IMG/VR virus record: IMGVR_UViG_3300033143_004977 | Coordinates: 1 to 59,757 of that record | Length of the DNA: 59,757 nucleotides | From: a virus | Strand: one strand, 5' to 3' | Part shown: in pieces, positions 1 through 59,757 of the stretch | Layout: each line of letters starts with the position of its first letter | Position numbering within the stretch: the first letter of the stretch is position 1 | Program-made: the position numbers and the translations under genes | Notes under the pieces: generated by a model | Told to the model about the DNA's origin: nothing | Database searches by the model: none | The model's input: the letters and a program-made list of their open reading frames with translations, nothing else

Positions 1-2
1 TT

Positions 3-221
3 TATGATGATGGTGTATTTTATAGTCACCAATCAGATAAAAATGAAAATCCGACAGATATTCCTCAGTATCTATTTGAATTAAGAGATTTTGTCCAAGA
101 GTGTGAAAGAAAAAGAATAAAACAAAACATCGGTCAACTAAGACAATACTTGAATGAAAGAACAAGTGATAAACCAATTACAAATAAAGAGCTTGAAACA
201 TTTTTAATTTCTAACAAATAA
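3..221 (+). CDS. 3' end of an unknown phage gene (partial)
   Basis: An open frame runs in from the left edge of the window and ends at TAA, giving 72 residues of the C-terminus. The visible part is charged and probably helical (a Glu/Arg/Lys-rich stretch in the middle). I recognise no domain. It is followed two bases later by the start of a tiny membrane protein gene, so the two are probably co-transcribed. The start lies outside the window. Confidence 0.6.
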   Translation, partial: YDDGVFYSHQSDKNENPTDIPQYLFELRDFVQECERKRIKQNIGQLRQYLNERTSDKPITNKELETFLISNK

Positions 222-223
222 CT

Positions 224-346
224 ATGACCCAGCACAACCTAGAAATTTTTGTCTCAATAGTAATCATCGCCTCGCTGATAGTGTGGAATGTGTTTCTATT
301 CTACACTTTGGCGAAAGTGATTGATATTTTAATTAGTGTATTATAA
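224..346 (+). CDS. small single-pass membrane protein
   Basis: This 40-residue ORF starts two bases after the upstream stop. Residues about 8-30 form one long hydrophobic segment rich in Ile, Val and Leu, flanked by a short polar N-terminus. It could be a small membrane-acting phage protein, but nothing specific is visible. It is followed by an intrinsic-terminator-like hairpin shared with the converging terminase gene. Confidence 0.5.
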   Translation: MTQHNLEIFVSIVIIASLIVWNVFLFYTLAKVIDILISVL

Positions 347-349
347 AAA

Positions 350-371
350 AAGAAGTATAATGATACTTCTT
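350..371 (-). terminator. intrinsic terminator of the terminase operon
   Basis: A 9-bp perfect stem (AAGAAGTAT with ATACTTCTT, loop AATG) lies between the converging small membrane gene and the large terminase. Read on the minus strand the stem is followed by a run of T, as expected for a Rho-independent terminator of the terminase transcript. On the plus strand the downstream tract is A-rich with T's, so it may work weakly both ways. Confidence 0.7.
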
Positions 372-407
372 CAAAAATATTTATTTGTAATTCGTATTAT
401 ACGATAA

Positions 408-1886
408 TCACCAACCCGATGGTATTTGAATATTAGTATTAAAAATAGATGTTCCACCTGTCCGAATCTGTCTTCGTAAAATACCTAACGACCCGTCATC
501 ATATGTAAGAATATCTCGACTTCCTAAAAATGCTAACCCACACGACCAGAAGCTGTCTCCATGACCTTGCGTAGAACTGATTGCTTGTAAATCATTTGTT
601 AATGCACATATCTGGCCAATCAATCTATCATCATTTATAATTTCTAATTGTTCTCTTTCAACTAAACGATCGAAACACGTAGCCATTGTTTGTCGTGATT
701 TAGAAGTAAATACAACAGGTATCATTTCGGGGGGTAAAAGACCTTGCTCATCAAATGATTCGAATTCTGCTCGAGTACTATCATAATGCAATGTTTGTAT
801 TTTAAAATTGAGAATAGCTAATTTAAGATATTCTAATTGAGTTGGTATTGCTGGATCAAATTCAGCACCATTTGAATAAGACCATCCATCCATCCATTTC
901 TGGTGCAACATAATCAATTTTCCATTTGTCTCTTCAAAGATTACTAAATGTGAAGGATGTGTTTTCTTGCCAATATCGAATCCTGCTATAACGTGATTTT
1001 CAGTTTTTCGTGGAATATTTACGTCTAAAGACGTTAAATTAGGATTAACAATTTTTTCAATAAGTCTGTCTTTATCAAAGAAACCCTTACTCGAATAAAC
1101 GGGAGTGCATAAATATTCTCTTTTAAAAATACGATCTGTTCTTTCAATTCTCTTTTTTTCTAGTTCTTCTAAATCCATCCATTCAGGCCATAATGCTTTG
1201 CCTTCGTTTGTTATAGCAGGTTGAATTTTAACTTTAAATCTGTTAGTAATATTTTTATCAAAAAAGAAATCTGAATTTGTCTGTGGGGTGCCTGCAACAT
1301 GAAGTATGCCACCATCTGCATGAGGCATATCTAAAATATTTGATTTGAAAATCTCATTAATTTTATAAATAGAAGAAGGATTCAATTCATTGTCAGGATC
1401 CTGAAAAGGGTCATCTACAAATACACAATCGCAATGAATCCCTCGTTTAAATTGTATAAGTCCATGCGGTTTTAATGTGACATAATGTTTTCGATTCCAT
1501 GTATATCTCAATACTGATTCAGCTGTTGGTTTAGAATCAATAATATCTGCAAAAAATGGATTTGCTGAAATAGTTGATTTTATTTTATTAACATGATAAC
1601 TTGCCAGATCGGCATTAAATGAAAAATAATGTGCTTCAATATCAGATGTCGAACCTGTAAACATTAATTTCCACATAAAATACGCGTAGAAAGCGTATGA
1701 TTTAAAATGATTTCTTGCACTAACACGAATAGTTCTGTCATTCCCGCTTAAAAATTTTGTTGTTTCATCGATGTATTTTCCACCTGTAAAATCTTTACTG
1801 CTCTTTGAAAATACATTATTGACAAAATAACAAAAATCGTTTGCAGAATTTTGCAATATTTTAATTTGATTTAAATCAAAACTCAT
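408..1886 (-). CDS. terL: terminase large subunit
   Basis: This 492-residue protein has the layout of a phage DNA-packaging motor. A Walker A-like loop (SARNHFKS, about residues 56-63) and a Walker B with an acidic pair (VFVDDP, about 155-160) are followed by a coupling motif (HVAGTP, about 196-201). The C-terminal RNase H-like nuclease follows, with candidate metal ligands Asp304 (AGFDIG) and Asp369 (HYDS). In this family the ATPase translocates DNA into the prohead and the nuclease cuts concatemers. The gene overlaps the upstream 156-codon gene by one base, as terL does with terS. Length is normal for the family. Confidence 0.9.
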   Translation of the reverse strand: MSFDLNQIKILQNSANDFCYFVNNVFSKSSKDFTGGKYIDETTKFLSGNDRTIRVSARNHFKSYAFYAYFMWKLMFTGSTSDIEAHYFSFNADLASYHVNKIKSTISANPFFADIIDSKPTAESVLRYTWNRKHYVTLKPHGLIQFKRGIHCDCVFVDDPFQDPDNELNPSSIYKINEIFKSNILDMPHADGGILHVAGTPQTNSDFFFDKNITNRFKVKIQPAITNEGKALWPEWMDLEELEKKRIERTDRIFKREYLCTPVYSSKGFFDKDRLIEKIVNPNLTSLDVNIPRKTENHVIAGFDIGKKTHPSHLVIFEETNGKLIMLHQKWMDGWSYSNGAEFDPAIPTQLEYLKLAILNFKIQTLHYDSTRAEFESFDEQGLLPPEMIPVVFTSKSRQTMATCFDRLVEREQLEIINDDRLIGQICALTNDLQAISSTQGHGDSFWSCGLAFLGSRDILTYDDGSLGILRRQIRTGGTSIFNTNIQIPSGW

Positions 1887-2356
1887 TATTCTTTTTTAGA
1901 AGAATTTTCTTGAAGCAATGCTAACACTTGTCCTGCACTCAAATTATTTTTATCGTTTTCATCATTCGCGTAAATATTTTCTAATTCGTAAATCAATTTC
2001 TCATCATCTCTAATTTCTCGTGTCAATGCAATGATGAAACTATTGTCTCGATATCTTTTTTTCTTAACTTCAGCATTGTATAACACGCGATTATATTTTA
2101 ATCTAACAGAAATAGCATCAATTGCACCTTTGACTAATGATGTAGATGGGAATTGTAATTTATTATCAATCACCCATTTGACTGCTTTTTCAATTTCTTT
2201 TTTTGAACATTTATGATATGTTGAAATTTCAGTCCAATCCCATCGAAGAACGAAATATTTATGATAAATATCTAAATATGTTTCTTGTATAGAAGTCAAT
2301 AATATTTTTTCAACTTTTGCTCCTTTTTGTTTTTTCTTATAAACACCTGATGGCAT
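1886..2356 (-). CDS. putative terminase small subunit
   Basis: The gene encodes 156 residues and overlaps the large terminase by one base. Residues about 40-75 resemble a helix-turn-helix (WTEISTYHKCSKKEIEKAVK), which fits the DNA-recognition domain of small terminases. The C-terminal half is charged and helical, as in an oligomerisation core. The call rests on position and architecture, not on a recognised family signature. A promoter-like sequence lies just upstream on the minus strand. Confidence 0.55.
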   Translation of the reverse strand: MPSGVYKKKQKGAKVEKILLTSIQETYLDIYHKYFVLRWDWTEISTYHKCSKKEIEKAVKWVIDNKLQFPSTSLVKGAIDAISVRLKYNRVLYNAEVKKKRYRDNSFIIALTREIRDDEKLIYELENIYANDENDKNNLSAGQVLALLQENSSKKE

Positions 2357-2383
2357 ATATTTATTATTAATGATTATAGTACT

Positions 2384-2412
2384 ATTATACTATCAAAACA
2401 CGTCTATGTATA
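2384..2412 (-). promoter_or_regulatory. minus-strand promoter for the terminase genes
   Basis: Read on the minus strand, TATACA (2407-2412) is followed after 17 bases by TATAAT (2384-2389). This matches the spacing of the phage-wide promoter seen elsewhere. It points at the small terminase start at 2356 and its -35 overlaps the first codons of the divergent helicase gene, so the two directions may interfere. Confidence 0.5.
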
Positions 2413-3032
2413 TAAAAACGAACCTAAATCAATTACTTATCACTTTTCAATATAATCCAATAATAGTAAGTGTTGTCACAAAATTCGAAGGACGATCGTT
2501 TGACAACAAGACAAAAACATGGTTTGTCCCAAATATTCATGTTATTAAAGTAGTTGATACATTAACACCTCTTGGATTTAAAGCAGACTCTGAAGTGTTA
2601 GAAATATATAATAAACGAATAGAAAAAAACAAAAACATAGAACTCTCTTTAGAAAAAACACCAAACAAAAAAATTCAAGAATTAGATCTTCCTTTGTTTG
2701 ATTTTCAAAAGAAGGGAGTGAGTTTTTTAAATGAAATAGGATCTGGTATACTTGGAGATGAACCTGGACTCGGGAAGACGTTACAGTCTTTAGCTGTTAC
2801 TTTATTAAACAAAAGCCAGAAAAATCTAATAGTCTGTCCTGCATCACTTAAGTTGCAGTGGGAAGAAGAAATTTTCAAATGGGTAAAAGATACAAAAGTA
2901 TACGTTGTGTCGGGCACTAAAAAACAAAGAGATATCATATATAACAAAGCTCTCAAAGAAAAAAAAGTATTTTATTTAATTATCAATTACGAACTCGTCC
3001 TTAGAGATGTTGAAATACTGAAACGATTTTAA
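2406..3032 (+). CDS. SNF2/HARP-type helicase, N-terminal half (split gene)
   Basis: The first about 75 residues resemble the HARP-like N-terminal domain that precedes SNF2 ATPases. Next comes a Q-motif region and a Walker A (GDEPGLGKT) followed by motif Ia (IVCPASLKLQW). The frame stops after an INYEL motif, just before where motif II should be. The missing C-terminal half, beginning exactly at motif II, lies 3.75 kb downstream at 6786. ATG at 2406 is chosen because the longer upstream reading lies within the divergent promoter region. SNF2 proteins remodel or anneal DNA by ATP-driven translocation. Whether the two halves act together is unknown. Confidence 0.8.
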   Translation: MYIKTNLNQLLITFQYNPIIVSVVTKFEGRSFDNKTKTWFVPNIHVIKVVDTLTPLGFKADSEVLEIYNKRIEKNKNIELSLEKTPNKKIQELDLPLFDFQKKGVSFLNEIGSGILGDEPGLGKTLQSLAVTLLNKSQKNLIVCPASLKLQWEEEIFKWVKDTKVYVVSGTKKQRDIIYNKALKEKKVFYLIINYELVLRDVEILKRF

Positions 3033-3035
3033 ACC

Positions 3036-3064
3036 TTTACAAACATAGAAAAGTATGGTATAAT
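3036..3064 (+). promoter_or_regulatory. phage promoter (TTTACA-17-TATAAT)
   Basis: TTTACA at 3036-3041 and TATAAT at 3059-3064 are 17 bases apart, with TGG directly before the -10 box (extended -10). It begins four bases after the stop of the truncated helicase, so it is the left edge of the inserted cargo island and would drive the genes from 3072 onward. Confidence 0.8.
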
Positions 3065-3071
3065 ATAAATA

Positions 3072-3233
3072 ATGAATAAAGAACAAAAAACAATTAAATT
3101 AAAAATTCACGCACAGGAAGATAGACTAAACATCATTGCTGCGCTAGCAAATAATGGATATAAAGTTTGGGTCGAAGAAGAAAAAGATAATATTTATAAC
3201 GTAACGTATTTTGTAATTTTTGAATATGAATAA
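3072..3233 (+). CDS. small unknown protein
   Basis: A 53-residue ORF starting about eight bases after the promoter -10 box, so its transcript is nearly leaderless. It has an N-terminal basic strand, a middle helix (LNIIAALANNGY) and a C-terminal strand, which could form a compact alpha/beta fold. The stop overlaps the next start (ATGAATAA). No family recognised. Confidence 0.6.
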   Translation: MNKEQKTIKLKIHAQEDRLNIIAALANNGYKVWVEEEKDNIYNVTYFVIFEYE

Positions 3234-3399
3234 AAAAGAATTAACAATCGTAAAACAAGCATATAAAATTTTACATAAAGAAATCGATCAAAAAAGTTTT
3301 AGATGTAAAGAATACGGAATTGGTTGTTGTCAATGTGCATTTACCAGATTTATGGAAGAATTTAAAAGTATTATTGATTTATATTTAGATGATAAATAA
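3226..3399 (+). CDS. small cysteine-containing protein
   Basis: A 57-residue ORF overlapping the previous gene by eight bases. It contains a cluster of four cysteines (FRCKEYGIGCCQC) that might bind a metal. No family recognised. It is the second gene of the cargo island. Confidence 0.55.
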   Translation: MNKKELTIVKQAYKILHKEIDQKSFRCKEYGIGCCQCAFTRFMEEFKSIIDLYLDDK

Positions 3400-3403
3400 A
3401 AAC

Positions 3404-3679
3404 ATGAATAAAAAAATAGAAATTTTAGCAAATGATATACTCGAGAATTCGGGAGTATATCGAAAATATTCTGATATGGATTTAGCAAATGCAATGCTCG
3501 TTTTTGTAGAAGTGTTCATGTCAAAAATATATGATGCTCATAAAAAAGAAATGTCTCAAAAACAACTTGAAGAATTGGCTAAGCAAGCAGGCGAAAAATT
3601 ACGAGAGATAGTTTTATTTTATACAGACGTTGATTTACACAAAGCAGTAAAGAACGAAGCCACTAACATACAAAAATGA
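3404..3679 (+). CDS. unknown helical protein
   Basis: The ORF gives 91 residues from ATG 3404; a slightly longer reading from 3389 overlaps the preceding stop. The sequence is helical and acidic-basic mixed, without cysteines or a recognisable motif. It sits in the cargo island between two other small unknown genes. Confidence 0.6.
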   Translation: MNKKIEILANDILENSGVYRKYSDMDLANAMLVFVEVFMSKIYDAHKKEMSQKQLEELAKQAGEKLREIVLFYTDVDLHKAVKNEATNIQK

Positions 3680-3724
3680 TAATATTGAACTCAATTAGTT
3701 GTTAATCAATCTTAATAAATAACT

Positions 3725-3928
3725 ATGGAAGAAAAATCAATGAATAAACTTGTAGTAGAGTTTAAACATAAAAAAAGAAAATATGAAATTGATAAACTTT
3801 TAGATTCAAACGATGATAATTTTGGAAAATATGATATTTTTGATGTTACGAATAAAGAAGATTATGTTGGTTATATCAGCGCAAATTCAAACAAAACTGA
3901 AGATTTTTTAATCAAAGAAGCAAAGTGA
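3725..3928 (+). CDS. small unknown protein
   Basis: This is a 67-residue ORF. A short sequence, TCTTAATAAATAA, precedes its start and recurs before the next gene, suggesting duplicated translation-initiation regions. The product looks like a small beta-rich domain. I see no known motif. Confidence 0.6.
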   Translation: MEEKSMNKLVVEFKHKKRKYEIDKLLDSNDDNFGKYDIFDVTNKEDYVGYISANSNKTEDFLIKEAK

Positions 3929-3964
3929 GAAATTGATAACATTGATTTATCTTAATAAATAAAC

Positions 3965-4195
3965 ATGAAACAATACAATCTAGGAAAAATATCAGATGAA
4001 AAAATTAAAGAAGCAGAAAAGTTAATTCGTCAAAATGGTGGTGTTATATATACTGATAATACATTTATAGTTCAAAAAATAAAAGGAAAATACGGAAGAA
4101 GCACTGATAATGATCTACTTATTAATATTACAGATAAACCATTTTTTCTTGGCTGGGGAACAATTGAAAGTCAATTAGCAAAATTTTTTAGTTAA
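3965..4195 (+). CDS. small unknown protein
   Basis: The gene encodes 76 residues and is preceded by the same TCTTAATAAATAA leader as its neighbour. A charged N-terminal helix is followed by a beta-rich C-terminus with aromatic residues (FFLGWG). The next gene starts five bases after its stop, which supports one transcript. No function assigned. Confidence 0.6.
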   Translation: MKQYNLGKISDEKIKEAEKLIRQNGGVIYTDNTFIVQKIKGKYGRSTDNDLLINITDKPFFLGWGTIESQLAKFFS

Positions 4196-4200
4196 ATACT

Positions 4201-4917
4201 ATGTACGATCAAATTCAAGAAGATATTGACAAATATCTAAAAGAAATTAAAAATCATAAGACTGAAAAAATAACATACAAGAAAAAGAAATATCTTGTAG
4301 AATTTGGTTTCGTTGGTCCAATAATAACAAAATGGGGAAAATTTCAACTTCATCCACTGAAAGTAAAGAACGGTAAGTGGGGTAGGCATTATTTTCTTAT
4401 TTATCCAGATTTAAAAACACTTCTAAAACAGAAAGAAATTCAAGTAAGAATAGAAAGTGGTTGTTATTCAGGAATGACATTAGGTGATAATACATGCGAT
4501 TGTCTTGGCCAATTACATAAAGGTCAAAAGTTATGTATTGAAAATGGATCTGGAATTATAATCAACATTCCAAAGCAAGATGGTAGGGGATATAACGAAG
4601 ATTTAAAGATGGCTAATCAGAAGATAATGGATGATTATGATCTAGACACTATCTTAACAGCTATCATGTTCTATGGAGATATTAGCAAGATAGATAAAAG
4701 AACGTATGTCGAAAGTATAATTTTATTAAAGGCACTGGGATTTAACAAGCATAAGATTTCTCTGTTAACGAATAATCCGTTAAAAATTGAAGCATTTAGA
4801 AATTCTGAATTTGAACTTGATAATCATAAATCGATCAAATCTAAAAATCATAATCAAGTTAAGAAACATCTAGACGCAAAGAAGAAATTCTGTAATCATA
4901 ATTTTAATATAAAATGA
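4201..4917 (+). CDS. GTP cyclohydrolase II-like protein
   Basis: This 238-residue protein matches the GTP cyclohydrolase II (RibA) fold. The zinc ligands C-x10-C-x-C are present (CYSGMTLGDNTCDC), followed by a GSGIIINIPKQDGRGY segment equivalent to the canonical GTP-binding QEGRG motif, and a LLTNNPLK motif near the C-terminus. Bacterial RibA opens the guanine ring of GTP, releasing formate and pyrophosphate. The change of Glu to Asp in QDGRG and the 60-residue N-terminus make the exact reaction uncertain. The end overlaps the next gene by four bases. No other riboflavin gene is nearby, so it may feed another guanine-derived product. Confidence 0.75.
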   Translation: MYDQIQEDIDKYLKEIKNHKTEKITYKKKKYLVEFGFVGPIITKWGKFQLHPLKVKNGKWGRHYFLIYPDLKTLLKQKEIQVRIESGCYSGMTLGDNTCDCLGQLHKGQKLCIENGSGIIINIPKQDGRGYNEDLKMANQKIMDDYDLDTILTAIMFYGDISKIDKRTYVESIILLKALGFNKHKISLLTNNPLKIEAFRNSEFELDNHKSIKSKNHNQVKKHLDAKKKFCNHNFNIK

Positions 4918-5222
4918 AAATAATAAAAGATAAATATTTACAAAAGAGAGGAGGGTCTGCTAAAATACTTAATATTTATTGTCAGAAATGTTTTAATAAA
5001 CTTTTTACATATCAAAAAGACGGTGTTGGACAATTGAAAAGATGTTATATTAATAGAATAACAGACAATATTAAGTTAATAGATAATGCATTATATTGTC
5101 CAAAATGTAAAGAAAGAATAGGATTTGGTATTATTCATACAGATAAAAGACAAACAATTAAACTAATACGAGGTACAATTATAAAAAAGAAATATGAATA
5201 CAGTAATAATCGTCGAAGGTAA
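4914..5222 (+). CDS. zinc-ribbon-like protein
   Basis: The 102-residue product carries two CxxC pairs (YCQKCF and YCPKCK) about 40 residues apart, typical of a zinc ribbon. A basic N-terminus precedes them. It overlaps the cyclohydrolase gene by four bases and the kinase gene by 29 bases, so the three are translationally linked. The role is unknown; nucleic-acid binding would fit. Confidence 0.6.
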   Translation: MKIIKDKYLQKRGGSAKILNIYCQKCFNKLFTYQKDGVGQLKRCYINRITDNIKLIDNALYCPKCKERIGFGIIHTDKRQTIKLIRGTIIKKKYEYSNNRRR

Positions 5223-5817
5223 AGCATGCTCGGGCAAGGAAACTATTGCTAAAAAATTTGCTAACGAAACAGGATATACTTACATAAATGCTGGTTTAAT
5301 TTTTAGAGGAACAATATATGCTGCTACTATTTCAAAGAGTGCTAGTTTGAATCAAGTACAATATATCTGGAAGAATGGAACATCATTCTTTTTACTTAAT
5401 GAAAAAGATATAACAAAAGAACTTTCTGCCTTATTTATTGGAGAATCAACAGCAGAAGTAGCAAGCACTAAAAAAGGTTTCTTGATGTTAACTAAGAATG
5501 TTAAGTTAATCTCAGAGAATTATGATAACATAATAGTAGATGGTATTGGTATGAGATCTATTTTTCCAGAAACTCAACATCGATTCTACTTACATGCTCC
5601 CATAGAAATTAGAGCAAAAAGAAGATTGAAAGATTTATTAAAACAAAATATTAAAACGACATATGAATTAGTCTATAAAGATCTCAAATATAGAGATAAG
5701 TGTGACACGGAAAGAAAATTCTGTCCTTTAGAAATATTAACAAGTCCAAACGTAATTGATACTTCAAAAACAACAATACAAGAATCTGTAAATATTATTA
5801 AACAAATAACAATATGA
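5194..5817 (+). CDS. cytidylate kinase-like protein
   Basis: The 207-residue protein begins with a P-loop (EGKACSGKETIAKKF) and continues with features of CMP kinases: YINAGLIFRG, an EVAS motif, VDGIGMRSIFP in place of the usual VDGRDIGTVVFP, an RAKRR lid segment and a C-terminal VIDTSKTTIQE. The family transfers phosphate from ATP to CMP or dCMP. The altered VDG segment may affect substrate choice. It overlaps genes on both sides, including ATGA coupling to the nucleotidyltransferase. Confidence 0.75.
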   Translation: MNTVIIVEGKACSGKETIAKKFANETGYTYINAGLIFRGTIYAATISKSASLNQVQYIWKNGTSFFLLNEKDITKELSALFIGESTAEVASTKKGFLMLTKNVKLISENYDNIIVDGIGMRSIFPETQHRFYLHAPIEIRAKRRLKDLLKQNIKTTYELVYKDLKYRDKCDTERKFCPLEILTSPNVIDTSKTTIQESVNIIKQITI

Positions 5818-6506
5818 AAATAATTTACGAAATATTATATGGTAGTGATGCATATGGCACTACGATGAATGACAGTGATAATGATATTCGAGGAATAATG
5901 TTACCAACGATTGATGAATGTTTATCAATGAGAGAATTGCATGATGTCAGAAATATGGACGAGAACGAAGATAGAGTAATGTATTCTATTCAAAAATTTT
6001 TTAGATTAGCGATAAAATCAAATCCTTCTGTTTTCGAATGGTTATTCGTGCCAAATGAATGCATAAAAATAATGGAAGAGTCTGGTAAAATAATTAGACA
6101 TAATAGACTAATGTTTTTAAGCAAAGAAATATATCCAAGATTTAAAGGATTCGCAGAATCAGAATTTCATAAACTTACAAAACTTACTGGAAAAACAGGA
6201 GAAAAAAGAAAAAAACAAATATTAAAATATGGATATTCTTTTAAAAATGCAATGAACTGCATTAGAATATTAGAGCAAGGCGTAGAACTATTGAAAACGG
6301 GACATATTACAATGCCTAGATCAAATGCTGAAGAATTAAAAAATATAAAGAAAGGCGAATTTAGTTATAAAATGATTGTCGGTAGATTTCAAAGATTATT
6401 AGATGAATTAGACGATGCTAAAAAATATTCAAAACTGCCAGATAAACCAAGATTCAAAGACGCTGATAATTTAATGATTAATATTATAAAAGATTTTAAT
6501 AATTAA
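5814..6506 (+). CDS. RlaP-like nucleotidyltransferase
   Basis: The 230-residue protein has the polymerase-beta-type nucleotidyltransferase signature GSDAYGTTMNDSDNDIRG near its N-terminus, with the paired acidic residues expected to bind metal. A helical C-terminal domain follows. This matches the YcgL/RlaP group, which often accompanies RNA-repair genes. A function in RNA end repair is an inference. The phage also encodes RtcB at 38025. The start overlaps the kinase stop (ATGA). Confidence 0.7.
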   Translation: MKIIYEILYGSDAYGTTMNDSDNDIRGIMLPTIDECLSMRELHDVRNMDENEDRVMYSIQKFFRLAIKSNPSVFEWLFVPNECIKIMEESGKIIRHNRLMFLSKEIYPRFKGFAESEFHKLTKLTGKTGEKRKKQILKYGYSFKNAMNCIRILEQGVELLKTGHITMPRSNAEELKNIKKGEFSYKMIVGRFQRLLDELDDAKKYSKLPDKPRFKDADNLMINIIKDFNN

Positions 6507-6511
6507 AAATC

Positions 6512-6669
6512 ATGCTTAATTTTTTGAAAAGAAAAAAATACAAGAAGAAAAAGAAAATATTAAGAGTTTTCTCTGGAAAGAATTTGACAAAGAGATATTG
6601 AGATACTCTACTGGAAAATTTCCAGAGTTTTATAAAGAAAAAATTCTAAAAAATAGTTTTAAAAAATAA
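6512..6669 (+). pseudogene. small ORF broken in a T run
   Basis: From ATG 6512 the frame ends after 29 codons. If the T6 run at about 6521 had one more T, it would read into a 52-residue ORF ending at 6669 with plausible helical content (for example FLWKEFDKEIL). The break may be a sequencing slip or a real loss. It is the last gene-like stretch of the cargo island. Confidence 0.4.
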
Positions 6670-6670
6670 C

Positions 6671-6777
6671 AAAAGAGGTGCTTCGGTCTGGTACAGCGTT
6701 GCTTTTTTACGTTTCATAGGTATCCGAAGCTAAGTGATCTGAAGGTACCAATAGATCGATCAGCCTCTTTTTTTAGA
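6671..6777 (+). ncRNA. structured RNA with kissing loops, at the right edge of the cargo island
   Basis: A closing helix AAAAGAGG (6671-6678) with CCTCTTTT (6764-6771) encloses two hairpins. Hairpin 1 is GCTTCGG (6680-6686) with CCGAAGC (6724-6730). Hairpin 2 is GATCT (6736-6740) with AGATC (6753-6757). TGGTAC in loop 1 (6689-6694) is fully complementary to GTACCA in loop 2 (6745-6750), a possible kissing interaction. The closing helix runs into a T tract, so the 3' end could be an intrinsic terminator. The element ends nine bases before the second half of the helicase. No promoter of the shared type is visible directly upstream. Confidence 0.65.
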
Positions 6778-6785
6778 TAAAAAGT

Positions 6786-7814
6786 ATGTTTGATACGATA
6801 ATTTGTGATGAGGCGACTCGCGTGAGTAACCCAAAAGCAAAACAATCTAAGCTAATCAAAACTATATCTAGCAAACATAAATATTGTTTAACGGGTACAC
6901 CGTTAAGTAATTCTATTCAAGACATTTGGAATTTACTTGATTTTTGTCAACCTGGTTTGCTTGGTAATTATTGGAAATTCACAGAAACCTACTGCGTCAA
7001 AGATCATTTTGGTGGGATCGTTGGATATAAAAATTTAAATAAATTGAAAGAAACACTTACGCATTATATGATTCGCAGATTGAAATCAGAAGTACTGACT
7101 GAACTTCCTGATAAAACGTATGAAAATATATATATTGAATTTACGTCTGCTGAAAGAAAGATATATAATTCTATACGTAAAGAAATAACAGAAGATTTAA
7201 AAAATCATAACATTGATAGTAAATATTTAAATAACGTTCTGGTTAAAATGATTCGACTAAAACAAACTACTTCAAGTTTAGAGTTGATTAGTGATATAAC
7301 AACATCGTCAAAGATAGTTGTCTTAAAAGAATTATTAACAGATATTCTTCACGAAAATAAAAAAGCAATTATTTTTACACAGTTTGCACGTATGGCAAAA
7401 ATATTACAACGTGAATTAGCTCAATATAAACCGTTGTTGTTGATTGGTGAAACATCTACAGAACAACGACAACACAATGTGCATGCTTTTACAAATAATG
7501 ATAGTCATCAATTAATAATTATAACCAGTGCAGGCGAGTTTGGAATAAATTTACAACGCGCTTCTCTTATTATCCACTACGATTTACCATGGAGTATCGC
7601 GAAAATAGAACAACGTGAAGGAAGATGTCATCGGATAGGGCAACATGAAAATGTCACAATTTTTAATTTATTAATGTCAAAAACAATAGATGAGTATGTG
7701 TTAAAAGTTTTACATAAAAAACAACAAATATCACGAGATCTATTAGGAGATAAAGAAAAAATCAAAAAAGTTAAAATTTCAAGACGCGATGTTAAACAAA
7801 TGCTAGGCATGTAA
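6786..7814 (+). CDS. SNF2/HARP-type helicase, C-terminal half (split gene)
   Basis: The 342-residue ORF opens with strand and motif II (FDTIICDEATRVSN), then motif III (LTGTPLSN), and continues through the second RecA-like domain with motif IV (IIFTQF), motif V (TSAGEFGINLQ) and motif VI (EQREGRCHRIGQ). It therefore starts precisely where the upstream fragment at 2406-3032 stops. No clear Shine-Dalgarno site precedes the ATG. Together the pieces make about 550 residues, normal for phage SNF2 proteins. It could function as a split protein, or the gene could be disrupted. Confidence 0.85.
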   Translation: MFDTIICDEATRVSNPKAKQSKLIKTISSKHKYCLTGTPLSNSIQDIWNLLDFCQPGLLGNYWKFTETYCVKDHFGGIVGYKNLNKLKETLTHYMIRRLKSEVLTELPDKTYENIYIEFTSAERKIYNSIRKEITEDLKNHNIDSKYLNNVLVKMIRLKQTTSSLELISDITTSSKIVVLKELLTDILHENKKAIIFTQFARMAKILQRELAQYKPLLLIGETSTEQRQHNVHAFTNNDSHQLIIITSAGEFGINLQRASLIIHYDLPWSIAKIEQREGRCHRIGQHENVTIFNLLMSKTIDEYVLKVLHKKQQISRDLLGDKEKIKKVKISRRDVKQMLGM

Positions 7815-7816
7815 CA

Positions 7817-7845
7817 TTTACATAGTTAATAAAATATGTTATTAT
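7817..7845 (+). promoter_or_regulatory. phage promoter (TTTACA-17-TATTAT)
   Basis: TTTACA at 7817-7822 and TATTAT at 7840-7845 are spaced 17 bases, with TGT before the -10 box (extended -10). It follows the helicase stop and would drive the gene at 7882. Confidence 0.65.
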
Positions 7846-7881
7846 ATATTTATAACATAAATATATGAAAAGTTATTTAAC

Positions 7882-8427
7882 ATGGACGAATACGAAAAAG
7901 TTAAACGTTTGTTAGATTGTATTTATTACGATTATTGCAATGAACGATACGCTGAAGCAATTCTTCAACTTGAAGAAGTGTGCAAAATTTTTATTCATAA
8001 ATATAATAAGAAAGGGGAAAACGCGACAATGACAAAAATAATTAGTTCAAAAATGAAAGAGAGCGCAATTGGTTATTATATAATTGCTAACGATCTATTG
8101 AACAATCCTATCCAATTGTATATTACTTCAATTGAACAAAAAGAAAGTATGTATAATGATGGTAAAGGAAAATTAAAGAATTTTATTTATTTTAAAGACA
8201 TAAATGGAAACGAAAAGTTAGCAACTGTCGGATTACAATCACCATTATTTAAAGAATTAACTAAGATAGATCCTGACCAGGGTGATTTGCTTGAAATTTG
8301 GACAGAAAGAGTAGAAAATAGTGATTTTTTAGATTGGAAAGTCAAAATCATTACGAAAGTTGAAGAAATTGATAGTGACACACCACAACAAAAAACAGGA
8401 TTGACTATTGATAATATTCCATTTTAG
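7882..8427 (+). CDS. possible OB-fold protein with SSB-like tail
   Basis: The 181-residue ORF has a helical N-terminal part (1-45) and then a beta-rich central part (about 70-160) compatible with an OB fold. It ends in TIDNIPF, which resembles the acidic-hydrophobic tip (DDDIPF) that bacterial SSB uses to bind partners. A second start at 8029 (MTKIISS) has a GAAAGGGG sequence upstream and could make a shorter product of 132 residues. A bona fide SSB candidate lies at 15978, so this one may be a second ssDNA-binding or accessory protein. The tail is seen; the fold is inferred. Confidence 0.5.
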   Translation: MDEYEKVKRLLDCIYYDYCNERYAEAILQLEEVCKIFIHKYNKKGENATMTKIISSKMKESAIGYYIIANDLLNNPIQLYITSIEQKESMYNDGKGKLKNFIYFKDINGNEKLATVGLQSPLFKELTKIDPDQGDLLEIWTERVENSDFLDWKVKIITKVEEIDSDTPQQKTGLTIDNIPF

Positions 8428-8438
8428 ATGGTTAAACA

Positions 8439-8467
8439 TTTACAAAGTTAAAAAAGTATAGTACAAT
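8439..8467 (+). promoter_or_regulatory. phage promoter (TTTACA-17-TACAAT)
   Basis: TTTACA at 8439-8444 and TACAAT at 8462-8467 are 17 bases apart. The start codon of the next gene lies only seven bases downstream of the -10 box, so its mRNA would be leaderless or nearly so. Confidence 0.65.
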
Positions 8468-8473
8468 ATAACT

Positions 8474-8668
8474 ATGGTCGATAAACGAAAAAATAAAAAA
8501 ACGAAGGAAGAAATTGAAAAATTAAATGAATGGCGAAAAGATAAAGAAAAAGTAGCTCTAGCCAACAAAAGAATGGCAAAATCAAAAGTGTTGTATCATC
8601 TTAAAAATCTTGAAAAACGAAATAAACTACCACCTAAATCTAAACCGCATATAATAATTATAGAATAG
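8474..8668 (+). CDS. small very basic protein
   Basis: The 64-residue product is Lys/Glu-rich and helical with a long basic stretch in its first half. It ends with a hydrophobic IIIIE tail. Its promoter leaves almost no leader. It may bind nucleic acid, but no family is recognised. Confidence 0.6.
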   Translation: MVDKRKNKKTKEEIEKLNEWRKDKEKVALANKRMAKSKVLYHLKNLEKRNKLPPKSKPHIIIIE

Positions 8669-8793
8669 TAATAAATTAATTCATTCATAATAATCAAGTG
8701 AATATTCTAAAAATTTATTTTGCCAGGGCAGTTGTCGCATTAGCGAAATGTTGAAGCAGGAATTACAATTTATTTTTTAATTTTGTAAATCAA
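8669..8793 (+). other. 125-base noncoding stretch with weak structure
   Basis: No gene fits here. The clearest local feature is a small hairpin, TCGC-ATTA-GCGA near 8738-8749, inside a more GC-rich stretch (about 8722-8764) flanked by A/T tracts. AAAATT and AATTTT arms further out could close it. This could be another small RNA, but the pairing is much weaker than in the neighbouring elements. Confidence 0.3.
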
Positions 8794-9012
8794 ATGGAAA
8801 AAGAACTTATGTCTGCCAGAGATGTCTGGTTGAGTAAAAAAATTCATTGGATCACAACTTACAAAATTGTGCTAAAATACATCAGTGAAGACTATGCTGA
8901 CATATTGAAGCCGATTATAAAAGGTCATAAATCAGGAAAACGTTATTTTGTGAAACGAGAAAATCTTGATAAGTTTATTGCAATGTTTGAAGCAAATGAA
9001 CTTGATAAATAG
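8794..9012 (+). CDS. excisionase-like helix-turn-helix protein
   Basis: The 72-residue protein begins with a helix-turn-helix-like segment (LMSARDVWLSKKI) and ends with KSGKRYFVKRENLDKFI. That pattern is characteristic of the wing and last helix of excisionase/MerR-type small DNA-binding proteins. It probably binds DNA as a regulator. No integrase is present in the window, so true excisionase function is not supported. Confidence 0.6.
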   Translation: MEKELMSARDVWLSKKIHWITTYKIVLKYISEDYADILKPIIKGHKSGKRYFVKRENLDKFIAMFEANELDK

Positions 9013-9014
9013 CC

Positions 9015-9111
9015 AGGAGAGGCCCAAAAATTCTCAAGAGGTGGTTTATATCAACTTTGCAGTTTAAAGCCCTCTCCTTTTACGAAAAGATGGTAGAAAC
9101 CACCTTTTGAG
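9015..9111 (+). ncRNA. H-type pseudoknot RNA 1
   Basis: Two long helices interlock. Helix A pairs AGGAGAGG (9015-9022) with CCTCTCCT (9071-9078). Helix B pairs the 15 bases at 9033-9047 (CTCAAGAGGTGGTTT) with 9097-9111 (AAACCACCTTTTGAG), with a single G-U. The order A, B, A', B' defines a pseudoknot. A further pairing, ATCAACT (9050-9056) with AGTTGAT (9110-9116), would compete with helix B. The element starts three bases after the stop of the HTH gene. No coding frame is evident. Function unknown. Confidence 0.65.
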
Positions 9112-9152
9112 TTGATTTTGTTTGATAGAATTGTCGATAATTTTGTGAAATG

Positions 9153-9181
9153 TGTACAAAGTTAAAAATATGTGTTAATAT
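9153..9181 (+). promoter_or_regulatory. phage promoter in front of pseudoknot RNA 2
   Basis: TGTACA at 9153-9158 and TAATAT at 9176-9181 are 17 bases apart with TGT before the -10. Transcription would begin around 9187-9189, at the 5' arm of the second pseudoknot. Confidence 0.65.
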
Positions 9182-9186
9182 ATAAA

Positions 9187-9300
9187 CATGCAAGAAAATA
9201 AAGTATCACGATTAAAAACTTGTATACTTAATCCTGGTGGAACTAATGGTTTTACCAGAAGTGAGGTCGTGATACACCTTATTTTCCCACCAGGATTAAA
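9187..9300 (+). ncRNA. H-type pseudoknot RNA 2
   Basis: Helix A combines GAAAATAA (9194-9201) with TTATTTTC (9279-9286) and GTATCACGA (9203-9211) with TCGTGATAC (9267-9275), 17 bp with a small internal loop. Helix B is 13 perfect pairs, TTAATCCTGGTGG (9228-9240) with CCACCAGGATTAA (9287-9299). The 3' strands of A and B abut with no linker, allowing coaxial stacking. CTGGT (9234-9238) and ACCAG (9254-9258) could form an alternative hairpin. A promoter sits directly upstream and no ORF is present. The chance of 30 complementary pairs in this order is low. Confidence 0.75.
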
Positions 9301-9331
9301 TATATAAGTTTTTTAATTATTAATTGATATT

Positions 9332-10288
9332 ATGAGATATACTATTGTTATCAATCAATTTGCAATAGAACATCATAAATTGGGATTAACTATTGAAGAA
9401 GTTGTTATTCTTGATTATTTATATTGGTTATGTAAAAGTGATAATATTAAATTAATTCGATTAAATGTTGATGATTTAGTATATACGTGGTTTGATTATA
9501 ATTATTTTTTAAAACAAAATCCATTAATACATTGGAAATCAAAAGGATGTCTCACTACAAGATTATATAAATTAGAAAAAGAAGGTTTTATTAAAACAAA
9601 AATATCAGGTGATTATAGTAATCGGAAATATGTTACAACTTTGTCAAAAATAGAATTAATATACGGCAACGAACATAATAAAAAAGTGAATGAAAAAATA
9701 ATAGAAAACGAAAAATGTGAATGGTGTAATAATACAATACTGCCATTAGTAAATCATCATTTTCCTATATCATCTGCTCGACATGGTACAAAAACAGTTA
9801 AAATTTGTACAGCGTGTCATACAATATATCATAATACTGATACAACATTAACTGCAGAACAACGAAAACAATATACTGTTTCTAAAGTTAAACAGATGTT
9901 GTTTCCACCTATTCATCTAGATGAATCTATTATAATAGATAATAATAATAACAATAAGAATAATAATACTATTAATATATCTAAGACTTTACCACATAAT
10001 TCCATCTATAAATTATATCTGGAAAAAATAAATTCAAAAGCTAGACTAACTCCAGGTTCTATAAAGAAAATACAAACCAGACTTAAAGAATATTCTCCAG
10101 AAGATTTAAAAAAAGCTATTGTGAATTTTTCCAGAGATACGTGGTGGATGAAGAATAACGCGCATCGCGGAGTTGCCTGGTTTTTTCACACAGAAGACAG
10201 AATTGATCAATTTTTAAATCTTAAAGAATGTTCAAAAAAAACGAAATATTCTGAATACGACGAAGGGACTATTACTCTTAACGATTAA
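9332..10288 (+). CDS. replication initiator-like protein with internal HNH-type zinc motif
   Basis: The 318-residue protein has a winged-helix-like N-terminus (about 1-110), typical of phage replisome organisers. A compact zinc/HNH-like segment follows (about 130-165: CEWC, NHHFPI, CTACH). An Asn-rich linker (about 200-215) leads to a C-terminal helical domain (about 220-300) resembling the helicase-loader-interacting part of such proteins. It is followed five bases later by a DnaC-like loader and then a primase-helicase, so it likely starts replication. The HNH-like segment inside an initiator is unusual and may be a zinc-binding spacer rather than a nuclease. Confidence 0.6.
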   Translation: MRYTIVINQFAIEHHKLGLTIEEVVILDYLYWLCKSDNIKLIRLNVDDLVYTWFDYNYFLKQNPLIHWKSKGCLTTRLYKLEKEGFIKTKISGDYSNRKYVTTLSKIELIYGNEHNKKVNEKIIENEKCEWCNNTILPLVNHHFPISSARHGTKTVKICTACHTIYHNTDTTLTAEQRKQYTVSKVKQMLFPPIHLDESIIIDNNNNNKNNNTINISKTLPHNSIYKLYLEKINSKARLTPGSIKKIQTRLKEYSPEDLKKAIVNFSRDTWWMKNNAHRGVAWFFHTEDRIDQFLNLKECSKKTKYSEYDEGTITLND

Positions 10289-10292
10289 ATAT

Positions 10293-10895
10293 ATGAAAAA
10301 TGAATTTGATCCTGATATTAGAAAACTGATTGAAGAAAGAATACCTGCTAGATTCGCTCATGCAAAAATATCTGAAATTAATAAACAGATCTATGATTAT
10401 TTGCTTCAAAAAAGATTTACTAAACCACATTGCAAAGGGTTGTTCTTATATGGCAAAGTTGGAGCAGGAAAAACATACACTGTTTGTGCATTAGCAAAAC
10501 AGTTGTTAGCAAATGATTATGATGTTCGTATTTTCAATTTACCCGGATTATTAAATATCATTCGAAGCAGTTTTAAAAAAGAAAATACATATGATGAGCA
10601 ACACGAACAAACGACAACTGCTTTTGTCCATGATATGAAAGATATTGAAAAACTAATCAATTTAGAAATTTTAATCATTGATGACATTGGTAAAGAAAAA
10701 CCATCTGCATGGGTTGCAGAAATTCTTTATTATTTGATTAATACTCGTTATGAGAAAATGCTAACTACTATTTTTACAAGCAATTTAAAGTTATCTGAAC
10801 TTGCTGAAAAAATAGAAGACTCTAGTCTAGTATCAAGAATAAAAGAATCGTGTGAAATATATCATATTAACACTAACGATAAAAGAATACAATGA
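10293..10895 (+). CDS. DnaC-like helicase loader (AAA+ ATPase)
   Basis: The 200-residue protein has a Walker A (YGKVGAGKTYT, about residues 51-61) and a Walker B (ILIIDDIGKEKPS), followed by a sensor 1 motif (TIFTSNLK). This is the DnaC/IstB-type AAA+ arrangement. The family loads the replicative helicase onto DNA, here probably the primase-helicase at 11285. It starts five bases after the initiator stop and overlaps the next gene by four bases. Confidence 0.85.
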   Translation: MKNEFDPDIRKLIEERIPARFAHAKISEINKQIYDYLLQKRFTKPHCKGLFLYGKVGAGKTYTVCALAKQLLANDYDVRIFNLPGLLNIIRSSFKKENTYDEQHEQTTTAFVHDMKDIEKLINLEILIIDDIGKEKPSAWVAEILYYLINTRYEKMLTTIFTSNLKLSELAEKIEDSSLVSRIKESCEIYHINTNDKRIQ

Positions 10896-11266
10896 TATAC
10901 AAACTTAAACAACTAAAATGGTCATTACAACGTCTTATCCGTGGATATGGTGATGATGACCTATGGGGATTTAGTTACTTCGTAACAATGAAATTGAGAA
11001 AACCCTTTAAAGCATTTGTTAGATACCAGAAAAAACACGGTATGGGATGTCCACCTGAATTGTTTGATAGAAAGAATGAGAACGAATGTCATAAATGGAT
11101 TACTATTCTAGAAAAAATAGAACTCGCGTTTGATCTGGATTATGAAGATTGCATAGGTTCTGATAAGTATTTCAAAAAATCTATAGATCAACGTTTAAAA
11201 GATTCAAAAAAAATAAAAGAAGGATTCGAATTGTTTGGAAAGTACTATATGTCTTTTTGGGATTGA
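10892..11266 (+). CDS. conserved phage protein of unknown function
   Basis: The 124-residue protein has an N-terminal basic helix followed by RGYGDDDLWGFSYF, a signature I associate with widespread small phage proteins of unknown role. The rest is helical with aromatic residues. The gene overlaps the loader stop (ATGA) and lies immediately before the primase-helicase, so a replication-linked role is possible. Confidence 0.6.
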   Translation: MIYKLKQLKWSLQRLIRGYGDDDLWGFSYFVTMKLRKPFKAFVRYQKKHGMGCPPELFDRKNENECHKWITILEKIELAFDLDYEDCIGSDKYFKKSIDQRLKDSKKIKEGFELFGKYYMSFWD

Positions 11267-11284
11267 TATATTTAAATACAAAAA

Positions 11285-13003
11285 ATGCCAACAAATGATG
11301 TCAAATATTATTTAGATCGCCAGGGCTGGGAATATCACACTACTGGAGATCAATATTGTGTAAAAATATGTCCATTGTGTGGAGATAATCGGTATAAATT
11401 TTATATCAATTCAAAAAATGGACTTAATGATTGTAAAATATGTGGATGGACGGGAAACTTATACCAGTTGCAAGCGAAGCTTGGTGGTCTTAATGATATT
11501 ACTTCAGTAACTGAAATGATTTCAAAAAAATTCAAACCATTGAATAATGCTCTCGTTGAAAAATGTATTGAAGATTTAAAAAATGATCCTAATGCATTAA
11601 ACTATTTAAAAGAAAGGGGATTTACAGATGAAATTATCACTCATTTTAAATTAGGAGTTGAAAATACTTGGATAACAATTCCTCATTATCAAGATGAAAA
11701 ATTATGGAATATCAAAAAAAGAAATTATATTGAGAAAGAATTTATTAGAATAGCTGGACAACCAACTATTCTTTTTAATATCGATAACATCAGAACAGAT
11801 AAACCAACGATAGTACTTGTTGAAAGTGAAACAGATACTATTGCTGCATATCAATTAGGCATAAAAAATGTTATTGGATTAACAGCAGGCGCAGAAACGT
11901 TTGCTCCAAAATGGATTCCGTTTTTCAGACAATTCAAAAAAGTGTTTGTCTGTCTGAATTCTGACATGGTTGGTCAAAAAGGAGCTTATCGTTTAGCAGA
12001 AAAAATCGGATTTGATAAATGCAGGAATGTTATTCTGCCAACAAATGATGTTAATGATTATTTGCAAGAATATACTTCTGATGATTTTTTAAACGAACTT
12101 AGCAAAGCTAAACAATTTAGTTTAAAAAGCATAACATCAATGTCTGATTATATTGATGAAATCGATATGTGGCTTGATGACGATGGAATGTTAAATGGAT
12201 TGACATTACCGTTTCCCCAGTTAAATACATTTCTTTCAGGATTGAAAAAAGAAGATCTTATTATTATTTCAGGTCCAACAGGTATTGGTAAAACAACATT
12301 TAATTTGAATATTCTATATGATCTTCTCAAAAACGATCATAGATGTCTTGGTTTTTTTCTGGAAGGGAAGTTAATGTATTATATTATGAGAATGATGTCA
12401 ATGCATACACGACTGGAATTAGATAATATGCGAAAAGATGAAGACAAATGGATGAACGTCAAAGAAGAGTTTGCAGAAATGCCTATGTTTTTTTATTCAG
12501 GTAGTCAGTCAGATTTGAATTTTCATAAGTTACGAGATTTAATGTCTGTTGCTGTTAAGTTATATGACATAGAATACGTGATGATTGATAATCTCCAGAG
12601 ATTGATTAAAAGTTCGGGTGACGTCGTTAATGAAACAAGTGCAGCTGTTGCAGAATTAAAAAGTTTAGCAACCGATTTAAAAATACCTATTGTTTTAATT
12701 AGCCACGTTCGAAAAACTGAAAGAGGCGTCAAAAGAGTGACAATGAATGATGTTAAATCAAGTTCAACTATTTCTCAAGATAGTGATATTTTTCTAATGT
12801 TATGGGATAATAAAAAACCTAGTGATGAAGAAAGTGATATTATTTTAACAATTGAAAAAAACAGAATGGGTGAAGGAGGAAAAGATATTGAAATGATTTT
12901 TGAAAAAAAGATTGCAATATTTCGAGAAAAAATAGAAGAAGTCGACAAGAAGAAAAAATCTAAAGTAGTTAGTAAAAAATTAAAAGTAATACTCGAAGAT
13001 TAG
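11285..13003 (+). CDS. bifunctional primase-helicase (T7 gp4-like)
   Basis: The 572-residue protein has an N-terminal zinc ribbon (CPLC at about 30 and CKIC at about 56). A TOPRIM-type primase core follows (VLVESETDTIAA around 178, with a later Asp motif LNSDMVG). The C-terminal DnaB-type helicase has a Walker A GPTGIGKTTF and a Walker B MIDNLQ. It would unwind the fork and synthesise primers. It follows the initiator and loader genes in the same direction and completes the replication start module. Confidence 0.9.
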   Translation: MPTNDVKYYLDRQGWEYHTTGDQYCVKICPLCGDNRYKFYINSKNGLNDCKICGWTGNLYQLQAKLGGLNDITSVTEMISKKFKPLNNALVEKCIEDLKNDPNALNYLKERGFTDEIITHFKLGVENTWITIPHYQDEKLWNIKKRNYIEKEFIRIAGQPTILFNIDNIRTDKPTIVLVESETDTIAAYQLGIKNVIGLTAGAETFAPKWIPFFRQFKKVFVCLNSDMVGQKGAYRLAEKIGFDKCRNVILPTNDVNDYLQEYTSDDFLNELSKAKQFSLKSITSMSDYIDEIDMWLDDDGMLNGLTLPFPQLNTFLSGLKKEDLIIISGPTGIGKTTFNLNILYDLLKNDHRCLGFFLEGKLMYYIMRMMSMHTRLELDNMRKDEDKWMNVKEEFAEMPMFFYSGSQSDLNFHKLRDLMSVAVKLYDIEYVMIDNLQRLIKSSGDVVNETSAAVAELKSLATDLKIPIVLISHVRKTERGVKRVTMNDVKSSSTISQDSDIFLMLWDNKKPSDEESDIILTIEKNRMGEGGKDIEMIFEKKIAIFREKIEEVDKKKKSKVVSKKLKVILED

Positions 13004-13010
13004 TTGCCTA

Positions 13011-13039
13011 TTTACAAATATTTAAAAGTATGGTATAAT
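13011..13039 (+). promoter_or_regulatory. phage promoter in front of tnpB
   Basis: TTTACA (13011-13016), 17 bases, TATAAT (13034-13039), with TGG before the -10 box. It matches the promoters at 28449 and 37585 almost base for base over the whole spacer. It lies eight bases after the primase-helicase stop and drives the TnpB gene. Confidence 0.8.
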
Positions 13040-13061
13040 ATAGATACAGTTAATAAACTAT

Positions 13062-14119
13062 ATGAAAAGAACAATTAAATTTACGTTAAAATCAACGAAT
13101 ACGAATAAACTTAAGAAACTTGCGGGATTGAGAAAAGAATATGTTAATGCAGTAAATTTTTATATTAAACGACTTGTTATACAAAAAAAGTATATCTTGT
13201 CAGATCAAGAAGTTAAACAATTCGAATCAAAATTGTCTTATGGTTTTAAACAATGTGCTTATAGACAAGCAGAAAAAATCTGGAAAACTTGGAGAAGAAC
13301 TTATAAAAAGAATTCTAATATACCAAAATTTAAAGGAAGTATAATTTTAGATCAGAGATTCGTAACATTTGACAAAAGTAAAAATAGTTTTGATTATTGG
13401 ATAAAAATATCCACTTTAGAAAAAGGCAAACGTGTTAGCATTCCTTTAAATAGTTATGAATATGCTAATGAATATTTTAAGAGTTGGAAATTAGTTAATG
13501 GATGTAGATTGAAAAAGATTAACAATAATTGGACATTGTATTTAACTTTTGAAAAAGAAACACCTGTTTTAAAGAAAGACGGAAAGAAATTGGGATTGAT
13601 ATTGGAATAAAAAAATTAATGACTACTTCTAATAGAAGATATTATGGCAAAAAAATTGAAAATTTATTGGATAAAATTCAAAGAAAACAACAAAGTTCGA
13701 AAACATTTGATAGAGCATTGAAAGAACGAAATGAATATATCAATCGAGTCGTTAAAGAATTACCATACAATCGATTAAAAACAATTGTTATTGAAGACAT
13801 AAAAGATCTTTTTAGAATTTCTAAAAAGAAAAGAAAATTACGAAAAATACAAAGATCAAAATATCAACGATGGGTTTATGCTTATCTATTTGAAAGAATA
13901 AAACAACTGACAGAAGCAACTGGCGTCCATGTTGTGTCAGTCAATCCAGCTTACACTTCACAAAAGTGTAGTGAGTGTGAGTTTATCCACAAGTTAAATA
14001 GGAAAGGTGAGAACTTCTTTTGTAGGAATTGTGGCTACAAATCAGATGCTGATTTTAATGCATCTAAGAATATTCTTCAATCTTATTTAACGCAGGAGCT
14101 TATTCTTCCCTGCAAGTAA
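13062..14119 (+). pseudogene. tnpB: TnpB-type RNA-guided nuclease, interrupted by a -1 frameshift
   Basis: Two adjacent frames together make one IS200/IS605-type TnpB. The first (13062-13610) is the N-terminal recognition part. The second contains the RuvC nuclease: Glu of RuvC-II (IVIEDIKDL), a CxxC-x-CxxC zinc finger (CSECEF and CRNCGY) and the RuvC-III Asp (DADFNAS). RuvC-I (GIDIGIKK) appears intact if one base is re-read near 13593, where A AAG AAA occurs, a possible -1 slippery site. All catalytic residues therefore survive. No TnpA transposase is nearby. It may be a decaying element, a frameshifted but working gene, or a sequencing slip. Confidence 0.8.
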
Positions 14120-14122
14120 AAA

Positions 14123-14142
14123 AAATTACTTTTTTGTAATTT
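14123..14142 (+). terminator. hairpin after tnpB
   Basis: AAATTAC (14123-14129) pairs with GTAATTT (14136-14142) around a T6 loop, four bases after the tnpB stop. It resembles a weak terminator, or part of a guide-RNA scaffold, which in TnpB elements overlaps the 3' end of the gene. Confidence 0.4.
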
Positions 14143-14161
14143 AAAGATTGTCAACACAATG

Positions 14162-14210
14162 GAAAGCATATTAAAATAGGAAAACTCGTACCTTAATTAT
14201 TATGCTTTTC
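14162..14210 (+). ncRNA. hairpin element downstream of tnpB (omega-RNA/right-end candidate)
   Basis: GAAAGCATA (14162-14170) pairs with TATGCTTTTC (14201-14210) with one bulged T. An inner TTAA...AGG / CCTTAA pairing closes a loop. It sits about 40 bases after tnpB, where IS200/IS605-type elements encode the omega RNA and right end. It could equally be a leader of the gene at 14237. No repeat matching it is seen elsewhere in the window. Confidence 0.35.
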
Positions 14211-14236
14211 AATTTTTATCACAATTAACATTATAT

Positions 14237-14917
14237 ATGACAAAAAACAAATTATTAATTGATGCTACATTTCTTGATAAATCTGGTAAAAAAAGAAATG
14301 TCAAAGATATTATCACTGAAGAAGAATGTTGGTTTTTACGAAGAGAAAACAAATTTATTTTAAAGCACAATGCAATTAAAAAAATAGCAGTTATTGCAGG
14401 CATAAGTAAAAACTATGATGTTGTCGAATCACCGAATATTGTTCCAACATACCAGAATGAATTAGAGCATATTGTTAGAGTTACTATACATTGCTTAGCA
14501 AAAAAAGGTAAAGGATGTGTTCATTCAAATGAAAACACATTAACAGTAACAGGTGAAGCAAATAGAATAAGTGTACCAAATAGAGGACGTGAATATTTAC
14601 GAAAAATGTCAGAAAAAAGAGCATTCGATATTGCTGTACTTGAACATTTAGATTTATACTCTGCTATTTTTTCAGAAGAAGAAGCCGAGAAATTCACGGA
14701 AAAAAAAGAACCTGCAATAATGCCAGGTACGAAAGCATTTGAAGATATTGTAACCGAGATAAACTTAATTCTTAATGCAAAGGATATAATTGCATTACGA
14801 AAAGTAGCCAAAACAATAAAAGAAAATGTAAAGAAAGAAAAATATTCTGAAGTACAAATAATATATTTACGAGAGTTATATCAGAAGGCGTATGGCCAGA
14901 AGAAAACTAATTTTTAA
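14237..14917 (+). CDS. putative ssDNA-annealing (Rad52/Erf-like) recombination protein
   Basis: The 226-residue protein contains the pattern GREYLRKMSEKRAFDIAVL followed by an LDLYSAIFSEEEAE segment. I associate this with phage Rad52/Sak-type or related annealing proteins. It is followed four bases later by a RecB-type nuclease, and annealing protein plus exonuclease is a common phage recombination pair. The first 60 residues are basic. The family is not certain from sequence alone. Confidence 0.5.
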   Translation: MTKNKLLIDATFLDKSGKKRNVKDIITEEECWFLRRENKFILKHNAIKKIAVIAGISKNYDVVESPNIVPTYQNELEHIVRVTIHCLAKKGKGCVHSNENTLTVTGEANRISVPNRGREYLRKMSEKRAFDIAVLEHLDLYSAIFSEEEAEKFTEKKEPAIMPGTKAFEDIVTEINLILNAKDIIALRKVAKTIKENVKKEKYSEVQIIYLRELYQKAYGQKKTNF

Positions 14918-14920
14918 TAT

Positions 14921-15700
14921 ATGCAAAAACAATTATTAGAAAAATTCAGTCCGAGTATGATTCTTGACTATATGTCATGTCCTCGTTCGTTCTATTATAA
15001 TTATATAGCTCGTATTAAACTCCCGCAAAAACAAATTCATTTATTATTCGGCACATCAGTTCATGCTGCTGTTGAAAATATTTACGATAAAATAGATCCG
15101 TATGGTATTTTTGAAATGACATTCGATATTAATCGATTAGAAGAAAGTGAAAAACATATGCATGCAGAATATGTTGAATTAGGAAAAGAAATGATTAAAA
15201 ATTACGCTGCAGAACATGATACATTAAATAACTTATACAACTTAAATAATGGTAAATCTGAATTATACATAAAACGAAAGTTAACGAATCCTCTCACAGG
15301 TAAAGAAACACCAATACCAATGTCTGGCAGAATAGATCGAATGACAAATGATGGTATTATTGTAGAATATAAAACATCAAAAAACGCATGGAATCCAAAA
15401 GAAACAAAATTCAAAATTCAGACTCTTATGTATAATCTCTGGTATTATTCAGAATATCACGAAATGCCTAAGGAAACACTATATATTATTCTTTTAAAAA
15501 AATACAAAACAGATCGAAAAAACGATAAAGTTATTCAAGTATTATCAAATCATTCTACAATAAATGACATTGCAAGCATGTTTGATGAGATAGAATTAAC
15601 GTTAGAAAAAATAAATCGTAGAGAATTCCCCTTGCCCGATGGCTTTCATCCGCAATGGTGCTCCTGTAGAAAAATGAAAGAAGCTTTAAATTTTCAATAA
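14921..15700 (+). CDS. RecB/Cas4-type PD-(D/E)XK nuclease
   Basis: The 259-residue protein opens with SPSMILDYMSCPRSFYYNY, the entry motif of RecB-family nucleases, then GTSVHAAVE. The active site is visible as GRIDRM followed by IIVEYKTS, giving the D, E and K residues, and a Q-x-x-x-Y motif follows. A C-terminal WCSC could join the first Cys in an iron-sulfur or zinc site, as in Cas4-like enzymes. It probably processes DNA ends with the adjacent annealing protein. Confidence 0.8.
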   Translation: MQKQLLEKFSPSMILDYMSCPRSFYYNYIARIKLPQKQIHLLFGTSVHAAVENIYDKIDPYGIFEMTFDINRLEESEKHMHAEYVELGKEMIKNYAAEHDTLNNLYNLNNGKSELYIKRKLTNPLTGKETPIPMSGRIDRMTNDGIIVEYKTSKNAWNPKETKFKIQTLMYNLWYYSEYHEMPKETLYIILLKKYKTDRKNDKVIQVLSNHSTINDIASMFDEIELTLEKINRREFPLPDGFHPQWCSCRKMKEALNFQ

Positions 15701-15736
15701 AGGTCGACATTAATTAATCAACTAATAACAACCAAC

Positions 15737-15928
15737 ATGACTAAAAAGAAAACTACTTCTAAAAAAAGTACTCAAGTGGTATCTTCTGTTAAAGATCTAT
15801 TCAATGGTAATCATGTGACAGCTTGGCAAGATGATGACACAGTATATCTCAGCATCCATTGGACAACTGTAGCATTTCCTAAAGAAGATTGGAAAGAAAT
15901 CAAAAAAGAATTAAAGAAAGTCAAATAA
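15737..15928 (+). CDS. small basic protein of unknown function
   Basis: A 63-residue ORF with a Lys/Ser/Thr-rich N-terminus and a short beta-type domain (VYLSIHWTTVAFP). It lies between the RecB-type nuclease and the SSB. The sequence AAGATCGACAATTAATAA-like text downstream recurs near 15700. No family recognised. Confidence 0.55.
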   Translation: MTKKKTTSKKSTQVVSSVKDLFNGNHVTAWQDDDTVYLSIHWTTVAFPKEDWKEIKKELKKVK

Positions 15929-15977
15929 TTCAAAAAGATCGACAATTAATAATTAAAAAAAAGAAAGGAACAAACAT

Positions 15978-16523
15978 ATGTCAGAACGAATTAAAATTGT
16001 AAAAATTGCAGTCAAACAAAATCCTAGTAAATACAAACCAGGTGAAACATATGCAGTAGTAACAGTAATGGATGATAAGAATAGAAAACTATCAGCAATG
16101 GGTAGATGGGCAGAAAATTGGAAAGTTGGTGACGTCATTGAAGCAAACGTAGAAGAAAGAAAATGGACAGATCGAGACGGATTTGAACAAACAGGATTAT
16201 CATTAAAGAATCCAACACCATCGACATTTGGTAATAAAGGATTTACTAAAAACACTCTAATCGATGCATATCATATTGCTGCAGAATTAGCATCTGTAAT
16301 TTATGCTAGTAAGAAAAAAATCACAATGAAAGACATTGATGAATTAGCAACGTACATCAAAAGTAAATTAGATACAGGTACATCAACACCTGCCCCAACA
16401 CCTGCCCCAACACCTGCAGTACCAACAGTCGATGTTAATACTCCTGCACCTGCCCCAACACCTGTTGCATCAGAAGATGATGGTATAGAAATTGAAGACG
16501 CTGATGATGACAAACCATTCTAA
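15978..16523 (+). CDS. ssb: single-stranded DNA-binding protein
   Basis: The 181-residue protein has a beta-rich N-terminal domain (1-80) consistent with an OB fold, then a helical segment. A linker of repeated Pro-Ala-Thr units (about 135-165) leads to an acidic C-terminal tip ending DADDDKPF. This domain order and tip are typical of SSB, whose tail recruits replication and repair proteins. The linker is encoded by repeated CACCTGCCCCAA units. An AAAGGAA Shine-Dalgarno sequence precedes ATG 15978, stronger than for most neighbours, which suits an abundant protein. Confidence 0.75.
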   Translation: MSERIKIVKIAVKQNPSKYKPGETYAVVTVMDDKNRKLSAMGRWAENWKVGDVIEANVEERKWTDRDGFEQTGLSLKNPTPSTFGNKGFTKNTLIDAYHIAAELASVIYASKKKITMKDIDELATYIKSKLDTGTSTPAPTPAPTPAVPTVDVNTPAPAPTPVASEDDGIEIEDADDDKPF

Positions 16524-16540
16524 TCATTAACATTCATAAC

Positions 16541-16747
16541 ATGGATAAATTAAAAACGTGGTGCGAATCTATTCGATCGTCAGTAGATTCTATTACTGAA
16601 AAGATCAAAGAAGTTGAAGAAAAACACAAGATTAGTCACAAATCATATCAAACGATTCGTGTTGCTTCTAAAGAAATACGAGATGTTTCGCAAATGATTA
16701 GAAAAGAAATCTTAAAGAAATTCAAAGAGCAAAAAGAAAAGAAATAA
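16541..16747 (+). CDS. small coiled-coil protein
   Basis: The 68-residue product is almost entirely helical, with heptad-like Ile/Val spacing and many Lys and Glu, so a short coiled coil is likely. It follows the SSB gene by 17 bases. No function can be given. Confidence 0.55.
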   Translation: MDKLKTWCESIRSSVDSITEKIKEVEEKHKISHKSYQTIRVASKEIRDVSQMIRKEILKKFKEQKEKK

Positions 16748-16755
16748 TAATGACA

Positions 16756-16792
16756 GCCCTCCTTAAGAGAAGTATAAACTCTTAGGGAGGGC
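16756..16792 (+). terminator. strong isolated hairpin
   Basis: GCCCTCCTTAAGAG (16756-16769) pairs with CTCTTAGGGAGGGC (16779-16792): 14 bp with one G-U, loop of nine. It is notably GC-rich for this genome. No T tract follows, so it is not a classical intrinsic terminator; RNA processing, mRNA stabilisation or a protein-binding site are alternatives. Confidence 0.5.
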
Positions 16793-16810
16793 CACTAACA
16801 GATAAATATC

Positions 16811-17224
16811 ATGAATATATTATGTGCACAATTTTCTCAACATCGAGGACCCGACGCCACAAGCCAACACAAAATTAGTTTTACTGTTGATGAATCTCAA
16901 CAAAAAGCAATGTATGATTTTGTTAGTCATGCTAAAAAAGGCACCGAAGTAATGTTATTGATATATGTAACAGAACACGATAATGACGCAATAAATGAAT
17001 TAGTGACAGAATCTGATATTGATACAAAAAAAAGATTATCACGCCAGATGCATGCGATTATTAACACTATAGCTGCAAATAAAAACATGACACCAAGTGA
17101 AATAAAAACGATTCTTAAAGAACATTTGATTATGAAACAACTAATGAAAGAATCTTCAAAAGAATTAGATATTAAAGGTATTGCATATGCTATATATTAT
17201 TTGCAAAATAATTTTAATGCATGA
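16811..17224 (+). CDS. unknown protein
   Basis: The 137-residue ORF has a beta-type N-terminus (1-60) and a helical C-terminus. No catalytic motif is seen. It ends in ATGA overlap with the next gene and is the first gene of the long overlapping run up to 27264. Confidence 0.6.
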   Translation: MNILCAQFSQHRGPDATSQHKISFTVDESQQKAMYDFVSHAKKGTEVMLLIYVTEHDNDAINELVTESDIDTKKRLSRQMHAIINTIAANKNMTPSEIKTILKEHLIMKQLMKESSKELDIKGIAYAIYYLQNNFNA

Positions 17225-17562
17225 GTTTTATTACAGGTGATACAATACATTTAACTATTGCCGAACCTTTTTATAAAGCAAGAAATTTTGTAAATTGGGA
17301 TATTGAAAAATATGGTGATAGTGAAATAGGCACTTCTATTGATATTGATTTGATTACTAATATTAAAAAAATAATATTAACGATTAATTCTGATAATACA
17401 ATATTGCAAACAACTAAAGAAAAAATAAAAGAATACGTGTATGACACTCCAAACTCGTTAACTACTAAATTCAATAAAGAAGTAATAATAGTACCATTAT
17501 CAATTTTCAAAAAAGTCGATAATACAATTGAAATTGATATTAATGAAATAAATATAAAATGA
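17221..17562 (+). CDS. unknown beta-rich protein
   Basis: The 113-residue product is rich in Ile, Thr and Asn with alternating hydrophobic residues, suggesting a beta-sheet fold. It overlaps both neighbours by four bases (ATGA), which indicates translational coupling to the downstream FAD protein. No family recognised. Confidence 0.6.
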   Translation: MSFITGDTIHLTIAEPFYKARNFVNWDIEKYGDSEIGTSIDIDLITNIKKIILTINSDNTILQTTKEKIKEYVYDTPNSLTTKFNKEVIIVPLSIFKKVDNTIEIDINEINIK

Positions 17563-18449
17563 AAAAAACAGAAATTATTTTAGGAGGAGGCATAGCTGGA
17601 TTATTGTGGCATTATTTTAATCCCAAAAGTGTTATTATTACAGACAGAATAGGGGGACAGTTTTTAACAAAATTTCAACTTGGGCCAAAATATATACATA
17701 TCGATAAATATACTACAAGATTTTTCAAAGAAATTGATCTTAAACCAAATATTAAAAAAATAAAAATAGGTTTCTTTTATGATGGTAAATTGCATTCTAA
17801 AAATACTGAAAAAAATCGTAAAAAATATTTTGAAAAGACAAGAGGAAACATAAAAGAAATATATTATTCTGCAATGTCTGCAGATAAAACAGAATTTGAT
17901 TCTTATGATATATCTATAAACAAAATCATTGAAAAAATAAAAATAGAAGATAGAGTACTTCTGGAAAAAGTAAATAATATAAATCTTGAAAATAAAAAAA
18001 TAATAACTAATTCTACTGAAATAACATTCGATAAATTAGTTTCTACTATACCTTTGAATACTTTTTTATATTTGGCAGACAGATCTAATATCACTAATCA
18101 ATTTAAATCTTATCCAACTACATTTGTTTTAAGTTCCAATTATAAAAATTGCCCTTTCAATGATTTCAAAGATTTTGATTATGTATATTTTTCAGAAGAA
18201 AAATATCCATTTCATCGTATAACGAAAACTGAAAAGGGTTTAGTATTTGAATTTAAAGGAGATGTCATATATCCTATTATCAATGAAAAAGATAGAATAA
18301 TAATGAAAGTCGGGCAATTAATTCAAAATGATCTAAATATTAATTTTGAAAATGTTAATTTTTTTGGAAGATATGGTTGCTGGAAACATAAAATTAAAAT
18401 AAATGATTTATTAAAAGAACTTTATGAAAACACTAAAAAAAATATTTAA
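17559..18449 (+). CDS. FAD-dependent oxidoreductase-like protein
   Basis: The 296-residue protein begins with a dinucleotide-binding GGGIAGLLW motif and an acidic/positive second strand (VIITDRIGGQF), the pattern of FAD-dependent amine-oxidase/UDP-galactopyranose-mutase-type enzymes. A later LVSTIP segment matches the conserved second FAD-contacting strand of that group. The protein is shorter than typical members, so the substrate domain may be reduced. It sits in a cluster with thymidylate-synthase-like, kinase, epimerase and glycosyltransferase genes, so a sugar or modified-nucleotide substrate is plausible but unproven. Confidence 0.65.
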   Translation: MKKTEIILGGGIAGLLWHYFNPKSVIITDRIGGQFLTKFQLGPKYIHIDKYTTRFFKEIDLKPNIKKIKIGFFYDGKLHSKNTEKNRKKYFEKTRGNIKEIYYSAMSADKTEFDSYDISINKIIEKIKIEDRVLLEKVNNINLENKKIITNSTEITFDKLVSTIPLNTFLYLADRSNITNQFKSYPTTFVLSSNYKNCPFNDFKDFDYVYFSEEKYPFHRITKTEKGLVFEFKGDVIYPIINEKDRIIMKVGQLIQNDLNINFENVNFFGRYGCWKHKIKINDLLKELYENTKKNI

Positions 18450-19395
18450 AGAACAAAAAGAATTTCAAAGATTCTTTTACGATCCAGACAATATAAATGA
18501 AAAAGACAAAATAAAATTTACAAAAGAATATATTTTGTCAATACATAGAGAATTAAGTGAAGTGCTTGATACTATATCCTGGAAAATACATAGAAAAGAA
18601 GATAAAATAATTTCTGAGACTAATACGAAAGAAGAAATAATAGATTGTTTTAAATTTTTATTGAATTTATGCATTATTTGGAAAATAGATGAAGAAGAAT
18701 TTGCAAAAGAATTTTTCAGAAAATCCGCTGTAGTTAGACAACGATATAATCAAGAAATATTGAACTCTATTAAAAAGGATGATTTAATATGTGCAATAGA
18801 TTTAGATGACACTCTTTCAAATTCTTCAGAATATTTTACAAAAATTTATAATGAAAAATACAATACTATTTTTAAAAATAGAAAAGAAATAAAAGAAAAA
18901 GTACCAATATTAGAATATGAAAAATTTAAACACTATTTTAGAGAATCTGGTGAAAAAATAAATATACCAATCAAAGAGAATGCAAAAGAATTATGTGTCT
19001 TTCTTAAAAAACTTGGATATAAAATAATAATTATTTCATCCAGACCATATAAAACATATTCAAGAATTTATTCTGATACATTAGAATGGCTTAATAATAA
19101 TAATGTTCAATATGATTCATTGTATTTTGAAGAAAATAAACATCTTAAAATATTAAAGTTTTTACCTAATATGTCATTTATTATTGAAGATGATTTAAAA
19201 TATGCAATACAAATATCAGAACAAAAATATAAAGTATATTTACTGTCTTCTCTCAAAACAAACATGGAAAACATAGACACAAAATATATACATAAAATAA
19301 ACAGTTTAAATGAAATGATTAATATTTTAAAAAATGAAGAATCTTCAGGAAAAATTAAAAGAAAAACTGAACAGTTGCAACAGTTGCCCATTTGA
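18424..19395 (+). CDS. dUTPase-like / HAD 5'-nucleotidase-like fusion
   Basis: The 323-residue protein appears to have two domains. Residues 1-110 resemble all-alpha dUTPases or MazG-like pyrophosphatases (IHRELSEVLDTISWK and a later EEIIDCFKFLLNL). From about 120 an HAD phosphatase begins, with the nucleophile motif AIDLDDTL, then IIISSRPYK and a late acidic IIEDD. Joined, they could convert dUTP to dUMP and dephosphorylate a nucleotide, controlling the pool for a modified pyrimidine. It overlaps both flanking genes. Domain 1 is less certain than domain 2. Confidence 0.65.
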   Translation: MKTLKKIFKEQKEFQRFFYDPDNINEKDKIKFTKEYILSIHRELSEVLDTISWKIHRKEDKIISETNTKEEIIDCFKFLLNLCIIWKIDEEEFAKEFFRKSAVVRQRYNQEILNSIKKDDLICAIDLDDTLSNSSEYFTKIYNEKYNTIFKNRKEIKEKVPILEYEKFKHYFRESGEKINIPIKENAKELCVFLKKLGYKIIIISSRPYKTYSRIYSDTLEWLNNNNVQYDSLYFEENKHLKILKFLPNMSFIIEDDLKYAIQISEQKYKVYLLSSLKTNMENIDTKYIHKINSLNEMINILKNEESSGKIKRKTEQLQQLPI

Positions 19396-19885
19396 AGATT
19401 ATGAAATAAACTGGGAAGATGAAAAAACAGGAACTGGTAAATTATGTGCATATATTTATCCAGAAAGCGATTGTTCAGTAATGGTAATTGGGCAAAATCC
19501 TTCTCATAGAAGATATAGGGGAACTCATGCAATGAATGGTAAACAAGGTGATATATTTAGAGAAATATTTGGTAAAAGTCGTTTGGTTTTTACGAATCTT
19601 ATACAAATTTCAACGCCAGATAATAAAGTAGATCATTTAACAAACCAACAAATTGAGCATTGTATAAAACATTTACTTTATGAAATCAAAGAAATAAAAC
19701 CAAAATTGATAATAGTATGCAGTTATTTTGCAAAAAGAAAACTCAACGAGCTTAATTATAGATTAGATATAACTGGTTCTATAGTTAAATTCATTAAACA
19801 CCCTGATTATTATTTATCATATCAAAAAGGAAACATTAACGAATATTATAAAGAAATAATAAATATTAAAAAAGAATGTCTATGA
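19334..19885 (+). CDS. uracil-DNA glycosylase superfamily protein
   Basis: The 183-residue protein has the family-4-like start, with two cysteines (CNSCPF), the catalytic-loop region VIGQNPSHRR and the later IKHPDYYL resembling the HPSP loop. The GQNPS motif replaces the classical GE(A/D)PG of family 4, so activity on ordinary uracil cannot be assumed. It overlaps the previous gene by 62 bases. In this cluster it might act on a modified or intermediate base. Confidence 0.65.
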   Translation: MKNLQEKLKEKLNSCNSCPFEDYEINWEDEKTGTGKLCAYIYPESDCSVMVIGQNPSHRRYRGTHAMNGKQGDIFREIFGKSRLVFTNLIQISTPDNKVDHLTNQQIEHCIKHLLYEIKEIKPKLIIVCSYFAKRKLNELNYRLDITGSIVKFIKHPDYYLSYQKGNINEYYKEIINIKKECL

Positions 19886-20331
19886 AAAGAAATTTTTATC
19901 TTATTTTTGAAGGAATAGATAGAGTTGGAAAAACGACTACTAGAAAATTAGTCGAAAAAGAAAGAAATGTAAAAGACACTGGTATTGATAGATTTATTGG
20001 TTCGAGCATAGTATATGGTAAGATATACAAAAGATACTCTAAAAAAGAATTTGAAAAACTGTACAATGATGAATATCTTTTTTCGACGACATTTGATACT
20101 ATTTTAATTTTTCTTTATTCTTCTGTAGACATAACTATTAAACGAATTGAAGAAAGCGGACATGAAAAAATAGATAAAAAACTTCTTACTGAAACATTAA
20201 AAGAATTTAATAATTATTATGAAAAATCTAGTTTTAAAAATAAAATTAAAATCGACACTGGTAAATATTCACAAAAAGAAGTAGTTGAGAAAATTTTAAA
20301 TTATTTAAAAAAAATAGAAAAAAATATATGA
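19876..20331 (+). CDS. thymidylate kinase-like P-loop kinase
   Basis: The 151-residue protein begins with the dTMP kinase P-loop FEGIDRVGKTTT. It is shorter than standard thymidylate kinases (about 200) and lacks an obvious DRY-like substrate motif. It might phosphorylate dTMP or a modified deoxyuridylate. Overlaps with neighbours on both sides support co-expression with the ThyX-like gene at 21163. Confidence 0.65.
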   Translation: MSMKRNFYLIFEGIDRVGKTTTRKLVEKERNVKDTGIDRFIGSSIVYGKIYKRYSKKEFEKLYNDEYLFSTTFDTILIFLYSSVDITIKRIEESGHEKIDKKLLTETLKEFNNYYEKSSFKNKIKIDTGKYSQKEVVEKILNYLKKIEKNI

Positions 20332-21170
20332 AAATACTTATAACAGGTTCTAAAGGTGCAATAGGCTCATATTTGACACCTTATTTGAAAAAGAAATATG
20401 AAGTCATAGAAATTATTTCGGACATATCTAATTATTCTGATTTGAAAAGCAAAATAGAAAAACACAAAGAAGCTGATTGGATTATTAATTTAGCAGCTTT
20501 AGTAAATACTATAACATGTGATATTGCTGGCAGATATGCGTTTGATGTAAACGTCAAAGGAGCATATAATGTTGCGATAATATCTAAAGAATTTAAAATA
20601 AAACATTGTTTTTTTTCGACTACTGCTATTTATAAACCGAATATTTTAATTAAAGAAGAATCAGAAAAAAATCCACAGACTCTATATGGTTTTACAAAAT
20701 ATCTTGGTGAAAAAACAGTCGAATTTGTTTATAAAGACCAAAAAGAAAATCTATTGATTATAAGACCTTGTTTTATTTTCGGTGGTAAAAACGATCATTC
20801 AATTGGTTCCTTGATTGTTAAGTCTGCAATTAAACAAATACCTTTAGTTATTTTATTAGATCCAGAAAACAAAAAAGATTATATGCATATCACTAATTTT
20901 TCTGAAGCGATTTATAAATTAATAGAAAAAGACGCTAGTGGAGATTATAATATCAGTTATGGCAAACCAATTAAATTTAAAGAATTAGTCGATAAAGTCA
21001 AAAAAATGAATTTAAATCCAATAATATATTATAGACCAGAAGAAGACTATATGAAAAATCACATAGTTGATAATTCTAAATTGAAAAATATAATAAATTG
21101 GAACCCAACTATTACTTTAGATGATGGATTAAAAGAAGTTTTTAAAAATATAACAAAAAAACATGAATGA
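20328..21170 (+). CDS. NAD-dependent epimerase/dehydratase (SDR)
   Basis: The 280-residue protein shows an extended SDR fold: glycine-rich TGSKGAIGSYL at the N-terminus, NLAALV, and an active-site YGFTK (YxxxK). An IRPCFIFGG segment and DYMHITN follow, as in nucleotide-sugar epimerases and dehydratases. It probably makes an activated sugar. Together with the glycosyltransferase at 26428 and the dehydrogenase-like protein at 40668, this suggests the phage builds a sugar for some target. Confidence 0.75.
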   Translation: MKILITGSKGAIGSYLTPYLKKKYEVIEIISDISNYSDLKSKIEKHKEADWIINLAALVNTITCDIAGRYAFDVNVKGAYNVAIISKEFKIKHCFFSTTAIYKPNILIKEESEKNPQTLYGFTKYLGEKTVEFVYKDQKENLLIIRPCFIFGGKNDHSIGSLIVKSAIKQIPLVILLDPENKKDYMHITNFSEAIYKLIEKDASGDYNISYGKPIKFKELVDKVKKMNLNPIIYYRPEEDYMKNHIVDNSKLKNIINWNPTITLDDGLKEVFKNITKKHE

Positions 21171-22203
21171 TGATGAAAAAAATGAATTTCGAAAATTATT
21201 ACACACTCTTCCTGAACAAGTACCAAAATTAGACATGAATGAAATTAATTCTTTTATAGAAAATGAAGAAAAATGGAAAAAAAATGAGTTTGGTATAAAA
21301 ATAGGGCCTTTTCAATTTTATGAAGGAGTCAAAGGATTGACAGTCGAAATGATTGATTTTCCAAAAAATCCATATATGCTTCTTTATGAATTCGCTGTCG
21401 CGACTTGGGGAAATGAAGAATATCCAAGTATGTGGAGTAAAACGAAACCAGAACATCGATTCGTTGTAGTTAAAAATGTTTTAGAAGGGAAAGCACTTCC
21501 TCTTGGTAAAGAAGCATTACAATTTAGTTTTATTATTAGAAAAGCAAGTCGTGCTTCATTTGACCAACATGCAAGACAGAGAATAGGTGCTACATTTGCA
21601 AGCCAGGGTGTTAGAGATAATTCAAGACTTCTTGCAGGATTTAGAGTACCAAACGAAATTTGGAAAAATGAAGAAAAATTAAAAAAAGTAATAAAAATGA
21701 ATTTGTTGCTTAAAAAAATATATTATGAATTAATCAGTTCTGAAAAAAATAATAATTCGTTTCAAGCAGCAAGATGTATGATGACAATGAATTGGACACA
21801 TAATTATAAATACACTGTAAATTATATGGCATTAGGAAGTTATATGGCCCAACGTTTAGTAGCATCTGAACAAGAAGACACTGTAGCAACAGCGATAGGC
21901 ATATGGAATCAAATAAATAAAAAATTTCCTCTTCTTGCTAATTTTTTAAGGCCAAAATGTGATTGGGCTGGTAAATGCAAATGTCATCAAGGAGACGGTG
22001 GTGAATTATTCGGAGCATTATTTAAAGGTTGTGGTAGATTTCCAGAAACAGAAGGAAAATATGCTACTTTTAATTGGGCATGTACAGATTATAATACATT
22101 AGAAAAACAATCAATGATTCATTTACCAAATCCAGATGAATGGAAAACATATAATACTTTAAAAGATTTAACAGAAGAAGATCAAAAATTATTTGAAGAA
22201 TAA
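21163..22203 (+). CDS. ThyX-like flavin-dependent thymidylate synthase homologue
   Basis: The 346-residue protein has the segment ASRASFDQHARQRIGATF followed by ASQGVRDNSR, which corresponds to the ThyX signature region (RHRxxSxNxxSxR), but divergent. A Cys-rich insertion (CDWAGKCKCHQG and KGCGRFP) may bind metal and is not part of the core family. It is longer than typical ThyX (about 220). ThyX methylates dUMP using folate and FAD. Divergent phage homologues can instead hydroxymethylate dUMP. It is followed directly by the DNA polymerase gene. Confidence 0.7.
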   Translation: MNDDEKNEFRKLLHTLPEQVPKLDMNEINSFIENEEKWKKNEFGIKIGPFQFYEGVKGLTVEMIDFPKNPYMLLYEFAVATWGNEEYPSMWSKTKPEHRFVVVKNVLEGKALPLGKEALQFSFIIRKASRASFDQHARQRIGATFASQGVRDNSRLLAGFRVPNEIWKNEEKLKKVIKMNLLLKKIYYELISSEKNNNSFQAARCMMTMNWTHNYKYTVNYMALGSYMAQRLVASEQEDTVATAIGIWNQINKKFPLLANFLRPKCDWAGKCKCHQGDGGELFGALFKGCGRFPETEGKYATFNWACTDYNTLEKQSMIHLPNPDEWKTYNTLKDLTEEDQKLFEE

Positions 22204-22204
22204 T

Positions 22205-24793
22205 ATGACAATAAAAAATATTAAACCAGTATGTGGTTGGGATGATCAAAAAAAGATATATTTGGTTCATCATAAAAACAATAAGAAAAAAATTTGTATA
22301 ATAGATAATTTTGAATGGTATTTTGTAATTAAAAAAGAAGATTTTGAAAAAGAAAAAATAAAAAATATTCTGTTAAAATCAGAATGTTTTTTGAGAAAAG
22401 TAAAAATTAAAAATAATTTTGCTAAAATACATTGTATGAAAAATGTACCATATTTACTTGGCAAATTATTCAAAGAATTAAAAAAAGAATCAGTAAAATT
22501 ATATGAAACAGACATATCTTTAATAAAAAGATATATGATTGATAATAAAATAGAAATAGAAGAAAATTTATCTATTCTTTTTTTTGATATAGAGACAGAT
22601 GATACAGACGATGGCATAACAATAGGAAAGAATAGAATTCTTTCATGGGCAGCATGTGATACAAATAAAAATATTTTTTATGATACTAGCAAAGATGAAA
22701 AAAAATTGATATTAAGTTTATTAAAAAAAATATCAGAATATGATATAATAGTTGGCTGGAATTCAAAGAATTTCGATATGCCTTATATAAAAAAAAGAGT
22801 AGAATACCATAATATATGTGGCAAAAAAAATAAAAAAATAGTTCCATTAGAAGAAACTAATTTCTGGAAAAAAATAATGCATGTAGATATGATGCAGAGA
22901 TTAATTAAACTTTTTGGGCCAATGATGACTATTATCAATTTGCCAGGATTTAGTTTAAATGATGTTTCTTTTACTTTTTTAAATGAAAAAAAAGTAGAAC
23001 ATGAAGAAAAAATAATAGAAATGTATAATAATAATCCAGAGAAACTTAAAAAATATAATATACAAGATGTTGTTCTTTTATATAAATTGAATGAAAAATT
23101 AAGAACATTGCCTCTAATGATTAAAGAATGCAGTTGGACAGGAACATTCATAGATAGATTTTTTATTGGTGAACTTTTAGATAATTATATTTTAAGAGAA
23201 GCTAATGAAAAAAAACTTCATTTGTTTTCACGACCTGATTTCGAACAACAAGAAAAAACAAAAAAATTAAGAGTAAGAGGAGGTTATGTTATGGAACCTG
23301 TTACTGGAATGTATGATTATATTAGAGTAATGGATTATAAAAGCCTTTACCCGTCTATAATAGTTAGTTGGAACATTGGACAAGAATCATTAATTGAAAA
23401 TGAAATATCTGTTAAAGCAAAAGAAAATTTTGATAAATGGCTTGGAGATAGAAAAATCGAAGAAGTAAATTATAAAGAATGGCATGATTTTCTTAAAAAA
23501 GAAAATCTAAAGTATAACCAGAAAAATGAATATTATCAAACTGCTAATAATCAGTATTTTAAAAAAGAACCAATAAGCGTAGTAAGTGATCTTGTCAACA
23601 ATCTTCTTAATGAAAGAAAGTCTTATAAAAAACAACAACTTGAATCGAAGTACAATTCATTAGAATATAAAAATGCACAAGCTTCACAAGAAACAGTGAA
23701 AGAGATGGCAAATAGCATTTATGGAATTTGCGCTGATAAAAAATCAAGATATTTTGATCCTAGAATTGCAGAAGCTATAACATTAACAGGACAGTTCATG
23801 AATAGAACAGCGGTTGATATTATTGAAAAGATGAAATATAAAGTAATATATTGTGACACGGATTCTGTTTTCACCAGAATAAAGAATGATACTGAAATGA
23901 AAAAAGTAACAGAAAAAGTAAATAAAAATCTTTCAGTATTTCTAATGAAAAAATATAATTTTAAAAAATATATCATTAATTTAGAATACGAAAAGAAATT
24001 CAAAAAATTTATTATGATTGACAAGAAAAGATATTCTGGTTATTTGACTGAAGCTGATGGAAAACCAGTAGATTCTATTTTGTCTAAAGGAATTGAAAAT
24101 GTCAGAAAGAATACAATTATTTTTACTAAAAATAAAATGAATGAACTATTAAATCTTATTTTAAAGAAGAATAAAAAATCAAAATATTTAAAAGAATGGA
24201 TTCTCAGTTTAAAAAAGTATGTTTTAAATAATAAAATAAAACCAGAAAATTTGTCTATAACAATGAAACTTTCTAAACCCACTACTAGTTATAAATCAAA
24301 ACCACCTCATGTAAGATTGGCTGAAAAACTTATAAAAGAAAAGAAAATATTAGAAACACAAGAAGGAAAACATAATTGGGGGCAAAAAATAGAATATATT
24401 ATTACAGATAGCAAAAATAAAATGGAATCTGTATTAACAAGCGAATACAATGGTAAATGGGATCGAAATTATTATTGGGACGTTCAAATATATGCTCCAT
24501 TAATGAGAATTTTAAAAGCATGTTTTCCAAAACAAGATTGGGAAAAGTATAGTATAACTTTATATGAAAGAAAATTATTAAAAAAAGAAAAAGAAGAAGC
24601 AAAAATAAAAAGAGAAAAAGAGAGAGAAATCAAAAGAAAAATAAGAGAAAAAAATAAAAAAGAAAGAGAAAAAAATAAAAAAAGAAAAGAATTAGAAAGA
24701 ACTAAAAAATTAAAATTAAAAGAAAAAATCAAAAAACAAAAAGAAAAATTAAAAGAAAAAAAAGAAGCGAAACAGAAAAGTGAAATTTATTAA
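22205..24793 (+). CDS. family B DNA polymerase
   Basis: The protein of about 862 residues has a 3'-5' exonuclease with FFDIETD (Exo I), GWNSKNFDMPY (Exo II) and a YNIQD motif (Exo III). The polymerase domain has MDYKSLYPSII (motif A), KEMANSIYG (motif B) and YCDTDSV (motif C). The last 70 residues are almost pure Lys/Glu/Arg, an unusual charged tail probably coiled-coil. ATG 22205 is preferred over an upstream TTG. It is the replicative polymerase of this phage. Confidence 0.95.
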   Translation: MTIKNIKPVCGWDDQKKIYLVHHKNNKKKICIIDNFEWYFVIKKEDFEKEKIKNILLKSECFLRKVKIKNNFAKIHCMKNVPYLLGKLFKELKKESVKLYETDISLIKRYMIDNKIEIEENLSILFFDIETDDTDDGITIGKNRILSWAACDTNKNIFYDTSKDEKKLILSLLKKISEYDIIVGWNSKNFDMPYIKKRVEYHNICGKKNKKIVPLEETNFWKKIMHVDMMQRLIKLFGPMMTIINLPGFSLNDVSFTFLNEKKVEHEEKIIEMYNNNPEKLKKYNIQDVVLLYKLNEKLRTLPLMIKECSWTGTFIDRFFIGELLDNYILREANEKKLHLFSRPDFEQQEKTKKLRVRGGYVMEPVTGMYDYIRVMDYKSLYPSIIVSWNIGQESLIENEISVKAKENFDKWLGDRKIEEVNYKEWHDFLKKENLKYNQKNEYYQTANNQYFKKEPISVVSDLVNNLLNERKSYKKQQLESKYNSLEYKNAQASQETVKEMANSIYGICADKKSRYFDPRIAEAITLTGQFMNRTAVDIIEKMKYKVIYCDTDSVFTRIKNDTEMKKVTEKVNKNLSVFLMKKYNFKKYIINLEYEKKFKKFIMIDKKRYSGYLTEADGKPVDSILSKGIENVRKNTIIFTKNKMNELLNLILKKNKKSKYLKEWILSLKKYVLNNKIKPENLSITMKLSKPTTSYKSKPPHVRLAEKLIKEKKILETQEGKHNWGQKIEYIITDSKNKMESVLTSEYNGKWDRNYYWDVQIYAPLMRILKACFPKQDWEKYSITLYERKLLKKEKEEAKIKREKEREIKRKIREKNKKEREKNKKRKELERTKKLKLKEKIKKQKEKLKEKKEAKQKSEIY

Positions 24794-24803
24794 TTATAAA
24801 AAT

Positions 24804-25664
24804 ATGCCAAAAATCAATCTTAGTAAAATAATCCCCGATCCAGATCAACCTAGAAAAGTATTTTCTAAAACAGAATTGTTTGAATTGCAAAATTCAATAC
24901 AAGCACAAGGTATTCTTTCACCAATCATCGTCGAAAGTAATTATCAAAAAGATAAGTATTTATTAATAGATGGTGAAAGACGCTATCGATGTGCAAAAAA
25001 ATTAGAATTAGAAACGGTACCTGTAGAAATTATTGAAGGACCATTAACATATAAAGAACGAACAGAAAAAAGATTTCATGTGCAAGAACAACATAGTAAC
25101 TGGTCAGAATTAGATAAAGCAAGGGCAATATATGATTATAAGAAAACATCAAAGAAAACTCTTGCTGAAATAGCTGAAACTCTTAACCTTCAGGTGCCCA
25201 AGGTGCATGGTTATCTAAGTGTTACTGAGTTTACGGAAGCTGGCAAGAAACTTATTAATGAACATAATATTGACTTTACGTATCTTATATTCCTAATTCG
25301 CGCTGTTAAACATTATTTAGTAATATCTGACCTAAAGCAAGAGTACATAGAGGAAAAGCTTATTCTTAAAATAGTATCAGGCACTTTCGCGAAAGTTAGT
25401 GATATTCAATCATTCTCCAAAGCAATGAGTTGTAATAATTATGAAAAATTAAAAATAAATTTTCTAGAAAGATTAGATTTTTCCTTCGAAGATTTTATCA
25501 ATCGAACAAATGTTAATAAAAAAGAGGAAACACAAGTATTTGATAGAATTCTTATAAAATTAGATTTAGAAATTTCTAAAAATATAGAAAAAAAGAATTT
25601 TCTAACAAAGAATCATCTAGAAATGCTAGAAAAGATTAGAAATTCTATAAATAGAATATTATGA
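24804..25664 (+). CDS. ParB-like protein
   Basis: The protein of about 286 residues begins with the ParB N-terminal box: IIPDPDQPRK, LSPIIVE and LIDGERRYRCAKKL. A middle helix-turn-helix (TLAEIAETLNLQVPKVHGYL) follows. ParB-type domains are nucleotide (CTP)-dependent DNA clamps used in partition, and similar domains appear in phage DNA-modification loci. No ParA is adjacent, so partition is not supported on its own. The end overlaps the PIG-L-like gene (ATGA). Confidence 0.75.
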   Translation: MPKINLSKIIPDPDQPRKVFSKTELFELQNSIQAQGILSPIIVESNYQKDKYLLIDGERRYRCAKKLELETVPVEIIEGPLTYKERTEKRFHVQEQHSNWSELDKARAIYDYKKTSKKTLAEIAETLNLQVPKVHGYLSVTEFTEAGKKLINEHNIDFTYLIFLIRAVKHYLVISDLKQEYIEEKLILKIVSGTFAKVSDIQSFSKAMSCNNYEKLKINFLERLDFSFEDFINRTNVNKKEETQVFDRILIKLDLEISKNIEKKNFLTKNHLEMLEKIRNSINRIL

Positions 25665-26431
25665 AACACGTTGTTCTTTCACCTCACTTTGATGATGCTG
25701 TTATCTCATTGGGTGGTTATTTAGATATTCTTGGAAAAAAAGCAACAGTCATTACGTTTTTTACTAGTAGTCCAATAAAACCAATAGTTATAAAATGGGA
25801 TAACAAATGTGGTTTTATAAATAGTAAAGATACTGTAAAACAGAGAAAAATAGAAAATCTAAAAGCTTTAAAAATATTAAATAACAATATAATCGATTAT
25901 GAATATATTCAACATTCATATAGAAAAAAAAGAATGTCTAAAATAGAAGAAAAAGAATTGATTAACGAAATCGAAAAAGATATTAATAAAATATTAAATA
26001 CCAACAAAGAAATATCATTATATAGTCCAGCATATCTTGGTTCTAGAACACATAAAGATCATAAAATATTGCATCATGCTTTTATAAAAACAAATAAGAA
26101 TAATAAAAATCAAAAACATAAATTTTATATTTATGAAGATTATCTATATTGTGATAATTTTAGAATCAGACATGAAATTATGAAAAATTCGACTTTGTTA
26201 CGGTATTTTTCATCTTTGTACTCTTCATTAACAATTATTGAAAAAACAATAAAATTGAAAAATATTAATCTTGAAAATAAGCTTGAAGCAATATTAAAAT
26301 ATAAATCACAAGTATTTGGATTTGATAATTATTCTGATTCACCAATGTTTTCATTGACTAAAGTCATAGATTATAATAGAAAAAGATACAAAGACATTAA
26401 TTCATGTGAAATAATATATCAAATAATATGA
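25661..26431 (+). CDS. PIG-L/LmbE-type deacetylase
   Basis: The 256-residue protein starts with LSPHFDDAVISLGG, the PHxDD zinc and catalytic motif of the GlcNAc-PI de-N-acetylase family. HKDH lies near residue 135, giving the third metal ligand. These zinc enzymes remove acyl groups from N-acyl sugars. It lies between the ParB-like and glycosyltransferase genes, both overlapping by four bases, so it may act on a sugar-decorated molecule made by this cluster. Confidence 0.8.
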   Translation: MKHVVLSPHFDDAVISLGGYLDILGKKATVITFFTSSPIKPIVIKWDNKCGFINSKDTVKQRKIENLKALKILNNNIIDYEYIQHSYRKKRMSKIEEKELINEIEKDINKILNTNKEISLYSPAYLGSRTHKDHKILHHAFIKTNKNNKNQKHKFYIYEDYLYCDNFRIRHEIMKNSTLLRYFSSLYSSLTIIEKTIKLKNINLENKLEAILKYKSQVFGFDNYSDSPMFSLTKVIDYNRKRYKDINSCEIIYQII

Positions 26432-27264
26432 AAATATGCATAGCAAGTAAAAATCGTGCAGAAACAATGACTACACAACTTTTTTTTAATCCAAAAGATA
26501 TATTAATTTTTGTTGAACCTCAAGAAATTAAAAAATATCAGATTTTTAATTCTGGTTATAAATTAGTAAACATAAAAAAGAATAATAAAGGTATAGCATA
26601 TGCAAGAAATTTTATATTAAATTATATGTCTGATAAATGTATATTAATGGCAGACGATGACTATCAATGGTTTGGTAAAAGAAATAAAGAAGGTAGATAT
26701 GATACATTAAAAAATTGCCAAGAAATGGTCAATAATATAGAAAAAAATTTAAAAAATTGTGAAATATGTGGAATTTCAGATAATTCTTTTAGTTATTTTG
26801 TAAATAAAAATAACAATAATAAAAGAATATATTTTAATGATTCCGTAGTAAGAGGTATATATGGTATTAATATACAATGGCTAAAAAAGAAAAATATAAA
26901 GTATGATGAAAAATTAAAATGTGAAACTGAAGACATAGATATTAATATAATGATTATTATCAATAAAGGTAAAACATGTATTGATTATAAATATAGTCGC
27001 AAAGATTCATATAGATATGCAGGAGGATTGACAAAAGAAAGAGGAGGTATATTAACTTTAGATATATTACAAAGAAATATTATAAATAATTTAGCTAAAA
27101 AATATGGTACTGAATTTTTTTCAACTTCACATGATCAATATGGTAATTTAAAAACAAGAACTCTTAAATTTAAATTGATTATTAAGAGATCAGATATTGT
27201 TAAAAAATATGTTGATAAATATAATAAAGAAAATGAACAACGACTTCAGTCAAAAAACTCGTGA
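26428..27264 (+). CDS. glycosyltransferase, GT-A like
   Basis: The 278-residue protein has ASKNRAETM at its start, GIAYARNFIL in the middle and a MADDDYQWF segment that supplies the DxD-type metal site of GT-A glycosyltransferases. This resembles phage TET-associated glycosyltransferases, but no TET/JBP gene is in the window. It could glycosylate DNA, a nucleotide or a surface. Its 3' end overlaps the start of a truncated small gene at 27233. Confidence 0.65.
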   Translation: MKICIASKNRAETMTTQLFFNPKDILIFVEPQEIKKYQIFNSGYKLVNIKKNNKGIAYARNFILNYMSDKCILMADDDYQWFGKRNKEGRYDTLKNCQEMVNNIEKNLKNCEICGISDNSFSYFVNKNNNNKRIYFNDSVVRGIYGINIQWLKKKNIKYDEKLKCETEDIDINIMIIINKGKTCIDYKYSRKDSYRYAGGLTKERGGILTLDILQRNIINNLAKKYGTEFFSTSHDQYGNLKTRTLKFKLIIKRSDIVKKYVDKYNKENEQRLQSKNS

Positions 27265-27385
27265 TCTTTTCTTCTGGAATACGACTTGCTGGTTTTGCAG
27301 AAAAAATCACGCTGATTGTCTTCATCATATTTTAGGCAGAACTTCAAATTCTCCTCTAAATGCAGCGCCTATGTACAATTTTTAA
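27233..27385 (+). pseudogene. truncated copy of a small HNH-like gene
   Basis: The 50 residues match the first 50 residues of the gene at 28135 closely (shared TKDLFFWNT/TRDLFFWNT, CWFCRKNHADCLH and SPLN-AP). The copy ends abruptly after APMYNF, and a homing endonuclease gene begins 23 bases later. It looks like the 5' part of the original gene, cut off by the insertion. It overlaps the glycosyltransferase end. Confidence 0.65.
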
Positions 27386-27407
27386 AATATATATTATATT
27401 ATAAATA

Positions 27408-28145
27408 ATGAATAAGTATTGCATAATATGTTCTAAAAAACATAACAATAAAAAATTCTGTTCTGTTCAATGTTATTATCAATATTTGAATTTGCTTAAA
27501 ACAAAGAAAAAAAGAAGTAAAACATTTATTGATTTACATAAAATAAAACAATTTGGATTTCAACAAAAAAATAAGTATAGATTTCAGAAAAATAGAATTC
27601 CATGGAACAAAGGATTGACAAAAGAAACTGATGAAAGAGTTAGAAAAAGTGCTGAAAAGTTAAGTAAAACTAATACTGGTCATAAAGCATCATTAAAAAC
27701 AAGAAAAAAGATGAGTAAACAACGTAAAGGAAAGCCTACTTGGCTTTCTAATTTATCAACTAAAGAATATCAATATATGATAAATACACATTATGGCGGA
27801 AAACCACCCGCTCGAAAATATGATGGTAAAACAGATGCTTTATCAATCAAACGAAGATTTTTTGAGAAAATAGAAAAAAAAGGATATCTTGGTTTTGATG
27901 AATATCCTTGTGAATGTTGTGGCAGAACAAGTGGTACTATTTTTGACTTACATCATATTATTTTTCGATCAGAAAGACCATATCATAAAAAATTACATCA
28001 TATAGATAATATTTTGTATGTATGTAGATACTGTCATGATAAATTTCATAGAGATCCATTTTTCAGAAATGACATTGTGCGAAAAAGAAAATTAGATAAA
28101 ATATTCAATTTGAAAATAGTTGAAAAAACATCATATGAAAAATAA
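27408..28145 (+). CDS. HNH homing endonuclease
   Basis: The 245-residue protein starts with a small zinc motif (CIICSK, KKFCSVQC). A basic NUMOD-like linker follows (IPWNKGLTKETDERVRKS and GHKASLKTRKKMSKQRKGK). The C-terminal HNH has CECCGR, DLHHI and CRYCHDKFH. Such genes cut an unoccupied site in a related genome and copy themselves in. The linker is shared with the gene at 41360. It lies between a truncated and a complete copy of its neighbour and overlaps the complete copy by 11 bases. A weak TATATTATA element sits in front of it. Confidence 0.85.
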   Translation: MNKYCIICSKKHNNKKFCSVQCYYQYLNLLKTKKKRSKTFIDLHKIKQFGFQQKNKYRFQKNRIPWNKGLTKETDERVRKSAEKLSKTNTGHKASLKTRKKMSKQRKGKPTWLSNLSTKEYQYMINTHYGGKPPARKYDGKTDALSIKRRFFEKIEKKGYLGFDEYPCECCGRTSGTIFDLHHIIFRSERPYHKKLHHIDNILYVCRYCHDKFHRDPFFRNDIVRKRKLDKIFNLKIVEKTSYEK

Positions 28146-28440
28146 TTTTACAGAAAAAACAAAAGATTTGTTTTTTTGGAATACGCAATGCTGGTTTTGC
28201 AGAAAAAATCACGCTGATTGTTTGCATTATATTTTAAAAGATATATCAACTTCTCCTTTAAATATTGCACCATTAAATAATGATGAGTGTTGCATCAAGA
28301 ATGGAAAACTTGCTTCTGTAAAAGTGCAAGGTCAATTATTACGAAAAACATTAAAATATTTATTGAAGAATAATTATGAACTTACACACGAAGATAAATT
28401 ATTTATGTTGCAAAATAAACGTATTTATAAATATCATTGA
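28135..28440 (+). CDS. small HNH-like/zinc protein, complete copy
   Basis: The 101-residue protein has CWFCRKNHADCLHY and DECC motifs, suggesting a zinc-bound HNH-like core, then a helical C-terminus (QGQLLRKTLKYLL). The truncated gene at 27233 repeats its first 47 residues with about 70% identity by eye. The truncated copy keeps a more HNH-like LHHILGR where this one has LHYILKD. The N-terminal part here may have arrived with the homing endonuclease. Confidence 0.7.
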   Translation: MKNNFTEKTKDLFFWNTQCWFCRKNHADCLHYILKDISTSPLNIAPLNNDECCIKNGKLASVKVQGQLLRKTLKYLLKNNYELTHEDKLFMLQNKRIYKYH

Positions 28441-28448
28441 TTTGCCTA

Positions 28449-28477
28449 TTTACAAATAGTTAAAAGTATGGTATAAT
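28449..28477 (+). promoter_or_regulatory. phage promoter (TTTACA-17-TATAAT)
   Basis: TTTACA (28449-28454) and TATAAT (28472-28477) with a 17-base spacer and TGG before the -10 box. The whole block, including the AAATAGTTAAAAGTATGG spacer, repeats that at 37585. It drives the genes from 28513. Confidence 0.8.
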
Positions 28478-28512
28478 ATGGATATGGTTAAATAATAATT
28501 AATAATAAAAAT

Positions 28513-28752
28513 ATGACATTTATTGAAAGAATGACACGAATCAAAAACATCTTAAAAACACCTTATCATTTCTTTACAGTCACATCAGACAAAGAAGTGT
28601 TATTACGATTAGAAGATAGTAAAGAATGTAAATATTCTTTTAAGGGATATATAATGATTGAAGCAATCAAAGAAGCAGAAGCATACATCAAACAAGAAAT
28701 CAACGCTGGTAGTTTAAAAGAAATAAACGACAATAATGAAAAGAAAAATTAA
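28513..28752 (+). CDS. unknown protein
   Basis: A 79-residue ORF, mixed helix and strand, overlapping the YopX-like gene by 17 bases. First gene behind the promoter at 28449. No family recognised. Confidence 0.6.
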   Translation: MTFIERMTRIKNILKTPYHFFTVTSDKEVLLRLEDSKECKYSFKGYIMIEAIKEAEAYIKQEINAGSLKEINDNNEKKN

Positions 28753-29164
28753 ATTTAGAGCGTGGGCTATTGGTAATAAGAAAATGTTATATGACATATG
28801 TGTTATGTTTTGTCCAACAGAATTAAGAGAATACAGAATATACACAAGTAGTGATTGGTATAAAGGCAAAGAATATGGAGAATTTTTAGGAAATGATAAA
28901 CATTTTGAAATACAACAATACACTGGACTAAAAGACAAAAACGGAAAAGAGATATACGAAGGAGATGTTGTTAAAGGATACATACCAGATTCAGAATCAG
29001 ATTTGTATTTTGAAGCAAATGTAATAAAATTTGATGAAAGCAGTTATTCTATTCATAATAATATAGGGTACATTGGAGATTTACATCATTGTTCAATAAA
29101 TAATAGTATTGAAATCATAGGCAACATCTATGAAAATCCTAATGTATTAAAACGATGCAAATAA
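28736..29164 (+). CDS. YopX-family protein
   Basis: The 142-residue protein has the YopX-family layout: IKFRAWAIGNKKM at the start, QQYTGLKDKNGKEIYEGD in the middle and IEIIGNIYENP at the end. The family is common in phages of low-GC bacteria; the function is unknown. It is preceded by an overlapping small gene and followed by another. Confidence 0.85.
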   Translation: MKRKIKFRAWAIGNKKMLYDICVMFCPTELREYRIYTSSDWYKGKEYGEFLGNDKHFEIQQYTGLKDKNGKEIYEGDVVKGYIPDSESDLYFEANVIKFDESSYSIHNNIGYIGDLHHCSINNSIEIIGNIYENPNVLKRCK

Positions 29165-29331
29165 ATAATGAAAAAGAAATACGAGAATCTGGTGCAGTAT
29201 TTTGGGTAAGAACACCCGTTGCATTAATAATGAAAAATACAATAACACCAGAAGAATATTATAATGTGGAAAGCATAGAGTATGGTAATTCTTCGATAGG
29301 TAAAATAATTGAAGAAATCAAATACAAATAA
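29155..29331 (+). CDS. small unknown protein
   Basis: The 58-residue ORF starts within the last codons of the YopX-like gene and ends nine bases before the next gene. It has mixed polarity and no motif. The overlap and spacing support it as a real gene. Confidence 0.55.
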   Translation: MQINNEKEIRESGAVFWVRTPVALIMKNTITPEEYYNVESIEYGNSSIGKIIEEIKYK

Positions 29332-29340
29332 ATTAGAAAC

Positions 29341-29583
29341 ATGACAAAGATAAACAAAATTATATGCGATATTTGCCAGAAAGAAATTGATGTTAGTTTA
29401 GGAATGGGAATGTTTGAAAGAATTGAAATTAATCGAGAAAAGAATTTCTTAGCAAAATTACCTGGCAAATTTAATGAAAAAGATATCCGCAAGGAATCTC
29501 TTGATATGTGCAACAATTGTTCTGAATTACTTGCAGAATATGTGAAAAAGTTGAAAACAGAAGTATCAATTAAAAAGAACTAA
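29341..29583 (+). CDS. zinc-ribbon-like protein
   Basis: The 80-residue protein has CDICQK near the N-terminus and CNNC near the C-terminus, giving four cysteines for zinc. It resembles small phage zinc proteins of unknown role. It is followed by a structured leader rather than by the next gene directly. Confidence 0.65.
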   Translation: MTKINKIICDICQKEIDVSLGMGMFERIEINREKNFLAKLPGKFNEKDIRKESLDMCNNCSELLAEYVKKLKTEVSIKKN

Positions 29584-29584
29584 G

Positions 29585-29755
29585 ATTCTCTTAGGTCTTT
29601 AACTAGCTCTGAAGATTTGTTGTTTAAGAGCTTACCATTATTGGCGTTCATTCCAAAAATAATGGGACATTAGAATTAAGCCGCTAGCAGGTAATATTCG
29701 ACGAATGATGGGGCGGGATTAAGAATGGGACAACAAACATTTCCCGCCCTAATAA
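29585..29755 (+). ncRNA. structured leader or small RNA before the Acb2-like gene
   Basis: Three hairpins are clear. AGCTCT (29605-29610) pairs with AGAGCT (29627-29632). CCATTATT (29635-29642) pairs with AATAATGG (29658-29665) with an inner TTGG/CCAA. GGGCGGGA (29711-29718) pairs with TCCCGCCC (29742-29749). CTAGC (29603-29607) could also pair with GCTAG (29683-29687). The last hairpin lies just before the AGGAGGTG ribosome-binding site of the next gene, so the element may regulate it. It is GC-rich for this genome. No known riboswitch class recognised. Confidence 0.55.
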
Positions 29756-29774
29756 TAGAAAGGAGGTGAGACAA

Positions 29775-29948
29775 ATGACAAACGAACAAATGCGTGAGAT
29801 TATACAGCGTGTCGAAGTCATTATTGACAATATGTCAGCAGATCCAAAAACTGACAACGTTGCATACAATCGTTGTGTTGAAAAAGCATTAACAAAACTC
29901 GAAGAGTCACATATGTGGATGGGAAAGACTCTTAACACATTAGAGTAA
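29775..29948 (+). CDS. Acb2/Tad1 hairpin-domain-like sponge protein
   Basis: The 57-residue protein has the short helical-hairpin pattern of the Acb2/Tad1 domain, with the conserved C-terminal segment CVEKALTKLEESHMWMGKTL. Acb2 proteins bind cyclic oligonucleotides and Tad1 binds related signals, blocking CBASS or Thoeris. Start 29775 is chosen because the GGAGGTG sequence lies 6-12 bases upstream, better than an alternative GTG. This would be an anti-defence protein. A long structured leader precedes it. Binding is inferred from similarity only. Confidence 0.7.
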   Translation: MTNEQMREIIQRVEVIIDNMSADPKTDNVAYNRCVEKALTKLEESHMWMGKTLNTLE

Positions 29949-29971
29949 GATTTATTCATTAACATAATAAC

Positions 29972-30244
29972 ATGAACTTACATGAATTAGCTGAAATTAA
30001 CTATGACGTGTACACGAATGCAGATAGAGAAATATTAAAATGGATTCTTAAAAACGAAAAGAACATTATAACAGCATTCAAAAAAAAGTTTCCTCGATCA
30101 CCATATGACTATAGAATACAAGTGAAAGTTGGTAATTGTACTAAATTACTTTTGAATGATGGAACATCAAAAAGTATGGGTAATATGGCATACTTAACAA
30201 CATTACAACTCAGAAGAATGGGTTGTCCTAAATCTACTAATTAA
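29972..30244 (+). CDS. unknown protein
   Basis: The 90-residue protein has a helical first half and a beta-type second half. No motif is recognised. It lies between the Acb2-like and ubiquitin-like genes with short gaps, and could belong to either unit. Confidence 0.55.
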   Translation: MNLHELAEINYDVYTNADREILKWILKNEKNIITAFKKKFPRSPYDYRIQVKVGNCTKLLLNDGTSKSMGNMAYLTTLQLRRMGCPKSTN

Positions 30245-30254
30245 TTATAAAAAC

Positions 30255-30482
30255 ATGAAAAAAGTAAAGAGAATTTCTGTGGTCATAGCCAAATTTGGAA
30301 GTGATCCTGAACATATCGAAGTATCAACAGATTTAACTATTGAAGAAGTTCTAAGAGAATCAGGCACTAGTAGAATAGCTGAAAAAATTTTTGTGAATGG
30401 TGAACGTGCAACATTAAAAGATATTATCGAAGACGGTGATAATATTTTGCTTGTTTCACCTAAGGAAGCTGGTAGAAATTAA
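30255..30482 (+). CDS. ubiquitin-like (beta-grasp) protein
   Basis: The 75-residue protein has the strand-helix-strand spacing of a ThiS/MoaD/ubiquitin beta-grasp: two opening strands, a helix (LTIEEVLRESG), then IFVNGERATL and a late DGDNILLVSP. The C-terminus is KEAGRN, without a free Gly-Gly end. Processing by the JAB peptidase at 31291 could expose a glycine. It starts the set Ubl, E2-like, JAB, E1, in the order known from bacterial Bil systems. Confidence 0.7.
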   Translation: MKKVKRISVVIAKFGSDPEHIEVSTDLTIEEVLRESGTSRIAEKIFVNGERATLKDIIEDGDNILLVSPKEAGRN

Positions 30483-30493
30483 ATAACAAAACG

Positions 30494-31303
30494 ATGTCAA
30501 AAATATCTTCATTTAAACAATGGTATGAAAAATATTTACAAGAATGTGATGACTGTTATGAAAAATCATTAAAGAACGAATATGTTGATATTGAAAAATT
30601 AACAGAAAAATTAGACATTCTTATGCAAGCACGATTGACAGGATCAGACATGAATCAACGTAGTGCACTTGATGATAAGATCAAATATGTCAACGATGCA
30701 TTAAAAACACGATATAAAAGAATAGACGCTGTCGGAAAGATTAAAAAAGAAATGAAAGAAAATCTGAAAATGAATTCAAGCAAAGCAGTGTATAAAAGAA
30801 TTCTAGCACATCCATTCATTGACGAAGTAATCGTTGAAGATAACTCTCTTAGCATTGTTACTAAAAGATTGTATGCTAATAAGATATACATCGGATATTA
30901 TCAGATAATGATTACATCAGATGACTCTCATTACAATGCATCAAATACACGAATTAAAAATCTTGAATACTGTGTGCATGATTGTCATGATCATTGGCAC
31001 GTGTCTAACAAACATCCTTGTTTAGCATCATGGAAACCTATTCTACAACGCCATCTTGATACATATCAACTATTTTTATTTTTCGATACGTTTATTCATT
31101 ATTTAACTTTATCAGATTCAACTCATGCTAATATTCATTTTGATAAATGGATTGAAGATTTTAAAGACAAAGGAGTTAAAAGAAAACTTATGACAAATAA
31201 ACATCAAGAAAAATTTATTCCTGTTAATGATCAGAGTTGGTATTCAGGTACAACAGGTACAATTACTAATACTATAATATGGGGAGAAACATGGATATCA
31301 TAA
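30494..31303 (+). CDS. E2-like conjugating enzyme candidate
   Basis: The 269-residue protein has a helical N-terminal region (1-105) and a C-terminal domain with strand-rich residues 110-165. The sequence HDHWHVSNKHPCLASWKPIL follows. HPC with Cys176 resembles the active-site region of phage and bacterial E2-like domains, where a His precedes the catalytic Cys, and a helical LFFDTFIHYL comes after. Context supports the call: it lies between a ubiquitin-like gene and a JAB gene. Sequence alone is weak. Confidence 0.6.
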   Translation: MSKISSFKQWYEKYLQECDDCYEKSLKNEYVDIEKLTEKLDILMQARLTGSDMNQRSALDDKIKYVNDALKTRYKRIDAVGKIKKEMKENLKMNSSKAVYKRILAHPFIDEVIVEDNSLSIVTKRLYANKIYIGYYQIMITSDDSHYNASNTRIKNLEYCVHDCHDHWHVSNKHPCLASWKPILQRHLDTYQLFLFFDTFIHYLTLSDSTHANIHFDKWIEDFKDKGVKRKLMTNKHQEKFIPVNDQSWYSGTTGTITNTIIWGETWIS

Positions 31304-31842
31304 AAATAACAGAAAATGCATATTTGAAGATGAGATATTTCACAGAACATTGTGATAAAGAAATTTCTGGATTAGGAAAAGTTAAATATATTAATAATGA
31401 ACTTGTAATATATGATGCAGAGATCTTTACACAAAATGTATCTTCGATTCATAGCACTTTAGATGTAGATACATTAGCAATATTTTTGAATGAAAAGATA
31501 ACACAGAAAGAAAATACTAAAGATTATAAAGTATGGTTTCATTCACATGCTAATATGAAAGCATATTTTAGTCAAACTGATATAGATACTATTGATCAAT
31601 CTACTGAGTTTGATTATTTAATATCTATCGTAATGAATAAATACGAAGAAAATGAAGCAAGACTTGATATTTTCAGACCAGCTAGATTAACAATACCATT
31701 GAAATTACAAATATTACTAGAAGATAATAAAAAAATTGAAAAACAATGTATAAAAGAAATAAAAGAAAAAGTAAAAATATCAACTTTCAAAGACAAATTG
31801 ACATTTTTGACCCCAAAACATTTAAAAAAGAAGTCACGATAA
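31291..31842 (+). CDS. JAB/MPN-type isopeptidase
   Basis: The protein of about 183 residues has the JAMM motif: a Glu in KEISGLGK and, later, FHSHANMKAYFSQTD (HxH then S-x-x-D). The zinc site for cleaving isopeptide or C-terminal extensions therefore looks complete. GGGGAGA precedes ATG 31291; the longer start at 31279 is less favoured. It overlaps the E2-like gene by 13 bases. It could process or remove the ubiquitin-like protein. Confidence 0.8.
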   Translation: MDIIKITENAYLKMRYFTEHCDKEISGLGKVKYINNELVIYDAEIFTQNVSSIHSTLDVDTLAIFLNEKITQKENTKDYKVWFHSHANMKAYFSQTDIDTIDQSTEFDYLISIVMNKYEENEARLDIFRPARLTIPLKLQILLEDNKKIEKQCIKEIKEKVKISTFKDKLTFLTPKHLKKKSR

Positions 31843-31861
31843 TACGATAATATTTATATGT

Positions 31862-33093
31862 ATGATATCAACAATAATAAATGGAAAGAAAAAATGGAAA
31901 CATACATTAGAAACAAAAGAAAAACAAAAATGCGCAACATTAGAACAATTTAAAGATGGTATGCCTCAAAAAACAAAAGATAAAATTAAAAAAAAGTTAA
32001 CGGGTCGTAAACAATCTAAAGAACATATCGAAAAAAACAGAATTCGTCAGATTGGTCAAACAGTACCACCATCACGAAGAAAAAAAATTAGCAAAGGCGT
32101 TCTTAAAACATTAGAAGAAAGACCCGAAATTAGTAAAATCATTTCTGATAAAGCAAAACAACGTTCTTTTGAAAAATATTTAAATATTAATAGTTTTGCT
32201 AGTAAAAGAAAAAAAATAATTAGTATATTACACGGTTCACAAGAAATGAAAAATTGGAAAAAGAAAGTGTTAGCAAGAGATTCGTATAAATGTGTATCAT
32301 GTAATTCTAAACGAAATCTCAATGTCGATCATATTAAAAAGTTCATTAATATACTTGATGAAAATATAGAAAAAATAATCGATTTGAACTTTGAAGAAAT
32401 ATTAAAAATTAATGCATTTTGGGACATTAATAATGGTCGTGTACTTTGCGAAGAATGTCATAGATATACTTTTACTTATGGTAATAGAAAAACAAAAAAG
32501 AAAATTAATTACATGAGACAAATGGATATTTTCAATCCTATTTTATTTAATGAAGATGTCAGTATCGTAGGATTGGGTTCAATTGGTTCAAATACTGCAC
32601 TTTGCTTAGCACGTCTCGGAATAAAAAATATACATATAGTCGATCATGATATTGTATCAGCACATAATTTACCTAATCAATGTTATAATAAAAATGATAT
32701 AAACCGATCTAAAACATTTTGTTTAGCAGAAACATTAAAAGTTGGTCTTCATTCAAATATCATTTATAATCAAAAATGTCCTCAAACTAAATTCGACGGT
32801 TCTAAAAACATGAACGAATATTTGATTATTGCAGTTGATTCAATGAATGAAAGAAAGAAAATTGCTAAGCAACTTAAAAAAGCAATTATCAAACCAAAAA
32901 AAGTGATACAATTGAAGAATGGCAAAAAACATTTTCAGACAATCCCGACAAAGATCCATGTACTGCACGTTATATTTCATATATGTCAATGATAATGGGA
33001 GCATTAATTGCTAATCAGTTCAAACGGATCATGAAAAACGAACCATACAAAAAAGAATTATTATTTAATATTGATACATTGCAAATATTATGA
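31862..33093 (+). pseudogene. HNH endonuclease fused in frame to a broken E1-like enzyme
   Basis: The first about 210 residues are an HNH endonuclease: a NUMOD-like basic region (KKKLTGRKQSKEHIEKNR) and CVSC, DHIKK and CEECH motifs. Without a stop the frame enters an E1/ThiF-type domain at MRQMDIFNP, with the ATP site GLGSIGSNTALCLARLG and HNLPNQ. Near 32895, in an A run, the frame breaks. The correct frame resumes with DTIEEWQKTF and DPCTARYISY and ends at TGA 33093. The strand with the conserved DTRM-like motif, about 20-25 residues, is missing as well. The E1 is probably inactive. Confidence 0.65.
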
Positions 33094-33281
33094 ATGAACA
33101 ATTAGAAAGAACAAATGACATTTTAGAAATACGAGTAAGTGTTAGGCGTAATAATGAAATAGAAATAGGAGGAGAAATTAAAAATGCTCAAGAAACAGAA
33201 ACGACTATTCTCGCAAGAACACCTGAAATAGCTGGTAAACAAGTCGAACAAATAGCAAGACAGTTTTTAGAATTGAAATAA
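33090..33281 (+). CDS. small unknown protein
   Basis: The 63-residue ORF starts in an ATGA overlap with the original E1 stop, which confirms where that gene once ended. It is acidic with beta-type and helical parts. No motif recognised. Confidence 0.55.
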   Translation: MNEQLERTNDILEIRVSVRRNNEIEIGGEIKNAQETETTILARTPEIAGKQVEQIARQFLELK

Positions 33282-33293
33282 TGAAAATCGAAT

Positions 33294-33356
33294 ATGTCAA
33301 AACAAAACGAAGACAACAATATTGACGAAGCTATTGAAGAAATTATTAAGAAATAA
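33294..33356 (+). pseudogene. remnant of the 5' end of recA
   Basis: One frame here reads NIDEAIEEIIKK, matching NINDAIEEIIRK at residues 10-21 of the intact RecA 600 bases downstream. The start ATG is one base out of frame (an A run of five rather than four). The match breaks right after the KK codons, and the homing endonuclease gene begins 17 bases later. This looks like the old recA start, left behind after an insertion. Confidence 0.55.
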
Positions 33357-33373
33357 TAATATTAATTAATAAA

Positions 33374-33884
33374 ATGAAAAAAGGCAGTATCCATACATCA
33401 GAAGCAATTATTAAAATGAGTAAAGCAAAACCGGGAAAAAATCATCCTATGTATGGTAAAAAACAATCAAAAGAAACAATAGAAAAAAGAAGATTAAAAA
33501 CAGCAGGTCAAAAAAGATCAAAAAAAACAAAAATTACGTATGAGTGAAAATCATGCTGATTTTTCTGATAAAAATAATCCATTTTATGGGAAAGGGTATA
33601 CACGATTAGGCGATAAACATCCATTATTCATTCATGGAAAAATTAAAAAAAGAAATAGTTGGTTTGTATGGTCTGATAAAGAAGGAAAAAGAATAAAATG
33701 TTCTAGATATGTAGCAGAACAATATCTTGGAAGAAAATTAGTAAAAGGAGAAGTGATACATCATATAAACAAAGACCCGTTAGATGATAGACCAGAAAAT
33801 TTATATGTATTTCTAAATCAATCTGAACATATGCATCATCATATGATGAAAAATCCTCCAATCTTAATATCAAATCTTACATAA
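33374..33884 (+). pseudogene. HNH homing endonuclease, frameshifted
   Basis: The first part from ATG 33374 carries a NUMOD3-like segment (GKNHPMYGKKQSKETIEKR). The frame then breaks in an A8 run near 33525. The second part (33540-33884) holds the HNH_3-type core: SWFVWSDKEGK, SRYVAEQYL, VIHHINKDPLDDRPENLY and a final NPPILISNLT. One base restores the whole protein of about 169 residues. It lies directly between the recA remnant and intact recA. The C-terminus is nearly the same as in the gene at 45790. Confidence 0.7.
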
Positions 33885-33893
33885 ATATATATT

Positions 33894-35735
33894 ATGACGA
33901 ATAAAAAAAATGTCGAATCTAATATCAATGACGCAATTGAAGAAATAATACGAAAATATGGAAAAGAATCAATAACAACGGGTAAGACTTCTAAAAATAT
34001 TGATATTGAAACGATACCAACTGGCTCTATTGGACTCGACAAAGCATTAGGTATTGGAGGAATTCCTAGAGGAAGAATAATAGAAATTTTTGGAGATGAG
34101 TCATGTGTAGATCAAAATACTTTTGTACAATATTCGACAAGACATAAAAATGGTAAAAAAATTAGTAATCATGGTGGATCAATTAAAAAATTATATGAAA
34201 ACTTTCATAAGATAAAAACATCAGATGGTCGTAGAATGCGACATTCTAAAACGAATAAAAATATTGATTTTTATGTTACTTCAATTAATACTGAAGACAG
34301 AGTTATTTTAAATAGAATCATAGATGTTGTAAAATGTGGTAAAAAAGAATGTTTTACAGTAATAACAAAATCTGGTAAAACAATTCAATGTACATTAGAC
34401 CATAAATTTTATATAGGTAATAATAAGTTTGTTAAATTAGAAAAATTAAAGAAAAATGATGTAATATATGTTCATAATAAAAAACATTATGCTGGTCATA
34501 AAAAATATAATCGAGACACAGATGAAAGAAAAGAATTTTTAGTAAAATATCATCCTTCTAAACATATTAAAAAAGTTGGAAAATTTATATATTATAAAGT
34601 CGGTACTTCTCGAATAGTTTATGAAGCTTACTTAAATAAACTTTCGTTTGAAAAATATGTCTATATATTAAATAATGAAAACGAAGAAACCATTGACAAA
34701 TTTAAAACTCTTTCTTCTGCTGATACTATTCACCATATTAATCATATTCCAACAGATAATAGACTTGAAAATTTAAAACATATGACTGTTTCGGAGCATA
34801 TGTCATATCATGCATTTTGTAATAATAACAATCATCTTCGATTTATAACATCTAAAGATACTATAAAAAGTATAAAAAAAGCAGGTTTATTTGAAACGTA
34901 CGATATTAAATGTTTATCACCATTTAATAATTATATTGCAAATAATATAGTCGTACATAATTCAGGAAAAACAACTTTATCATTACATATTATCGCAGAA
35001 GCACAGAAACAAGGATTAGTCTGTGCTTTTATTGACGCAGAACAAGCATTATCATTGCCTTATGCAGAACAACTTGGAGTAAATATTGATAAATTATTAG
35101 TATCAGTACCAAATAGTGGAGAAGAAGGATTAGATATAACTGAAACATTAGTTAAATCAAAGAAAATTGGTTTAATTATCATTGATTCTGTTGCAGCATT
35201 AACACCCCAGGCTGAAATAGATGGTGATATGGGTGCACGCCATATTGGACTTCAAGCGAGACTTATGTCTCAAGGGCTAAGAAAACTTACAGCAATTGCT
35301 TCTAAAACAAACACTACTATTATTTTTATTAATCAAACTCGCATAATGATTGGGATGGTATATGGTGATCCAACAACTACAACAGGTGGTGTTGCTTTGA
35401 AATTTTACACAACGATCCGAATTCAAGTTAGAAGATCTGCTAAATTAAAAGAAGGAGATGATATAATAGGAAACAGAATAAAGATCAAAATAGCAAAAAA
35501 TAAAATATCTGCTCCATTCAAAACACTGGAATATGATATTATATTTGGAGAAGGTATTTCAAAAGTATCAGAAGTTATCAATCTTGGCTTAGATTACAAA
35601 ATAATAACAAAAAAAGGCAATTCATTATATTTTAATGAAGAAAAACTAGGTGGTAGTTTACAAAAAACTAAAGAATATTTAAAAACTAATCCAAAAACAG
35701 TTAATAAAATTATTACTTTGATTCAAGCAAAATAA
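33894..35735 (+). CDS. recA: RecA recombinase containing an intein
   Basis: After removal of the intein the protein has about 327 residues. It begins with a short N-terminal helix, then IPTGSIGLDKALGIGG and the P-loop GDES/SGKTT, which is split by the intein. Later come IIIDSVAALTP (Walker B), a MSQGLRKL segment and FINQTR (loop 2 region). It would catalyse strand exchange for replication and repair. Its first codons resemble the remnant at 33294. The C-terminal domain is short, as in other phage RecA proteins. Confidence 0.9.
   Translation: MTNKKNVESNINDAIEEIIRKYGKESITTGKTSKNIDIETIPTGSIGLDKALGIGGIPRGRIIEIFGDESCVDQNTFVQYSTRHKNGKKISNHGGSIKKLYENFHKIKTSDGRRMRHSKTNKNIDFYVTSINTEDRVILNRIIDVVKCGKKECFTVITKSGKTIQCTLDHKFYIGNNKFVKLEKLKKNDVIYVHNKKHYAGHKKYNRDTDERKEFLVKYHPSKHIKKVGKFIYYKVGTSRIVYEAYLNKLSFEKYVYILNNENEETIDKFKTLSSADTIHHINHIPTDNRLENLKHMTVSEHMSYHAFCNNNNHLRFITSKDTIKSIKKAGLFETYDIKCLSPFNNYIANNIVVHNSGKTTLSLHIIAEAQKQGLVCAFIDAEQALSLPYAEQLGVNIDKLLVSVPNSGEEGLDITETLVKSKKIGLIIIDSVAALTPQAEIDGDMGARHIGLQARLMSQGLRKLTAIASKTNTTIIFINQTRIMIGMVYGDPTTTTGGVALKFYTTIRIQVRRSAKLKEGDDIIGNRIKIKIAKNKISAPFKTLEYDIIFGEGISKVSEVINLGLDYKIITKKGNSLYFNEEKLGGSLQKTKEYLKTNPKTVNKIITLIQAK
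34104..34961 (+). mobile_element. intein with HNH homing domain in the RecA P-loop
   Basis: The insertion begins with Cys71 (CVDQNTFV) and ends with VVHN before Ser-Gly-Lys (286 residues). Block A Cys, a block B-like TLDHKFYI and the terminal His-Asn with a following Ser fit protein splicing. In the middle IHHINHIPTDNRLENL is an HNH_3-type homing nuclease motif, close to the motifs in the free-standing genes at 33540 and 45790. Insertion at the ATP-binding loop makes RecA inactive until splicing. The intein reads through without frame breaks. Confidence 0.9.
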
Positions 35736-35772
35736 TGTCAGGAACAGTTTGTATTTTGTATAACTCTTCAAA

Positions 35773-36207
35773 ATGAGAAACAAAAAAGACAAACTTAAAA
35801 TAATATCAAATTATGATTATGATGTTGACCCACTGTTAAAAAAAGATTTAATTAAATATTATAAAGAAGGATATTCATTGATAGAACTAAGCAGAGGATT
35901 TCATATTGATTTTTCTCTTATATTGTTTATTCTAAAAAAATCGAAAATAAGAAAAACACAACTATATGAAATATATGAATATCAGGCAGAACGAAAAGAA
36001 CTTTCACATATAGTGTACATACCCGTTAAAGAAAGTATATATTTAGAAAAATTTTTTCCAACGACTGATGAAAATATTACAAATAGTTATTTTTCTTTCT
36101 GGATGAGCAAACATAAAAAAAATGAAAGAAAAAAAGAAAAATGTTTGCATAACGTAAAACATATACAATGTGCAATTTGTGGAAAGATATTAGCTGATGT
36201 AAAATAA
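35773..36207 (+). CDS. possible helix-turn-helix regulator with zinc motif
   Basis: The 144-residue protein has a possible helix-turn-helix near residues 30-55 (YKEGYSLIELSRGFHIDF) and CAICGK near the C-terminus. A 13-codon ORF at 35734-35775 ends in ATGA overlap with its start and could act as a leader peptide. A regulatory role is guessed from the helices only. Confidence 0.5.
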   Translation: MRNKKDKLKIISNYDYDVDPLLKKDLIKYYKEGYSLIELSRGFHIDFSLILFILKKSKIRKTQLYEIYEYQAERKELSHIVYIPVKESIYLEKFFPTTDENITNSYFSFWMSKHKKNERKKEKCLHNVKHIQCAICGKILADVK

Positions 36208-36304
36208 CATTATACAATGCATTCTATTTTTATTATAATAATAATTGAAAAAGAAAAAGAATATTGTGATATTGTTAAAAATAGACTTACATAATTGAAT
36301 TATT
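36208..36304 (+). other. 97-base gap with a tiny ORF
   Basis: A 25-codon ORF (36217-36294) with a run of Ile could be a small membrane peptide, but nothing supports it beyond the frame. The region is very A/T-rich. No strong hairpin or promoter of the shared type is visible. Confidence 0.25.
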
Positions 36305-36807
36305 ATGCCAATAGGTATCTACAATAGAAAAATAAAAGAAAGACACTCTTATATTTGTATTGTGTGTGGTCAAGTAAAATATGCTATACCAAGTATTGCA
36401 AAATATAGAAAATATTGTTCGCATAAGTGTTATTGGTCTGTGTCAAAATCAACAAAAACAAAAAACAAAACAAGTAATTCAATGTTAGGACAACATGTAG
36501 GTAAAGATAATCCTATGTATGGTAAATACGGAAAAGACAGTGCAAGATTCATAGATAGAATAATACAACGTCAAGACGGACGTTGGCTTACATGGTCAGA
36601 AAAAAAGGAAAAAGAGTATATAATTCAAGATATATTGCAGAAAAATATCTAAATCGTGAATTAACAAAAAAAGAAGTAGTACATCATATAAACGAAGATT
36701 ATACTGATGACAGACCAGAGAATCTTTATGTTTTTCCGTCGAATGGTGAACACACTAGTTATCATCGTTTAGAAAATAAATATCATTTAATTTCTAATTT
36801 GATATAG
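36305..36807 (+). pseudogene. HNH homing endonuclease, frameshifted
   Basis: From ATG 36305 the protein has a CIVCGQ / YCSHKC zinc motif and NPMYGKYGKD. The frame then breaks in an A7 run near 36602. The other frame continues with SRYIAEKYLNREL, VVHHINEDYTDDRPENLY and a terminal HLISNLI. One base restores a protein of about 167 residues. Close relatives in this window are at 33374 and 45790. It sits between the HTH-like gene and rusA. Confidence 0.7.
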
Positions 36808-36851
36808 TACATTATTTATTATTCTATACATATTAATTATGATAGTATTAC

Positions 36852-37190
36852 ATGAAAAAATATATTATCCCAACTCTTCCACCAACTGATAATCATTTGT
36901 ATGGCCAGCACGGTCACATTCGGTTTCTTACAAAAGAGGGAAAAGATTGGAAAGAATATGCAGGACTATTAGTTAAATTAAAGTATAAAGCAAAACCAAA
37001 AGAAGGAGATGTAAAATTTGGAGAAATTCATGTATATCTACGAAGAACTCGTGATATCCAAGGGACTTTAAAATTATTTTTCGACTCATTCGAAGGAATC
37101 TTATATTTGAATGATCGACAGATTGTAAAATTTGGGCCCGTGTTTAAACATATCGACAAAACAAATCCTCGGATTGAGTTTTTTTTCTAA
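36852..37190 (+). CDS. rusA: RusA-type Holliday junction resolvase
   Basis: The 112-residue protein opens with TLPPTDNHLY and has RDIQGTLKLFFDSFEGIL then LNDRQIVKF. The acidic residues needed by RusA (Asp in RDI, FFD, ND) are in place. RusA cuts four-way junctions from recombination, matching the RecA gene nearby. Confidence 0.85.
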   Translation: MKKYIIPTLPPTDNHLYGQHGHIRFLTKEGKDWKEYAGLLVKLKYKAKPKEGDVKFGEIHVYLRRTRDIQGTLKLFFDSFEGILYLNDRQIVKFGPVFKHIDKTNPRIEFFF

Positions 37191-37247
37191 CGTTATTGTT
37201 ATTATAAAGGTCGGACAATAATCTTACATTCACAATAAAATACAATT

Positions 37248-37538
37248 ATGATTGAAATTTTAGCAGTTGCAGTAGTCTTTGGTGTCACTGAGATCTTTAA
37301 GAAAATCGTAGCAAAACTTGAGAAAAAATCTAAAACGAAATTAACGAAAGAAGAAATTGGAAATATGGTATTGATATTTGGATTTATCATGTCATTAGCA
37401 TATTCGTTCATTTTCATTAAAGGATACATTACACCAGAAATGATAACTGAAGCTACTCAAATATTCGCATGTGCTATTGCAACATATGAAGTACTGTACA
37501 AACGAATATTGATTAAAGTTATTGAAAAATTGAATTAG
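37248..37538 (+). CDS. holin-like membrane protein
   Basis: The 96-residue protein has a hydrophobic N-terminal segment (residues 1-14), a charged helix (KKIVAKLEKKSKTKLT) and a long transmembrane segment (about 41-62). A weaker hydrophobic segment (about 67-84) follows. It is the size of a phage holin, but the lysis amidase is far away on the other strand. A terminator follows. Confidence 0.5.
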   Translation: MIEILAVAVVFGVTEIFKKIVAKLEKKSKTKLTKEEIGNMVLIFGFIMSLAYSFIFIKGYITPEMITEATQIFACAIATYEVLYKRILIKVIEKLN

Positions 37539-37547
37539 TAAATTATT

Positions 37548-37575
37548 AAAAATCACTTTTACATTGGTGATTTTT
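37548..37575 (+). terminator. intrinsic terminator
   Basis: AAAAATCAC (37548-37556) pairs with GTGATTTTT (37567-37575), loop of ten, ending in a T5 tract then ATTTA. It ends the transcript that includes rusA and the holin-like gene, just before the promoter at 37585. Confidence 0.75.
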
Positions 37576-37584
37576 ATTTACCTA

Positions 37585-37613
37585 TTTACAAATAGTTAAA
37601 AGTATGGTATAAT
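37585..37613 (+). promoter_or_regulatory. phage promoter for the structured RNA, tRNA-Pro and rtcB
   Basis: TTTACA (37585-37590), 17 bases, TATAAT (37608-37613), TGG before the -10. Its position gives a start near 37620, just before the 20-bp outer helix of the RNA. Confidence 0.85.
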
Positions 37614-37628
37614 ATAGATACAGTTAAA

Positions 37629-37812
37629 TAAGTTTCTGGATTGGGGGTTGATGTTAATAATCCCTACTCAGGATAAACATATGGTGCAGCATCTAAAGTG
37701 TGAATCCAGTGGACACCAAGAAAAATACTAAAAGCAGAGTTGCAGTGTCTTAGAGGTATCGTTGGAGATAGCTACCAACAGCTGAGTCCTCTACCCCCAA
37801 TTTAGAAACTTA
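37629..37812 (+). ncRNA. large structured noncoding RNA, about 185 nt
   Basis: The ends pair over 20 bp: 37629-37648 (TAAGTTTCTGGATTGGGGGT) with 37793-37812 (ACCCCCAATTTAGAAACTTA), two G-U pairs and no gap. Inside, AGAGG (37752-37756) pairs with CCTCT (37788-37792) around a hairpin GTTGG (37761-37765) / CCAAC (37775-37779). An alternative pairing, CTGGATT (37636-37642) with AATCCAG near 37707, competes with the outer helix. A consensus promoter is directly upstream. Length recalls 6S or other phage ncRNAs, but I recognise no family motif. It lies before a tRNA and rtcB. Confidence 0.75.
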
Positions 37813-37818
37813 AAAAAT

Positions 37819-37941
37819 ATGCATGGCACATATCTTGTGTATTATGATAGAGAATTTGCACGATTTGAAAATGTAGAATTATGTAATGCATTATGGGAAA
37901 CAGTCAAACATAAATTATCAAATAAGAGTAAAAAATTATAA
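37819..37941 (+). CDS. small protein between structured RNA and tRNA
   Basis: The 40-residue ORF starts seven bases after the RNA helix and ends two bases before the tRNA. The start is TAT-rich (YLVYYDREFARF), the end is basic. The fit between two RNA genes suggests it is real but very small. No function visible. Confidence 0.45.
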   Translation: MHGTYLVYYDREFARFENVELCNALWETVKHKLSNKSKKL

Positions 37942-37943
37942 AA

Positions 37944-38015
37944 CAGAGTGTGGCGAAACAGTATCGTGCGTGGTTTGGATCCACGAGATTGTAGGTTCGA
38001 ATCCTATCACTCTGA
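37944..38015 (+). tRNA. tRNA-Pro (anticodon UGG)
   Basis: A full cloverleaf: acceptor CAGAGTG / CACTCTG, anticodon stem CGTGG / CCACG with loop TTTGGAT, T-arm GTAGG-TTCGAAT-CCTAT and discriminator A. The D-arm is short (GCGA / TCGT) and its loop lacks the usual GG. CCA is not encoded. UGG reads CCA/CCG codons. It stands ten bases before rtcB. The unusual D-loop may mean odd folding or a repair-adapted tRNA. Confidence 0.85.
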
Positions 38016-38024
38016 CATAATAAT

Positions 38025-39215
38025 ATGAAAGTAATAAAAAAAGAAAATTATAAAGTCCCAGTATTTAGTTGGTGTCCAGAAATTGAGGATAGTGCAATGA
38101 AACAGATTGACAATATGGCGCAGCTTCCTTTTTTACATAAAAGGATTTGTATAATGCCTGATGCTCACCTTGGTTTCGGTTGCGTAATCGGTTCTGTAAT
38201 TGCTACTAAAAATGTAATAATTCCTGCTGCAGTGAGTAGCGATATCGGTTGTGGGCTCGTAGCAGTCAAAACTTCGCTAACAGACATAGATACAGAAACG
38301 CTTAAAAAAATAATGGGAGAAATTAGAAAAGTTATTCCTGTTGGATTTAGTAAACAACCCGAAAAACAAGACCGAAAATTATTACCTGAAACATTTGGTG
38401 AAAGAATAATTCAACAAGAATTAAATAATGCAAGAAAATCTCTTGGGTCACTTGGCGGAGGGAATCATTTTATTTCTATAGAAAAAGGTTCAGACAGACA
38501 TATCTGGATAATGATACATTCTGGTAGCAGAAATTTAGGCAAACAGGTTGCAGACTACTACAATAAATTAGCAATCAAATTAAATGAGAAATGGCATAGT
38601 AAAGTTCCGAAAGAATGGGAATTAGCATTTTTACCTGTTGATAGCGAAGAAGGACAGGCATATATCAGAGAAATGAATTATTGTGTAGAATTTGCTTTTG
38701 CTAATAGAAAATTGATGATGGATAAAATTAAAAAAATTTTTGTAAAAGAAACTGATTGCATATTTTGTTTTAAAAGTGATAATGTTATATTTGATGATAA
38801 CAATATGTTAAATATTGCTCATAATTATGCTTCACAAGAAAATCATTTTGGAAAGAATGTGTGGGTTCATAGAAAAGGAGCAACACAAGCGAAAAAAGGA
38901 CAAATAGGAATAATTCCTGGCTCGCAAGGCACAAGTTCATATATTGTAGAAGGACTTGGCAATCCAGAAAGTTTTGAAAGTTGTAGTCACGGCGCTGGTA
39001 GAGTAATGGGAAGAAAACAAGCAAAGAAAGAGTTGAATCTGGAAAAAGAAATCAAAATATTAAACGACCAGAATATAATTCACGGTATCCGAAATCAAGA
39101 TGATTTGGACGAGAGTGTAAGTTGTTACAAGAATATTGAATATATAATTTCACAACAGACAGATTTAATTAAACCAATTGTTAAACTTACACCATTGGCT
39201 GTCATCAAAGGATGA
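38025..39215 (+). CDS. rtcB: RtcB RNA ligase
   Basis: The 396-residue protein shows the RtcB signatures PDAHLGFGCVIG, SDIGCGL, GGGNHF and SHGAGRVMGR, the last with the guanylated His. Length is typical. RtcB joins RNA 2',3'-cyclic phosphate and 5'-OH ends. Co-expression with tRNA-Pro suggests tRNA repair against host anticodon nucleases. The RlaP-like gene at 5814 would fit the same theme. Confidence 0.95.
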   Translation: MKVIKKENYKVPVFSWCPEIEDSAMKQIDNMAQLPFLHKRICIMPDAHLGFGCVIGSVIATKNVIIPAAVSSDIGCGLVAVKTSLTDIDTETLKKIMGEIRKVIPVGFSKQPEKQDRKLLPETFGERIIQQELNNARKSLGSLGGGNHFISIEKGSDRHIWIMIHSGSRNLGKQVADYYNKLAIKLNEKWHSKVPKEWELAFLPVDSEEGQAYIREMNYCVEFAFANRKLMMDKIKKIFVKETDCIFCFKSDNVIFDDNNMLNIAHNYASQENHFGKNVWVHRKGATQAKKGQIGIIPGSQGTSSYIVEGLGNPESFESCSHGAGRVMGRKQAKKELNLEKEIKILNDQNIIHGIRNQDDLDESVSCYKNIEYIISQQTDLIKPIVKLTPLAVIKG

Positions 39216-39256
39216 TTTTAGAACCTTCTCTGAAGTTCTAGGAGCCACGGAGAGGG
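39216..39256 (+). ncRNA. compact H-type pseudoknot after rtcB
   Basis: TTTTAGAAC (39216-39224) can pair with GTTCTAGGA (39235-39243), and CTTCTCTG (39225-39232) with CGGAGAGG (39248-39255), in the order A, B, A', B'. It starts at the base after the rtcB stop. It could control RNA stability or the gene at 39313. Helices include two to three G-U pairs each. Confidence 0.45.
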
Positions 39257-39312
39257 CTTTATACAGTAAAACCATAGTAAACCACCTTCATTATTTTTTA
39301 ATCAATAAAAGT

Positions 39313-39714
39313 ATGGCACGAGAAGCAAAATTCAATTTCATGCCTGTTCACACAGTTGATCTAGGCAATCATAGTAAAGCAGCTGTTAATATCAATAAAC
39401 GAGGTATTCTTACGTTCAATAGAGTGTATGTTAAAGAGAATGGATTGAAAGGGAAGTATATTAAGTTCTATACTGATATTACTAAAAAGACATTAGGTTG
39501 GCAAATTATAAGCACATTCGACGAATTGTCTGATATAAAAAAGAAAAAGGAATATCGCAAAATAACAACAACTAAAATTGGAAGTGCAATTATCTCACTT
39601 GTACCGATCTTAAAAAAGATAAACCCAAATGGTGTTAATTACACAAAGTTACAGGTCGACACGTATATAGATACATTGTTTGGAAAAATTTATTATGTAA
39701 AACTAAACAAATGA
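39313..39714 (+). CDS. unknown protein
   Basis: The protein of 133 residues starts at MAREAKF; an upstream open frame through the pseudoknot is not favoured. It is beta-rich first and helical later. It overlaps the next gene (ATGA). No family recognised. Confidence 0.6.
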   Translation: MAREAKFNFMPVHTVDLGNHSKAAVNINKRGILTFNRVYVKENGLKGKYIKFYTDITKKTLGWQIISTFDELSDIKKKKEYRKITTTKIGSAIISLVPILKKINPNGVNYTKLQVDTYIDTLFGKIYYVKLNK

Positions 39715-40151
39715 AATTATCAAAAGAAATTAAAAGTCTTAGAGGAGAAAGTTTTCGACAAGCTGTATTTATCCAGGAAGAAATAAATAAATTACCAAAA
39801 GGAAAAGACGGCAAACCAGATCTTTCAGGCATTAGCAATGAAAATGTTGAGAATGTAATATTGAATTGTCTTGCACTCTATCAAGAAGTAACATCTGCAA
39901 AAGAAGGATTCTATGTAAACACTATTGCAAATCTAATCTTAACTAAGGAAAAAGACGAAATTGAATTACAAAGTAAGTTTAGAAAATTCTTAATAGAAGT
40001 TCTTGAAAGTTCAATTATGAGAACAGAAACAGTCACAGATGGTGACAAAGAAGTAAAAAAACAAAAAGGAATTTATTCTGGCTGGATTATCTCACAAGTC
40101 CTGTCAGAATTAGGAGTAACAGTAAATGAAGAAGGTGAAATAGTTTACTAA
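39711..40151 (+). CDS. unknown protein
   Basis: The 146-residue protein is mainly helical and charged, with a GKDGKPDLSG turn near residue 30. The product looks like a structural or DNA-associated small protein, but no motif is recognised. It overlaps its upstream neighbour. Confidence 0.6.
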   Translation: MKLSKEIKSLRGESFRQAVFIQEEINKLPKGKDGKPDLSGISNENVENVILNCLALYQEVTSAKEGFYVNTIANLILTKEKDEIELQSKFRKFLIEVLESSIMRTETVTDGDKEVKKQKGIYSGWIISQVLSELGVTVNEEGEIVY

Positions 40152-40199
40152 ATATTAAATTTAGTATATAATTAAAATATTATTATTAACATAACAATC

Positions 40200-40451
40200 A
40201 TGGAAAATGAAGAACAATTTTTAGAAATGATAATTAAAGGAATAGTAACAGAACCCGACAAAGTCGAAATTGTAAGAAAAAAAGATGAAATGGGAGTGTT
40301 ATACACTGTTACTGCTGCTGAATCAGATTTAGCAAAAATAATTGGCAAACAAGGAAACATTGCACAAGCTATTAGACTTCTTCTTAAAGTGGTGGGATAT
40401 AAATATTCTGTCCGCGCTTCAATGAAGATTAATGTACCACATAACAAATAA
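40200..40451 (+). CDS. KH-domain RNA-binding protein (KhpA-like)
   Basis: The 83-residue protein matches the KhpA type: a beta strand, DLAKIIGKQGNIAQAIRLLL with the GxxG loop (GKQG), and a final strand. KhpA binds RNA in bacteria. In this phage, rich in structured RNAs and with tRNA and rtcB upstream, it could bind the phage RNAs. Confidence 0.8.
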   Translation: MENEEQFLEMIIKGIVTEPDKVEIVRKKDEMGVLYTVTAAESDLAKIIGKQGNIAQAIRLLLKVVGYKYSVRASMKINVPHNK

Positions 40452-40455
40452 TAAT

Positions 40456-40665
40456 ATGTCAGGAGAAATAATTGGATATTGTCTTAAATGTAAAACAAAA
40501 CGAAGAATCACAAAACCATTTATTTATCATTTTAAAACGACACAATGCACAAATAAAAGTCGTGAAGGAATGAGAGCAATAAAAGGTTTCTGTGAAATAT
40601 GCGGAACAAAAATGTTTAAGATACTTCCTAAAAGTGAAAAACGACTCTTAATTGAAGATTTTTAA
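40456..40665 (+). CDS. DUF5679-like zinc protein
   Basis: The 69-residue protein has YCLKCKTKR at its start and GFCEICGTKMFKI near the end. This pair of CxxC motifs with the KG-C-x-x-C-G-T-K-M pattern fits the small DUF5679 zinc-ribbon family. Start 40456 (MSGEIIG) is preferred over one inside the KH gene. Confidence 0.7.
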   Translation: MSGEIIGYCLKCKTKRRITKPFIYHFKTTQCTNKSREGMRAIKGFCEICGTKMFKILPKSEKRLLIEDF

Positions 40666-40667
40666 TC

Positions 40668-41357
40668 ATGAAAAGCATACTAATTGGCTATGGTGAAATT
40701 GGAAAAGCATTAGAAAATGTTTTGCCTGGTCCTATGACAATAATAGATAAAAATGGAATCGTGAGAGGACTTGCTAAAGATTTAAATAATGTTGATATAA
40801 TGCATATCTGTTTTCCGTATTCTGACGAATTTGAAGAAGATGTTAAGAAGTATCAAGATAAATACAAACCAAAATATACTGTTATTCATAGCACTGTAAA
40901 AATAGGAACTAGTAGAAAATTAAATGCAGTTCATTCACCAATTGAAGGAGAACATCCTTATTTAGAAAAAGCTATAAAAACATCAACAAAATTTTTAGCA
41001 GGAAAAGACGCAAGTGAAATAGCTATTTATTTCAAAAAAGCTAATTTGAAAGTGTATTTGTTTGATAATCCAGAAACAACAGAATTAATGAAAATACTTT
41101 CTACTACAAAATTTGGTGTTGATGTAGAATATGCAAAAGAAGTAAAAAGACAGTGTAATAAATATAATGTTCCATTTGAAGCATGGACTATTTATACAGA
41201 TATGTACAATAAAATGTATCAAGAATTAAATCATTCAGAATATATAAGACCACAAATAGTACCTATAATGAAAAAAATTGGAGGACATTGTGTTTTAGAA
41301 AATTGTGAATTGTTTAAAAATGTATTCACTGACTTAATAAAAAAGCTGAATAAATAA
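40668..41357 (+). CDS. Rossmann-fold dehydrogenase-like protein
   Basis: The 229-residue protein has IGYGEIGKAL near its N-terminus (GxGxxG type) and a FPYSDEFEEDV segment. It resembles the UDP-glucose/GDP-mannose dehydrogenase or 6-phosphogluconate dehydrogenase-like fold in shortened form. It may act on nucleotide sugars with the SDR at 20328. The catalytic residues are not clear. Confidence 0.55.
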   Translation: MKSILIGYGEIGKALENVLPGPMTIIDKNGIVRGLAKDLNNVDIMHICFPYSDEFEEDVKKYQDKYKPKYTVIHSTVKIGTSRKLNAVHSPIEGEHPYLEKAIKTSTKFLAGKDASEIAIYFKKANLKVYLFDNPETTELMKILSTTKFGVDVEYAKEVKRQCNKYNVPFEAWTIYTDMYNKMYQELNHSEYIRPQIVPIMKKIGGHCVLENCELFKNVFTDLIKKLNK

Positions 41358-41359
41358 TT

Positions 41360-41800
41360 ATGTTAAAGTATTCACAAGGAAAACATCCAAATTCTCGCAA
41401 TGGTTTTCAAAAAGGTTATCATTCGTTGTCTGAATTCGAAAAAGGAACTATACCTTGGAACAAAGGATTGACAAAAGAAACTGATGAAAGAGTTAAAAAA
41501 AGTGCTGAAAAATTAAAAGATCGTACATTATCACAGTCTCATGTAGAAAAGATAAAACATGTTATGATAGGAAAAATTGATGAAGAAAGTAGAAATTGGA
41601 AAGGAGATAATGCTAAAAAATTAGCAATGCATGGATGGGTAGTACGAAAAAAAGGAAAAGCATCTGAACATACGTGTGTAGATTGCGGAAAACAAGCACT
41701 GGATTGGTCAAATAAAGATCACTCATATAAAAGAATTTTAGAAGATTACTCTCCAAGATGTAAAAAATGTCATATGAAATATGATAAAAAATATAATTGA
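41360..41800 (+). CDS. HNH homing endonuclease
   Basis: The 146-residue protein has a NUMOD-like region (IPWNKGLTKETDERVKKS) shared nearly exactly with the gene at 27408, then an HNH core with CVDCGK, DHSYKR and CKKCHMKYD. It is inserted between two plus-strand genes. No truncated neighbour copy is seen here. Confidence 0.8.
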   Translation: MLKYSQGKHPNSRNGFQKGYHSLSEFEKGTIPWNKGLTKETDERVKKSAEKLKDRTLSQSHVEKIKHVMIGKIDEESRNWKGDNAKKLAMHGWVVRKKGKASEHTCVDCGKQALDWSNKDHSYKRILEDYSPRCKKCHMKYDKKYN

Positions 41801-41813
41801 AAATGCAAAAGTC

Positions 41814-41846
41814 AAATTTGTAAATTTTCTATTATACTACAAATTT
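41814..41846 (+). promoter_or_regulatory. inverted repeat around a -10-like box
   Basis: AAATTTGTA (41814-41822) and TACAAATTT (41838-41846) form a 9-bp inverted repeat. The 15 bases between contain TATTATAC. This could be an operator over a promoter for the gene at 41869, or a hairpin in its RNA. The standard -35 box is missing. Confidence 0.35.
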
Positions 41847-41868
41847 ACTAAATTTTTAAAAAAACAAA

Positions 41869-42090
41869 ATGAAGAAAAGAAAACTTAATATACATAGTTT
41901 TTTTGATAGTCTTGGTAAAACAGCAGATGAATTAAAAAAACCTAAAATACAATATAAAAAACCGACTGCTGAATATGATGCAATGATGCTGGCAAAACAG
42001 AAAGAAAGACAAAAAGAAATAACAATATCAAAAGATGATTTTACACCGTACAGCGAGGTCGATCCCGATATTGAAAAAGAGATCAATTAA
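41869..42090 (+). CDS. small basic-acidic protein
   Basis: The 73-residue protein has a basic start and an acidic end, probably disordered with short helices. It is followed five bases later by a phosphoribosyltransferase gene. No family recognised. Confidence 0.55.
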   Translation: MKKRKLNIHSFFDSLGKTADELKKPKIQYKKPTAEYDAMMLAKQKERQKEITISKDDFTPYSEVDPDIEKEIN

Positions 42091-42095
42091 AAAAC

Positions 42096-42530
42096 ATGAA
42101 TACTAATATAAATAATGTTATACAAATAATAGATTCTTTCATAAAAAAAGAAAAGAAAGAGTTAGATTCAATAGATTTTGTAATTGGTATAAGCCGGGGA
42201 GGTTTAATTCCAGCTGCATGGTTATCAACGAAAATAATTAAACCATTAGTAGCAGCGTACATTGACAAACAAGACAATGTTTATTTCGATAGAAAAGAAT
42301 GGATAATAAATAAAAACGTTCTAATAGTAGATGATATATGCAGATCAGGCAAAACTCTTTGTAAAATCTCAAAATTAATAGAAAAAAGCAATCCAAAAAG
42401 TATAAAAATTTTTACTATTTATGATATACCATCAATAAGAAAAGACGAATATAAGAAATATTTAATTAATAAATTAAAACCTGGGGAAAAATTAAATGAA
42501 GATATTATTTTGCCCTGGGATTTTGACTGA
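42096..42530 (+). CDS. phosphoribosyltransferase
   Basis: The 144-residue protein has GISRGGLIPA and the PRPP motif VLIVDDICRSGKT, as in xanthine-guanine or hypoxanthine transferases. Its base specificity is not visible. It overlaps the next transferase gene by one base, so they are made together. Confidence 0.75.
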   Translation: MNTNINNVIQIIDSFIKKEKKELDSIDFVIGISRGGLIPAAWLSTKIIKPLVAAYIDKQDNVYFDRKEWIINKNVLIVDDICRSGKTLCKISKLIEKSNPKSIKIFTIYDIPSIRKDEYKKYLINKLKPGEKLNEDIILPWDFD

Positions 42531-43042
42531 TGAAGACTATAAAATCAAAAATACGAATAGTTAAAAATTTTCCTGTACCAGGAGTGTCTTATAAAGACAT
42601 TACACCTGTAATCGAAGATGCTAAAACATATAAAAAAGTCATAGAAAAATTCGTTGATATATATTCTGATAAAAAAATAGATAAGATAGCTGGCATAGAA
42701 TCAAGAGGATTTTTATTTGCATCATCATTAGCATATGCAATGAATACTGGTTTAATAATGATACGAAAATCTGGAAAATTACCGTATAAAAAAATAACAG
42801 TATATCACTCTCTTGAATATGGTACTAGTGCATTAGAGATACACACAGATTCTGTAAAAGTCGGAGAAAATATTTTAATAATAGATGATGTTCTCGCAAC
42901 AGGAGGGACAATGGAAGCAGCAATTAAATTAGTAAACATTCTCAAAGGCAATATAATAAGTTTGGGATTTTTATTAGAAGTTCCCCTAGGTGGACGAAAA
43001 AAATTAAATAATTATAGAATTGATTCTCTAATTAAGTACTAG
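42530..43042 (+). CDS. apt: adenine phosphoribosyltransferase
   Basis: The 170-residue protein matches APRT: PGVSYKDITPVI, GIESRGFLFAS, IRKSGKLP and the PRPP motif LIIDDVLATGGTM. The enzyme makes AMP from adenine and PRPP. The pair of transferases suggests purine salvage during infection or from host DNA breakdown. Confidence 0.9.
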   Translation: MKTIKSKIRIVKNFPVPGVSYKDITPVIEDAKTYKKVIEKFVDIYSDKKIDKIAGIESRGFLFASSLAYAMNTGLIMIRKSGKLPYKKITVYHSLEYGTSALEIHTDSVKVGENILIIDDVLATGGTMEAAIKLVNILKGNIISLGFLLEVPLGGRKKLNNYRIDSLIKY

Positions 43043-43048
43043 GAATAA

Positions 43049-43080
43049 AAAAATAACTATAAATGAATATAGCTATTTTT
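43049..43080. terminator. bidirectional terminator between converging operons
   Basis: AAAAATAACTATA (43049-43061) pairs with TATAGCTATTTTT (43068-43080) with a single mismatch. A T tract follows on both strands. It lies between apt (plus) and the 43088 gene (minus). Confidence 0.75.
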
Positions 43081-43087
43081 TATTTGC

Positions 43088-43261
43088 TTACACTTCCTCT
43101 TCTGCACTCCAATTAATTGACATATGACAATTCTTATTTTCCATATCAAAATTTCCACTAATCGTAAATGTTCTTTTTTCGTTTTTAAGTTTTTTAACCT
43201 TTGTTATAAACTCATCAAACTCTTCTAATTTAGTGAAATTGATTGATTTGTGCACTAACAT
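43088..43261 (-). CDS. small unknown protein
   Basis: The 57-residue ORF has a GAAAGGAG ribosome-binding site eight bases upstream of ATG. It starts with a helical part and ends with a beta part and an acidic tail (SAEEEV). It is the last gene of the minus-strand lysis cluster. Confidence 0.6.
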   Translation of the reverse strand: MLVHKSINFTKLEEFDEFITKVKKLKNEKRTFTISGNFDMENKNCHMSINWSAEEEV

Positions 43262-43415
43262 ATTGACTCCTTTCTAGACAGATAATTGTAGCAATTAAAA
43301 AATAAAAACTAAATACGTAAAATGGAAAGCCCTCGTCGTGTCCTGTAGTTTTATTAGTAATATAACCAAACAGAAAAAAGAAAATAGCTATTGATAACGG
43401 TAGTATAAATATCAT
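43230..43415 (-). CDS. small membrane protein
   Basis: The 61-residue protein has two hydrophobic segments (about 2-18 and 31-47) with a charged turn. The start overlaps the stop of the upstream gene. It may be part of the lysis apparatus (holin- or spanin-like), but there is no specific motif. Confidence 0.55.
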   Translation of the reverse strand: MIFILPLSIAIFFFLFGYITNKTTGHDEGFPFYVFSFYFLIATIICLERSQYVSAQINQFH

Positions 43416-43705
43416 TTTACATCGTTTAATGCTTTCTTAGCACTAAATTCTTTTCTTTGTTCGTATTCAGATAATTTTCCCGGGTTCCATTGCGAGACTG
43501 GACGAAGAAAACCCACGACACGAGAATACACTTCTGCTTTTTGGTAATCGCGTAATATTGGATCTTTAGCATAACAGTCTAAACATTTAACAAACATTTC
43601 TTTTTCTGTGTCATAAAATTTAGCACCTGTTACTTTTTGATTTTTTTCATCTATTTTTATATCTTTAATTTCCTTGCCACAATCGTGGCAAAATATTTGT
43701 TCCAT
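43412..43705 (-). CDS. stand-alone glycyl-radical domain with zinc motif (NrdD C-terminus-like)
   Basis: The 97-residue protein begins with CHDCGK and has a CLDC pair, a four-cysteine zinc site. The end, VYSRVVGFLRPVSQWNPGK, resembles the C-terminus of anaerobic ribonucleotide reductase NrdD, in which the Gly of RVVGFL-type motifs carries the radical. Spare-part domains of this sort, such as GrcA/YfiD, can replace an oxygen-cleaved C-terminus. No NrdD core is in the window. The assignment rests on one motif. Confidence 0.6.
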   Translation of the reverse strand: MEQIFCHDCGKEIKDIKIDEKNQKVTGAKFYDTEKEMFVKCLDCYAKDPILRDYQKAEVYSRVVGFLRPVSQWNPGKLSEYEQRKEFSAKKALNDVK

Positions 43706-43850
43706 AATAAAAAATTAACACACTAATAAGAATTGCAATCTCAACATAAATGACAGAAATCAAAAACTGTTTAGATTTATATCCAGCAGATATTGCAGAT
43801 GCACCCAAAATCATACCTAACACGAACGTAACGAATAATTCGTCTGTCAT
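43665..43850 (-). CDS. small membrane protein
   Basis: From ATG 43850 the 61-residue protein has two transmembrane segments (about 6-24 and 29-48). It overlaps the amidase stop by four bases and the next gene by 41. Such placement behind an endolysin fits a holin. The function is inferred from context. Confidence 0.55.
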   Translation of the reverse strand: MTDELFVTFVLGMILGASAISAGYKSKQFLISVIYVEIAILISVLIFYYGTNILPRLWQGN

Positions 43851-44488
43851 AGATTTAGAATATTTTTCCAACTTTTCTCGAACATACCTCGATAAATCAG
43901 ATACTTACTCATATCGTTTACTTTTTTCGGAGAACCAGACAAACCTCTATTTACTAACAACTTCAACTCTTTTTCATCTGAAATTGAGATAGCTATTTTA
44001 AGAACTTCATCTCTAAGGTATTGGTTCTTTTTTTTATCGATTACGTAAATCATATTATTTGTAATTAAATTTTTAGCCCAATTATCGTGTATTAACTTGC
44101 CAGGACAAGATTTATAAAAGGCAAAATCACGATGATATTTTATAATTGCATCAGGATATTTTTTCTTTAAAGATAATAATAATTTTGTTAATGCTTCTGT
44201 TTGTCGTTGAGTAGGTAATTCAATATCAAAATTACCATCAAGCTCTATATGAATTGCTTTACCACTATTCATACCTTGTTGATAACATGCTGCTGTAATT
44301 TCACCATCTCTTCTTGCTTGCCTAACTTTTCCGTATTTTGAAATTTCATAATTATAGCCAAGATAATATCCAAGTGAACTTTTAAAATTCCATTTTTTCC
44401 GATGGTAATTGTTATTAGCAACCCATTGATCGAAGTTTCTAGAATATGAGACAGCTGAGTGATGCATTATAAGATATTTAATAGTCAT
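43847..44488 (-). CDS. N-acetylmuramoyl-L-alanine amidase (endolysin)
   Basis: The protein of about 213 residues begins MTIKYLIMHHSAV, with His ligands of the Amidase_2/PGRP zinc fold. It continues with GYNYEI, a conserved IHIELDGN segment and HRDFAFYKSCPGK, giving the second His and the Cys ligands. A C-terminal part of 60 residues may bind the wall. It cleaves the peptide from muramic acid. The longer ORF upstream overlaps another gene; ATG 44488 is preferred. Confidence 0.85.
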   Translation of the reverse strand: MTIKYLIMHHSAVSYSRNFDQWVANNNYHRKKWNFKSSLGYYLGYNYEISKYGKVRQARRDGEITAACYQQGMNSGKAIHIELDGNFDIELPTQRQTEALTKLLLSLKKKYPDAIIKYHRDFAFYKSCPGKLIHDNWAKNLITNNMIYVIDKKKNQYLRDEVLKIAISISDEKELKLLVNRGLSGSPKKVNDMSKYLIYRGMFEKSWKNILNL

Positions 44489-44492
44489 GTTA

Positions 44493-44600
44493 TTATTTTT
44501 TTCCTTTTCCACTAGATCGGGTGGAAGAACAACCACCTCTACCTCTATTTGCTCTTGACCCTTTTCCAGAACCATCTCTTTTAGGAGTTCCTTTTGCCAT
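44493..44600 (-). CDS. tiny basic Gly-Arg-rich protein
   Basis: From ATG 44600 the 35-residue protein is Gly-Lys-Arg-Ser-rich, with RGRGGCSS. An AAAGGA ribosome-binding site lies eight bases before. It probably binds nucleic acid or is unstructured. The longer frame upstream lacks a good site. Confidence 0.5.
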   Translation of the reverse strand: MAKGTPKRDGSGKGSRANRGRGGCSSTRSSGKGKK

Positions 44601-44649
44601 AATTTTATCCTTTCTAGTTTTAATGTATAAGAAAACTTTTTTTGAAAAA

Positions 44650-44778
44650 TTAGGGTGGTATATTGCATCCACCCGTTTTCCAGCGATATCGAATTCGGAT
44701 TTGCTCTTTGAGCGTCTTGTCACGTTGGAGATGACCATAGAAGCGATTTAGTGCTTCATAGTATGGAGGGATTGTCAT
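44650..44778 (-). CDS. tiny unknown protein
   Basis: The 42-residue ORF starts in an ATGA overlap with the stop of the HNH-like gene, so coupling is likely. The product is basic and aromatic (PPYYEALNRFYGHL). Confidence 0.5.
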   Translation of the reverse strand: MTIPPYYEALNRFYGHLQRDKTLKEQIRIRYRWKTGGCNIPP

Positions 44779-45050
44779 CTCATTACCTCCAAGAGCATTC
44801 TCTCTATGTCAGTTGGCATAAAGTTCTTTGCGATATATCTTACCGCTTGTTCAGGGATCATATCACCAACTAAATGATGATAACGGCGATGGGCTTCCGA
44901 GTCAACCATTTTGATTTCTCGGTTGTGTCTGACATCTCGTGAAGGATAACAATGGTGCTTGTTCTTCCCAATTTCTTTCATCGGGTTTTCTTTGTGTCTG
45001 TGCTTTCGTTTCCTGCGCTTCTTAGTACGACTCCATATTCTTTTGGACAT
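44775..45050 (-). CDS. small basic HNH-like protein
   Basis: The 91-residue protein has a strongly basic N-terminus (KKRRKRKHRHK), then NKHHCYPSRDVRHN and later SEAHRRYHHLVGD. The His-rich pattern recalls a degenerate HNH motif, where H-H-C-x-P-S-R-x and later H-x-x-x-H are often seen. A GAGG ribosome-binding site precedes ATG. Activity is not certain. Confidence 0.55.
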   Translation of the reverse strand: MSKRIWSRTKKRRKRKHRHKENPMKEIGKNKHHCYPSRDVRHNREIKMVDSEAHRRYHHLVGDMIPEQAVRYIAKNFMPTDIERMLLEVMR

Positions 45051-45056
45051 GTTACC

Positions 45057-45185
45057 TCACAAATTCTTACTGCTTATCAATGCTGTACCGAATCCTTCGG
45101 AGAAGTATTTCTTTTTTACTTCTTCCTTGAAAGGGTCTAATACTGGAATTTTCCAGAAATCAATTCGATAGATCGGGGGTTCCAT
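45057..45185 (-). CDS. tiny unknown protein
   Basis: A 42-residue ORF preceded by GAGGTG and overlapping the gene upstream by 26 bases. It has an aromatic N-terminus (IYRIDFWKIP) and a helical middle. No family. Confidence 0.5.
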   Translation of the reverse strand: MEPPIYRIDFWKIPVLDPFKEEVKKKYFSEGFGTALISSKNL

Positions 45186-45309
45186 TGTATAACACCTCGT
45201 TTATATGTTCCTTGGTTGCTTTCTCGTAGTGTTCCGTGAGTGCTGTTTGTCTTGTTCTCATTTCGTGAGAGAACCTTTTTCTAATTGTTCCATTTTCTAG
45301 AACTAACAT
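45160..45309 (-). CDS. tiny unknown protein
   Basis: A 49-residue ORF with GAGGTG seven bases before ATG. It is charged and helical (RKRFSHEMRTRQTALTEHY). No family. Confidence 0.5.
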   Translation of the reverse strand: MLVLENGTIRKRFSHEMRTRQTALTEHYEKATKEHINEVLYNGTPDLSN

Positions 45310-45314
45310 TGTTT

Positions 45315-45455
45315 TCACCTCTTAAGTGCTTGTATACTGTTTGTTCGTATTGCTATAATAGCGTCTTCTGTGCTCATCTGATTGGTCACTTCTTTGCCAG
45401 TGTTCGTATCTACAAACACTCAGTATCCATCTTGTGTCTCAATGTTTAATGACAT
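45315..45455 (-). pseudogene. tiny ORF with an in-frame TGA
   Basis: From ATG 45455 the frame reads 11 codons, meets TGA at 45420-45422, then continues VFVDTNTGKEV and ends at 45315. The sense would be restored if TGA were Trp or Gly (DGY-x-VFVD). A GTG directly after the TGA might restart translation. Other phage genes end in TGA, so a general recoding is unlikely. Confidence 0.35.
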
Positions 45456-45567
45456 TGTCTATCTTCTTATAGTTCTGTAAGAACTGTAACAGACCATTAT
45501 CTGTCAGCTTTTGTTCTTCACCGTTGTAATAGACGATCCATTTTCCTTTGCGATGTGTTAACCGCAT
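45439..45567 (-). CDS. tiny unknown protein
   Basis: A 42-residue ORF with a strong GGAGGAG ribosome-binding site six bases before ATG. It starts with basic residues and a strand (KWIVYYNGEEQKL). First gene of the minus-strand small-gene cluster behind tRNA-Met. Confidence 0.55.
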   Translation of the reverse strand: MRLTHRKGKWIVYYNGEEQKLTDNGLLQFLQNYKKIDNVIKH

Positions 45568-45595
45568 TGTATTCTCCTCCTGAATGTTATCAGGG

Positions 45596-45669
45596 TAAGT
45601 GAGGTCAGATTCGAACTGACGACCTCGAGCTTATGAAACTCGTGAGCTTCCTGACTGCTCTACTCACTT
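45596..45669 (-). tRNA. tRNA-Met (anticodon CAU)
   Basis: A full cloverleaf: acceptor AAGTGAG / CTCACTT, D-arm GAGC-loop-GCTC with GG in the loop, anticodon stem CGAGT / GCTCG with loop TTCATAA, T-arm GTCAG-TTCGAAT-CTGAC, discriminator A. It lacks the initiator features. CAU could also read AUA if modified. It is transcribed before the small-gene cluster. Confidence 0.9.
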
Positions 45670-45670
45670 A

Positions 45671-45699
45671 TTTACATATTTTTAAATATGTATTATAAT
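45671..45699 (+). promoter_or_regulatory. phage promoter before the attenuator-like leader
   Basis: TTTACA (45671-45676), 17 bases, TATAAT (45694-45699). It starts right after the tRNA-Met gene and points away from it. Transcription would start near 45706, just before GAGACAGC. Confidence 0.75.
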
Positions 45700-45709
45700 A
45701 TAAATAGTT

Positions 45710-45768
45710 GAGACAGCAACTATTTTTTATACGACCCTTGAGGAGCTGTCTCTCCAATGGGGTCTTTT
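45710..45768 (+). promoter_or_regulatory. attenuator-like leader of the homing endonuclease gene
   Basis: GAGACAGC (45710-45717) can pair with GCTGTCTC (45745-45752). GACCC (45733-45737) can pair with GGGTC (45760-45764), followed by TTTTAT. The second stem extends as a long hairpin (GACCCTTGAGGAG with CTCTCCAATGGGGTC) that would be an intrinsic terminator and is incompatible in part with the first helix. The two might form a pseudoknot or a switch. Confidence 0.5.
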
Positions 45769-45789
45769 ATATTATTAAAAATTAAATAT

Positions 45790-46302
45790 ATGTCTAAAGT
45801 ATTTATAATCTGTCAACAATGCGGTGCAATTCGTTATGTTAAACCAAGTATACTACATTCTGCAAAATATTGCAGTAGACAATGTAAAGACGATGCTGGT
45901 CAATCTAAAACAACTAGAAATAAAATTAGTAAATCATTAACAGGTTATAAACAAACAGAAGAACATAAATTGAAAAACACTAGTAAAAATTTTAAAATGA
46001 ATGAAAACAAATATAAAATAACAGGTCCAAATAATTATAGATGGAAAGGAGAAAAATATCAAACCGCAGAAGGACGATGGTTAATATGTATAAAAGAAGG
46101 TCAACCGAGAATGAAATATTCAAGATATATCGCAGAAAAATATTTAAAAAGAAAATTGTCAAAGGAAGAAGTTGTTCATCATATAAATGGTGATAAAAGT
46201 GATGATAGACCTGAAAATCTTTATGTTTTTCCAGGACAGTCTGCACATATTACACAACATAATTTAAAAAATTCACCGATTCTAATATCAAATATTATTT
46301 AA
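45790..46302 (+). CDS. HNH homing endonuclease
   Basis: The 170-residue protein has a zinc motif (CQQCGA, YCSRQC), a NUMOD-like ISKSLTGYKQTEEHK and an HNH_3 core with SRYIAEKYL and VVHHINGDKSDDRPENLY. It ends NSPILISNII, nearly as the gene at 33374. Start 45790 is chosen after the attenuator. It is the only plus-strand gene between the two minus-strand late blocks. Confidence 0.85.
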   Translation: MSKVFIICQQCGAIRYVKPSILHSAKYCSRQCKDDAGQSKTTRNKISKSLTGYKQTEEHKLKNTSKNFKMNENKYKITGPNNYRWKGEKYQTAEGRWLICIKEGQPRMKYSRYIAEKYLKRKLSKEEVVHHINGDKSDDRPENLYVFPGQSAHITQHNLKNSPILISNII

Positions 46303-46326
46303 ATAAATATATTGTTTTGACTATTT

Positions 46327-46425
46327 ATTAAAAAATTGAAGCGGAGAGGCAAGCGGAGGGACTTGCTCTCCTAAAAGGAGGTTGGGGAAATTCCCCACTT
46401 CAATTTTCTAACTAATGATCCTAAT
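46327..46425 (-). ncRNA. small structured RNA, minus strand
   Basis: Read on the minus strand, AAAATTGAAG (46407-46398) pairs with CTTCAATTTT (46341-46332), 10 bp. Inside are TGGGG / CCCCA, CTCCT / AGGAG and GCAAG / CTTGC hairpins. GGAGAG and CTCTCC give an alternative longer stem. The helix ends in a T6 tract. A consensus promoter lies directly upstream and no ORF is present. It does not fold as a tRNA. Confidence 0.7.
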
Positions 46426-46431
46426 ACTTAT

Positions 46432-46460
46432 ATTATACCATATTTTTCTATATTTGTACA
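46432..46460 (-). promoter_or_regulatory. minus-strand phage promoter for the small RNA
   Basis: On the minus strand TGTACA (46460-46455), 17 bases, TATAAT (46437-46432), TGG before the -10. It matches the plus-strand promoters in the spacer as well (AAATAT-AAAATATGG). It points to the structured RNA, away from the tail gene that ends at 46464. Confidence 0.8.
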
Positions 46461-46463
46461 CAG

Positions 46464-49442
46464 TTATTTTTCTTCTAATTTTTTCAAATTGCTTGTCAAC
46501 ATATGTATTTGTTCTCTTAAATCATCAATACATTCGACTATTTTTTTACTAGCACAAAGATTAAAACTTATCAGACCACCAAAATCAGTAAATCCTTTAT
46601 CATAAATTTCTTTTGGTAAACCCGAAGCATCAAGTCTATATCCACTTTTTTTCGTGTCATCTTTAATTGTTTTTAAATTTCTTATAATCTGAAGATCATT
46701 GTATTTATCCCAACCTGTTTGCCAAGTCGTATTCTTTGTAAAATATGCATCTGAGTAAACTCTTGCCCAATATGAACCAGCTGTTCCGCAAAAATAAGTA
46801 TTTAACGTCAAAGGATAAATATGGCCCTCAAAACCTGCTTCACTTGATACATACAATTCATTACTAACATATACACGTTCTTTTGCATAAAGTCTTCCAG
46901 ATATATTTACAAAAGAAGCAGAAATATATAAATCTTCATTAGCTGTACCAGAACCATAAATTCTCGCTTTTTGTGTTCCACTTGTATCATAAAAATACAA
47001 TCCATCTTTATTTAATCGTGTTCTTATATACCCACCACCAATAACATCAATTCTTGGTCCGCCCGATGAAGTCATTTGGACATAATCAGTACCATCTATT
47101 GCTTTAATATGTGAAGTTGCAGTTCCTTTTAATTCGATATCGCCCGATGTACTTTTTATATAACCAGATGTTATGACCCAACCATCTGATGTTCCGCCAA
47201 TATATCCACTTGTAGCAGCAATTTGACCTCTAAAATATGCACTGCCTGCATTACTGATATAAAATGTAGTCACGCTAGATGCCCTGCCGTAAATACCATT
47301 ACTATCAATTCGTACACCATCTGCGGGCAATGTAACCTCACTCAAATGCGAATCTAAGAAACCTTTTACTATTTGATAAGATGCATTTAATCCATTATAT
47401 CCTCTATTCGCACCTGTTGCAACTGTTGACGCAGCAGTACCATTTACGTATGAAGTATCGTCAGCAGTATTTACACTAGTCTGATCTGCATTTGGATCAG
47501 TGCATTTTGCATCAGTGTGACTAACTGTAATTGTTCCTGTTATATGTGCATCTTGAATAACTGCATTATCAATTTGAGCAGAATTTGCAATAAGAACTTC
47601 TGTAGTAATAAGATTTGCGGCGACAATAGAGTGTTGAGCAATCTGCGTTTCACCGTCAATTATAAGATCTGTATTAGTAGCAGGTGCTAATATCGCATCA
47701 GATGCTGTATTTGTATTAGCAGCTGCATTTGTGAAGACAATTCTAGTATCAGCCATTGCTGTTTCTTCAGATGTAGTAGCAGAGAGTGCAAGTTTTGAGA
47801 TAGTGTATGTTTGTGAAGTCTGATCTGCTACTGTCCATCTGTCTTCTAGAGTTAGAATTGAAGCAGTGTTTGATTTAATAATTTTTTTCTGTCCTCCGAT
47901 TTCTACTACGTACCCTTTGTATTGGTCATTTGACCAACCTGGACTACCATCATCAGTTAAAGTATCTCCACCTTGTTTTGAAGTGCCTGTTCTAGTTACC
48001 ACTGCTGCAGTCGTTGGTAATAATTCTTCATCAAGATAAATATAATATGTAGAACCTGGTGCCATCAATCCTGTGTTTCCTATGTCAACTATTCTTTTAG
48101 CAGAACTTCCTGATTCACCCGCTGGGATATAAATTGTGCCAGCTGTCCAATCAATTTGTCGATAAGCGTCTGCACCCGTTGTAGCAGAGAAGGTTATAGT
48201 AGTAGTCCACGCTCTATTTGCAGGAGCGAGTTGAGCAGCAGTAAGAGCTTGTGTAATACGACCGTACCATCTCATTTCCTGATCTAATCGAATTCTCTCT
48301 TCATCAACCATATCTTCAAATCTTTCTTGTGCATTTGATACTTCTATTGTTGCAGTATCTACTTCATAATCAACAGAATGAATGAATAATACAGTATCAG
48401 AACCAACTTTAAAAGGATTATTCTTAGCATTTAATATTTGACAAGTTTGCCCTGGCACGATTGAAGCAAGATCATATTCACCGTTTAATGATATTTTAAT
48501 TTGGACTTTTGGATCTTTGTTGTCATATATACGTGAAGAAGCAAGCAAACTAGCAGCAGCAGCATTTGTAATCTTGCTATCTGTGATGTAGCTAGATATT
48601 ATGTCATAGTCATTCTGACTACTGACATCTTCAGAAGTTAGACGAACGAAGTCTGGATCAACAGTACCCTTCTCATTCCAGAAGAGCGTGCGGTTAATAA
48701 CACCCTCGATTGTTTTATAACCTTCGATTTCAGTAATATGTTTTCCAATGATAAAAGTATGATCGGCAGTCGTAGAAATATTCTTCACCCATAATTTCCC
48801 GTCAGTTGAGATTCGCCAATAGAAGAAGTATCCACCCGATTTATTACGAGGAAGAAATTTAGAAATCTCACGCATTGCATCAAGGTGTCGCATGTTGAAA
48901 AATCGATAATCGAAGCTAATTGCACCTCCTGTATTATCTGGTGTAGCATCAACATTTGAATAGTCATTCGAAATCATCGAATTGCTTTCAACACTTCGGT
49001 AGTGATCAATCACCGCTTCAAACATTTCGTCTGCGCGTTTTGATGTAAGCTCAACTGCGATGTCAACAGATGTAGATGAAGTTCCTAATCTAAAGAAGTC
49101 ATTTTTAAGTTTCGACACAGCTGATAGGCATGTTACTTCAACTCTTTCTTCTTTGCCTCGAAGATACGGTTTATAACTAGTAATATAGCCATACCCAATG
49201 AGTTTATCTCCTAAAGGATTATGCTCATTCTGTAAATATACCTTGACTCTATTATTAAATTTTATCTCAACATCTTCTGAAAAGTCATCGATCTTTCTAT
49301 TCAAAATTATTGTAAATTCTCCATCTCCCCCGTTACATTGACGATGAATAGAAAAATCAGACACAACATCAGTCAAAACTGAAATGAATGTATCGTCTTC
49401 TGAGTATACTTTATACACAAGTTGTTGTTGAAAATTAGCCAT
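46464..49442 (-). CDS. tail tip/fibre protein with C-terminal chaperone-like domain
   Basis: The 992-residue protein has an N-terminal part (1-400) like baseplate hub or tail-associated proteins. A middle part rich in Thr, Ser, Ala and Gly (400-880) suggests beta-structure fibre domains. The C-terminal 100 residues (YFTKNTTWQTGWDKYNDLQ to a final coiled coil) resemble the intramolecular chaperone or S74-type end of tail fibres. It probably recognises the host. It is the last gene of the tail operon. Confidence 0.75.
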   Translation of the reverse strand: MANFQQQLVYKVYSEDDTFISVLTDVVSDFSIHRQCNGGDGEFTIILNRKIDDFSEDVEIKFNNRVKVYLQNEHNPLGDKLIGYGYITSYKPYLRGKEERVEVTCLSAVSKLKNDFFRLGTSSTSVDIAVELTSKRADEMFEAVIDHYRSVESNSMISNDYSNVDATPDNTGGAISFDYRFFNMRHLDAMREISKFLPRNKSGGYFFYWRISTDGKLWVKNISTTADHTFIIGKHITEIEGYKTIEGVINRTLFWNEKGTVDPDFVRLTSEDVSSQNDYDIISSYITDSKITNAAAASLLASSRIYDNKDPKVQIKISLNGEYDLASIVPGQTCQILNAKNNPFKVGSDTVLFIHSVDYEVDTATIEVSNAQERFEDMVDEERIRLDQEMRWYGRITQALTAAQLAPANRAWTTTITFSATTGADAYRQIDWTAGTIYIPAGESGSSAKRIVDIGNTGLMAPGSTYYIYLDEELLPTTAAVVTRTGTSKQGGDTLTDDGSPGWSNDQYKGYVVEIGGQKKIIKSNTASILTLEDRWTVADQTSQTYTISKLALSATTSEETAMADTRIVFTNAAANTNTASDAILAPATNTDLIIDGETQIAQHSIVAANLITTEVLIANSAQIDNAVIQDAHITGTITVSHTDAKCTDPNADQTSVNTADDTSYVNGTAASTVATGANRGYNGLNASYQIVKGFLDSHLSEVTLPADGVRIDSNGIYGRASSVTTFYISNAGSAYFRGQIAATSGYIGGTSDGWVITSGYIKSTSGDIELKGTATSHIKAIDGTDYVQMTSSGGPRIDVIGGGYIRTRLNKDGLYFYDTSGTQKARIYGSGTANEDLYISASFVNISGRLYAKERVYVSNELYVSSEAGFEGHIYPLTLNTYFCGTAGSYWARVYSDAYFTKNTTWQTGWDKYNDLQIIRNLKTIKDDTKKSGYRLDASGLPKEIYDKGFTDFGGLISFNLCASKKIVECIDDLREQIHMLTSNLKKLEEK

Positions 49443-49488
49443 TTATAAATAAATTAAATAGAAGTAAGTGAAGACAAACGATGTTTAA

Positions 49489-49914
49489 TTATTTTTTCGT
49501 CTTAACGATTTTAACAAGTTCAAATGCAACAATATCATTTACTATTCTTTTCCAAGTTTCTTCACAGTAAGTGCCGTCTGCTAAATCTCTACTTCTGACC
49601 CAATCTTCGCCAGCTCTTGGTTTTCTTACTTGTGCTACACATCCAAGATAACCATCATCTATCGGAGCATTACTTTCACCGACTGTTTCTCCATTTATAT
49701 CAGTTTCAATTATATGCTCATTCGTGATTCTTGGTAATCTTGCAGTAATTCTATACTGATAATTCTTAGTAAAGAATCTGATGATTACTCTATTTTCTTT
49801 ATAGTCAGCGATAACGAAATCATCTATTTCATTACACCGACTGATTGTCTTGACCCAATTATATAGCTCGGGAAATTCGCTTGCTAATTTGTATAGCGGT
49901 TTAGTATTTTCCAT
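49489..49914 (-). CDS. unknown protein in tail operon
   Basis: From ATG 49914 the protein has 141 residues. It is mixed helix and strand with ITARLPRITNEH and WVRSRDLADGTYCEETW. Position between the distal-tail and tail-tip genes suggests a tail role. No family. An upstream start at 49944 is possible. Confidence 0.6.
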   Translation of the reverse strand: MENTKPLYKLASEFPELYNWVKTISRCNEIDDFVIADYKENRVIIRFFTKNYQYRITARLPRITNEHIIETDINGETVGESNAPIDDGYLGCVAQVRKPRAGEDWVRSRDLADGTYCEETWKRIVNDIVAFELVKIVKTKK

Positions 49915-49985
49915 AAATATTCTTTCTATACCGCTTGTCTTCACATATTTTTATTCAATTTTTAGTATTTTAAAATGTTGAGGGT

Positions 49986-50046
49986 GGTGTACTATAGCTT
50001 TCGGGTTTAAAACCCTAAGAGAAAGTGATTTTCTATTAAAAACACC
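49986..50046 (-). other. long imperfect hairpin between tail genes
   Basis: Four short helices stack in one hairpin: ACACC (50042-50046) with GGTGT (49986-49990), CTAT with ATAG, GAAAG (50021-50025) with CTTTC (49998-50002), and AACCC with GGGTT. One arm has almost no gaps. It may protect or process the mRNA between the tail genes. Confidence 0.45.
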
Positions 50047-50052
50047 TTTCTA

Positions 50053-50844
50053 TTACAAATAAGTCGCATAATATGTGATCGTTTGTGTTATATTGTACGT
50101 GCCCCCGCATGTAATCGTTAAAGTATATCCATTCGACGTCGAGTTGAAATTTGGAAATATTCCAGTGAAGTCGATACTTGTTTCTGCACCACCGTCATAT
50201 GATCTCTTAACAGTCATGTTCTCGCAATCTATAATTAAGTAATCGCCTGACGCATCTAATGCAAGAGAAGGAATCGTGATTGATTCTGATAGAGCAGTGT
50301 TTTCAAATTTTATTTCGGTAATTGCTGCTGATGGGAGAGTTGTTAATAACCACTTAATAACAGGCCGAGGACCAACAGAACCAACTGGATCGAAAGTATC
50401 ATTAACAGGACTACTTGTAATACCCGATTTCGTCACAGTAGTAGTAGTCGTTGATTTCATGAACGGTTCAGCGATGAACACTATTTCGTATGGAAGTTGA
50501 GTTATGTGATAGTGCTCTTCAGGAATATTTATAGATTTCACAGTAGCAACAAATCTCATTGTTGTTCCACCATCATTTATATCTAAATTAGACTCATCAA
50601 CATGAAGAGCAGCTTTCATTAAATCCAAACTTATTTTCAAATTTGCTTCAGTATCTCGTGTTAGTATGCCTGTCACTGTTATTTCTTTACTTTCGTAATA
50701 TGTATTGACAAGATCAAAACCATCTCTTCGAGATTTTGGAATGAGATCTATAATCTTTTCGGGAGTGTTGCGATAGATAATATCTTTCGTCCGAAAAGAT
50801 GAGTCTTGAAGAGAAAATGAATTAAATGTGATTGATTTTGACAT
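50053..50844 (-). CDS. distal tail (Dit-like) protein
   Basis: The 263-residue protein has a beta-type N-terminus that includes RRDGFDLVNTYYESKEI, and a TGILTRDTEANL motif, as in siphovirus Dit proteins. A galectin-like C-terminal part may follow. It lies between the tape measure and tail tip, the standard position. Confidence 0.7.
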   Translation of the reverse strand: MSKSITFNSFSLQDSSFRTKDIIYRNTPEKIIDLIPKSRRDGFDLVNTYYESKEITVTGILTRDTEANLKISLDLMKAALHVDESNLDINDGGTTMRFVATVKSINIPEEHYHITQLPYEIVFIAEPFMKSTTTTTVTKSGITSSPVNDTFDPVGSVGPRPVIKWLLTTLPSAAITEIKFENTALSESITIPSLALDASGDYLIIDCENMTVKRSYDGGAETSIDFTGIFPNFNSTSNGYTLTITCGGTYNITQTITYYATYL

Positions 50845-50854
50845 AAAATGTTAA

Positions 50855-53590
50855 TTATGCGAACCGCTTTAAGTAGGTTCTTCTACTCAAAACAGATTCC
50901 ACTTGATTTGCTATTCTTGTAATATCATTATCATTTCTTACAGACGGATTGTAAATATTGACTGAAATTGGAGATTCTCCTGCTGGGATGACAGTTTCTC
51001 CGCCATGTGCAAGGATCGGGACAGCTTGATTTGGAGAACCTGGCACAACACCACCCATCGCAAACTGCGGCATAAAAGGAAATTGTCCTAATAAATTTGA
51101 AAGTCCTGATATGCCTGCACTAATAAAGTTACCAGGATCGAATAAATTACTTACTTCATTGACAGATTCATTTACTTGTTGAGCATCTCTGTTTATTAAT
51201 TGTAAACGTCGTCTGTACTCTTCTTGTGTTATTTTGCCAGTATCGCGTAATCGTTTTAAATGTTTTATATGTTCTGCTTGTGTATCTGCTAAACTTTCAA
51301 TTGAATCGTCAAGAATATCTAATTCACTTTTCAACTGATTAATCTGATTCATTATTAATGTAAATCCCGCCAATACAACTGTTATAGTAAATAACAATGG
51401 TATCGATGCTAATGCTGCGTGTAAAGTACCAACTGCTATACTAACTTTTCCTAATGAAGCAACAGCTGTTGCTTCTAATCCTAAGAACCATAAACCAATT
51501 CGCACAGCCATTACACTTTTAAGTGCTGCTTTAACTAACATAATTGCAGTTATTATTCCCATTATAGACGTACCAACTAATCCAAGACTTTCAATAAATT
51601 TTGTATTATCACCAATTGCATTAGTAATAAATTCCTGAAATTTAGTTTTAAACGTTTTTACTTTTTTTGTATTATCGTCAATCGTATCACCGATATCACC
51701 AAGAGAATTTCCAATGTCACTATTTAATCCAATTTGTTTTTCTGCATTACCTTTTATTTCAGACATTTGCTCTTGTAATTGTGTCATTCTTTCAGTATAT
51801 TGTCTTTTTTGTTCATTGATATAATCAAGCAAAGGCAACATTCTCCATTTTGCTATATCTGCAGCATGATTTTTTTCTAATTCTTCTTCATCTTCTAATT
51901 CTTTTTTTAATGTTGCAAGTCGTTCACTATATTTATTTTCAGTATCTTTTAGATCTTCGTCTCTTCGTTCTTCGTTTCGTTTTTGAGAAAGAGCATAATC
52001 TTCATTTTCTCTAGCTAATTCTCTTTTAAGATTTCTTATCTTAGTTTGATCTGCCCACAATCCTTTTGAAATTTCTTCATCAATTTCTCTTTGAATATCT
52101 TCTACTTTTCGACGATGTGACAATGCTTCATCTTCTTGAGTATCTTTAAAATTATCATTTATTTTGTTAAGTGCACGTGTGTATTCTCTTTCTAAATCAT
52201 TGATTTGTTTTTTTAGATCTTTGACTGTCTTATCATGCTTTCTAACCCATTTTGCCATTCCTTCTTCAAAATTACGAGTAGTTAGTGCCATCTGATCACC
52301 TATTTTTTTAAGCTGCTTTGCTACTTTTGGATCTGTTATTTCTTCATTTAATTTTTCAACTGGTTTCATTAATTCAGCAATTCTTTTTTGCAAATTTTTA
52401 ATTGATGCAGTCCATTTGTCCCATTGACCCGTTGCTTTCGCAACAAGATAAATAGTTGTTCCAATTGCTGCTGCCAATGCAATAAACTTAAGACTCGTCC
52501 ACAATGCTGAAACCGATAACAATTTTAATGCATCTACTGTAAATTGTGCACCTTTTGCAATCATTGGAAATAATGCTCCAGCTGTAGCAAGACCTGTAAT
52601 GAGCAGAGTAACAGCTAAACTACCACTTATCAAGACCATTGTTAATGCAGGCATTGTATACGCAGCTTCTCTTATTTTATCAGATAATTTTGTAAATGCT
52701 TCTGCAAGCGGTCCTATTACAGGTATCAATGTTGTTCCCAACGCAGCTCTAGTTTGAAAAAGATTTGAAGATAATGCTGAAAGTGCACCGCCAAATGTGC
52801 CTGCTGCTAATTCAGCACCACCCGCAAATTTCTTAGTTTCCTGTAATAAATAATTGATAATTGCAAATTGTTTATCTGCAGTTGTCATTTGCGCAGTAGT
52901 TTTATCAATTGTTTTACCATACGCTTTCCATACTTGATCTGCTCTAAAGTTTATACCAATTGCATCTACTTGTCTTTCTTGCAAAATTCTTACACCTAAT
53001 GATGATTTTTCCAATGCTTTGCCAAAAGTATCTGTTAGAATCTCTTTTGACAATACTGCAGTATCAAGCATACCTTGCATTAATTCTTCTGCTTTATCAA
53101 TATTCAATCCCGTTGCAAGCAAATTTTTTAATGTGTTCGACGCTTCAGTAACAGATAATAAACCTGTTCGAGCAAATTTTAATGCAACATCATTTGCTTT
53201 ATCAAAACTTTGACCTGAAATTATTGCATATGCACCTAATCCAACTGCTGCTGCTTCTGCTTCTACCGCTGCATCAACAAAACTTTTAGTTAATAATGTC
53301 ATCGCTCCCGCTGCCATGCCAGCAACTAAACTCAAATATCTAAATCGATTACCTAATGCATCAAGCGTGTTTGTGTAATCTTCAAGACTTTTTGCTTGCG
53401 TGACTGAAGAAGACTTGACACTCGAGCCTAATTTTGTCACCGACGCAGTAGATTGTTTATAACTTTTAGATTGTGCTGCTGATGACGTTCGTACTTTATT
53501 GCCTAAACTAGTTACAGATTTTTCTACATTTTTAATCTTTTGTGTAGCAGCATCAGTAGCATTTAGAGTTATTAATATCGATTTCGACAT
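50855..53590 (-). CDS. tape measure protein
   Basis: The 911-residue protein has helical ends, hydrophobic segments (near 310-380 and 660-750) and a long coiled coil (about 400-620) with charged repeats. Gene order and length agree with a tape measure, which sets tail length and aids DNA entry. It follows a frameshifted chaperone pair. Confidence 0.9.
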   Translation of the reverse strand: MSKSILITLNATDAATQKIKNVEKSVTSLGNKVRTSSAAQSKSYKQSTASVTKLGSSVKSSSVTQAKSLEDYTNTLDALGNRFRYLSLVAGMAAGAMTLLTKSFVDAAVEAEAAAVGLGAYAIISGQSFDKANDVALKFARTGLLSVTEASNTLKNLLATGLNIDKAEELMQGMLDTAVLSKEILTDTFGKALEKSSLGVRILQERQVDAIGINFRADQVWKAYGKTIDKTTAQMTTADKQFAIINYLLQETKKFAGGAELAAGTFGGALSALSSNLFQTRAALGTTLIPVIGPLAEAFTKLSDKIREAAYTMPALTMVLISGSLAVTLLITGLATAGALFPMIAKGAQFTVDALKLLSVSALWTSLKFIALAAAIGTTIYLVAKATGQWDKWTASIKNLQKRIAELMKPVEKLNEEITDPKVAKQLKKIGDQMALTTRNFEEGMAKWVRKHDKTVKDLKKQINDLEREYTRALNKINDNFKDTQEDEALSHRRKVEDIQREIDEEISKGLWADQTKIRNLKRELARENEDYALSQKRNEERRDEDLKDTENKYSERLATLKKELEDEEELEKNHAADIAKWRMLPLLDYINEQKRQYTERMTQLQEQMSEIKGNAEKQIGLNSDIGNSLGDIGDTIDDNTKKVKTFKTKFQEFITNAIGDNTKFIESLGLVGTSIMGIITAIMLVKAALKSVMAVRIGLWFLGLEATAVASLGKVSIAVGTLHAALASIPLLFTITVVLAGFTLIMNQINQLKSELDILDDSIESLADTQAEHIKHLKRLRDTGKITQEEYRRRLQLINRDAQQVNESVNEVSNLFDPGNFISAGISGLSNLLGQFPFMPQFAMGGVVPGSPNQAVPILAHGGETVIPAGESPISVNIYNPSVRNDNDITRIANQVESVLSRRTYLKRFA

Positions 53591-53778
53591 TATCGTTTAT
53601 TTATACGTTTAGTTTGTTTTTTATGTTCTTTCTCTACAAATTGTGCTTCGATATTCATAATGTTCTGGAACAAATCAAATTCATACATTGGCAAATTATC
53701 AATCTCAGAATATGAAATACCCATATTTTGCCAAAAAGACTGGATAGTTTTATATCTAGCCAGCTCTTTTGAATGCAT
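53590..53778 (-). CDS. tail assembly chaperone, second frame (T part)
   Basis: The 62-residue ORF is in the -1 frame relative to the chaperone at 53811. Its frame is open upstream to the A AAA AAG slippery site near 53820, so it is probably made mainly as a fusion. It is followed immediately by the tape measure. Confidence 0.65.
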   Translation of the reverse strand: MHSKELARYKTIQSFWQNMGISYSEIDNLPMYEFDLFQNIMNIEAQFVEKEHKKQTKRINKR

Positions 53779-53810
53779 TTTTCCAGAACTAAAAGAAAGA
53801 ACTACTTTTT

Positions 53811-54125
53811 TTAGTTCTTCTTTTTTTTTATATTTACTTTTTCGAAAGTTTCATTAACAGTATCCATCAAAATCGAAAAATCTTTAGCTGGAAGCAATCC
53901 CAATGTTTTTATTGATATTTCTAATGGTTTGTCATTCTCATCAAGAAATGTCCAAGATTTTATCATTTTTTTCAAAACTCCTATCCCTTTGTCATAATCT
54001 TTTTCAATATCAGTAAGTTCATTGATTTGATATGTTAATAAACCTTCATATAAGATAACTTCGTCTTCTGGAAAAGAAGGAAGTTTTACTGTAATAATCC
54101 CTCTCGGGTCTTTTAATTGTGTCAT
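53811..54125 (-). CDS. tail assembly chaperone, first frame (G part), with -1 frameshift signal
   Basis: From ATG 54125 the protein of 104 residues matches a G-type chaperone in position and size. The end of the frame reads ATA AAA AAA AAG AAG AAC TAA. A AAA AAG is a strong -1 slip site in bacteria. A -1 shift gives an extension through the next ORF. Phages with long tails commonly use this to make G and GT proteins. Confidence 0.75.
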   Translation of the reverse strand: MTQLKDPRGIITVKLPSFPEDEVILYEGLLTYQINELTDIEKDYDKGIGVLKKMIKSWTFLDENDKPLEISIKTLGLLPAKDFSILMDTVNETFEKVNIKKKKN

Positions 54126-54186
54126 GTTATTTTCTGTTATAGAAAAGCAAAACACCGATTCGACATTTTACCTGTCTGTTGATAAA

Positions 54187-55185
54187 TTAATAGCTTTCGT
54201 GTTCGTTTGTTACGATCACTTCGATCATTTTTGTTTCGGTTGGATCGTAATTTGCAGTGAACGATGGATTCTCTGTAATAAATCCTGCTACTGCTGTGTC
54301 TACACCTCGATCAGTTAGAGTAAAGTTTGGAATGCTTATTTTCAATTCTTCTGTTTCTGCACTACCAATAGAATCGCCACTGAATGTGATAATCATTGCT
54401 CTGACTGCGTTCGCGCCATCTTTCAATGTTTCGTAGTGAATTCTTTCTGTCGTGTCTTCGTAGAACAAAGTGTAATCACCTTCGATTTCTAACTGTGCTA
54501 TGGAGATCTGTGTAGGTGAATTATCACCCGATAAGTACTGTGCTTCTGCATTGTTGTTAATTCGCAAGTTCAATCCTTTTAGTGGAGTTGCTTCTGCACT
54601 TCCTGCTGCTGACAATGCAGCAGTTCCATTTGCACCACTTCCAAATTTTATCTCATAGTCCTTGAAAGCAAGTATTCTTTCTTCTGTGATTGCCTGTGTG
54701 CCTGTTGAGCTAGATGGAAATTTTGACAGAATGTTGGCAGAAATAGTAGCTATTCCATCAGATACAGATAATTCTAGAGTATTGACTGTAGCGTACGCGT
54801 ATTTTCTTGTATCCACGCCATCAAAATATGTGATAGTCAAAGTTTTAGGAGGATTGCCTGATTTAGCAGTAATCGTATGTTCGTATACAGCTGATTCGCC
54901 TGAAGCAGTTCCACTACTAATAGCACCTAATGCTGGATAGAGTAAATATGGAATATTTTCAACGTCTACATAAATTTCTACATCTCCTTCGCCACGTCTT
55001 GCGCCTGCTATTGCGTTCCAATTCTTAGCACGAACTCCTTTTACTGCTTCATCTTGCAAAATGTCTTGCACACCTTTGATAGTACATGACACATGAGGAA
55101 GTGTCTTTTGCATATTCACCTCTGTACCAGGCGTTGTTTCTATCGCACAACCAAAATACGGACTGTGTCCCGCTTTTATTGACAT
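54187..55185 (-). CDS. major tail tube protein
   Basis: The 332-residue protein is beta-rich with TTPGTEVNM near the start, repeated Thr-Ser-rich strands, and a bulky C-terminal Ig-like region. It lies upstream of the chaperone and tape measure genes, as expected of the tail tube. A leading GAAAGGAA sequence suggests strong translation. Confidence 0.8.
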   Translation of the reverse strand: MSIKAGHSPYFGCAIETTPGTEVNMQKTLPHVSCTIKGVQDILQDEAVKGVRAKNWNAIAGARRGEGDVEIYVDVENIPYLLYPALGAISSGTASGESAVYEHTITAKSGNPPKTLTITYFDGVDTRKYAYATVNTLELSVSDGIATISANILSKFPSSSTGTQAITEERILAFKDYEIKFGSGANGTAALSAAGSAEATPLKGLNLRINNNAEAQYLSGDNSPTQISIAQLEIEGDYTLFYEDTTERIHYETLKDGANAVRAMIITFSGDSIGSAETEELKISIPNFTLTDRGVDTAVAGFITENPSFTANYDPTETKMIEVIVTNEHESY

Positions 55186-55200
55186 AAGTTTAGTTCCTTT

Positions 55201-55443
55201 CTATGCGTTAATTTCTTTATTTTCGACCGATTCATTTTGAATAAATAAAGATTTTCTATCTAATTTTTTATTTTCTCTTTTCTTTCTTTCTGGAACAAAA
55301 ATTTCTTTCTTTTCTTTCACTTCTTCAATAGCAGGATTCATCAGAATTTCACTAATGTCTGTCTCCTTTTCTTCTTTTGGTCCAATCGAAAAACTAAGAG
55401 TTGAAAAAGTTATTCTTTTATTAGATTTGTTTTTTACTTTCAT
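55201..55443 (-). CDS. small unknown protein in tail operon
   Basis: The 80-residue protein starts with a beta part (RITFSTLSFSIGPKEE) and ends in a long charged region, perhaps disordered. It overlaps the Com-like gene by 23 bases. Similar small proteins often lie next to tail tube genes. Confidence 0.6.
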   Translation of the reverse strand: MKVKNKSNKRITFSTLSFSIGPKEEKETDISEILMNPAIEEVKEKKEIFVPERKKRENKKLDRKSLFIQNESVENKEINA

Positions 55444-55603
55444 GTTTGTTATTTAATTGATTTAAGTTGATATTTAAATACGTAAACGCGTTGCATGCAT
55501 AGCACTTAATTTCTATTTTCAAAATATTGCCTTCTAATTTATATTTCAATTGTAGTTGTTTACAACGGTCATTTGAACAACGCAGTTCATTATAATTACT
55601 CAT
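55421..55603 (-). CDS. Com-like zinc finger protein
   Basis: The 60-residue protein has CSNDRC and IEIKCYAC, the two pairs of cysteines of the Mu Com-like family. Com binds mRNA and allows translation of the Mu mom modification gene. Related proteins are common near phage tail genes. Whether it binds RNA here is unknown. Confidence 0.7.
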   Translation of the reverse strand: MSNYNELRCSNDRCKQLQLKYKLEGNILKIEIKCYACNAFTYLNINLNQLNNKHESKKQI

Positions 55604-55604
55604 G

Positions 55605-56072
55605 TTATCTATTTACAATATATTGAATTTCGATGTGAGCTGAAGTTTCGAGTGTAATTAATTCGTCTGTCCTTTTTCGAGTAGTATAATCAACAGATGA
55701 AATGTTAGCAATGCTTCTATTAGAGGCAAGAGTTAAATTATCTCGAAGAACACCAACAACAGAATTAGGATCGATATCACCAGAGCTTAATTCTCCCTCC
55801 ATTGTTTTCATTAAAAATTCAGTACCGACCATTTTATCAGGTGTCGCATTAAAATATTGTCTCGCGTCAATCACAATAGAGATATCAATTGAATGTGAAT
55901 GCATGTCTCTAGCACTATCTGCAACAGTTACCTCGGTCGACATTGGGTTGATTACTATACAAGGTAAACAAGAATCGGGAATATATACAGGATCACCAAT
56001 ATATATTGATTTAATAATCCCTTTTACTTTTTCTTCTAATTTCGTTTTTAATAATTCTATACTTTTTTTCAT
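55605..56072 (-). CDS. tail terminator-like protein
   Basis: The 155-residue protein has an alpha/beta plan (KLEEKVKGIIKSIYIGDP, SIDISIVIDARQYF, a late IEIQYIV strand) like minor tail or tail terminator proteins. It lies between the tail-completion and tube genes. It overlaps the next upstream gene by four bases. Confidence 0.55.
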   Translation of the reverse strand: MKKSIELLKTKLEEKVKGIIKSIYIGDPVYIPDSCLPCIVINPMSTEVTVADSARDMHSHSIDISIVIDARQYFNATPDKMVGTEFLMKTMEGELSSGDIDPNSVVGVLRDNLTLASNRSIANISSVDYTTRKRTDELITLETSAHIEIQYIVNR

Positions 56073-56569
56073 CCTGCTTTTTTAGATTTAATTAATCTGT
56101 TTATCCAATTAGTAAACACTCTTTCGACCATTTTTACTCTAGTAGCATCTACTGCCGCAAGAACTCTTTTTGGTACTTTAACACTTCTTCCGCGATATGT
56201 CACTGTTCCGCCTTTTTGATGAAGCATAGAGTATTCTTGAGTGTTAAATATTCTAACAGTTTGTTTATTAGGCATATCAGTATCAAATCCTGATCGCATT
56301 GCACCTGTTCTGACAAGTGGTTTATGAATTGCTATTGCTTTGCCTTCTTTAAATAATTTTTTCTTTTCACGTATAGTCGCGGGTGCTAAGGGTTTCCAAC
56401 CTTTCCCAAATGTTCTACCTTGTGTTTTGAAATTAGTCGAAATTTCTTGCAAATATCTTTTAGAAGAACGTTCTAATGGTTCTACAGGTGTTTGAAATTT
56501 TTTGCTAAGATAATTTAATGTGTTTATACAATCCCGATCTCCTTTTATTGTAATTTTAATATTTGACAT
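56069..56569 (-). CDS. tail completion/virion morphogenesis protein (Mu gpG-like)
   Basis: The 166-residue protein has GKGWKPLAPATIREKKK and LVRTGAMRSGF, signature parts of the phage virion morphogenesis (Phage_tail_S) family, and a YSMLHQKGGTVTYRGR motif. It helps joining of head and tail. Context agrees. Confidence 0.8.
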   Translation of the reverse strand: MSNIKITIKGDRDCINTLNYLSKKFQTPVEPLERSSKRYLQEISTNFKTQGRTFGKGWKPLAPATIREKKKLFKEGKAIAIHKPLVRTGAMRSGFDTDMPNKQTVRIFNTQEYSMLHQKGGTVTYRGRSVKVPKRVLAAVDATRVKMVERVFTNWINRLIKSKKAG

Positions 56570-56571
56570 AT

Positions 56572-56796
56572 TTATACAATCTCAACTTCTTTTTCACATG
56601 GTTCACCAATATCATGATTGCAAATATGATATGATGCGTTAACTGTTACTTCTTCGTTTTCTTTTTTTTCATTTATTTTTTCAGAGTATGATTTTAATTC
56701 TAATATTCGTGCTTTAATTGCAGGTAGTCTTTTTTTTAATGCTTCAGGAATTGGTTGTTTTATTGCTAGATCTAATTTAAATCTAATGTATGGCAT
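56572..56796 (-). CDS. small unknown protein
   Basis: The 74-residue protein has a basic N-terminal helix region and two Cys near its end (ICNHDIGEPCEK). It lies between connector and tail-completion genes with short gaps. Confidence 0.6.
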   Translation of the reverse strand: MPYIRFKLDLAIKQPIPEALKKRLPAIKARILELKSYSEKINEKKENEEVTVNASYHICNHDIGEPCEKEVEIV

Positions 56797-56799
56797 GTT

Positions 56800-57075
56800 T
56801 TATGTTAACGAATATTTAATTTCTTCTGGTGTTTTAGCCCAATTAGAATATTTAATTTTAATATGGTCTATATAATTTTGACCGTGCCAAATAACATCTT
56901 TTCTTCTGCTCCAATTTAACATTTTTTTGTCTTTTCCACCTCGGCCCCAGTCATTCATCGTTTCATCAAATACCAATTCATTCCCATCACCAAAACCATA
57001 ATCAAATTCTATCTCATATTTTTTTCTGAACAATTTTGCGATAAATAATATTATTTTAAATTTTGTTGTATTCAT
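56800..57075 (-). CDS. unknown protein
   Basis: The 91-residue protein starts with a hydrophobic helix (KIILFIAKLF) and continues with acidic and aromatic residues (FDYGFGDGNELVF). It may be structural. No family. Confidence 0.6.
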   Translation of the reverse strand: MNTTKFKIILFIAKLFRKKYEIEFDYGFGDGNELVFDETMNDWGRGGKDKKMLNWSRRKDVIWHGQNYIDHIKIKYSNWAKTPEEIKYSLT

Positions 57076-57080
57076 ATTTT

Positions 57081-58049
57081 TTATTTAGCAGTGCTACCTT
57101 GCCCTGATGATGGATCAGCCATTTTGAAAAGTTCGTCCTCAGTCGTAAATAAAGATCCTTTATTCGTTTTAGTACTATCATACACATTACTACATGATGC
57201 TAGATTTGTAGTCTGTCTTGAAAGTTCTGCATTGCTGGCAGATAATAATAAAATTTCTCCATCTGTTATTTTCTTAAGAAGTTCTTCAGCTCTTTCTATC
57301 TTTCGTTGTCCTGTTTTAGACACATCAGTATCGTCTGTAAGCCCATACTCCTTGCTTAACAAAAATCCAGCGGACAATAGAGTAACAATGTGTTGGAATA
57401 TTCTAGGAGTTGATGCTAATGGCACTTGGTAAACGATAGCAATGGTGCTTTCTGCAATTGATTCTGCTTCTGTCCGATATCGATCTATTACATCAGATCC
57501 AATATATGAATTATCTTTAAATCCTGCTTCGTCTTTTATTTTATAAATAGAAGTATAATGATTACTATCAGATGCTTTTGATGCAATTGAATCAGCTATT
57601 GCAGATTCTAAACTTGAAGTAGAATTATAGTAAGTTACTTTATAAAATGAAGTAGATGTTCCCGTCGAATCTTCAAATTCAGTTCCTTCTGGTTTATCTA
57701 CTTCAATATCAACTGGTGATCCTTCTGATATTAATTCTGTATAAGTTCCATCTTCTGTAGTGCTTCTATAAAATTTTCGTTGATTGAATCTTAATAACTG
57801 AATTGGATCATTTTTCTCGTGTAAAAATGAAGTTGCTACAGAGATAGTAATAGTCGTTGCAGTAGTAGATGATATTTTACGCACTTCTGCTGTTTCAGAA
57901 CCAATCGTCCCAAGAATAATATAATCGTCTATTGAAAAACCTTGTGAATTTTTAACAGTTAATTCAGTTTGTCCAGCTGCTTTTTCTGAGTCAAATGAAG
58001 TCTGTTCACCTAATACATTATTTTCAAGACTGGCTACTAATATATTCAT
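57081..58049 (-). CDS. head-tail connector-like protein with Thr/Ser-rich N-terminus
   Basis: The 322-residue protein has a beta-rich N-terminal part (1-165). A helical C-terminal part (SYIGSDVIDRYRTEAESIAESTI, then QHIVTLLSAGFLLSK) is like gp36-type connector proteins. The two parts may be fused domains. It lies right after the LamG gene in transcription order. Confidence 0.55.
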   Translation of the reverse strand: MNILVASLENNVLGEQTSFDSEKAAGQTELTVKNSQGFSIDDYIILGTIGSETAEVRKISSTTATTITISVATSFLHEKNDPIQLLRFNQRKFYRSTTEDGTYTELISEGSPVDIEVDKPEGTEFEDSTGTSTSFYKVTYYNSTSSLESAIADSIASKASDSNHYTSIYKIKDEAGFKDNSYIGSDVIDRYRTEAESIAESTIAIVYQVPLASTPRIFQHIVTLLSAGFLLSKEYGLTDDTDVSKTGQRKIERAEELLKKITDGEILLLSASNAELSRQTTNLASCSNVYDSTKTNKGSLFTTEDELFKMADPSSGQGSTAK

Positions 58050-58052
58050 ATG

Positions 58053-59757
58053 TCATATATTAAATAAATATGTTTTGTTTTTAGACGTTGTTAAATATGT
58101 TTTGTTTTTAGACGTTGTTAAATATGTTCGTCTCCCGAGATGTTCTGCTTGTTGAACATTAATACTGTCAGACAGAGCAATTGCATCTGTTTTAGAAAAA
58201 CCATACTTTTTAACAAGAGTTTCAACAATACCTATATTATCTATTATATCAATTTTCACTGACCTTGTTAAATTTTCAGCTATATCAAACTCATCAGAAA
58301 TAATATTAATTTTGTCTTTTTTGTCTTCTTCTGTAATTACAAGAATATCAGATTTAGTTAATTCAACTGACCGAATAATCGATTCCTGAAGAGTAAATAA
58401 ATCTAAAATGTTTTTCGTCAAATCAAACGATGAAATATCTTCAGTCAAGTCAAAATTTTCTGTGAAATCTCTTCGACTTTCAACTATTCTTGTCATTACT
58501 TCAACTAAATCAATACTTTCTATTTGTTTAATATCAATTTCTTTAATAAGACTTTCTGAAATAGTCAAAGTATCTGACTGTCGTAATCCTGTTATTTTTT
58601 TGAACGTGTCAATTATGTTTAAAGAATCGTCTAATTTTAATTCTGATGCTTTCATTAAGACATCTGTAAAAGAAAAAGAATCTACTTTAATAAGAACATT
58701 TTCTTTTTCCAAACCGTCTGTTATGTCAACACTATCCGTAAAATCTCTTGAATAACTTATAACTAATGAATAAGTTTCAACAAGCGAAAGTATCTCTGTT
58801 TTAGTAAGAATGTTTTCTTTTAGTAACGTTTCTACTAACACAAACGCCTCTATCATATCTTTTCGGGTTTCAGTCGTTCGTGCAAAAATATCAGCTAACG
58901 ATAATGCTTCTGTTAAAGAAATATCAGATGTTCTATTTAGTTGTTCTGCTAATAAAAATGAAGTAGCAATTCTTTTCTCTGATGATAATTTAGTAGACTC
59001 AGATATACTAAGTGATTCTTGTTTTGATAAACTTGCAGATTGTTTAATAAATTCTGCAAAAGTTAAAGAAGCTATTTTGTATGTTCCAATTTCTTTAACA
59101 TGATTTAATATTCTTGGTGCTCCTTCTTGTGTCCATATTGCTCCGTATCTTACACCATTATTTCCTTCTCCAGAACTATCAGCAACTGCATCACCTGAAC
59201 CTTCATTCATAAGCCATTCTCCAACTAGACCAGCTCTGCTTATTGCTATACCTTGATAAGATTGTCTCACCTCCTCCGCGCTCAAAGCCCTGTTATAGAT
59301 GCGGACTTCGTCGATAGAGCCGTTGAAACCGTTACTGCTCTGTGAAATTAATAAATCTGCCGGTGTTATTCCGATAGTAGAAACCGAAAATGTTTTAGTT
59401 CCTACATTCTTACCATTTATATAACCAATTACATCGCTATTATCAAATGTAATTGCTATATGATTAAACTCATCTTCTATCATTAATTTGTTGGTGTCAG
59501 AAGAAGACCAAAAAGAATCCGTGTTCTCATTATTATATATCTGGAATTTTATTCGCCCACCAGTATAAACATCAAAGAAATATCCGTTTCTACTTGGCAC
59601 TGTAGAATATTTTCTAACAATATCTTCAAATTGATATGCTCCTTTCACCCACGCCTCAATTGTAATCGCATCAGTAATATCCAAACTCCCATCACTCCCG
59701 CAATCAACATAATCATTCACCCCGTCAAACTGCAAACTACCTTCCATTCTATTGATC
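58053..59757 (-). CDS. LamG-domain repeat protein (N-terminus outside window)
   Basis: The visible part of about 567 residues begins within a LamG/concanavalin-like domain (SLQFDGVNDYVD, then EAWVKG and SIDEVRIYNRALSAEEV). A second LamG start follows (GLVGEWLMNEGSGD). The C-terminal 320 residues are repeats with the pattern SL-x-E/D-x-(F/L) spaced about 18-20 residues. The frame is open to the window edge, so ATG 59747 may be internal. It may bind host sugars as a virion surface protein. Confidence 0.75.
   Translation of the reverse strand, partial: INRMEGSLQFDGVNDYVDCGSDGSLDITDAITIEAWVKGAYQFEDIVRKYSTVPSRNGYFFDVYTGGRIKFQIYNNENTDSFWSSSDTNKLMIEDEFNHIAITFDNSDVIGYINGKNVGTKTFSVSTIGITPADLLISQSSNGFNGSIDEVRIYNRALSAEEVRQSYQGIAISRAGLVGEWLMNEGSGDAVADSSGEGNNGVRYGAIWTQEGAPRILNHVKEIGTYKIASLTFAEFIKQSASLSKQESLSISESTKLSSEKRIATSFLLAEQLNRTSDISLTEALSLADIFARTTETRKDMIEAFVLVETLLKENILTKTEILSLVETYSLVISYSRDFTDSVDITDGLEKENVLIKVDSFSFTDVLMKASELKLDDSLNIIDTFKKITGLRQSDTLTISESLIKEIDIKQIESIDLVEVMTRIVESRRDFTENFDLTEDISSFDLTKNILDLFTLQESIIRSVELTKSDILVITEEDKKDKINIISDEFDIAENLTRSVKIDIIDNIGIVETLVKKYGFSKTDAIALSDSINVQQAEHLGRRTYLTTSKNKTYLTTSKNKTYLFNI
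58066..58128. repeat. 27-base tandem repeat
   Basis: A 27-base unit occurs at 58066-58092 and 58093-58119, followed by nine bases of a third copy. It encodes the repeated C-terminal peptide TYLTTSKNK of the LamG protein, in frame. Copy number may vary between related phages. Confidence 0.9.

Follow-up and report, generated by a model that had tools for sequence, protein, structure and literature searches.

A predicted H-type pseudoknot with conserved place and shape before the replication genes of probable Patescibacteria phages: a candidate cis-acting control element

Introduction

The leader of T4-type gene 32 mRNA contains an H-type pseudoknot that serves as a translation operator upstream of a replication gene; it consists of two short coaxial stems of related sequence and is bound by gp32, which the downstream gene encodes (PMC3014915). 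Structured leaders also precede the replication genes of plasmids such as R1, ColE2, and REx-C of Pseudomonas. In some of these a short, non-conserved leader ORF is coupled to rep and stem changes are compensated; the fold is a different one, an antisense RNA comes from the opposite strand, and it is translation of the leader ORF, not its product, that sets rep expression (PMC5304414). The ToxI and CptI antitoxin RNAs of type III toxin-antitoxin systems are H-type pseudoknots that can occur in tandem, with a short repeat, a 25-nt core, and conserved bases, and they lie beside a toxin gene (PMC8860590).

Very little is known about gene control in the phages of Patescibacteria (CPR bacteria), and our literature search found nothing on it. 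Patescibacteria are very difficult to grow in culture, and the locus described here offers a way into the replication control of their phages. Like the gene 32 leader, it is a phage pseudoknot just upstream of a replication gene, in five phages with the same strand and gene order. It differs from that leader in its helices of 8 + 11 and 27 bp, in the absence of sequence conservation, and in the gene that lies downstream. Pseudoknotted control elements ahead of replication genes are of a known kind, T4 gene 32 being the example; the literature we found does not cover this architecture and size or a conservation that is free of sequence, and open-access papers yielded no description in Patescibacteria phages. 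Searches led by sequence would easily miss a shape that is conserved without its letters, and this may explain the lack of a description.

Results and Discussion

Source phage and host

The window, meaning the whole stretch of DNA analyzed, is a linear IMG/VR virus record (IMGVR_UViG_3300033143_004977) of 59,757 bases with 29% G+C, and its genes include tail, terminase, DNA polymerase, primase-helicase, RtcB, and UvsX genes. Identities of 64% and 48% between the terminase and terminases on Patescibacteria contigs (AMOR_Bin_143; a Magasanikbacteria bacterium) make a host from the Patescibacteria very probable. Shine-Dalgarno sequences were missing from nearly all genes of the window, and several genes are leaderless, beginning at or beside the expected transcription start with a constant spacing to the -10 box. 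A leaderless start at a fixed -10 distance was also seen in a relative, L016 (TATAATATAAACATG). The promoters form a sharp class (TTTACAAA...GTATGGTATAATATA) with ten occurrences in the window; a search of IMG/VR for the exact pattern returned none. All 6 phages examined that have the HTH operon possess a strong promoter before the gene block upstream of the HTH gene. Table 1 lists the features of the locus.

Table 1. Features of the locus in the window and the corresponding knots of four relatives
Feature	Position or record	Strand	Description
Early-operon promoter	8439..8467	+	Strong phage type; K-rich gene, HTH gene, element 1, and onward
HTH gene (excisionase-like)	8794..9012	+	Constant left neighbor; 51-63% identical in relatives
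Element 1, helix A	9015..9022 / 9071..9078	+	8 bp, perfect
Element 1, pairs outside B	9025-9029/9116-9120	+	5 bp
Element 1, helix B	9033..9047 / 9097..9111	+	15 bp, one G-U
Promoter of element 2 and replication operon	9153..9181	+	TGTACA-17-TAATAT
39-codon ORF	9188..9307	+	AUG at predicted TSS; spans element 2
Element 2, helix A1	9194..9201 / 9279..9286	+	8 bp; 3' arm abuts B'
Element 2, helix A2	9203..9213 / 9265..9275	+	11 bp, two G-U
Element 2, helix B	9214..9240 / 9287..9313	+	27 positions, one mismatch
Element 2, loop 2	9241..9264	+	4-bp hairpin at 9247-9257
Element 2, internal loop of A, 3' strand	9276..9278	+	ACC (NCCG in three relatives)
Replication-initiation (O-like) gene	9332..10288	+	phrog_18020, E 1e-4; first gene after element
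DnaC/IstB-like ATPase, small ORF, primase-helicase	10293..13003	+	Replication genes
L024 knot	3300035698_021303		Arms TGAACCAC/GTGGTTCA; B 29 positions
L026 knot	3300008255_000286		Near-identical to 3300025018_003259; arms GACAAA+CCCATC/GATGGG+TTTGTC; B 31 positions
L028 knot	3300002220_006704		Identical over 6.1 kb to 3300000558_003121; arms TATGCAA+ACATCTA/TAGATGT+TTGCATG; B 29 positions
L054 knot	3300031227_003983		Arms GAGTCAA+TAGGATA/TATCCTA+TTGACTC; B 24 positions

Architecture of the two elements

An initial sequence-only reading of the window had reported two neighboring elements with crossed helices in the order A, B, A', B', and both were confirmed when the coordinates were derived again. 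The helices of 8 and 15 bp reported for element 1 held, whereas the linker-free 3' strands did not, as its linkers L1, L2, and L3 are 10, 23, and 18 nt long. The reverse was found for element 2. Here A' and B' are indeed separated by 0 nt, as are A and B, but the helices reported as 17 and 13 bp were incomplete: A is 8 + 11 bp, and the 13 bp were only the upper part of a B of 27 positions, which comprises 9228-9240/9287-9299 and 9214-9226/9301-9313 on either side of a C-A mismatch at 9227/9300. The 3' arm of B terminates in a U run. The two elements have no common repeat unit, in agreement with the earlier statement that their sequences differ and that they are not a simple duplication.

When both strands of the 59.7 kb were scanned for crossed pairs in which each helix is strong, the result was exactly elements 1 and 2 on the + strand, and on the - strand the complement of element 2 plus one weaker pair. 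The knot scores of the two elements were reached in none of 300 dinucleotide shuffles. Minimum-energy z scores were -7.4 for element 2 and -3.7 for element 1, from programs that cannot score the helix crossing, and nowhere in the window was the folding energy more extreme than in the region 9201-9320. Searched with 4227 Rfam models at the curated threshold, the window yielded only two tRNAs, with no convincing sub-threshold match at the locus; on that point, the earlier suggestion of a new RNA class agrees with Rfam.

Same place and shape in relatives, with other sequences

A search of annotated phages with the DNA of the window gave no match, single-protein searches of IMG/VR gave only identical copies from sister samples, and a search for the HTH protein in 380 Patescibacteria genomes found just the one already known. 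Relatives were instead reached by way of the terminase match to patescibacterial contigs, followed by HTH-protein and terminase alignments. Four further lineages had the order SNF2 helicase, basic gene, HTH gene, and then replication genes. The DNA between the HTH gene and the next gene in these four bears no resemblance to that of the window, yet each contains a crossed-helix pair, and the junction knots of all five lineages scored above 300 of 300 dinucleotide shuffles. Letters change between phages and the pairing stays, which is the covariation that the sequence-only reading had proposed looking for. The comparison of relatives is one of structure, and its weight rests on the shuffles and the genome-wide scan.

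The tight form, in which A' abuts B', was found in element 2 of the window, L024, L026, the first element of L028, and L054; element 1 of the window and the second element of L028 are of the looser form. A search of both strands of these contigs and of related ones, 619 kb in all, found the tight form with a B score of at least 32 at the five junctions and at one prophage-edge site. The latter (L020, 5890-5975) was left out, as one of its arms is the 3' arm of a neighboring terminator hairpin. Each phage genome thus has one tight copy in the sequence covered, and element 1 is a looser version of the knot with no promoter of its own; the two elements of the window are therefore unequal members. 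Of the proposal that they are two equivalent, free-standing noncoding RNAs, the structured A-B-A'-B' form stands and the equivalence does not.

Terminase-only relatives had no element within the parts of their sequences covered, and neither did the primase relatives L069, L065, and L070 show a convincing one (positions 149-247 of L065 were borderline). L016 and L061 have the HTH gene without the element, and other genes follow it there, which indicates that the element travels with the replication module rather than with the HTH gene. The gene after the element is a replication gene in the window, L026, L028, and L054; in L024 it is an inserted HNH gene, followed by rep. The knot is kept in L054 although the primase gene directly follows and rep and dnaC are absent. 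In the window, the O-like gene has no Shine-Dalgarno sequence and contains an internal HNH/zinc-ribbon-like segment at about residues 118-180. The HTH gene has a weak Pfam HTH_17 match in one member of the group. Nowhere is the next gene one for a single-stranded DNA-binding protein that could bind the knot, as gp32 does; it encodes an O-like replication protein, an HNH protein, or a primase.

The + strand fold was more stable than the - strand fold for all 7 elements, which favors an RNA in the same sense as the replication genes. It also counts against a DNA element, such as a replication origin or a single-strand hairpin site beside the replication genes, as would otherwise suit one tight copy per genome (in the sequence covered) adjoining those genes. 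The GC skew changes direction near 2 kb and 43 kb rather than near 9 kb, and there is no iteron-looking repeat array. We consider a DNA element very unlikely. A count of G-U versus A-C pairs (15:2) was discarded as an argument for RNA because it is biased by helix finding; the bias-free count is 4:2 and proves nothing.

Promoters and the case for action in cis

The promoter reported just before the 5' arm of element 2 was recognized as a TGTACA-17-TAATAT sequence that ranks 9th genome-wide when left out of its own matrix, with transcription expected to start near 9188. A free small RNA from 9188 to about 9313, acting in trans as a regulator, sponge, or protein partner, would make good use of this strong promoter, of the U run that ends B', and of the compact length of about 126 nt. 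It would also have company, since at least one further small RNA with a terminator seems to be encoded by the phage (46460, - strand). Only 2 of the 5 phages, however, have a promoter at the element (the window and, more weakly, L026), and none comparable was recognizable before the knots of L024, L054, or the first element of L028. Judged from these sequences, then, it is for the most part an element acting in cis, placed between cistrons or in a leader, rather than a conserved free noncoding RNA with its own promoter, and in 3 of the 5 phages it lies inside an operon, contrary to the proposal of a free-standing RNA. Its place is always in cis before the replication genes, and the sequence conservation expected of a partner RNA is absent. 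The suggestion that the elements are RNA partners of a toxin or nuclease found no linked gene of that kind among the protein matches nearby; the constant neighbors are the HTH and replication genes. Altogether, an RNA acting in trans appears quite unlikely.

The type III antitoxin RNAs share the H-type pseudoknot and the possible tandem arrangement with this locus, but here the elements are about 120 nt and unlike each other, with no toxin gene recognized among the neighbors. There is no common unit as in the tandem repeats of ToxI, CptI, and TenpI, and the sizes differ. Neighboring genes matched replication or HTH proteins or nothing, and never a ToxN-like protein. With regard to the antisense control of plasmid rep leaders, no strong phage-type promoter was found on the - strand near 9.0-9.4 kb; there were weak 9/12 consensus matches at 9327-9358.

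The reading frame across element 2

An ORF of 39 codons spans element 2, and the structure could be that of a small protein gene of 39-41 codons whose mRNA is folded by chance. Its AUG lies exactly at the predicted transcription start, like that of the leaderless gene at 8474, and in the window its codon use falls within the coding range. In three phages the knot is spanned by an ORF of 39-41 codons that stops 2-24 nt short of the next start. Against this, codon use of the comparable frames in L024, L026, L054, and L028 was at the 0-5th percentile of real genes, the frames are 41, 41, 23, 34, and 5 codons long with mutually dissimilar peptides, and the 39-codon peptide of the window has no PHROG match. 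The leader ORF is absent or short in other phages. The ORF is probably not a conserved peptide, its reading as a coding gene being rejected on the codon use in the relatives, and we regard a small protein gene as highly improbable. By analogy with plasmid rep leaders, ribosome entry at the 9188 AUG could still be relevant.

Fine structure common to the knots

Four features, noticed after the fact and in few sequences, recur: an internal loop that splits helix A in 4 of the 5 tight elements (5' AAA, 3' NCCG or ACC; the 5' side in element 2 of the window is a single A as paired here), a single 1x1 mismatch in B whose 5' base is a pyrimidine (6 of 7 elements), an AUG at or just before the foot of A (6 of 7), and a small hairpin in L2 (four elements). 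U runs follow the tops of B' in the first element of L028, L054, L024, and element 1 of the window; the loops are 28-54 nt, and the consensus scan called none of them. L026 has no usable U tract. Low G+C alone may be the cause of the U-rich B' arms.

Helix B is 24-31 positions long in 5 of the 7 elements, or about two turns or more. Such a helix could be an RNase III processing site, or a stabilizer that blocks exonucleases, separating early mRNA from replication mRNA. Intercistronic RNase III sites are present in the early mRNA of phage T7, and the structured intercistronic RNA in an early operon is a point of likeness; the T7 sites are simple hairpins with internal loops and have no crossed helix. 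The element is likewise intercistronic, and both patescibacterial genomes examined have RNase III genes. Processing would, however, leave unexplained why the loop has to pair upstream, with A1' directly against B'. This reading is unlikely.

A candidate control element of the replication operon

We give an even chance to a cis-acting RNA element in the early operon of Patescibacteria phages that controls transcription and/or translation into the replication genes. Such an element would probably be an attenuator or a barrier. What the sequences show is complementarity kept in place and shape without its letters, the operon setting, and the preference for the + strand; that the element regulates, and by what mechanism, is inferred from these. 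The predicted fold runs from A1 through the internal loop and A2 to the long B, and the loop of B would carry A2' and A1', with A1' abutting B'. Since the strands would be synthesized in the order A, B, A', B', helix A:A' could form as soon as A' is made and before B' exists. B', which is often U-rich, would then pair with B inside the A:A' loop, closing a knot that resembles a terminator or blocks ribosomes. The balance might shift if the loop, or the foot of A where the AUG lies in 6 of 7 elements, were bound by a ribosome, a protein, or another RNA. Calculated alone, helix A:A' has -8 to -17 kcal/mol and B:B' has -22 to -36, so B should win at equilibrium, and A may mainly affect timing or close the knot. 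Its most likely use would be as a gate that RNA polymerase or ribosomes must pass to reach the replication genes. The architecture itself raises the question of how a nascent transcript comes to form a linker-free knot from helices of about 20 and 27 bp. A bolder version is that the element is a new RNA class, recognizable by topology and not by sequence, with long interlocked helices (up to 8 + 11 and 27 bp), no bases between A and B or between A' and B', and one tight copy per genome. It would work as a co-transcriptional switch, with expression of the replication genes set by which of the crossed helices forms first; we hold this to be possible but doubtful.

Other observations in the window

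A small RNA of about 100 nt was predicted at 46330-46432 on the - strand, with a strong promoter at 46460 and a T6 terminator. It contains ACCTCCTTTTAGGAG, which is anti-Shine-Dalgarno-like. It can pair with loop 2 of element 2 over 14 nt (3 G-U), above 300 shuffles; several RNA pairs were tried, and the match is a lead only. Its pairing with helix A of element 1 (8 nt) was not above the null. The leader of an HNH-type gene at 45704-45770 contains a pair of terminator-like hairpins with 8 nt of complementarity between their loops (GAGACAGC/GCTGTCTC), which may make it a kissing-loop attenuator. At 37585-37812, a strong promoter is followed by a highly structured RNA of 190 nt (z of -5.3 versus mononucleotide shuffles) upstream of a small ORF, tRNA-Pro, and RtcB. 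It has no Rfam match, and crossed pairings are available to it (CTGGATT/AATCCAG with TTGGGGGT/ACCCCCAA).

The sequence at 8731-8763, GTTGTCGCATTAGCGAAATGTTGAAGCAGGAAT, also occurs in L061 right after the end of a TnpB-like gene; it looks like an orphan TnpB guide-RNA scaffold with no adjacent tnpB. A tnpB-like gene in two frames lies behind a strong promoter at 13062-14119 and is possibly a remnant or a case of programmed frameshifting. The UvsX-like recombinase gene at 33894-35735 is interrupted by an HNH-containing segment, a probable intein.
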